From a virus: DNA of 24,212 nt. The notes under the pieces were generated by a model. That model worked only from the letters and a program-made list of their open reading frames with translations. It ran no database searches and was not told the DNA's origin. This document shows, piece by piece, positions 1 to 24,212 of this stretch. Position 1 is the stretch's first letter. Each line of letters starts with the position of its first letter. A program made the position numbers and the translations under genes. The stretch is taken from positions 1 through 24,212 of the IMG/VR virus record IMGVR_UViG_3300034107_000256; one strand, written 5' to 3'.

Positions 1-2061
1 TTAGTCAGGTCACTTGGTTGGCAGGATATAACCGTTTCCACGGCAACGGTTAAAACGAATTACAATCCATTGACGTCGGAACATTGCTTCATCTTGATGA
101 AATGGAAAGCGTGGGAAAACGAAACGTACATTGTTGACAATGAGTTGACGCCTGCCATTTTCATTTGGCAAATATTGGAAAAGGCTTTTCAAAATAAAGG
201 ATACCAATTAAACAGTATTTTCAAAACAGATCCTTTTTCCCGCTTGATTATTCCCATGGGTCTTAACTTAGATGCTGATTATATTGCGGATTTTGTAAAC
301 ATGAGAGCTTCCAATCCTTCGCCTTCATCATTCGTTTATTCTGCGGGTGATTACGGCACGGTTGACATTGCATTCACAAACGAAACAACGTCACCTAACT
401 TTGATACGGGTGGCAATTACTCAGGCGGCGTTTACACCGTTCCAATTAATGCTTTATACGAGTTGATTGCTGAGTTAAACGTTAACTTAACGGCTTCAAT
501 CGGTGACATAAACCAATTCGCAGAACTCATTCTTTTCTTTGAGGTTAATGGAAACAACGTTTCAACGTATGATTTGACAAATGAAACATCATTGAATGAT
601 TCCATTGCCCTTGAGTTCCTTGGGGACTTGGTCGCAGGGGACTTAGTTAAAATGCGGTTGAGGTACGAGAACGTAACCTTTAGCCTTACCATTGATGGTT
701 CTTTGTCCGTGGTTGCGCAAAAGGAAGGATTAGAGCAAGGTGAAACGGTGAACTTGGAATACATTATACCTAATTCATGGTATGTAAAGGATATTATCGC
801 AGACTTAACAACCATTTTCAATCTTGCATGGGAAACCGACGTATTAAGCAAACAAGTGTATGCATACCCAAAGGACAATTATACGGTAAGGTACAGGGCA
901 AACGCAAGCGGAGCGATTACCCTTACAACCTTTGACGGTTTTTTTAAGGACACGAATAAGTACGATTTGAATACCCGTGACATTGATGGAAGTGAATTGA
1001 CGATATTAGATAATTATAAATCAAGTCAGGTGCTGGCATACGCCACGGACGACGATACAACAAACAAAGAGGAGGCAAGGCGCGGCGTTAACATTTATTC
1101 AGGTGGTTACAATTTCCCAGAGGACAGATTCCCGAGTGGCATTGAATTTTTATATACAAAGTTCTTTGCAAAAGCGATTCATATAAACGACGTTGCCATT
1201 ACCACGGGTGGAACATACGGGGCGCAGATGCCCCTTGTTTTCGGTGACGATTATAACACCGTGCCAGATGCTGAACCCAATTATAACTTGGCACCTCGTT
1301 TGCTTTATTACGCAGGAAGGCGCAACGGCTTAGACGGGTATGTTCGTTTGTTCGATGAAGCAAGTTCAGCGGCTTCGGCTTTTGATTTTCCAGCGGCTTT
1401 CATGGTAAATTACAATGACCCGAGCGGCGGAGATTTTAACCTTTCTTTTTCCGACGAAGTCACAAATTATACAAATGTGATGCAAGGCGTTTTCAAAACT
1501 TTTCACTTGCAAACTTATAAACGCATTGAACTTGGTAAGCAATACACGACCTTTGTCAAATGGGAAAACAAGGACATAACGCAACTGTCATTCAGGCGCA
1601 AGGGAATGATTGGAAGTTCAAATTTCATCATTCAAGAATTGGAATACAATCCCAAAAGCAATAGCCCAGCGCGCACCGTTATCTTATACGACGAAAAGCC
1701 AAATGTAAATGATTTAAACAAAGTATCAAATACGATTACTTTGGCAGGCGCACCGCCGCAAGGTGGCACTGTGACAGGATCTGGCAGCGGATTGGTTGGA
1801 GCAAATGGAGCGACGGTAAACATTCAGTTGTCTTATACGCCGTTCCTTAACTCGATGACCAACGTACTTGTCTTGGCGGTTAACTCAGGCATAACGCAGG
1901 TAAGTAACACGAATGCAAATGTACTTGTATTCCAGAACGGGCAAAAGTTGATACCAACGATTCAATATATTATCGGTGGTTCAACCATTGGAATCAATGT
2001 GGATACCCATTACGATGGGGCAAATTATGAAGTTATTGTAAACGGCGTAACAAAAGGATAA
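1..2061 (+). CDS. Tail-tip/baseplate-like protein, 5'-truncated
   Basis: The reading frame is open from base 1 with no stop, so at least 686 residues are visible and the true start lies left of the window; the TTG at 70 is only an internal codon. From about base 350 to 720 the protein has a jelly-roll-like segment (GGNYSGGVYTVPINALYELI, later FFEVNGNNVS and DLVKMRLRY) that resembles C1q/TNF-like domains used for binding in fibre proteins. The C-terminus (about 1860-2055) has an 'NGQKLIPTIQYIIGGSTI' pattern like the small beta modules of phage fibres. The middle part (PNSWYVKDIIADLTTIFNLAWETD) is compatible with a baseplate hub. It overlaps the tape measure gene by one base (TAATG), which places it in the tail module. 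Family assignment is an inference; a side-fibre carrier or a Tal-like protein is also possible. Confidence 0.6.
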   Translation, partial: LVRSLGWQDITVSTATVKTNYNPLTSEHCFILMKWKAWENETYIVDNELTPAIFIWQILEKAFQNKGYQLNSIFKTDPFSRLIIPMGLNLDADYIADFVNMRASNPSPSSFVYSAGDYGTVDIAFTNETTSPNFDTGGNYSGGVYTVPINALYELIAELNVNLTASIGDINQFAELILFFEVNGNNVSTYDLTNETSLNDSIALEFLGDLVAGDLVKMRLRYENVTFSLTIDGSLSVVAQKEGLEQGETVNLEYIIPNSWYVKDIIADLTTIFNLAWETDVLSKQVYAYPKDNYTVRYRANASGAITLTTFDGFFKDTNKYDLNTRDIDGSELTILDNYKSSQVLAYATDDDTTNKEEARRGVNIYSGGYNFPEDRFPSGIEFLYTKFFAKAIHINDVAITTGGTYGAQMPLVFGDDYNTVPDAEPNYNLAPRLLYYAGRRNGLDGYVRLFDEASSAASAFDFPAAFMVNYNDPSGGDFNLSFSDEVTNYTNVMQGVFKTFHLQTYKRIELGKQYTTFVKWENKDITQLSFRRKGMIGSSNFIIQELEYNPKSNSPARTVILYDEKPNVNDLNKVSNTITLAGAPPQGGTVTGSGSGLVGANGATVNIQLSYTPFLNSMTNVLVLAVNSGITQVSNTNANVLVFQNGQKLIPTIQYIIGGSTIGINVDTHYDGANYEVIVNGVTKG

Positions 2062-5000
2062 TGGCACAAGTAATAGGTTTTCAAATACAAATAGACGGCT
2101 TAGGTAAAACGGTTGAAACGGCAACAGAATTAAAAAGAGCCATTGCCGACGTAAACGCGGAACTCAAGAAAACAACCGACGTTCAAGAAATCAAGAAACT
2201 TGAGACAAAGTTGGTTGACTTGAAGGCGGCGCAAATGGAGGTCAACAAAGTTGTTAAGGAACAAATCAAAAGCCGCAACGAAGAAATAACCGCGACTGAC
2301 AAAGCCAACGGGGCTTATCGAAAGTTAAGCAAAGAATTAAATGACCAGCGTAACCGATACAAGGACTTGGCGGCGGCTGAGCAGGAATCAAGTCAGGAGG
2401 CAAAAGACCTTCTTGTAAGTATCAACAACCTTGATAAAAAACTAAAGGGCATTGATGCCACGGTTGGACAATTTCAAAGAAACGTTGGTGGTTATACTGA
2501 GGCATTGGGGCAATTTTTCCCGAAGCTTGGAGGTACGATTGGCGATGTTACAGGATTGGTTGGTGATTTATCTATGGGCTTCGCAAACCTTGGTAAAACA
2601 ACGGGGGCTGCAAACATTGGATTAGGCGCGGTTGGTTTAGCATTAACGGCATTTAATGCAATCAGCGGAATTATAGGAGATCTTAATCAGGCGGCAAAAG
2701 AAATAAATGACCTTAAATTAGCCTTAGAAAACTTTGGCGTTGCTTCCGAAGACCTTGACCTTGTTTCGTCCCGTGCCAAAACGATTGGCGAGGTATTTAA
2801 AACAAATGCAGATGACATTGCGGCGGCGGCAAATACATTAAAAAATGAATTTGGAGTATCATTTGAAGAAGCTTTTGACGCGATTGAAAAAGGTTTTTTA
2901 AAGGGTGCGGATTCTCAGGGTAATTTCCTTCAACAATTAAAGGAATATCCCGCGCAATTTGCGGCAGCTAATTTGAGTATTGAGGAATTTTTAGCCGTTT
3001 CAATCGACGCTGCAAACAAAGGAGTATTTGACGACAAGGCTTTAGATGCTATTAAGGAATTTGGAATAACAGTTAAGGAACAATTATCTGGTACAAGGGA
3101 TGCTTTTATTGGTGCATTTGGCGAAGAGTTTACAAATCAATTATTCAATAATTTAAATAGCGGTGCAATATCAAGTGGACAGGCTTTAAAGATTGTAACA
3201 GACGAAATAAAAAACAGTGGTGTATCTGGTAAAGAATTACAAACATTAATATCAACTCTTTTCAAGTCTGCTGGTGAGGATGCTGGCGATTATGTTTTAA
3301 CACTTGGTGACGTTGTAAGCAATACGGATAAATTATTTGAGGCAGACACAAATCTTCAAAAGCAAGTCAAAGAGAATTTAAAAGTCACTCAGGCGAACAA
3401 TTTAGCAACGGCGAAATATTCGGAATCGGTTGCAGATGCTGAAATAAGAAGAAAGGAATTTACCGACGGTTTAAGTAAACTTGGAAAAGTTTTATTTGAC
3501 GTGGTTATATTTTTTGTTCAACCTTTGCTATCAGCATTTAATGCCGTGGTCGATGGTTTTGGAAAAGGTTACGACGCCATTAAATTTATAGCCGATGAAG
3601 GTTCAAGAATAATATCTAAAAGCTTTTCAAAGAATAGTGAAAAAGAATTAAAGGCAGTTGAAACAGCGAATAAAAAGAAACTTGATGCAGAAAAGAAACT
3701 TCAGGATGATATAAATAAAGTTGGTGGTAAAGCCTTTTTGGAAAATGAGGCAAGGGCTGAAAAAATAAGGGAGGCGGCGTTAAACAAAAGTAAGGCAGAC
3801 GCGGCGGCGTTATTAAATACAGAAGACGGATTAAATCAAGCGCTTGCCGATAAAAAGAAAAAGCGTGGAAGCTTGGTTTTTGGTACTCCAGAATTTAAAA
3901 AGGTTGAATCAGAAATTAAACAACTTGAAAAGGAATTAGAAAAATTTAACCCATCTAAGGCAGGTTCAAAGGGTGGTGAAAAGTTTGTAAAGTCATTCAC
4001 CGAAGGTTCACTTGCAGAACTTGAAAACCAACGCTCCGAATTACAAAGCGCGTTTTCAAACGCCGTGGTTGGATCGGGGACACAGAAAGAACTTGCGGTA
4101 AAGTTGAACGCAATTAATAATCAAATCAAAACGGCGGTTGAACAACAAAACCAAATATTAGCCGATGCAACGCGTGGTAACTTGCTTAACAACTTGAAAA
4201 ACGCTGAGCAACTTGCGACGCTTCCGTTGACCACAAAGCCGCCTGAGTTATTAAAAAAGGAGGTTGAAGATATTCAGAAAGTATTTAAAGAGGTTACAAA
4301 AAACGCAGACGACTTTAGGGACGAACAAAGAAAAAAGGAAGAGGAAGATTTAGAGGAACGCGCAAAGAGAATCGAAACTTATTTGCAAACCGCTTCTTTA
4401 GTAACCGACTTTTTCTCCACGGTTCAGCAAGCGCGTTTTAAAAAGGATGCTGACCAATTAAACGAACAAATTGAATTAACAGAAGAAAACATTGCAACGC
4501 TTGAAGCCAAAGCAGAAAAGGCAAGTGGATTAAAAAAGAGAAGATTAGAAAAAGAGATTGTTCAAGAAAAAGCATTGTTGGACGCAAGAAACAAAGAAGC
4601 CGAAGCATTGCAATTAAAGGCGGCGAAGGCTGAAAAGAAAATTGCCATTATGCAATCAATCATTCAGGGCGCTTTGGCGGTAAACAGGGCTTTAGCCGTT
4701 CCACCTGGTCCGCCATTTACTATTGGCTCAGCAATTACCGCAGGTGTTTTCGCAGGCATACAAACTGCGACGATTATCGCTCAGCCCCTTGCCGAAGGTG
4801 GCGTTGTAACAGGGCAACGGGTGAATCAAAAGCAAAACATACCAACGCGGTCAAATGGTGACAATGTACTTGCATACGTTAAACGCGGTGAGGTTGTATT
4901 GAATCAACGTCAACAAAGTTTATTAGGCGGTTCTCCGACGTTCAGGAAACTTGGTATCAAAGGTTTCGCGGAGGGTGGCATGGTTCCACCGATTAACCCA

Positions 5001-5174
5001 CCTATACAAGGCATGAGTTTACAAGGTAACATGAATGAATTTTTACAAGTCATGGAGGCAAAGACCGACGCGATAAACAACAGGATTGACAGGTTGCAGG
5101 CATACGTTGTGAGTGAGGATATTGCGCGCGATCTTGCTGAGGGAAACAAGTTGAAAATAAACGCCACTTTATAA
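2061..5174 (+). CDS. Tail tape measure protein
   Basis: This 1037-residue protein has the family architecture. Residues 1-140 are a charged coiled coil. Residues 155-210 are Gly/Ala-rich and hydrophobic (GDVTGLVGDL, GLGAVGLALTAF). Residues 240-430 form a helical core like the TP901/PhageMin_Tail domain (FDDKALDAIKEFGITVKEQL). A second long coiled coil lies at about 760-860. The C-terminus has the typical hydrophobic stretch (IMQSIIQGALAVNRALAV, AITAGVFAGIQTATIIAQPL) and then 'LAEGGVV', 'VKRGEVVLNQRQ' and 'FAEGGMV'. Tape measures set the length of the siphovirus tail and line its lumen; roughly 1000 residues predicts a long non-contractile tail. The ATG overlaps the upstream stop (TAATG). It lies upstream of the capsid genes, the reverse of the lambda order. 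A long tail is inferred from length only. Confidence 0.92.
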   Translation: MAQVIGFQIQIDGLGKTVETATELKRAIADVNAELKKTTDVQEIKKLETKLVDLKAAQMEVNKVVKEQIKSRNEEITATDKANGAYRKLSKELNDQRNRYKDLAAAEQESSQEAKDLLVSINNLDKKLKGIDATVGQFQRNVGGYTEALGQFFPKLGGTIGDVTGLVGDLSMGFANLGKTTGAANIGLGAVGLALTAFNAISGIIGDLNQAAKEINDLKLALENFGVASEDLDLVSSRAKTIGEVFKTNADDIAAAANTLKNEFGVSFEEAFDAIEKGFLKGADSQGNFLQQLKEYPAQFAAANLSIEEFLAVSIDAANKGVFDDKALDAIKEFGITVKEQLSGTRDAFIGAFGEEFTNQLFNNLNSGAISSGQALKIVTDEIKNSGVSGKELQTLISTLFKSAGEDAGDYVLTLGDVVSNTDKLFEADTNLQKQVKENLKVTQANNLATAKYSESVADAEIRRKEFTDGLSKLGKVLFDVVIFFVQPLLSAFNAVVDGFGKGYDAIKFIADEGSRIISKSFSKNSEKELKAVETANKKKLDAEKKLQDDINKVGGKAFLENEARAEKIREAALNKSKADAAALLNTEDGLNQALADKKKKRGSLVFGTPEFKKVESEIKQLEKELEKFNPSKAGSKGGEKFVKSFTEGSLAELENQRSELQSAFSNAVVGSGTQKELAVKLNAINNQIKTAVEQQNQILADATRGNLLNNLKNAEQLATLPLTTKPPELLKKEVEDIQKVFKEVTKNADDFRDEQRKKEEEDLEERAKRIETYLQTASLVTDFFSTVQQARFKKDADQLNEQIELTEENIATLEAKAEKASGLKKRRLEKEIVQEKALLDARNKEAEALQLKAAKAEKKIAIMQSIIQGALAVNRALAVPPGPPFTIGSAITAGVFAGIQTATIIAQPLAEGGVVTGQRVNQKQNIPTRSNGDNVLAYVKRGEVVLNQRQQSLLGGSPTFRKLGIKGFAEGGMVPPINPPIQGMSLQGNMNEFLQVMEAKTDAINNRIDRLQAYVVSEDIARDLAEGNKLKINATL

Positions 5175-5438
5175 ATGTGTAATTGTATGAAAACGGATAA
5201 CATTTGGGGAGAACTTGGTTCTCGAATACCTGAGGAATACAAGGCGCAAGTTACCGCCACGGTAAACAGGACTTACAGGGTTTTGAGCATTGACCCAAAT
5301 GATATGGATTATTTGTTCAATGTTTATAACAACTTTGTTAATCACTATGAGCCTGAGCGGCGAAATTGTCCCGCGTGTCGGACAAAAGTAGTCGGTAAAA
5401 TGAGGCAAATAGTACAATATTGGAACGAAAATGGATGA
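5175..5438 (+). CDS. Small Cys-containing protein after the tape measure
   Basis: 87 residues. The ATG follows the tape measure stop directly (TAAATG); a second in-frame ATG is at residue 5. The N-terminus carries CNC and the C-terminal part has NCPACRTK, giving four cysteines that could form a small metal site, although the two pairs are far apart (residues 2/4 and about 65/68). The rest is hydrophilic and helical (IPEEYKAQVTATVNRTYRVL). I do not recognise the family. It overlaps the next gene by 8 bases, so the two are probably translated together. In lambda-like phages the pair next to the tape measure gene encodes tail assembly chaperones. Position alone hints at that here, but no sequence feature supports it and there is no frameshift signal. 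Confidence 0.75.
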   Translation: MCNCMKTDNIWGELGSRIPEEYKAQVTATVNRTYRVLSIDPNDMDYLFNVYNNFVNHYEPERRNCPACRTKVVGKMRQIVQYWNENG

Positions 5439-5781
5439 ATTTGAAATGATTAATGAGGATTTATTACAGGATTTTACGCATGAAATCCTAAATAAATACA
5501 GTGCATTTTGCCAAAAGGAAGGTATTACGCCCAGTTTTTTTCATCTTATTTCCTTCCTCGTTAAAACCGACGTGGTAAAGGAAAAGACGGTTGCGAAATA
5601 TATGGTCATGCACCTTTACCCAAATAGCCTTTATTCAAATGATTCAAAGATGGATGCCATGATGGAAATAAGCATACGAACGGGAATAAGTAAGAAGCAT
5701 GTTTATAACATGGTTCAGCACCCTGAGCGGTTTGGTTATCAAATCAAGCAAAAAAGAAAAGATAAAAACGATACCGAGTAA
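5431..5781 (+). CDS. Small protein with a helix-turn-helix-like C-terminus
   Basis: 116 residues, starting 8 bases inside the preceding gene. The C-terminal third (MMEISIRTGISKKHVYNMVQ) reads like a helix-turn-helix, with a short turn at 'TGIS' before a putative recognition helix, and is followed by a basic tail ending in KQKRKDKNDTE. The N-terminal part is helical and mildly acidic. A DNA-binding role (late regulator or small packaging component) is possible, but no family is recognised. It is unusual as a putative DNA-binding protein between the tape measure and capsid modules. A 26-base A/T-rich gap separates it from the protease gene. Confidence 0.7.
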   Translation: MDEFEMINEDLLQDFTHEILNKYSAFCQKEGITPSFFHLISFLVKTDVVKEKTVAKYMVMHLYPNSLYSNDSKMDAMMEISIRTGISKKHVYNMVQHPERFGYQIKQKRKDKNDTE

Positions 5782-5807
5782 TTTTGTAAATAAATTATTT
5801 TTCTTTT

Positions 5808-7187
5808 ATGACATACGCCGATTATCCAGATGCCGCAAAAAACAACGCACGACGCGCACTTGACCACAAGGAAAAGAATGGGTCAGACTGCGGAACGCTT
5901 GTCGGCTGGCAACGGGCAAATCAAATCGCCAACGGTGAAGGATTAAGCGAAGAAACGGTTCAGCGTACTTATTCCTTTTTAAGCCGCGCGGAAACGTATG
6001 ACCAGGGGAAATACTTTGATGAAGATGGGTCTGAAATCTGCGGCTCAGTAATGTACGACGCATGGGGTGGAAGTGCTATGAGGGTTTGGGCTGAGGCGAA
6101 ATACAAGGCGATTCAAAAGGACAAAGCAAAAAACATGGCAAAAGTAAGTATAGATATTTTAGGTGAAATTTCGGAATCGGTTAATTCTTACAACTCGGTA
6201 AGGGCAAAGATTAACCAGGCGAACGGGCAACCAATTAATTTAACAATATCCTCAGGCGGTGGCAGCGTCACCGAAGGAATGGGTATTGCTGACTTAGTTG
6301 CAAATTACCCCGAAGAAACCACGGCAACAGGAATCGGACTCGTCGCGAGTATTGCAACGGTTGTACTGTTGGCGGCTGACAATGTTAAGATGACTGAGAA
6401 CGCCTTCATGATGATTCACCGCCCTTGGAGTTATACGATGGGTAACGCCGACGAACTTGAGGCAACGGCTGAGTTATTGGACAAAATGGAAGCAAAGTTA
6501 CTTGATATTTACACGGCTTCGGTTATTAAACGCAAAGGAGACCAAAAGAACCTAAAAGAAATTATTACGAATATGATGGCAGCTGAAACATGGCTGACCG
6601 CTCAGGAAGCATTGGAATTTGGCTTCATTGATGAAATTGTGAAAGTTGGCGAAAAAAACATAGATATGTTACCGTTGCAAAATAGCCTAAACAAGTTCTT
6701 AAATGTTCCAGCCGCATTATTAACAAACACAAAAAAAGAAGATGAAATGGGTAGTTCTATTTTAGAAAAAATCAAATCCCTTCTTAATAGCATAGACGAA
6801 ACTCCAACGGTGGAAAATGTTATTGAGGAGGAGAAAGTAATTGAGGAGCCTGAGATGGATGAAGTCGAAAAAGCTATTTCCATGTTAAAGGAGAAAGGTT
6901 ACATTGTAATGTCACCCGATGAAATGGATGCCATTAACTCAAAGCAAAAAGAGGAAATGGAATCAATGTACAAAAAGACCGACGAACAAAAGAACTCAAT
7001 CAATGAAATTGAAACGGTTCTTGAAACATTGGGCAATGAATTGGTTGCACTCAGGGCGCAAGTAAAAAAAGGCGTTGGACTTCCTTCGGGCGGCTCAGCC
7101 CATGAAAAGGTTCAAGAAACAAAAGCGAAATCGAGTTACTTTGATTCTTTCGCTTCATTAGTTCAATCTAAAATCTCACAAAGATAA
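5808..7187 (+). CDS. ClpP-type prohead protease fused to scaffold-like domain
   Basis: 459 residues in three parts. Residues 1-100 (YPDAAKNNARRALDHKEKNG, CGTLVGWQRANQIANGEGLS, YDAWGGSAMRVWA) form a domain I recall from other phage head proteins; its function is unknown to me. Residues 110-280 are a ClpP/SppA-type serine protease: glycine-rich ISSGGGSV at 147-153, nucleophile Ser181 in GLVASIATVV, and catalytic-type His204 in MMIHRPW. Residues 305-459 are acidic, coiled-coil and low in aromatics (VIEEEKVIEEPEMDEVEKAI), as expected of a scaffold. Such protease-scaffold fusions direct procapsid assembly and are then cleaved, as in lambda gpC/Nu3. It lies just before the decoration-like and capsid genes and overlaps the next ATG by one base. 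Confidence 0.88.
   Translation: MTYADYPDAAKNNARRALDHKEKNGSDCGTLVGWQRANQIANGEGLSEETVQRTYSFLSRAETYDQGKYFDEDGSEICGSVMYDAWGGSAMRVWAEAKYKAIQKDKAKNMAKVSIDILGEISESVNSYNSVRAKINQANGQPINLTISSGGGSVTEGMGIADLVANYPEETTATGIGLVASIATVVLLAADNVKMTENAFMMIHRPWSYTMGNADELEATAELLDKMEAKLLDIYTASVIKRKGDQKNLKEIITNMMAAETWLTAQEALEFGFIDEIVKVGEKNIDMLPLQNSLNKFLNVPAALLTNTKKEDEMGSSILEKIKSLLNSIDETPTVENVIEEEKVIEEPEMDEVEKAISMLKEKGYIVMSPDEMDAINSKQKEEMESMYKKTDEQKNSINEIETVLETLGNELVALRAQVKKGVGLPSGGSAHEKVQETKAKSSYFDSFASLVQSKISQR
6747..7187 (+). other. Possible internal start for free scaffold protein
   Basis: Met314 of the protease gene is preceded by an A-rich stretch (AACAAACACAAAAAAAGAAG just upstream) that resembles the leaders in front of other genes in this window. 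Translation from here would give a 146-residue acidic coiled-coil protein lacking the protease. Lambda makes its scaffold Nu3 from an internal start in gene C in the same way. The start is in frame and at the domain boundary; actual use is inferred. Confidence 0.4.
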
Positions 7188-7648
7188 TGGCAACAGCAAA
7201 CGTCAATGGTTTTCTCGATTCAAATACATACGTCGGGCAAAACAGTTTAAACCGCACCAACCCGTATGCCAACGCGCAAGGAATAAACGCGGAGCAATTA
7301 TACGGTATCGATACCTTCGAGGATCGCATTCCCGTTTCCTTAACCTATGGCACTTCCACGGCTGGCAATCGCTTGAGCATTGCACCGTTGACAGGCGTAA
7401 CAAGTGCAAGTGATTTTTACAAAGTTACCGTCGTTGACGAATCAGGTAACGAGGCTTACGCCAACTGGCAATCCTCAGCACCAACGGCAATTTTACAGAT
7501 AACAACCACGGCGTTGAATAAAGGCAACGATTGGAAGGTGTTATTTGCAACGGCAGCGGCTGGAGCAAAAACCGAGTTTTCATTTGTGATTGAAGATTCA
7601 TTGGTTCTTACCAATACGTCTGCAACCATTTCTTACCCAAATCTTTAA
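7187..7648 (+). CDS. Probable capsid decoration/stabilising protein
   Basis: 153 residues, with its ATG overlapping the protease stop (TAATG). It is rich in Thr, Ala, Ser and Asn with few charges. The N-terminus looks extended (NVNGFLDSNTYVGQNSLN) and the rest is beta-type (FYKVTVVDESGNEAY, KTEFSFVIEDSLVLTNTSAT). A short beta protein between protease/scaffold and major capsid protein is where lambda-like phages place gpD-type decoration proteins. I do not recognise a family signature, so the role rests on position and composition; a head fibre or other minor structural protein is also possible. Confidence 0.65.
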   Translation: MATANVNGFLDSNTYVGQNSLNRTNPYANAQGINAEQLYGIDTFEDRIPVSLTYGTSTAGNRLSIAPLTGVTSASDFYKVTVVDESGNEAYANWQSSAPTAILQITTTALNKGNDWKVLFATAAAGAKTEFSFVIEDSLVLTNTSATISYPNL

Positions 7649-7660
7649 AATTAAAAACAA

Positions 7661-8644
7661 ATGGCATTAGTTGAAATAAGCCAACTTGACGTATCTTTCA
7701 GAGGTACGGAGGCAAATAACATTTTTTTAGAGCCTGTTTTCTTTGACGATGATTTACGCGGACAATTCCGTGTACTTGGTAACGTTGCGAATAAAAAGAA
7801 AATGGTTTTCGTTCAACAGTTGGAAAACATTGTACGTAAATACTCAGGCTGCGGATTTAATCCCGTTGGCTCGGTTGACATTTATCAGCGCACCATCGAC
7901 GTTGAAAAAATGAAGGTTGATTTAGAAATGTGCTGGGATGAATTTGAGGATACCGTTTTTGAAGAGTTGTTAAAAACGGGCACAAGACTTCCAGATGTTT
8001 CGGGTACATTGATTGAAAACATTCTTTTAACCCGTACACAACAGGCGATAAGAAACGACATTACCCGTCTTTCTTACTTCGGCGACCAGTCAAGTAATAA
8101 CCCTAACTTTGATTCACTTGATGGTTTTTGGACTGTTTATTATCCTCAGTTGGTTGCAGACGATTTAGTACCACGCGCAAACACAGGCTCAGGTTCTGAC
8201 CTTTCGTCTGGTGACGGCTTTGGCATTCTTCGCGCGGTGTATGACCAAGCACCATTGCAGTTGAAAGGTTTACCTGCCAATCAAAAGGTATTCAATGTTA
8301 CGCAAAGCGTTTATTCTCAGCTTCGCGAGGACATTGAAAACGGCGGTGGCGGTGACTACGGTTTATTGCAATTAATCAACGGGGTTGAGCAATTTACCTT
8401 CCGTGGCGTTCCTGTGATTCCTCAATTCCGTTGGGACGATATTGCAACAGGACTTGGAACAACAAAGCCTCACTACGTTGAATATACCACGCCTCAAAAC
8501 AAGGTGCTTGCGACGGACGTGTTAAGCCCTGAAACGGCTTTGGAACTTTGGTACGACCAGAAGGACGAAAAGGTGTATATCAAGGCACGCTTCAAAATGG
8601 GCGTTAATTATATTCACCATTCATTAATTAGCTTAGGCTACTAA
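7661..8644 (+). CDS. Major capsid protein, HK97-like fold
   Basis: 327 residues, usual length for an HK97-fold capsid subunit without a long delta domain, consistent with the scaffold being encoded separately. The N-terminus is extended; the middle has a long helix-rich section (TLIENILLTRTQQAIRNDIT), a glycine-rich loop (NTGSGSDLSSGDGFGI), and the C-terminal half has the P-domain/A-domain flavour (FRGVPVIPQFRWDDI, HYVEYTTPQNKVLATDVL, KVYIKARFKMGVNYIHHSLI) typical of Bacteroidota phage capsid proteins. It sits 12 bases after the decoration-like gene with an A-rich leader (TTAAAATTAAAAACAA) directly before the ATG. It should form the icosahedral shell. Fold assignment is from sequence character plus context. 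Confidence 0.85.
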   Translation: MALVEISQLDVSFRGTEANNIFLEPVFFDDDLRGQFRVLGNVANKKKMVFVQQLENIVRKYSGCGFNPVGSVDIYQRTIDVEKMKVDLEMCWDEFEDTVFEELLKTGTRLPDVSGTLIENILLTRTQQAIRNDITRLSYFGDQSSNNPNFDSLDGFWTVYYPQLVADDLVPRANTGSGSDLSSGDGFGILRAVYDQAPLQLKGLPANQKVFNVTQSVYSQLREDIENGGGGDYGLLQLINGVEQFTFRGVPVIPQFRWDDIATGLGTTKPHYVEYTTPQNKVLATDVLSPETALELWYDQKDEKVYIKARFKMGVNYIHHSLISLGY

Positions 8645-8654
8645 TAAAAAACGA

Positions 8655-9203
8655 ATGAGCGCAATAACAAGCGGTTGGCTTAATGAGTGTATTAACGGAA
8701 CGTGCGCAGGTGGTATTGGCAAACTTTACATTGCCAATGCTAACCAAGTCGCAAGCGTTACCAACAACGCCTCAGGAGCAACCACGGCAATAGCCATGAC
8801 CTCCACGGCTGGCGTATTTTACGAAATTGAATTCAGGGACAATTCAGGAGCATTCACGGAAACGGTGACGCAGGATCCTGATACTTTGTCGGTAGCTATC
8901 GAGCAAAGTTTAACGGGAGTTATAAATTGCCGCGACCAGGAATTAAGAAACCTTATTCAAGACATGGCAAATCAGGCGTGCGGCTTGGTTTGTGTACACG
9001 TTGAAAACACGGGTAACTATTGGATTTGGGGCGTTGAAACCATTGGGGCAAAGAAAAGGGTTGCAAGGTTGACAAGTGCGGAAGGTTTATCGGGTGCATT
9101 GTTTACCGATTCAAACCAAGAGACGCTTACCATTACTTGCAGAACAACGGAGAAAGCAAGGTTTATTGTTAACGGCGCAACAGTAATGGGCGCTTTAGAT
9201 TAA
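8655..9203 (+). CDS. Probable major tail tube protein
   Basis: 182 residues. The pattern fits a Bacteroidota siphophage tail tube: an N-terminal 'ITSGWLNECINGTCAGGIGKLYIAN', a central 'YEIEFRDNSGAFTETVTQDP', and a later 'VCVHVENTGNYWIWGVE' then 'LSGALFTDSNQETLTITCRT', i.e. the alternating beta strands with N/G turns expected of the fold. Six cysteines are present (two near the start, C93, two near 108-112, one late), more than in the neighbours. It begins 10 bases after the capsid gene with leader AATAAAAAACGA. Another head or neck protein is possible. The call relies on pattern recognition and could be checked by structure prediction. Confidence 0.6.
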   Translation: MSAITSGWLNECINGTCAGGIGKLYIANANQVASVTNNASGATTAIAMTSTAGVFYEIEFRDNSGAFTETVTQDPDTLSVAIEQSLTGVINCRDQELRNLIQDMANQACGLVCVHVENTGNYWIWGVETIGAKKRVARLTSAEGLSGALFTDSNQETLTITCRTTEKARFIVNGATVMGALD

Positions 9204-9211
9204 TAAAAAGT

Positions 9212-9448
9212 ATGATAGTTAGAGATAAAAGCAAACAAATGCTTTACGTTGGGGCAGACCTTTCGGGCAAAGCAGGCATTATTCGAAAAACTATCGGCGA
9301 ACTTTCACAAAACGAATTGAGGGCTTGGTACACATCAAGCCCTCAGACCGTTGGGCAACACGTCATTTATACCCCTGAGAAAAAAAGCTATGAGCCAACA
9401 ATTAAAGAAAATACAGGCAGTCCCGAACAGGAACAACAGGGTAAGTAA
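9212..9448 (+). CDS. Small hypothetical protein before portal
   Basis: 78 residues, 8 bases after the tube-like gene and with leader TTAATAAAAAGT before the ATG. The sequence is hydrophilic; the middle segment IGELSQNELRAWYTSSPQTV may be helical, and the C-terminus is a charged, Gln/Glu-rich tail. The last 59 bases overlap the start of the portal gene in another frame. I do not recognise a family. Position between tube and portal suggests a minor head or neck component, but nothing in the sequence proves it. Confidence 0.65.
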   Translation: MIVRDKSKQMLYVGADLSGKAGIIRKTIGELSQNELRAWYTSSPQTVGQHVIYTPEKKSYEPTIKENTGSPEQEQQGK

Positions 9449-10799
9449 ACGGAATCAAAGCCCTTTACTTGCCTCGGTTACCTTAGATACCTCCAATACC
9501 ATGCTTGTAAAGGAGGATATTTTTAACGAGCCGTCACGGGAGAGGCTTGATTTCACAGGGGCAAAGTGGGTAAGGTTCTTCACGCAAAAAGACGACTTTT
9601 TAAAGAGCCTTATAGCCATTGTAAATAATTCGCCGACGTTACGAAGAATAATCGAAGATAAAACAAATATGGTTGTCGGTGACGGCTTTATTCCCATGAA
9701 GGGTAAGGCAAATACATTGCTTACCACGTCAATGAAGGGTGAGGTTATCACCGACGATTCTTTAAATGAAATTGAGGATGTTATTTCACAGGTTAATTTA
9801 CATGGTCAAAATCTGCAGGAGGTTTTGGCTCAACTTGCGTTTGACTATGATGCTTTTGGAAATAGCTTTTGCGAAATTGTTAAAGGCAAAGTAGGCAGCG
9901 AACCATTTACTTATATTTATCATGTACCCGTTTACAACATTGGTATTCGAAAAGCGGAAGCGGATCAGATTATAAAATCGGTTGGCATTTACGACAACTG
10001 GGAAGAAGTGCCACTTACCACCGACGGCGTGTTTTATGAAAGCGAAGGATTTAGAGAGGTACCAATGTACCCAGACTTTAAGAAATTTGAAGACGGAACG
10101 CAAAGAAGCGTTATCCATGTAAAGCAATACGCGGCGGGCTATTTTTACTTTGGCTTACCTGAGTGGATTGGCGCAAAGATGTGGGCTGAAATGGAATACA
10201 GGATTCAGCGATTTAATACAAGTAAATTTGAAAACGGCTTCATGCCTTCGGGTATCATGCAATTTTTCGGCTCAATTACACCAGCTGAGGCAAAGAAATT
10301 GGTTGAAGGAATAGAAAGCAAGTTCACAGGCATGGCAAATAATCATAAGTTATTTGTACAAGTTCTAAGGGACGAAAAATTAAAAGCAAATTGGATTCCG
10401 ACCTCAAAAGAAAATGAGGGCGAATTTTTAAACTTGCAAAACTTGGCAGCCTCGGCGATTGTTGTGGCGAACAGATGGAGCAAGTCACTTGCAGGCTTCG
10501 CAACCGCGGGGCAACTTGGAAGCAATCAACAGATACGTCAGGAAATGGAGTACTTACAAAGTACGGTTATCAAACCGCGCCAAAACTTGATGTTATCTAA
10601 AATCATAAATCCTTATTTAGCCGAAATTGGGCTTTATAACCCAGCCTTAAAAGACGTTCAATTCTCAATATCAAATACTTTACCCGTGTCTTTCATGGGT
10701 GATATTGCGGTTGAGGATAATTTGACGCAAGACGAAAAGAGGGAAATATTAGGTTATTCACCAATCGAAATAAATGAGCCAATTAATACAACCATCTGA
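9390..10799 (+). CDS. Portal protein
   Basis: 469 residues from the ATG at 9390; the frame can be extended to a TTG at 9351, but the ATG with its A-rich upstream (GAGAAAAAAAGCT) is the better start. Portal-like features: the early clip/wing region FFTQKDDFLKSLIAIVNNSP and LRRIIEDKTNMVVGDGF; the FDYDAFGNSFCEIV strand; the conserved 'HVKQYAAGYFYFGLPEWIGA' (the Y-G-x-P-x-W/Y motif before a long helix); 'FENGFMPSGIMQF'; and 'AGQLGSNQQIRQEMEYLQSTVIKPRQ' before the C-terminal helices. Portals form the dodecameric DNA channel at one capsid vertex and anchor the terminase and neck. Here it comes after, not before, the capsid gene. It overlaps the upstream small gene by 59 bases and the downstream adaptor gene by 26. 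Confidence 0.88.
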   Translation: MSQQLKKIQAVPNRNNRVSKRNQSPLLASVTLDTSNTMLVKEDIFNEPSRERLDFTGAKWVRFFTQKDDFLKSLIAIVNNSPTLRRIIEDKTNMVVGDGFIPMKGKANTLLTTSMKGEVITDDSLNEIEDVISQVNLHGQNLQEVLAQLAFDYDAFGNSFCEIVKGKVGSEPFTYIYHVPVYNIGIRKAEADQIIKSVGIYDNWEEVPLTTDGVFYESEGFREVPMYPDFKKFEDGTQRSVIHVKQYAAGYFYFGLPEWIGAKMWAEMEYRIQRFNTSKFENGFMPSGIMQFFGSITPAEAKKLVEGIESKFTGMANNHKLFVQVLRDEKLKANWIPTSKENEGEFLNLQNLAASAIVVANRWSKSLAGFATAGQLGSNQQIRQEMEYLQSTVIKPRQNLMLSKIINPYLAEIGLYNPALKDVQFSISNTLPVSFMGDIAVEDNLTQDEKREILGYSPIEINEPINTTI

Positions 10800-11313
10800 G
10801 GTCATAAGCGGCGGTGTTGCAAGACCAACGCCTGCTGACATACGCCTTGATAAGTCATTGATAAGCCCTCACATTCAAGACGCGGAATACCGTTGGATAA
10901 TTCCCGCCGTTGGCTTAACGTTTTACGATGCCCTTGTTGCTGACAAAGGAAGCTCCACGGCGTTTACATCGACGGCTTATCAAAACCTTTGGAATGACCA
11001 ATTAAAATCCTTTTGCGCCAACGCGGTTCTTTACGAGGCAGCGCCTTACATGGTGATGCAACTTGGAACAAATGGACTTTATACATTGGATAACGAATAC
11101 GGGCAAAACGTGGGCGTTGAAGGATTGAAATTTTATCAAGATACTTTGTTACAAAGGTTAGAGGTAAAGAAGAAAAGAATCAAAGATTATTTATGCACTT
11201 GCGCAACGAACCTTCTTGGATTTATCCCCAGCGCCGTGGGTTGTCCTGAGGCAACTTGCGACGAGGACGAAGAAATATTTGATATTTATAATACAATGGG
11301 AATAGTACTATGA
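10774..11313 (+). CDS. Head-tail adaptor (DUF6712-like)
   Basis: 179 residues, starting 26 bases inside the portal gene. The N-terminal 'ADIRLDKSLISPHIQDAEYRWIIPAVGLTFYDALVADKG' is the hallmark of the gp6/gp15-like helical adaptor family in Bacteroidota phages (positions, 'I..AE..yI.p.lG..fyd.L'), followed by long helices (QNLWNDQLKSFCANAVLYEA, LEVKKKRIKDYLCTCA). Adaptors bind under the portal and close the head before tail joining. Direct position after the portal agrees. The C-terminus has a cysteine-containing acidic tail (VGCPEATCDEDEEIFD). Its stop overlaps the next ATG (ATGA). Confidence 0.75.
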   Translation: MSQLIQPSEVISGGVARPTPADIRLDKSLISPHIQDAEYRWIIPAVGLTFYDALVADKGSSTAFTSTAYQNLWNDQLKSFCANAVLYEAAPYMVMQLGTNGLYTLDNEYGQNVGVEGLKFYQDTLLQRLEVKKKRIKDYLCTCATNLLGFIPSAVGCPEATCDEDEEIFDIYNTMGIVL

Positions 11314-13421
11314 GTGAAATAAAACCAAAGAAAGAAAGACGTTTTTTAAAAACATTGGGGCGCGTGGGTGAAATATTGGTGGAACAAGTATTGCTTAAAC
11401 TGGGGAGTAGCATAATTAGAAAGATTGGAGGTAAAAAAACTTTGCCTTCAATTCTTTTTATATTCCTTTCGTTTACCCTCTTTGCTCAGTACCCAAACAC
11501 ATTAAACAAACAACGACTTGGTTTTCAAACCACGGGCGACGGGCTTGTTTGGCGTGGTGCATTGTCCGACACGGCTTCCATCCAACCGATAAACAACCAA
11601 AACGCCTGGGTTATTCTTGATACCATTAACCTTAAATTTTATACGTTTGATTTTACTTCCAACGTTTGGAACTTGATTGGCGGTGGTTCAGCGGCTTTCA
11701 CGCAACCAGTTGATTCCTTGTTTTTCAATGTCAATGTACCGACAAACAATGTTGACACGGCAAAAATGCGTTGGGATTCGGATTTGGCTACGGTGGTGCT
11801 TGGATTAAATGACAATGTTCCAAACGAATTAGGATTCAAAAACTTTTGGTTAGTTAAGAATCAAACAGGCGCAACCATTACCAAAGGTAGCCTTGTTTAC
11901 GCCAATGGCACGGTTGGTTCGAGTGGAAGAATAACCGTTGCTAAATTTATCGCCAATGGTTCAATAGATGCAAAATATTTACTTGGAATAACGGCTCATG
12001 ATTTGACAGATGGTGAGGATGGATATGTTATTTCGTTTGGCAAAATACGACAAGTTAACACAGATACCTTTGCGGCTGGCGCAATCCTTTACCCTTCGCC
12101 AACGGTGGCAGGTGTTTGGACAGATATTGAACCCATTGCGCCAAATCTTGATATGCCTATTGGCTTTTGTATAAATAGCCATGCAAATAACGGAACAATC
12201 GCAATACGCGTGGCATCGGGTTATAAATTGAATGAGCTTCATGATGTTGCTATTTCATCACCTATTGAAAATTCATCTTTGTATTATAAAGGTGGACTTT
12301 GGAGGGATACAACGGCTGTATTGTTAACAAGTGACACGGCTTCCATGCTTACAAATTACTTGCGCACGGGCACGGCGGCTTCAACGTATGTTCCATTGAA
12401 TACTGAATCTACAATGAACGCAACGCTTAATATAAATGGTAATTTAAATATGGGTAGTGGGGGAGTTATTTCAACGCCTATTTTATCTGCTGGGACAATC
12501 ATAAAACAAGGTGGTACATCGTCGCAATTTCTTAAAGCAAATGGTGATGTCGATTCAAGTACTTATCTTACAACAGGGTCAGCGGCGTCAACTTATTTGC
12601 CATTGACAGGGGGAACATTAAGCGGTGATTTAGGTATTTCTAAAAGTAGTAATTCAATTTTAAGATTATCTTCAGCAGACGCTGGAAGCTATGGAAAGCT
12701 AATATTTTCTTCAAATAATGGTAGTTTTTTAAATTACGGTGCATCGATTGAATCATCTGGTGATGGTGTAGGAGTTGATGTTGGTAGTTTAAATTTTCTT
12801 ACAGGATTTGGAACGGTAAGAACAAATCGAATGACTATAACACCTTCAGGTAATTTAAGTATTATAAATAGTGCTACAATCGGCGGCACCCTCGGTGTAA
12901 CAAGCGCAACGACATTGTCCGCACCGCTTACCGTTAATTCCTCAGCCGTGTTCAATGAGGGCTCAACTGATTCCGACTTCCGCGTGGAAAGTGAAGCCAA
13001 CGCAAACATGCTTTTCGTGGATGCCTCAACAAGCAGGGTGGGCATTGGAACAAACGCGCCGACAAAGACGCTTGATGTTAATGGGCAGGTAAGAATAAAC
13101 ACGGTAACGGCAACGCCGACAAGTTTACTTGGAAAAGATGGAAGCAATGTGGTGGGGGAGGTTACTGACATTAATCAAAGTGGCGTTATGAAAGTAGGAG
13201 GAATAACCGCAACGACTAATAGTGTCGGAAATATAAATGTTGCTCATGGTTTATCTTACACGCCTTCAAAAGTTATTGCGACCATTGCACAATTAAATAG
13301 TTATGTTATAGTTGTCAGGGGCATTACTTCTTCAAATTTAGAATTTAGAATATACGATTCAACCACGGGAGTAGGCTTAGATACTGTGTCCGTTGGGTTC
13401 TTTTGGATTGCTTTTAAATAA
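11310..13421 (+). CDS. Tail-fibre-like protein with buried signal peptide
   Basis: 703 residues, ATGA overlap with the adaptor gene. Residues 1-42 are basic and amphipathic (KPKKERRFLKTLGRVGEILV). Residues 44-60 (TLPSILFIFLSFTLFAQ) form a classic Bacteroidota Sec signal peptide with an FAQ cleavage site. Residues 61-340 are beta-rich (GDGLVWRGALSDTASIQPI). From about 345 there are fibre repeats: 'YLRTGTAASTYVPLN' and, 69 residues later, 'YLTTGSAASTYLPLTGGTLS'. Later comes 'FVDASTSRVGIGTNAPTKTL', common in fibres and surface proteins. The last 70 residues form a putative receptor-binding tip. A fibre with a secretion signal is odd. A TTG at 11442 preceded by GGAGG could start a form beginning at the signal peptide; a fusion of a small protein with an exported fibre is another reading. 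Confidence 0.72.
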   Translation: MSEIKPKKERRFLKTLGRVGEILVEQVLLKLGSSIIRKIGGKKTLPSILFIFLSFTLFAQYPNTLNKQRLGFQTTGDGLVWRGALSDTASIQPINNQNAWVILDTINLKFYTFDFTSNVWNLIGGGSAAFTQPVDSLFFNVNVPTNNVDTAKMRWDSDLATVVLGLNDNVPNELGFKNFWLVKNQTGATITKGSLVYANGTVGSSGRITVAKFIANGSIDAKYLLGITAHDLTDGEDGYVISFGKIRQVNTDTFAAGAILYPSPTVAGVWTDIEPIAPNLDMPIGFCINSHANNGTIAIRVASGYKLNELHDVAISSPIENSSLYYKGGLWRDTTAVLLTSDTASMLTNYLRTGTAASTYVPLNTESTMNATLNINGNLNMGSGGVISTPILSAGTIIKQGGTSSQFLKANGDVDSSTYLTTGSAASTYLPLTGGTLSGDLGISKSSNSILRLSSADAGSYGKLIFSSNNGSFLNYGASIESSGDGVGVDVGSLNFLTGFGTVRTNRMTITPSGNLSIINSATIGGTLGVTSATTLSAPLTVNSSAVFNEGSTDSDFRVESEANANMLFVDASTSRVGIGTNAPTKTLDVNGQVRINTVTATPTSLLGKDGSNVVGEVTDINQSGVMKVGGITATTNSVGNINVAHGLSYTPSKVIATIAQLNSYVIVVRGITSSNLEFRIYDSTTGVGLDTVSVGFFWIAFK

Positions 13422-13427
13422 ACACAC

Positions 13428-14021
13428 ATGAAAAAAATATTATTCCTTATCCTTTTCCCGTTGTATTCCTTTGCTCAGGATACAATAATTATCAAAAAGG
13501 TATTTATTGACCCTGACACGGTCTGGCAGGTAAAGCAAATTACCGACGCGGATAATTCAAGTTTAACCGTGTTTGCTGATTCAAATCTCATTGTCCCTTT
13601 TCTTACTAATGACCTGGTTGACGATTCCCGTAAAATGGCTGATGCCTTAAATTTACTTGAAAGGCAAAACAAGTTTATTGCAAGTGCGAACAAGTTAGAC
13701 AAGTCATTGAGCAACGGAAAAATACAAGGCTCATTTGATTATTTGCAAGAACAATTTAAAAGGTTTTGGACAGGCAATTATCAAGCCATTGCCAACGGAA
13801 CAAAGGTTGTGGCAGGGGCTGAAATATTTGTAAATCAAGCGGGAAGCCTGAGGATTAAAATAGGTGAATCTTTGAATAGACCTTTGGTTATTATTTCTGA
13901 CACGTATGGGTATATTTTAAATTATCCCAATCAAGGCGATAGAATGGTTATTTATTTAACGAAGGCAAATGTTTTCAAAGACTTTGATAATAAATTAATC
14001 CTGAGAAAAACAAAGCAATGA
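13428..14021 (+). CDS. Exported protein of unknown function
   Basis: 197 residues with an obvious Sec signal peptide at 1-17 (MKKILFLILFPLYSFAQ). The mature part begins DTIIIKKVFIDPDTVWQVKQ, contains a helical middle (DDSRKMADALNLLERQNKFI, SFDYLQEQFKRFWTG) and a beta-rich end (AGAEIFVNQAGSLRIKIG). No lipobox cysteine is present, so it is periplasmic or secreted rather than a lipoprotein. It begins 6 bases after the fibre stop and overlaps the holin gene by 4 (ATGA), so it is co-expressed with fibre and lysis genes. It could assist envelope disruption or host-surface modification, or partner the fibre. No family recognised. Confidence 0.75.
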   Translation: MKKILFLILFPLYSFAQDTIIIKKVFIDPDTVWQVKQITDADNSSLTVFADSNLIVPFLTNDLVDDSRKMADALNLLERQNKFIASANKLDKSLSNGKIQGSFDYLQEQFKRFWTGNYQAIANGTKVVAGAEIFVNQAGSLRIKIGESLNRPLVIISDTYGYILNYPNQGDRMVIYLTKANVFKDFDNKLILRKTKQ

Positions 14022-14422
14022 AAGCAACCTTAATAAACTTTTTGCATCTTGGATGGGAAAAAATAACATATGCCATTTGTTGCGGCTGGATATTTTCATT
14101 TTTCATACCAATAAAAGGATTTTTGATATTTACGGTATTCGTGGTTTTTGCCGATATGGCTACGGGAATCCTCGCAGCAAAGAAAGAGCAACAAAAGATA
14201 AATAGCAAAGGCCTTTATCGTACAATGGAAAAAATAGTCGTTTATTTCTGTGGCATCCTGATATTCGAGGGTGCAAGAAATACTTTTTCCCTTCCGTTCA
14301 ACATAACGTACATGGCAGCGTTTTTAATTGCAACGGTGGAGCTTTATTCTATTTCGGAAAATATTAAACGCATAACAGGCGTAAACCTTGGCGTTTTAAT
14401 CACACGTTTTTTTAATCGTTAA
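14018..14422 (+). CDS. Phage holin (holin_4-like)
   Basis: 134 residues with several hydrophobic segments: about 14-36 (WEKITYAICCGWIFSFFIPI), 34-52 (KGFLIFTVFVVFADMATGIL), 70-84 (IVVYFCGILIFEGA) and 92-108 (FNITYMAAFLIATVELYSIS). The charged linker AAKKEQQKINSKGLYRTMEK and the 'ELYSISENIKRITGVNLGVL' end match the phage_holin_4 (toxin-secretion/lysis holin) family. It permeabilises the inner membrane and times lysis. It overlaps the exported protein gene and is followed by a small gene and the amidase, forming a lysis cassette. Confidence 0.85.
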   Translation: MKATLINFLHLGWEKITYAICCGWIFSFFIPIKGFLIFTVFVVFADMATGILAAKKEQQKINSKGLYRTMEKIVVYFCGILIFEGARNTFSLPFNITYMAAFLIATVELYSISENIKRITGVNLGVLITRFFNR

Positions 14423-14432
14423 AATAAATAAT

Positions 14433-14726
14433 ATGCAGACTAATTTAAAAGAAGCATTGAAAAATGCAGATGGAATAAAGTCACCAATGGGTGATGTGGC
14501 TTGTTACTCAATGAACTTTGCGGAGCTGGCAAGTGAAATAAACGTTCATCTTGAGGGCAACAAAGTTAAATTCACCTGGCGCGAATATATCCAACTTGCT
14601 CAAATCATTTGGGACAAAATAAAGGAGACATCCAGGGAATGCGCTGGAAAGGAAATTGAGGTAAAATTGCCAGCAAAATTATCAATCGTAGGTGCGGCTT
14701 TCGCATTGATTGGATTCAAATTATAG
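14433..14726 (+). CDS. Small protein within the lysis cassette
   Basis: 97 residues, 10 bases after the holin gene, with leader TTAAAATAAATAAT. It is mostly helical and charged (FTWREYIQLAQIIWDKIKET) with a hydrophobic C-terminal segment (KLSIVGAAFALIGFKL), which could be membrane-seeking. No family recognised. Its place between holin and amidase suggests a lysis accessory (antiholin or spanin-like), but one C-terminal hydrophobic segment is weak evidence. Confidence 0.65.
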   Translation: MQTNLKEALKNADGIKSPMGDVACYSMNFAELASEINVHLEGNKVKFTWREYIQLAQIIWDKIKETSRECAGKEIEVKLPAKLSIVGAAFALIGFKL

Positions 14727-14759
14727 GCGCAGACGATTCGCTACCTTATGCGGCTTACA

Positions 14760-14785
14760 GGGCGGTGCATTGACTTGCATCGCCC
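14760..14785 (+). terminator. Hairpin before the endolysin gene
   Basis: GGGCGGTGC at 14760-14768 pairs with GCATCGCCC at 14777-14785 (9 bp, one G-U pair as + strand RNA), loop of 8. Only a weak T-tract (TTAAAAATATT) follows. It lies in the 75-base gap between 14726 and the amidase ATG, the largest gap in the late cluster, and may be an attenuator, a processing site or a weak terminator. Confidence 0.45.
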
Positions 14786-14801
14786 TTAAAAATATTAAAA
14801 T

Positions 14802-15464
14802 ATGAAAGCATCTAAATTTTGTGTTTTCCTTGACGCGGGACATGGAGGAATTGACTCAAAGAAAAAGTTACCTTACAATTATACGACTTACCCGTCAAAG
14901 TGCGCTCAGCATAATAACGCAAAATTCCACGGTTACGGGTGGTTCTTTGAAGGCGTGTTCAACCGCGACGTTGCGGCAAAGATTGAGCAGTATTTAATTG
15001 ACTGGGGCTTTTCCGTGGTACGCGTTTACGATCCTGTCTTGGATATTTCATTGACTAAGCGCGTGGCGAAGGCAAATATTAACGCTCAAAATTACGAAGA
15101 TTCGTTGTACCTCAGCATTCACGGTAATGCGGCAACGTCACCCAACGCAAGGGGTTTTGAGGTGTTTACGAGCAAAGGTAAAACAAGGTCGGACATTTAC
15201 GCGGAGTTTCTTTTCAAAGAGGTTCAGGAGGCATTCCCTAAATGGGTGTATCGCATGGATACAACGGACGGCGACAAGGATAAAGAAGAAAGCTTCTTTG
15301 TTATTACTCAAACCAATATGCCAGCGGTGCTCAGTGAAAACGGCTTCTTTACAAATTACCACGATGCTTTAATGATGTTTGACCCTGTGTTCCAAAACAC
15401 GTTGGCTTTGTCTCATGCAAGGGCGGTCGTGGATTACGCGAAAACGCAAGGGGTAATCTTTTAA
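14802..15464 (+). CDS. N-acetylmuramoyl-L-alanine amidase endolysin (Amidase_3)
   Basis: 220 residues with the complete family-3 amidase zinc site: H14 in LDAGHGG, E50 in GWFFEGVFNRD, H107 in LSIHGNA, and catalytic Glu179 in VLSENGFFTN. It cuts the bond between muramic acid and L-Ala in peptidoglycan. There is no signal peptide or cell-wall-binding domain, so it is a single-domain, holin-dependent endolysin. It is the last gene of the + strand late cluster, after the holin. Start codon ATG is preceded by A-rich AAAATATTAAAAT. Confidence 0.93.
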   Translation: MKASKFCVFLDAGHGGIDSKKKLPYNYTTYPSKCAQHNNAKFHGYGWFFEGVFNRDVAAKIEQYLIDWGFSVVRVYDPVLDISLTKRVAKANINAQNYEDSLYLSIHGNAATSPNARGFEVFTSKGKTRSDIYAEFLFKEVQEAFPKWVYRMDTTDGDKDKEESFFVITQTNMPAVLSENGFFTNYHDALMMFDPVFQNTLALSHARAVVDYAKTQGVIF

Positions 15465-15466
15465 AT

Positions 15467-15495
15467 AAAAAAAGGGCTGGTTCAAATGCCAGCCC
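15467..15495 (-). terminator. Intrinsic terminator ending the - strand arm
   Basis: GGGCTGG (15474-15480) and CCAGCCC (15489-15495) form a 7-bp perfect stem with loop of 8. On the - strand it is followed by T7 (15473-15467). On the + strand no T-run follows, so it mainly terminates the leftward transcripts between the converging arms. Confidence 0.85.
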
Positions 15496-15528
15496 CGATA
15501 TACACATCAACAATTTAACAAATGATAA

Positions 15529-15813
15529 TCAATCAATTATAAGTTTTATTAGCTTTGCGGCTGATTCTTTCAGAATATCGGTTTCCTTTGAATGATAAAG
15601 TTGGTAACAAATGCTTACCATTCGTTCCTTATTCATTGATTGATAGGTGGGCATCGTCTCGGGAATCAAAGGATTAAGGTAAAAATTTATTACCGATTGT
15701 TTGCTATTTACCGTGTCGGCAAATCTTATCGGAGCTGGGCGCGCGTTAAAACATCTTTGCGCTTCCTTCCATTGTTCATTGGTTAATCCGTCTGTTAATT
15801 CGTTATTTTTCAT
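15529..15813 (-). CDS. Hypothetical protein
   Basis: 94 residues; last gene before the convergent terminator. It overlaps the preceding 32-residue gene by 11 bases. The leader AACTAAACAAAACAAAGCAAG upstream of the ATG is a near copy of the one before that preceding gene. The protein is hydrophilic, with a helical C-terminus (ERMVSICYQLYHSKETDILK) ending in AAKLIKLIID. No family recognised. Confidence 0.75.
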   Translation of the reverse strand: MKNNELTDGLTNEQWKEAQRCFNARPAPIRFADTVNSKQSVINFYLNPLIPETMPTYQSMNKERMVSICYQLYHSKETDILKESAAKLIKLIID

Positions 15814-15901
15814 CTTGCTTTGTTTTGTTTAGTTCTTTTAAAATACCACATGCAAGAAAAATGCATATTTCAATAAGAAATGATTTTATTTTTTCAATCA
15901 T
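15803..15901 (-). CDS. Short 32-residue membrane-type protein
   Basis: An ATG at 15901 opens a 32-residue frame (MIEKIKSFLIEICIFLACGI then LKELNKTKQDEK) with a central hydrophobic segment long enough for a membrane helix. The gene overlaps the upstream gene's stop by 8 bases and the downstream gene's start by 11, exactly filling what would otherwise be the only gap in this array, and carries the same A-rich leader as its neighbours. Its C-terminal ELNKTK is shared with the upstream gene's C-terminus because the leader is repeated. Function unknown; its small size keeps confidence moderate. Confidence 0.55.
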   Translation of the reverse strand: MIEKIKSFLIEICIFLACGILKELNKTKQDEK

Positions 15902-16115
15902 TTGTCTTTGTTTTGTTTAGTTCCTCAATTAAAGCACCTGCAGATTTTACAGCATCTATTACTTTGCTTATAATTAATGCACTGTCATTTGCTAACAACC
16001 CTTGCAATGCCATTGCAGCAAAGTACTCGCGCTTTGTAAGACCCTCAGATGTGTAATTATCCATATAAAGAATCCTATTTATCGATTCATTTGCTTTTGT
16101 TTCTTTATTTTCCAT
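15894..16115 (-). CDS. Small conserved phage protein (GLTKREYFAAMALQGLLA type)
   Basis: 73 residues with the motif GLTKREYFAAMALQGLLAND, which I recall from many small phage proteins (variants like 'TLRDYFAAKAMQGLLA') of unknown function. It is helical and ends in LIEELNKTKTND. Start is 11 bases inside the resolvase gene (ATGGAAAATAA), and it overlaps the next short gene by 8. Part of a tightly coupled block of five ORFs between 17132 and 15529. Confidence 0.8.
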   Translation of the reverse strand: MENKETKANESINRILYMDNYTSEGLTKREYFAAMALQGLLANDSALIISKVIDAVKSAGALIEELNKTKTND

Positions 16116-16587
16116 GTTTCATATAATTTTTTGCCATAAGCGCAAGGAAGAAAGCGTCTATTTCGTCTTGACTTATTTTGGCTGGTTTAAAATCTGGTTC
16201 AAATTTCAGTCGCTCACTTGCGACAACTCGCATAAAGACGTCTTTATTAAACTTTTTACCCTTTGCTTCAGGGCTAATATTATAGGCTTCAATGTCATGT
16301 TCCTTTATCCATTCATAAGCAATCCTGGAAGCGGCTTGATTCATGCCAACGTTGCGGGACATTCGAGAAAGGATCGCGCGGTTGATTGAATTATTAAAGG
16401 TCACATTCTGGAGGCTTGAATCTTCAACCAAAACAACAGGACTTTCGTATGTCACCCAGGTTATAACGTCACCGATAAAATCGACAAACCTTTTATACCT
16501 TTTGAAAATCATGGTGCGGTCTGCGATAATGCAAACCGCCATTCCCTTTATTCTTAACGCTGGGTCAACGCCTATCAGTGTCCTCAA
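16105..16587 (-). CDS. RuvC-like Holliday junction resolvase
   Basis: 160 residues with an RNase H-like layout of acidic residues: D8 in IGVDPALRIKG, E55/D56 in VVLVEDSSLQNV, and D141/E142/D144 in SQDEIDAFFLALMA. NQAASRIAYEWIKEHDIEAY resembles the helix after strand 4 in RuvC. Such enzymes resolve branched DNA in phage replication and packaging. The start is TTG (16587-16585), overlapping the upstream stop as TTGA; no ATG lies near the N-terminus, and the conserved D8 requires this start. Another RNase H-fold nuclease is possible. Confidence 0.75.
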   Translation of the reverse strand: MRTLIGVDPALRIKGMAVCIIADRTMIFKRYKRFVDFIGDVITWVTYESPVVLVEDSSLQNVTFNNSINRAILSRMSRNVGMNQAASRIAYEWIKEHDIEAYNISPEAKGKKFNKDVFMRVVASERLKFEPDFKPAKISQDEIDAFFLALMAKNYMKHGK

Positions 16588-17132
16588 AGTGTTATTGTTT
16601 TAAATGAAGATACAAAGTTTTTTGCCGTTGTTCCCGTGGTTTCATTGTTTTCTTTTGCCTCAACCTTTACGCGTGGTTTCCTTTTGCGCTTTGGCTTTGG
16701 CTCAGGTGCATTGATACCATAAGCCTCCACGCCCTTGTCAACAAAGTTGATTTCAAGTAAATAACCGAAAACAACGATGGTGCCGACAAATAAAAACATG
16801 GTGATAAATTCGCCGCCTTCGTACTTTTCCTGCAAGCCAAAGAAGATTTCAACCAATGCCACAAGGGTTGCACCCAGGGCAATCTTCGGCGGATAAGTAC
16901 TCCTTCCTTTGGTTGGATTCAAGAAATCCATGAAAACCACGGCGAAGCGTCCGAGTTGCAAAATACTGGCGGCAATGATCGCAAGCCAAAAGTCAATAGG
17001 GAGAAAAATGGCGGTTAAGTAGGCATTGATGCCATACGTTAGAATAATGGTTAAAAGCATGATGGTTGGAATGTTATCCGAAATATTTTCGAATGTCCAT
17101 TTAAATTGTGTGTTTGTGAAATTCTTTTCCAT
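16584..17132 (-). CDS. Multi-span membrane protein with basic tail
   Basis: 182 residues from the ATG at 17132 (the frame could be opened to 17195, but that would read into the terminator hairpin; the ATG has the leader AACAAAAACAAAATCAA). Hydrophobic segments lie at about 22-43, 47-66, 85-101 and 109-128, giving about four membrane spans. A basic cytoplasmic-type tail follows at 146-156 (KPKRKRKPRVK), then a polar Thr/Asn-rich end. No family recognised; membrane targeting of DNA, exclusion, or host takeover are guesses only. The stop overlaps the resolvase start by four bases (TTGA). Confidence 0.75.
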   Translation of the reverse strand: MEKNFTNTQFKWTFENISDNIPTIMLLTIILTYGINAYLTAIFLPIDFWLAIIAASILQLGRFAVVFMDFLNPTKGRSTYPPKIALGATLVALVEIFFGLQEKYEGGEFITMFLFVGTIVVFGYLLEINFVDKGVEAYGINAPEPKPKRKRKPRVKVEAKENNETTGTTAKNFVSSFKTITL

Positions 17133-17155
17133 TTGATTTTGTTTTTGTTGTGTGT

Positions 17156-17185
17156 AAAAAAAAGGGGCAGCTGGGGGCGCTGCCC
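17156..17185 (-). terminator. Intrinsic terminator after the 17199-17819 gene
   Basis: GGGCAGC (17165-17171) pairs with GCTGCCC (17179-17185); loop of 7. On the - strand, T8 (17163-17156) follows. It ends a short transcription unit 14 bases after its stop codon. Confidence 0.88.
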
Positions 17186-17198
17186 TGTGAAACAATTA

Positions 17199-17819
17199 TT
17201 AAGCGTAAACAATTTCTTCGGTGAAAAATTTGCCGTCAACATATTTTAAGCGGCGTGTTGGTAGCTCGTTTTTGTCTGCTTTTTTTGTGGCAGATGGGCG
17301 GTAATTAGTTTTTACAAGCGCATAAGCAATTACCCAAAGTTGCTTGTCAGTAAATGTTGACTGGCTTGTTAAGATGTTTAGAGCCAATGAACCCTCAGGA
17401 AGGTAAGATTTAATTTCGCTTATCTTCGTTGCAATCGCGTCTAATCTTGCCTCGCTAACATAAGAGCCAACTGAGCTTACATGATTTTTTGTTGGGTTAA
17501 TAAAATTGATAGAATTGAACACTTCTTTTGCGCTTACTGGTGCAGTTGTTACTTCTTCCTGTACGTCAACTATCGGAAGATATGATGCCTCCTCGATTCT
17601 TTTACCTTTGTAGCCTTTGTATATTGTGTGCTTTAACATCCAGTAAATGCCGTCTTTTATGATAACCATCGAAGCGTCTTGTAATTCTATGCCATTTTCT
17701 GCAAAGAATTTGTTGGCGGTTTTTTTGAAAATAACTGGCTGGTCATTCTTTACAGCCATGTAAGATTTTAAAGATGTTCTAAGTTCTGATTTTGGAGCTA
17801 AAATGTTAATTGAGATCAT
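17199..17819 (-). CDS. Hypothetical protein, stand-alone unit
   Basis: 206 residues. The gene stands alone between a promoter module (17860-17911) and a terminator (17156-17185), so it can be expressed separately and perhaps strongly. The leader TTCACACAACAAAAACAAAC precedes the ATG closely. The protein has an N-terminal half with beta strands (MVIIKDGIYWMLKHTIYKGY), a Thr/Val linker (VDVQEEVTTAPVSAKEVF), and a helical C-terminal half (TDKQLWVIAYALVKTNY). No family recognised. Confidence 0.75.
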   Translation of the reverse strand: MISINILAPKSELRTSLKSYMAVKNDQPVIFKKTANKFFAENGIELQDASMVIIKDGIYWMLKHTIYKGYKGKRIEEASYLPIVDVQEEVTTAPVSAKEVFNSINFINPTKNHVSSVGSYVSEARLDAIATKISEIKSYLPEGSLALNILTSQSTFTDKQLWVIAYALVKTNYRPSATKKADKNELPTRRLKYVDGKFFTEEIVYA

Positions 17820-17859
17820 GACGTTTGTTTTTGTTGTGTGAAATATCGTTTCGTTCTTT

Positions 17860-17911
17860 CGATATGTAAATATACAAAGTAATATTTAAACAAAAAAATA
17901 TTTACAAAAAT
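17860..17911 (-). promoter_or_regulatory. Promoter/operator module A
   Basis: On the - strand, TTTG (17908-17905) is followed after 22 bases by TTACTTTG (17882-17875), close to the Bacteroidota TTTG / TAnnTTTG consensus. Inverted boxes GTAAAT (17866-17871) and ATTTAC (17900-17905) bracket it, outer span 40 bp. It drives the gene starting at 17819. The span and core are shared with modules B and C. Confidence 0.75.
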
Positions 17912-17925
17912 AAATGCAAAATAAT

Positions 17926-18771
17926 TTAAAATTCATCTCTTTTCCCTTTCAACGGGTAATGATTCTTTTTCAACTCCCAGAACTCAGCCATTAATGAGGC
18001 GCGAAACTTGTAATCGGTGTCCGTGTGATACCCGCTTTTGTAAACACATTTACAAATGCTTTCATACAACTTTATCCCTTTCAACTTGTAATTTGCCTTT
18101 TTACATTCCGCGTATCTGCCAGAGTTCAAAACGCCTGCCCAAAGCTTCATGCCTTCTTCCGTGGTGCTTGCACTCATGAACTTGGCGCGAATGTACTTGT
18201 CGCGTCCGCGAATGACCTCCCGTGTTTTGTACGTCACCGACTTTTGATTTTTCAAAGCCTTTACGCCTCCAGCGTTCGCGTGTTTACGCCAAAGTTCGGT
18301 TTCAACGCCTGAAGTGGTTGCCTCAATGATGAAAAAGGAATAGATCATGGACACTGGGAAGTCGGTCAAGTGATGAACATTCATAAGCATGGCTTCGTAG
18401 GAATACGCCAGCCATATACGACGCATTTTAAATAAGTCGATTTTATCAAGGTTTCGGAAACCTTTGCCTTCAAGGTTTTTTCTTAATTCGTGAATATTCA
18501 TTTTCCTTATTTCCCAGCCGTATGACCTTGAGCCATACGCCTTTTCATTGACCTCGCTTTTTTCTTCCTTTGCTGGGAATGTAAGCGTTGTAATTTTGTG
18601 AACATACACCGTGTCGCGTTCAACGACTGGCACGAATGAGGTGTAATGGTATTGGGTGTTGATTGGGGAATAAATTAACCCAACAACGAAGGCAACGCCA
18701 ACGCCAGCGGCTACCTGATATGGCATCCGCTTATTTTGTGGGACGTAGGTTTCAATGATTGGCTCTTTCAT
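17926..18771 (-). CDS. Membrane-anchored glucosaminidase-like protein
   Basis: 281 residues. A single N-terminal membrane segment lies at about 20-37 (VAAGVGVAFVVGLIYSPI), so the rest should be periplasmic. Residues 137-265 resemble the FlgJ/GH73 glucosaminidase fold: FPVSMIYSFFIIEATTSGVE with putative catalytic Glu150, 'RKHANAGGVKAL' in place of the NNxxGxK motif, SGRYAECKKAN, and 'SGYHTDTDYKFRASLMAEFW' like the GYATDPxY end of that family. It could trim peptidoglycan at the inner membrane, for example in superinfection control. It overlaps the upstream gene by four bases (ATGA). Catalysis is not certain because several motif positions differ. Confidence 0.6.
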   Translation of the reverse strand: MKEPIIETYVPQNKRMPYQVAAGVGVAFVVGLIYSPINTQYHYTSFVPVVERDTVYVHKITTLTFPAKEEKSEVNEKAYGSRSYGWEIRKMNIHELRKNLEGKGFRNLDKIDLFKMRRIWLAYSYEAMLMNVHHLTDFPVSMIYSFFIIEATTSGVETELWRKHANAGGVKALKNQKSVTYKTREVIRGRDKYIRAKFMSASTTEEGMKLWAGVLNSGRYAECKKANYKLKGIKLYESICKCVYKSGYHTDTDYKFRASLMAEFWELKKNHYPLKGKRDEF

Positions 18772-18965
18772 AAAAATGTCTTTTTAATTATTTTTTCTCC
18801 AACAATAAATTTATCGTCTGCAACTTCAGGATTAACGTCGTAAGTAAATTCAACCCATCTGTAACCAACAATTTTTAATTTATTGTTGCCTTTTCCGTCT
18901 AATCGCATACCAGCAATAATTGGAAACTTTTGTACTTCTTTTTGAAAATTGTTATATAATTTCAT
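18768..18965 (-). CDS. Hypothetical protein
   Basis: 65 residues, 2 bases after the upstream stop and overlapping the glucosaminidase-like gene by four (ATGA). Basic N-terminus (KLYNNFQKEVQKF) and beta-type middle (NNKLKIVGYRWVEFTYDV). No family recognised; tight coupling suggests co-expression with the membrane-anchored protein. Confidence 0.72.
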   Translation of the reverse strand: MKLYNNFQKEVQKFPIIAGMRLDGKGNNKLKIVGYRWVEFTYDVNPEVADDKFIVGEKIIKKTFL

Positions 18966-18967
18966 GA

Positions 18968-19231
18968 TTAAAGAATTACTGGTTCTGCGTAAAAATATCC
19001 ACCGTCGTATTCAATGCTTTCGCTGCCTGGCTCAGCAATTACGTTTCCGTCACAGTCGCGAACAAGTCCACCGTAAACAAATTCGTCTTCAGGAAAATAA
19101 TCCTCGTTGCGCATTTGTTCGTAAAATTTTTCAACGGCTTCGCGCTTTGTAAAGGCTTCGATTTCATAGTTTAGGTCTTGGTATCTTTTGGCATTGCCAA
19201 AGTACATAACTGCAAAAATTGTTGTTTCCAT
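18968..19231 (-). CDS. Hypothetical protein
   Basis: 87 residues, acidic and rich in aromatic residues (YFPEDEFVYGG, EYDGGYFYAEP). An N-terminal beta strand (TTIFAVMYFGNAKRY) is followed by an amphipathic helix (TKREAVEKFYEQM), an arrangement seen in small phage proteins. Leader TTAAAAACAAAACAA abuts the ATG. No family recognised; it lies after a hairpin at 19261-19281. Confidence 0.75.
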   Translation of the reverse strand: METTIFAVMYFGNAKRYQDLNYEIEAFTKREAVEKFYEQMRNEDYFPEDEFVYGGLVRDCDGNVIAEPGSESIEYDGGYFYAEPVIL

Positions 19232-19260
19232 TTGTTTTGTTTTTAATGGTAAATAATAAA

Positions 19261-19281
19261 GAGGGAGTTTACACCCCCCTC
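19261..19281 (-). terminator. Hairpin after the 19298-19633 gene
   Basis: GAGGG (19261-19265) pairs with CCCTC (19277-19281); on the - strand a G-T wobble and one further pair extend the stem. The - strand continues TTTATTATTT, an imperfect T-tract. It lies between two - strand genes and is probably a partial terminator. Confidence 0.6.
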
Positions 19282-19297
19282 TTGTTTTTTTTTATTT

Positions 19298-19633
19298 TTA
19301 GTTTTCATCCATAAATTGATGAAAAAGATTTTCAAATTCGTTCCATCCTGCCATTGTCATATATTCTATTTTATATTCTTTTTCGCTTATTTTTATAACT
19401 CTTGCTTCGCAAAAAATTGAACCATCTTGATTTATCATAAAAATACCAGTTAATCCATCTATTCTTGATGCCGATGGTTTATACCATCCTGAATTTGTAC
19501 TATCTAAATTTATTCCTGTTAAACAAGCGTCCAAATTTGTGTGAATAGTTGTTCCAGTCCATTTAGTCTCAGCTATTTTTTTAAGTGCTTTTACTTTTGC
19601 GTTGTTTTCTGTTGTTTTTGCTAAAGTTGTCAT
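19298..19633 (-). CDS. Hypothetical protein, first gene of its unit
   Basis: 111 residues, directly behind promoter module B with leader AAAAAACAAAAACAAACCAA. The first 23 residues are a basic helix (KTTENNAKVKALKKIAETK); the rest is beta-rich and mixed (INLDSTNSGWYKPSASRIDG, SEKEYKIEYMTMAGWNEFEN). No family recognised. Being first in a phage early unit, it could be a host-interaction protein, but this is only inference. Confidence 0.75.
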   Translation of the reverse strand: MTTLAKTTENNAKVKALKKIAETKWTGTTIHTNLDACLTGINLDSTNSGWYKPSASRIDGLTGIFMINQDGSIFCEARVIKISEKEYKIEYMTMAGWNEFENLFHQFMDEN

Positions 19634-19653
19634 TTGGTTTGTTTTTGTTTTTT

Positions 19654-19712
19654 TTCAATACGTAAATTTAATATTATTTATTTGAATAAAAAAATATTTA
19701 CAATAATAAAAT
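19654..19712 (-). promoter_or_regulatory. Promoter/operator module B
   Basis: Shares TTCAATACGTAAATTTAA and GAATAAAAAAATATTTACAA with module C. Inverted GTAAAT (19662-19667) and ATTTAC (19696-19701) boxes span 40 bp. On the - strand ATTG (19704-19701) stands in the -33 position; the -7 element is weak (TAATATTA). Directly follows a terminator T-tract. Confidence 0.65.
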
Positions 19713-19738
19713 AAAAAAAATGTCCGCATCGAAGGACA
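19713..19738 (-). terminator. Intrinsic terminator ending the 13-gene array
   Basis: TGTCC (19721-19725) pairs with GGACA (19734-19738), loop of 8; on the - strand T8 follows (19720-19713). It ends the array that runs from 23980 to 19779 and abuts promoter module B. Confidence 0.72.
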
Positions 19739-19778
19739 CGGACCCAAAAGAACACTTTAACAACTTACTACTTCACAT

Positions 19779-19928
19779 TTATTTCCTGTATTCGCCAAAC
19801 TTTGCAATGCTTATCTCAAAGTTTTTAACTTCAATTTTTAATTCCTTGAATTGCTCAAGCGCCTTTTCCACGCTTTCGGCTTCAATGATCATTCTTTTGT
19901 CATTGTATTTAATTTCAAATTTGCTCAT
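19779..19928 (-). CDS. Short 49-residue hypothetical protein
   Basis: ATG at 19928-19926 opens a 49-residue frame (MSKFEIKYNDKRMIIEAESV, then EKALEQFKELKIEVKN) ending at TAA 19781-19779. The start overlaps the stop of the previous short gene (TAATG). The protein has a beta strand, a helix and another strand with balanced charge, like a small folded domain. No family recognised. It is the last gene before the terminator at 19713-19738, which supports it. The + strand open frame in the same place is a shadow. Confidence 0.68.
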   Translation of the reverse strand: MSKFEIKYNDKRMIIEAESVEKALEQFKELKIEVKNFEISIAKFGEYRK

Positions 19929-20056
19929 TAATACCAATTTTTTAAAGTGTGAATAATAAAATAAATTGCGAAAGCCAAAGTAACAATGCCTCCAGCGGCA
20001 ACGAAGACGTTGGCGGCATCTTTGATTAATTTTTGTTTTTCCCTTTCAGTCATCAT
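19928..20056 (-). CDS. Short 42-residue membrane-type protein
   Basis: ATG at 20056 (or 20053) opens MMTEREKQKLIKDAANVFVA, then AGGIVTLAFAIYFIIHTLKN and WY. The N-terminus is charged and the rest is one hydrophobic segment, so a single-span protein is likely. It starts inside the last 11 bases of the upstream gene and its stop overlaps the next ATG (TAATG), closing the array without gaps. The first residues resemble those of the two paralogues upstream (MTDEEREKQ, MSDEEKKL), so its N-terminus may have come from the same duplication. Function unknown. Confidence 0.62.
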   Translation of the reverse strand: MMTEREKQKLIKDAANVFVAAGGIVTLAFAIYFIIHTLKNWY

Positions 20057-20306
20057 GATTTTTCTTTTCTTTTTGTTTTAAACGATATTCTTTTTGATAG
20101 GCTCTTATCTTTTCAATATTATTAAGATAATACCTTTTGTCTTTATTAAAAAAAAGTTCAGGTTTTTTTACTTTATTTTCATCATATCTTTTTTTCTTGT
20201 TTTCCAAATTTTTTAAACGCCTTATTTCCTTTTGGTAGGGTGTCATATTTTGATAATATGACTTCATGTATTCCGATTTATAAAGTTTTTTTTCCTCGTC
20301 ACTCAT
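20046..20306 (-). CDS. Highly charged protein, paralogue of its neighbour
   Basis: 86 residues, about a third Lys or Glu, with tyrosine-rich YMKSYYQNMTPYQKEIR and a C-terminal NIEKIRAYQKEYRLKQKEKK. The same elements appear in order in the upstream gene (YYRNMPAFQKDKR, NIEALKIKAKAYRERKLK), so the two arose by tandem duplication. Repeats of the 'Y..KN.EKI.AY.K.YR' type occur in linker parts of phage HNH proteins, but no nuclease motif is present. Perhaps a nucleic-acid-binding helix bundle. The 8-base overlap with the upstream gene couples them. Confidence 0.75.
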   Translation of the reverse strand: MSDEEKKLYKSEYMKSYYQNMTPYQKEIRRLKNLENKKKRYDENKVKKPELFFNKDKRYYLNNIEKIRAYQKEYRLKQKEKKNHDD

Positions 20307-20550
20307 ATTTACTTTTTAATTTTCGTTCTCGATAGGCTTTTGCTTTTATTTTCAATGCCTCAATGTTCGCATAATAATAGGCAAGGCTTTTGTCTTTTCT
20401 TATTTGCCTTTCTTCGTCCGTCAACTTCCAGTATTTGTCCTTATTCCTCAGCCGTGTCGCCTCCTTTCGTTTGTCCTTTTGGAAGGCTGGCATATTTCGA
20501 TAATATTCGCGGTCATACGTCCGTTGCTTTTCCCTTTCTTCGTCGGTCAT
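20299..20550 (-). CDS. Highly charged protein, paralogue of its neighbour
   Basis: 83 residues, basic and helical: MTDEEREKQRTYDREYYRNM, then PAFQKDKRKEATRLRNKDKY, TDEERQIRKDK and IEALKIKAKAYRERKLKSKY. Similar in order and spacing to the downstream gene; see the duplication there. 'TDEER' occurs twice, at the start and at residues 44-48. No catalytic motif seen. The ATG overlaps the dCTP deaminase stop (ATGA). Confidence 0.75.
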   Translation of the reverse strand: MTDEEREKQRTYDREYYRNMPAFQKDKRKEATRLRNKDKYWKLTDEERQIRKDKSLAYYYANIEALKIKAKAYRERKLKSKYE

Positions 20551-21086
20551 GGCTGCTTATTTAAATAATTCTTTGAGGCGACTGGATCTTTCCCCTGATT
20601 TGAATACTTTGCGTCTTGCTTTTTATCATACGAAATATTAGGCATCTCAGAAATATCCTGATAAGTAAGCTGGGCGATTTTCATTCCCGCGTAAATCTTC
20701 AGCGGCTGAACCGTCAAAAGTTCCAATGTCCAATGCCCCTTGAATCCAACGTCTCCGAATCCTGCTGTCACATGGACAAATAAACCTAATCTTCCTAATG
20801 ATGATTTCCCTTGGATAATTGGCACGTGTTTCAAGGTCTCCGTGTATTCCACCGTGGATGCAAGGTAAACAATGCCAGGTTGCAAAATTATTCCTTCGTC
20901 AGGAATAATGATTGGCGCAGATGGGTTTTTCTTGCGCACGTCTAACACTCGCTCGGTGTAAAGTACCAGGGTATTTGAAAGAGTTAAATCGTAGGAATTG
21001 GTGCCAAGGTTCTCAGGGTTAAAAGGCTCAATAACGATGTTACCTTCGCTAATTTCGTCATTAATTGTCTTGTCGGTTAAAATCAT
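20547..21086 (-). CDS. dcd: dCTP deaminase (dUTPase superfamily)
   Basis: 179 residues, standard length for dCTP deaminase. Visible motifs: GKSSLGRLGLFVHV (R99, S95/S96), AGFGDVGFKGHWTLEL with catalytic-type Glu122, and C-terminal AKYSNQGKDPVASK, which closes over the triphosphate in the family. It converts dCTP to dUTP and feeds thymidylate synthesis. In the usual AGxIDPGF motif the middle is FGDVG here, a mild change. It is flanked by the dATP/dGTP diphosphohydrolase-like gene (ATGA overlap) and charged small genes. A bifunctional dCTP deaminase/dUTPase cannot be excluded. Confidence 0.9.
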   Translation of the reverse strand: MILTDKTINDEISEGNIVIEPFNPENLGTNSYDLTLSNTLVLYTERVLDVRKKNPSAPIIIPDEGIILQPGIVYLASTVEYTETLKHVPIIQGKSSLGRLGLFVHVTAGFGDVGFKGHWTLELLTVQPLKIYAGMKIAQLTYQDISEMPNISYDKKQDAKYSNQGKDPVASKNYLNKQP

Positions 21087-21454
21087 TTTGTTTCGTATTT
21101 TTTGCGGTTATCAAAATCTTGTTTAGTAAAATAATATTCGGTCAACATTTGCGCGTTGCATTGCAAGTGCGCGGCGTGAAGGCAACCGTCCTCTGGGTCA
21201 ATGTCCTCACCGAGACGAATGGCTTCAAGGTGACGCAAGGCGGAGGCAATCACCTCGCTCCACGGCATACCTTTTTCCCAATTTCCTGCGGGGTATTTGT
21301 CCAATCCCTTTGTCCAAACTTTGGCACATTCACGGTGAGCCAACGGGGGAATAAGGTCGTATCTGATTTTTTCATCATTGAACCTTAATCCCCTTGTATC
21401 TGATTTCATTATCTTTTTCAATTCATTTTCCAAATCATCGGTCATGGCTTCCAT
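21083..21454 (-). CDS. dATP/dGTP diphosphohydrolase-like (DUF5664) protein
   Basis: 123 residues with the motif pattern of the dATP/dGTP diphosphohydrolase N-terminal domain: GLRFNDEKIRYDLIPPLAHR, LDKYPAGNWEKGMPWSEVIA, SALRHLEAIRLGEDIDPEDG and CLHAAHLQCNAQMLTEYYF. Key positions visible are N58-W59, R74-H75, D86/D89, H93, H96 and N100, as expected for a metal-dependent NTP pyrophosphohydrolase. It would adjust the purine nucleotide pool next to the dCTP deaminase. ATG at 21454 is 1 base after the upstream stop; a second ATG lies at residue 4. Confidence 0.78.
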   Translation of the reverse strand: MEAMTDDLENELKKIMKSDTRGLRFNDEKIRYDLIPPLAHRECAKVWTKGLDKYPAGNWEKGMPWSEVIASALRHLEAIRLGEDIDPEDGCLHAAHLQCNAQMLTEYYFTKQDFDNRKKYETK

Positions 21455-21455
21455 T

Positions 21456-22058
21456 TTAATGGCTGTGTAAAAAACTTTTATAAACCTCGCTTATCTGCTT
21501 GCAAGTTTGCTCAATCAAAACAATGGCTTTAAGCAAGTCATCCATTTCAAAGGTATGGTTTAATTCACAACTTTCACCCGTAAAAGATAAGCCGTTTTTC
21601 GTTCTCTTTGTTCCCAGCCAGTTGATTTGGCTTTCGGGAATCGTGTCACCATTTACAAACATTGCCAGAGCGTACACTTTCATTTGAAGGCTTGTTTTTA
21701 AGGTCTCCATTGTCCACGGTTTGCCTGAGGTTTTAAAGTCAATAACGCGGTTGTTCTCCCTGTCCCATGCGTCGATATAACCAACGACTTGAATATCGTT
21801 AATACTCAGGCTTATTGGTTTCTCAGCCTCCAAACCTTTGAAGCCTTGTATTTTGTCAATGTAAAAATCGGGAAAGGTTTCCATGATTATGCCGTTTTTG
21901 ATAAACGCTTCCGTATCCTCGGCAAATTGTTTGCCAAAGTCCATGTAAATGGATGGTTCCTCAGGAAGGTTTAAAAAGTAACGATTAATGTACTTTTGAC
22001 GGTCAGAGTACCAAAGATTAATCTGGCTGACTGATATATATTTTTTTGGAAGGAGCAT
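21456..22058 (-). CDS. PD-(D/E)XK nuclease family protein
   Basis: 200 residues. The RecB/Cas4-like core is visible: N-terminal YISVSQINLWYSDRQKYINR, GYIDAWD with D96, VIDFKTSGKPW with D107 and K109 of the D-x-K motif, and SLQMKVYALAM with the Q-Y motif (Q125, Y129). There is no Cas4-type C-terminal cysteine cluster, and no helicase part, so it is a stand-alone phage nuclease, presumably exonuclease-like in recombination or host DNA turnover. It starts 2 bases after the upstream stop and ends 1 base before the next gene. Confidence 0.8.
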   Translation of the reverse strand: MLLPKKYISVSQINLWYSDRQKYINRYFLNLPEEPSIYMDFGKQFAEDTEAFIKNGIIMETFPDFYIDKIQGFKGLEAEKPISLSINDIQVVGYIDAWDRENNRVIDFKTSGKPWTMETLKTSLQMKVYALAMFVNGDTIPESQINWLGTKRTKNGLSFTGESCELNHTFEMDDLLKAIVLIEQTCKQISEVYKSFLHSH

Positions 22059-22060
22059 GG

Positions 22061-22336
22061 TTATTTGTTTTTATTAGGGTTAAAATTTTCAGCACCATCA
22101 AACCAACCTTCTTTATAAGCCATATTTATTTTATCTTCATAAAATGCAATTGCTTGGTTCTTAAAATCCATTTTACCTTTCATATAAGCCTTTTCAATTT
22201 CCTCGTCATACATTTTCTTTGCCTCATTCAAAGCATCGACAATGGCTTTGTATTCTGATTCGTAAAACTCGGAGGCGTCCAATACCTTATCGTAAAAGTA
22301 TTCCAACGACGTTTCTTTTTCTTCTTGGTTTTCCAT
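22061..22336 (-). CDS. Charged hypothetical protein
   Basis: 91 residues from the ATG at 22336 with leader CAAAACAAAAGAACC; a longer frame starting at 22402 would read through a terminator-like hairpin and is not chosen. The protein is acidic and helical (EYKAIVDALNEAKKMYDEEI, EDKINMAYKEGWFDGAENF). No family recognised. Its C-terminal NPNKNK codons provide the A-rich leader of the nuclease gene 2 bases downstream. Confidence 0.75.
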   Translation of the reverse strand: MENQEEKETSLEYFYDKVLDASEFYESEYKAIVDALNEAKKMYDEEIEKAYMKGKMDFKNQAIAFYEDKINMAYKEGWFDGAENFNPNKNK

Positions 22337-22360
22337 GGTTCTTTTGTTTTGCGGCGCGGT

Positions 22361-22388
22361 AAAACCCCAGCCATGTTTCAGGCTGGGG
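22361..22388 (-). terminator. Perfect 8-bp hairpin after the 22408-22866 gene
   Basis: CCCCAGCC (22365-22372) pairs perfectly with GGCTGGGG (22381-22388), loop of 8. On the - strand only T4 (22364-22361) follows, so it is probably a partial terminator or a transcript-stabilising hairpin inside the array. Confidence 0.6.
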
Positions 22389-22407
22389 AAAAAACGTACC
22401 AAATTGA

Positions 22408-22866
22408 TTAAAAATATTTTCCGATTTGAATAAAGATCGTGGCGGCGGCTGGTTGCGCCTGGGCAGGCTCCAGCCCCGAGGCTTGCAACTGGTGAAATAT
22501 GTCAGCATAAACCGAAGTCATTAACGTCGCCTTTTCCGTGATTTCCTCAGGTGTCATTTTACCGTTGCTTTTAGGGGGTACATTTGCCGCCTGCTGCACG
22601 TTTGCGCCTTCGGTGGGTGTTTGTACCTTTTCAGGTATTTCGTTCGCTGTAAGCATATCGAATGCGACTTTATAACTTTTGCCGTCGTGGATAATGGTGA
22701 CGGCGTCGTCTTTCTTCAATGCCATTAACTTTGTATCGTCTGCTTTTCCGTAAACGCGCGCCTCAGTGCCGTTGTCCAATGTAATGACGGCGTTAATGGA
22801 TGGTCCGTATTGACCTTCGAACACTTTGCCCGCCGTGTATTTAACCTTGCCTTTTAGAATATTCAT
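22408..22866 (-). CDS. Possible OB-fold (ssDNA-binding-like) protein
   Basis: 152 residues from the ATG at 22866 (the frame extends to 22923, but the ATG lies inside the upstream gene's final codons as is usual here). Residues 1-72 are all-beta with glycine turns (GKVKYTAGKVFEGQYGPSIN, AVITLDNGTEARVYGKADDT, AVTIIHDGKSYKVAF), the pattern of a small OB fold. Residues 75-105 form a flexible, Gln/Pro-rich linker (VQTPTEGANVQQAANVPPK). The end is a helical part, MTPEEITEKATLMTSVYADI, then TIFIQIGKYF. A ssDNA-binding or recombination accessory role is inferred. Confidence 0.7.
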   Translation of the reverse strand: MNILKGKVKYTAGKVFEGQYGPSINAVITLDNGTEARVYGKADDTKLMALKKDDAVTIIHDGKSYKVAFDMLTANEIPEKVQTPTEGANVQQAANVPPKSNGKMTPEEITEKATLMTSVYADIFHQLQASGLEPAQAQPAAATIFIQIGKYF

Positions 22867-23101
22867 GACCCATATTAATTTGAAAATTTTGAGAATCGTA
22901 CCACATTTGTTTTTTGTGGTCACTTATTGCCTTCCAGTCTATTTCCTGATCGTATTTTATTTTCTTACCCGTCCAAAAGTATTTTTCTATTTCACCCACT
23001 CCGCGTTCCCTCCACCATTTTTTCAGGTGAAGGGGTTCAACGATATGCGAAGGGCAAATACTCAATGAGGCATTGAGCGCGAAGTCTTGTATATTAATCA
23101 T
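22841..23101 (-). CDS. Hypothetical protein
   Basis: 86 residues from the ATG at 23101, which overlaps the upstream stop as ATGA; a longer frame from 23125 is less likely. It has a Trp-rich segment (LHLKKWWRERGVGEIEKYFW) and basic middle. It overlaps the next gene by 26 bases. No family recognised. Confidence 0.75.
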   Translation of the reverse strand: MINIQDFALNASLSICPSHIVEPLHLKKWWRERGVGEIEKYFWTGKKIKYDQEIDWKAISDHKKQMWYDSQNFQINMGHEYSKRQG

Positions 23102-23448
23102 CTTGCTGCGGTTATTTGTTGGCATTTAATAATAGCGATTTTGCAACGAGCAATTATTTCAATTCTTAACTTATTTATACCAGTATCCAATGCTTTTTCT
23201 TCTTTACTTTCCATGTTTTGTAATATTGTTTTAATCATGTCAAGATAATGGTCATGATTGGACTCCTTATGAAATATTACATAAGCCTCAATTATACGCT
23301 GGGCGTAAATCCAAAAGTCTAACACCGTTAAAAAGTCGGCGCGCGCCTCATTCCTTAATCTTTCGTTTTCGCCTTCAAGATACTTGATTCTCAACTCGTA
23401 ATAACGGGTAAGCGCGTTGTCGGTTAATGTGGTTTTTAAAGCTTCCAT
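23098..23448 (-). CDS. Coiled-coil hypothetical protein
   Basis: 116 residues, helical throughout; the first part (YELRIKYLEGENERLRNEAR) is coiled-coil-like, and the C-terminal part is amphipathic (ALDTGINKLRIEIIARCKIA). Leader TTTAAAAACAAACCAAAAA before the ATG. No family recognised. Stop overlaps the next ATG (ATGA). Confidence 0.72.
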   Translation of the reverse strand: MEALKTTLTDNALTRYYELRIKYLEGENERLRNEARADFLTVLDFWIYAQRIIEAYVIFHKESNHDHYLDMIKTILQNMESKEEKALDTGINKLRIEIIARCKIAIIKCQQITAAR

Positions 23449-23462
23449 TTTTTGGTTTGTTT

Positions 23463-23726
23463 TTAAAGTGATTGATTTGTTAAAATTGTCCAGTCCATTT
23501 CATTCTCAGCTACAAGGGGCATGAGATTGTAACGGGTGATTTTTGGATATAATTCAAGGTCAATGTCCGCTGGCTCAAATGTCCAGCCGTGTATCTCCAT
23601 GTTATCCTCAGGCGAATGCGGTGACGTTTGCCCGTACAAGCCGAAGCCGTGGGAAAAAGTCACGTGTACAAAGTGACCTTTCTTTTTATCGATGGTACAT
23701 TTGCATGTGTATTTTGTAATATTCAT
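23463..23726 (-). CDS. Hypothetical protein
   Basis: 87 residues, with a CKCTIDKKKGHFVHVTFSHG N-terminal portion and HGWTFEPADIDLELYPKITR later. Histidine and aromatic residues are frequent, but the two cysteines do not form a zinc motif with other clear ligands. No family recognised. It lies between two small genes of the same array. Confidence 0.7.
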   Translation of the reverse strand: MNITKYTCKCTIDKKKGHFVHVTFSHGFGLYGQTSPHSPEDNMEIHGWTFEPADIDLELYPKITRYNLMPLVAENEMDWTILTNQSL

Positions 23727-23753
23727 TTTGGTAAGTTTTTAAAGGTGGAAAAA

Positions 23754-23770
23754 TGGAGTGGTTAGCTCCA
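23754..23770 (-). terminator. Weak attenuator-like hairpin
   Basis: TGGAG (23754-23758) and CTCCA (23766-23770) form a 5-bp stem whose loop contains the stop of the 23762-23980 gene; T5 follows on the - strand. A short stem, so only a possible attenuator after the first gene of this unit. Confidence 0.3.
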
Positions 23771-23980
23771 TGATTCTTGAACCTTTTTAATGTCCTGGTC
23801 TAATTTGTTTAGATACTCATTTGCCATTCTTGCAACTATTGGCATTTTATTTGCCTCCCATTCTTCGTCGGTGCAACCCTGAGATTTTACCGCGTGGTAA
23901 ACAGTTTTTACAAATGCTGCATCGGCTACTAATTCGTGAACCTTGTCAAAGTGGTTTTTTAATTCATTCATTGTCATCAT
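23762..23980 (-). CDS. Hypothetical protein, first gene of its unit
   Basis: 72 residues, directly behind promoter module C. Helical and acidic (ELKNHFDKVHELVADAAFVK, DEEWEANKMPIVARMANEY). The start could be the first, second or fourth codon (MMTM). No family recognised; its position as promoter-proximal gene fits an early phage protein. Confidence 0.72.
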   Translation of the reverse strand: MMTMNELKNHFDKVHELVADAAFVKTVYHAVKSQGCTDEEWEANKMPIVARMANEYLNKLDQDIKKVQESWS

Positions 23981-24000
23981 GATAATTGGCTTTTGTTATT

Positions 24001-24060
24001 TTCAATACGTAAATTTAAATATAATTATTTGAATAAAAAAATATTTACAAAAATAAATTA
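24001..24060 (-). promoter_or_regulatory. Promoter/operator module C
   Basis: On the - strand TTTG (24051-24048) is followed by TATATTTA (24023-24016), a weak TAnnTTTG-like -7. GTAAAT (24009-24014) and ATTTAC (24043-24048) again span 40 bp. The module abuts a terminator on its upstream side and serves the array starting at 23980. Confidence 0.68.
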
Positions 24061-24092
24061 AAAAAAAGTGAGGCATAATTTCTATGCCCCAC
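24060..24092 (-). terminator. Intrinsic terminator of the gene at the right edge
   Basis: GTGAGGCATA (24068-24077) pairs with TATGCCCCAC (24083-24092); the single mismatch becomes a G-U pair in - strand RNA. T8 (24067-24060) follows on the - strand. It ends the transcript from the right edge, just before promoter module C. Confidence 0.85.
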
Positions 24093-24116
24093 CAAAACAA
24101 AACCAAATTATGAAAC

Positions 24117-24212
24117 TTATCTTAGCAACACCTTGCGCCAGACGGCTAACTTGTAAGCAAGTGCGCGGGCACGGGGCATATTTCCTTCTTCAATTTTCCT
24201 CATGTGGTTCTT
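24117..24212 (-). CDS. C-terminal end of an unidentified protein, 5'-truncated
   Basis: A - strand frame is open from the window edge (base 24212) to TAA at 24119-24117, giving 31 residues ending in ALAYKLAVWRKVLLR. It is basic and ends 25 bases upstream of the terminator at 24060-24092, which supports it as a real gene end. Methionines at residues 4 and 12 could be starts, so it might also be a complete short gene, but the frame continues off the window. Function unknown. Confidence 0.5.
   Translation of the reverse strand, partial: KNHMRKIEEGNMPRARALAYKLAVWRKVLLR

Follow-up and report, generated by a model that had tools for sequence, protein, structure and literature searches.

The prevailing view is that tailed phages make and attach their tail fibres in the cytoplasm. 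PblA and PblB, tail proteins of streptococcal prophages, are set free by lysis and are not known to use a signal peptide; the protein considered here, termed fibre1, would resemble them as a phage fibre-type protein acting at the host cell surface. With the tail fibres and receptor-binding proteins that carry an S74 chaperone (Pfam PF13884) it shares the fibre slot, a repeat-rich body and a variable C-terminus, but it differs by a predicted Sec signal peptide, which the known relatives in this slot lack. Large fibrous, adhesin-like proteins of type V secretion systems combine a conserved N-terminal extension, ESPR (PF13018), with a canonical signal sequence (PMC8151025). Fibre1 shows the same bipartite architecture; however, it has no match to PF13018 (E<0.1), its extension comprises about 44 instead of 25 residues, and a C-terminal translocator is missing. 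Phage T5 encodes the exported superinfection-exclusion lipoprotein Llp, whose gene adjoins that of the receptor-binding protein (PMC9586334). The cassette described below is likewise phage-encoded, predicted to be signal-bearing, and located beside a receptor-binding-type fibre gene, but Llp is a small lipoprotein, whereas the small protein SP3 of the cassette has about 180 residues and no lipobox, and here the fibre itself bears a signal. No paper on signal-bearing tail fibres was found among the papers searched. A conserved cassette of such fibres, carrying a sequence mark of host O-glycoproteins, raises the question of whether phage fibres are deployed in the envelope or whether virions are finished outside the cytoplasm.

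The window, i.e., the whole stretch of 24,212 bases analysed, is a linear IMG/VR virus record and probably a fragment. Its tail and head genes are followed by the genes for the portal protein, a DUF6712 protein, fibre1, SP3, a holin and an amidase. The gene of the DUF6712 protein in the portal-proximal slot (10774–11313, plus strand, as are all features given here; Pfam PF20459, E=6.9e-9) lies directly upstream of the fibre gene, and its stop codon overlaps the fibre ATG as ATGA, as the earlier note had read it; the fibre reading frame extends from 11310 to 13421 and encodes 703 amino acids. SP3 is encoded at 13428–14021, and domain matches identify a holin (Phage_holin_4_1, 14018–14422), which is the first of the lysis genes, and an N-acetylmuramoyl-L-alanine amidase endolysin (14802–15464). 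The nearest capsid relatives in a phage collection belong to Bacteroides and Elizabethkingia phages (21–23% identity), and on the sole basis of these distant relatives the host phylum is likely Bacteroidota. The phages that carry these fibres form a family from lakes and probably infect Bacteroidota. One contig of a relative, L202, was binned in a metagenome-assembled genome of Actinomycetales, probably as a stray phage contig or contamination.

Residues 119–326 and 531–612 of fibre1 match annotated tail or fibre proteins with 28–46% identity, while a sequence search against the PDB returned no match. Relatives were found on 209 viral contigs with the whole fibre as query, and on 405 by alignment of the N-terminal part, which is conserved; the C-terminal part is hypervariable. 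Its gene also ranks with the most variable ones (39–58% identity, with most neighbours >90% in the two closer genomes), as expected for a receptor-binding protein. In the complete genome G004 (39,266 bp, with a 127-bp end repeat) it is the only fibre-like gene recognised, and it may thus simply be the virion fibre. The protein could then be an ordinary virion fibre which is nevertheless exported, folded and possibly glycosylated in the periplasm, and joined to tails at or after lysis. The hypervariable C-terminus, the single fibre-like gene of G004, and the position after portal and DUF6712 genes, as in two cultured phages, speak for this view, whereas the other signal-bearing neighbour in the window, SP3, has no assigned function, and the papers searched contained no precedent. 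We know of none for tailed-phage fibres matured outside the cytoplasm, and regard this alternative as rather unlikely. The two cultured phages, Elizabethkingia phage TCUEAP1 and Bacteroides phage BS-TP3, match the window in gene order, and their fibres in the same slot lack a signal. Fibres of other phages which share the middle domain are also devoid of a signal (that of zth2-2 was not resolved).

The N-terminus of fibre1 comprises a 44-residue basic extension (11310–11441), followed by a hydrophobic core and c-region (11442–11486) with a predicted signal peptidase I cleavage site, A59|Q60. Conservation of the hydrophobic segment LPSILFIFLSFTLFAQ at residues 45–60, to which the earlier note had drawn attention, exceeds chance: of the 88 distinct homologous N-termini compared, 87 retain it, the set being limited to starts 50–90 residues ahead of the conserved motif NKQRLG. 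Position –1 is occupied by alanine or glycine in 87 of these 88 N-termini, and position +1 by glutamine in 83 and by serine in four; the 88th reads SFAC. The charge of the n-region (7–11) and the mean Kyte-Doolittle (KD) value of the core (2.7) in the homologous N-termini agree with a Sec/SPI signal peptide, the core being 14–15 residues long. Residues 1–44 of fibre1 carry a net charge of +8, so that the description of this segment as basic and amphipathic holds for its basicity; amphipathicity is weakly supported, since 3–6% of shuffled sequences reach the hydrophobic moment of the best windows. Extension, core and A|Q site share one frame in 84 distinct homologues, L095 excepted. Every intact homologue reads the extension in frame, and the segment is under purifying selection (pN/pS 0.22, as compared to 0.36 for core and c-region and 0.25–0.29 for the adjacent mature part), and is therefore translated. 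It did not occur as a separate gene in any of the loci examined. In some relatives a similar mature protein follows another type of extension and core (GNKRQ, KKRET), and the core sequence is also replaced in AYA|S variants; the architecture is retained throughout. The hydrophobic segment was thus not missing from close relatives, but it is absent from the slot fibres of the two distant cultured phages. A helix is predicted for residues 7–38 of the extension with low confidence (pLDDT about 60), and the structure model of the fibre N-terminus (pLDDT 43) was too poor for use.

Judged from these sequence features, the N-terminus of fibre1 is one long Sec signal peptide of about 59 residues rather than the source of two protein forms, and the signal is best read as directing the protein to the host envelope. 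The proposal of a tail-fibre-like phage protein with a Sec signal is hence supported by the conserved signal-peptide architecture. The N-terminus might instead be an uncleaved membrane anchor or a tail-attachment segment of a protein that stays cytoplasmic or bound to the inner membrane and ends up in virions. While the extension is indeed more conserved than expected for the n-region of a signal peptide, a core of just 14–15 residues, a small –1 residue in all but one of the 88 N-termini, the signal peptides of the neighbouring proteins and the enrichment of a motif typical of non-cytoplasmic proteins (see below) make this alternative improbable.

The earlier note had also suggested that GGAGG (11427–11431) and TTG (11442–11444) serve as ribosome-binding site and start codon of a second, exported form, besides the form initiated at ATG 11310. 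Both sequences are present, GGAGG being located 10 nt ahead of TTG, and nucleotide-level constraint exists around the TTG, but neither sequence is borne out as a translation signal. The codon is ATA, TTA, CTG, GTG or ATG in relatives, a TTG-initiated form would have an n-region without any lysine or arginine, and the in-frame, selected extension is at odds with two starts. Moreover, the constraint continues downstream and fits an RNA hairpin that would sequester GGAGG. Production of two forms from ATG 11310 and TTG 11442 is therefore considered very unlikely. The drop in synonymous diversity at codons 38–51 of fibre1 is apparently due to the hairpin.

The core of the hairpin (GATTGGAGGTAAA-AAAAC-TTTGCCTTCAATT, 11423–11453) consists of 13 bp and a 5-nt loop, followed by a T-rich run, within an extended stem of about 11402–11468; its 5' arm contains GGAGG and its 3' arm the TTG. 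The predicted structure has an MFE of -24.1 (z -3.9), and in 38 variants it is stronger than in a codon-preserving null (mean z -3.1). Compensatory changes occur at three pairs (AU to GC, CG to UA, and AU to GC). Shuffled alignments were exceeded with respect to cells paired, double-change cells and covariation score, but not in the number of covarying pairs, giving the hairpin moderate covariation support. It is present in one copy per genome, and absent from relatives with the other extension type. With 13 bp and a T run, but only three G-C pairs as compared to 5–7 in GC-rich terminator-like hairpins elsewhere in the genomes, it resembles a weak intrinsic terminator placed just before the fibre-lysis cassette. 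A search of positions 10700–15600 against Rfam yielded nothing near the gathering score. A convergent terminator was rejected, as there are no opposing genes nearby, and so was programmed frameshifting: on sequence inspection only, the A-run does not fall in a –1 slippery phase of the zero frame, and no slippery site was seen to be conserved. The fibre frame of L095 is interrupted close to the A-run in the loop, either by a sequencing error or by a real frameshift.

The signal of fibre1 has counterparts in the proteins encoded next to it. Many relatives contain an inserted second fibre, fibre2, with a canonical signal peptide in all 34 of 34 cases and a Peptidase_S74 chaperone domain in both members tested. 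Among the distinct cases listed, the protein preceding the holin almost always bears a signal peptide; in SP3 of the window the canonical signal peptide MKKILFLILFPLYSFA|Q suggests export. In L064, L067, L078 and L101 the pre-holin protein is missing and the fibre gene directly precedes that of the holin. On the strength of these predictions, the export signal is a property of the cassette. SP3 has no confident family or fold match, fold searches returning nothing at E<=0.001. A role of SP3 as a tail-fibre-specific chaperone was rejected, since SP3 types track fibre2 but not the C-termini of fibre1.

Modification of the Bacteroidota O-glycosylation motif D-S/T-A/I/L/M/T/V is confined to non-cytoplasmic proteins, and the motif is enriched in Bacteroidota (PMC12871550). 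Its observed-to-expected ratio is 2.59 in fibre1 and 2.25 in fibre2, whereas 137 other proteins from these phages have a ratio of 1.12 and the two signal-less slot fibres 0.77 and 0.91. Fibre1 of the window contains eight D-S/T-x sites, at residues 87, 104, 135, 149, 333, 342, 683 and 691. Motif counts are not phylogenetically independent across homologues, so that Fisher p-values are inflated, and part of the motifs stem from repeats (SDTAS).

The single reading frame, the signal-peptide architecture, the cassette-wide signals, the hairpin and the motif enrichment are supported at the sequence level. We consider it slightly more probable than not that this receptor-binding-type fibre is exported by a long Sec signal peptide, glycosylated, and active outside the cytoplasm. 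All of the sequence evidence fits a path of Sec export, cleavage at A59|Q60 and O-glycosylation in the periplasm, whereas actual export, cleavage and glycosylation, like the role proposed below, are inferred. A receptor-binding-type tail fibre would have acquired an unusually long signal peptide, consisting of the 44-residue extension, the 14–15-residue core and the A|Q site. Late in infection, the host Sec machinery would export fibre1, and after cleavage the protein would be released into the envelope together with SP3 and, in many relatives, the S74-bearing fibre2. The exported fibres may be decorated at D-S/T-x sites by the periplasmic O-glycosylation system of the host, and they may occupy or mask the receptor, such that competing phages are excluded or progeny are kept off receptors on debris. 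The hairpin at the junction of extension and core probably influences how the fibre-lysis cassette is transcribed or translated. As to the role, our leading guess is receptor masking or exclusion, completion of virion fibres outside the cytoplasm being its main rival. A point against this explanation is that no outer-membrane export signal, which would take the fibre to the outer face, was found: fibre1 contains no T9SS sorting domain (NCBIfam, Pfam), and most homologues have no lipobox. Export by the T9SS or as a lipoprotein was rejected, given the lack of a sorting domain and the presence of SFA|C in L167 only. The signal peptide of that protein (L167, 319–1398) ends in SFA|C and may represent a lipoprotein variant.

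In L156 (G004), a 580-aa protein encoded at 12326–14068 has a long C-terminal addition; its counterpart in related genomes has 151 amino acids.

Three consecutive signal-bearing proteins, one of them a fibre, are also encoded by an unrelated 73-kb phage contig (L192, 2756–7507; L274, 4001–8750). This fibre contains 14 motifs, with 3.8 expected; of five relatives without a signal, four have no evident excess, and that of L277 contains 11 vs 7.4 expected. It is possible, although we suggest it tentatively, that a class of Bacteroidota tailed phages uses Sec-exported receptor-binding fibres coated with host glycans by the periplasmic O-glycosylation system, either as secreted exclusion factors or decoys or as virion fibres completed outside the cytoplasm, with an RNA hairpin controlling the export-lysis cassette. 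The second of the L192 proteins has lookalikes with an RYWVGGG-type start in L275 and L278 which lack a signal, as read from the translations, not aligned.

Follow-up and report, generated by a model that had tools for sequence, protein, structure and literature searches.

Introduction

When a phage encodes a cell-wall hydrolase, the usual assumption is that the enzyme serves lysis or entry. What would such an enzyme do if a phage anchored it in a membrane and encoded it among genes of DNA metabolism? The question is raised by a 24.2-kb virus record (the window, meaning the whole stretch of DNA analysed). A preliminary description of its sequence had picked out a protein with an N-terminal anchor and labelled it FlgJ/GH73-like. 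Here we examine the gene and its neighbours, the catalytic domain, the anchor and the GH73 genes of other phages, and weigh the roles that the protein may have.

The gene and its neighbourhood

The gene (17926..18771, minus strand) was confirmed exactly as an open reading frame with an ATG start, encoding a 281-amino-acid protein (P0001). It is not a chance reading frame, because relatives are encoded in 208 stretches of viral contigs, and identity is 78–100% in the best 80 of these 208. The relatives compared below are 101 distinct full-length proteins pooled from several scans, with four partial matches dropped. The protein consists of a short tail, a single hydrophobic helix, a flexible linker and then a GH73/FlgJ-type domain.

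On the minus strand, a 65-amino-acid gene (18768..18965) overlaps the start of the GH73-type gene by four bases at its 3' end. Downstream lie a 206-amino-acid gene (17199..17819) in a variable slot, then the conserved partner of the GH73-type gene, which encodes a 182-amino-acid four-helix membrane protein (P0002; 16584..17132), and next a RuvC-like resolvase (16105..16587), a weak assignment (phrog_1770, E 0.011). The same arm carries a dCTP deaminase-like gene, a dATP/dGTP diphosphohydrolase domain and a PD-(D/E)XK nuclease. The late arm, on the plus strand, encodes a holin (14018..14422; PF05105, E 2e-9) and an N-acetylmuramoyl-L-alanine amidase without a signal sequence (14802..15464; PF01520, E 5.6e-26). 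Just upstream of the holin gene is a 197-amino-acid protein with a signal-like N-terminus (13428–14021, plus strand), unlike the secreted proteins found in its place in some relatives; it is possibly a spanin or a surface protein.

This arrangement is shared. Among 80 loci retrieved via the four-helix protein, 76 hold the GH73-type gene, four are too short, and none with room for it lacks it. The GH73-type gene precedes the four-helix gene on the same strand in all 76; the gap is 10 bp in 10 of them and a longer slot elsewhere. Of the loci, 72 hold the GH73-type gene, the four-helix gene and the amidase, and in all 72 the amidase and the GH73-type gene are on opposite strands. The preliminary description had put the gene in a non-late arm, with replication genes and away from the amidase. 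That placement proved correct: the gene lies among genes of DNA metabolism, and the late arm with the holin does not contain it. In one relative read across the arm (G001), ParB-like and replication-like genes, identified by eye, lead to nuclease and nucleotide genes and then to the GH73-type gene, followed by the four-helix gene, the RuvC-like gene and a small gene, where the arm runs up against the end of the amidase gene. G003, G007, G010 and G011 have the same order from the GH73-type gene through the four-helix, RuvC-like and small genes to the amidase. The slot between the GH73-type and four-helix genes holds different genes in the genomes read, and it is a place of gene exchange.

The four-helix protein had no PHROG, NCBIfam or PADLOC family match, and a Pfam scan of its longer open reading frame returned just DUF6524 (E 0.022). 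A terminator-like hairpin, found as a consensus match, lies between the 206-amino-acid gene and the four-helix gene (17165..17185, minus strand), so co-transcription of the GH73-type and four-helix genes is uncertain in the window phage. A second such consensus match lies upstream of the GH73 unit (19259..19283, minus strand). Hairpins of this kind numbered 18 in the scanned stretch of the window, against 10.4 expected. The Bacteroidetes-type promoter motif TTTG-N-TANNTTTG occurred at three sites in the window (1.6 expected), not clearly more often than by chance, and showed no excess in three relatives.

The catalytic domain

Pfam Glucosaminidase (PF01832) matched neither the window protein nor any of the 16 relatives scanned, and for that reason we call the protein GH73-type. 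Broader profiles do connect it to known enzymes. PHROG endolysin families match the window protein weakly (2e-4); among the 16 relatives, phrog_12727 (endolysin) matches all and phrog_1309 matches 13. Three bona fide viral GH73 proteins match these endolysin families very strongly, with E-values of 1e-12 to 4e-33. One family member also matched phrog_3513 (5.8e-8). The NCBIfam model PRK12709 (FlgJ) gives a weak match to all 16 relatives (best E 1e-4). In genomes of the genus Flavobacterium, phrog_18032 and PF01832 pick the same chromosomal genes (e.g. G045).

Closer comparisons were less productive. A profile built from 30 GH73 proteins of Flavobacterium chromosomes scored the best family member at 6.4 bits, against 10.2 for the best of 3000 shuffles, and hhalign against these chromosomal proteins gave a probability of 2.6%. 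We used both for motif order alone; since they failed as similarity tests, the relation to GH73 rests on the broader profiles, the motif order and the fold. A phmmer search of PDB sequences found nothing relevant.

The motifs were read from an alignment of 32 rows, nine of them from the family and 23 from other viral GH73 proteins. Nine positions are invariant in it and follow the GH73 order: P139, E150, N166, G169, K171, F198, Y220, Y248 and Y254. Eleven of the residues at and around these motifs are kept in all 101 relatives (E150, N166, G168, G169, K171, E185, F198, R219, Y220, Y248 and Y254), while V170 is replaced by glycine in four of the 101. The preliminary description had proposed Glu150 as the residue to check. 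Residue 150 is indeed a glutamate (codon 18322..18324, minus strand), it occupies the catalytic position, and it varies in neither set. The GH73-type domain itself (residues 113–265; 17977..18435, minus strand), delimited from the alignment and the structure model, is the best conserved part of the protein: mean identity of the relatives to the window protein is 0.88 there and lower for the helix (0.81), the linker (0.76) and the tail (0.49).

A first AlphaFold2 model, built from close relatives only, reached a pLDDT of 42 and gave meaningless Foldseek matches; it was discarded. The second, built from the 32-row alignment, has block-mean pLDDT mostly of 75–88 over residues 90–260. Foldseek found matches to it with a best E of 2.3e-6, and the titles of all ten entries matched at an E-value of 0.001 or less name peptidoglycan hydrolases or autolysins. 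VIA-align superposed it on AtlA (7qfu) with Z 15.7 and rmsd 2.4 over 152 aligned residues, and on the Sphingomonas A1 hydrolase with Z 13.0–14.9. The latter alignment begins with residue 118 of the model and residue 153 of the chain. From these aligned ranges, E150 would match residue 185, the residue changed in 3k3t. The lysozyme-like fold that the preliminary description led one to expect is thus predicted, though the model already had the GH73 idea built into it, since its alignment included real GH73 sequences.

Taking profiles, motifs and fold together, the FlgJ/GH73 label is borne out, though PF01832 is silent, and we hold the GH73-type fold and site with high confidence. The protein is probably a beta-N-acetylglucosaminidase, a peptidoglycan hydrolase that would cut GlcNAc-MurNAc bonds. 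The divergent sequence, the lack of a Pfam match and a two-residue insertion after the Glu, relative to other GH73 proteins, could instead point to an inactive protein of GH73 fold that solely binds peptidoglycan or a partner. We consider this very unlikely, as all 101 relatives keep E150, E185 and the signature residues of GH73.

The membrane anchor and linker

A transmembrane helix is predicted at about residues 16–36 (18664..18726, minus strand) from hydropathy, the AlphaFold2 model and conservation, in agreement with the N-terminal anchor of the preliminary description. On the Kyte–Doolittle scale the best 19-residue stretch starts at residue 20, with a mean of 1.77. K14-R15 directly precede the hydrophobic segment, and residues 16–33 are helical in the second model. 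Six anchor positions are invariant in the 101 relatives (A27, F28, G31, Y34, S35 and P36). A27 and G31, small residues four apart, suggest that this helix may pack against another. Beyond the helix, linker residues 40–81 have pLDDT below 50 in the second model.

Such a helix also raises the possibility of a second endolysin of signal-arrest-release (SAR) type, which would be inactive while tethered to the membrane, be released at lysis and then act with the amidase. Small residues (Gly, Ala, Ser or Thr) take up 7 of 19 helix positions here, compared with 10 of 19 in phage P1 Lyz, which belongs to the muramidase families, and 0–7 in other viral GH73 proteins, which puts the window protein between P1 Lyz and most of those other segments. 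PMC12642591 describes SAR domains as weakly hydrophobic, Gly/Ala-rich and Lys-flanked. SAR endolysins (phage P1 Lyz, N4 gp61) resemble the window protein in having a wall enzyme on an N-terminal helix of no great hydrophobicity. The anchor of the window protein is weakly hydrophobic, fairly rich in small residues and preceded by K14-R15, and an inactive enzyme would be harmless if synthesised early. But an invariant helix pattern in 101 of 101 relatives would be needless for a disposable anchor, and the long linker of the model means that tethering need not mask the active site. SAR endolysins also belong to the lysis cassette, whereas this gene is not beside the holin. Overall we rate the SAR reading as rather unlikely, though it and superinfection exclusion are the main rivals of the reading preferred below.

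GH73 genes of other phages

A query with the GH73 domain returned 44 viral loci. Most of 38 listed viral GH73 proteins have a hydrophobic segment or signal at the N-terminus. We inspected the surroundings of 24 GH73 loci and picked 40 neighbouring proteins by eye for scanning. A DNA- or nucleotide-metabolism gene lies within about 3 kb of the GH73 gene in 10 of the 24, which is to be read as a pattern and not a rate, because we selected the neighbours by eye and the loci do not represent independent lineages.

The genes found near GH73 are varied: ERF (L224, L240), PD-(D/E)XK nuclease (L225, L231; below the cut-off in both), AAA and 5'-3' exonuclease (L226), a weak clamp loader (L229), C5 methylase and ThyX (L242), resolvase (L245) and MazG (L253). 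One anchored GH73 lies between rve (transposase-like) and AAA genes in a locus that is Mu-like by order (L243, 128–4347). A phage-borne SmpB (PF01668, E 6.6e-46) is near GH73 in L234 (1151–1579), and in L218 GH73 is beside the portal gene. Within 2.2 kb, L221 (2731–4918) combines an anchored GH73 with an Amidase_3 and a further GH73 that is small and secreted (PF01832, E 1.3e-19). This arrangement looks like lysis and counts against the reading preferred below. The rest of the 24 loci had no telling match or were outside the scanned set. An aminoacyl-tRNA-synthetase-like gene lies just upstream of the GH73/amidase group in L221.

The premise of the preliminary description that hydrolases usually sit in the lysis cassette stands only in part: several phages inspected here have GH73 genes near DNA-metabolism genes, and T7-like phages encode an amidase in gene 3.5. 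The gp3.5 protein is a soluble amidase of a fold other than GH73. According to PMC3080317, this wall enzyme likewise lies outside the late gene block and is apparently not essential for lysis. The window protein might by analogy be a dual protein, a wall enzyme kept with the replication genes that also regulates transcription or DNA work. The difference in solubility and fold speaks against the analogy, as does a catalytic domain predicted to lie outside the cytosol behind a membrane helix, and we regard such a dual role as highly improbable.

A possible role during infection

The reading that we prefer, tentatively and at a little under an even chance, is that the tethered GH73-type enzyme makes local openings in the peptidoglycan while the infection is under way, and that it supplements the late holin/amidase pair. 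Its N-terminus would stay in the cytosol, the single helix would cross the inner membrane and the catalytic domain would face the periplasm. A linker of about 45 residues would let the tethered domain reach the wall; because this long linker separates helix and domain, we infer that the enzyme may be active while tethered. Judging from its placement in the DNA-metabolism arm, it would be made earlier than the late holin and amidase, or separately from them. Such early synthesis need not kill the cell, because the tether would limit the enzyme's reach. Limited local cutting of glycan strands from inside, probably together with the conserved four-helix membrane protein, would condition the envelope during infection, and at a later step the enzyme may cooperate with the amidase and help lysis. 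We take the anchored GH73 to be an extra enzyme because the late arm already has a holin and a signal-less amidase, the usual pair for lysis.

The preliminary description had suggested superinfection exclusion, envelope remodelling or a trap against other phages. In such a role the tethered enzyme, possibly aided by the four-helix protein, would change the wall or periplasm and so stop a second phage from injecting. The early-arm position of the gene, its pairing with a membrane protein gene, its redundancy with the late lysis pair and the recurrence of GH73 near DNA-metabolism genes in other phages are all consistent with this. There is a precedent for an early periplasmic exclusion protein in T4 Spackle, but Spackle as described in PMC7677548 is a lysozyme inhibitor and no hydrolase. 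PADLOC, a library not built for phage-borne exclusion genes, returned no family at E 0.01 for the GH73-type protein and five neighbours, and we found no case in the open-access literature. We judge exclusion unlikely as the role of this protein.

A broader reading is also conceivable. Several unrelated kinds of Bacteroidota phage may use a dedicated class of tethered GH73 proteins, made with the replication genes, for a non-lysis purpose, altering the host wall during infection (e.g. excluding competitors or keeping the cell able to grow); here the protein would be complexed with its four-helix partner. We think this possible but doubtful.

If the preferred reading holds, the wall would be modified in mid-infection by a tethered hydrolase that every relative with enough flank encodes alongside genes of DNA metabolism. 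The pairing of the GH73-type and four-helix membrane genes is a small module, and the enzyme's placement and tether suggest a wall that is altered before the cell bursts.

Comparison with known systems

The enzyme family is known; the build of this member and the place of its gene are unusual. The window protein resembles GH73/FlgJ hydrolases (AtlA, 7qfu; Auto, 3fi7; Sphingomonas A1, 3vwo/2zyc/3k3t; Salmonella FlgJ, 5dn5) in the fold of the catalytic domain and shares with them the catalytic-position Glu and the N-x-x-G-x-K, RY and GY-x-T motifs. It differs in being only 14–22% identical to them in structural alignments, in lacking a PF01832 match, and in having the N-terminal membrane anchor, the linker and the insertion of two residues after the Glu. 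Bacteroidota-type phage GH73 proteins (L221, L224–L229, L231, L233, L238–L245, L252) also combine an N-terminal hydrophobic segment with a GH73 domain and are often encoded near DNA-metabolism genes. Their identity to the window protein is 14–20%, some lie near lysis or structural genes, and by eye none has a four-helix partner beside it. The glucosaminidase gp08 of the Cellulophaga ssDNA phage phi18:4 is of the same superfamily and from a flavophage, but PMC11946311 places it within the structural module and reports it in the virion.

In the open-access literature we found no description of an early, anchored GH73 like this one. A survey of viral lytic proteins, as set out in PMC12596118, discarded endolysin candidates with transmembrane regions, so wall enzymes bearing such regions may have been overlooked.

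Distribution

No clear relative of the GH73-type protein, and none of the four-helix partner, was found in 50,697 phage records. For the GH73-type protein, tblastn against cultivated phages gave weak matches to Synechococcus phages only (best E 0.5). The portal of the phage has remote matches only. Of 41 candidate stretches in bacterial genome contigs, a single one codes for a relative, and it lies on a Flavobacterium MAG contig of 4.8 kb; within the genus, the protein is in one of 299 genomes, the same MAG. With this single contig and one genome of 299, we set aside a chromosomal or prophage home. A Flavobacterium-type host is only a guess, as the bacterial matches come from that one MAG contig.

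The carrier is a common, widespread, uncultured lineage of freshwater phages. Of six records retrieved whole, four carry 127-bp repeats at their ends and appear to be complete, with lengths of 39.3–40.7 kb. The terminal repeats are exact in G001, G007, G010 and G011 (ends L082–L097) and are probably the assembly overlap of circular or permuted genomes.
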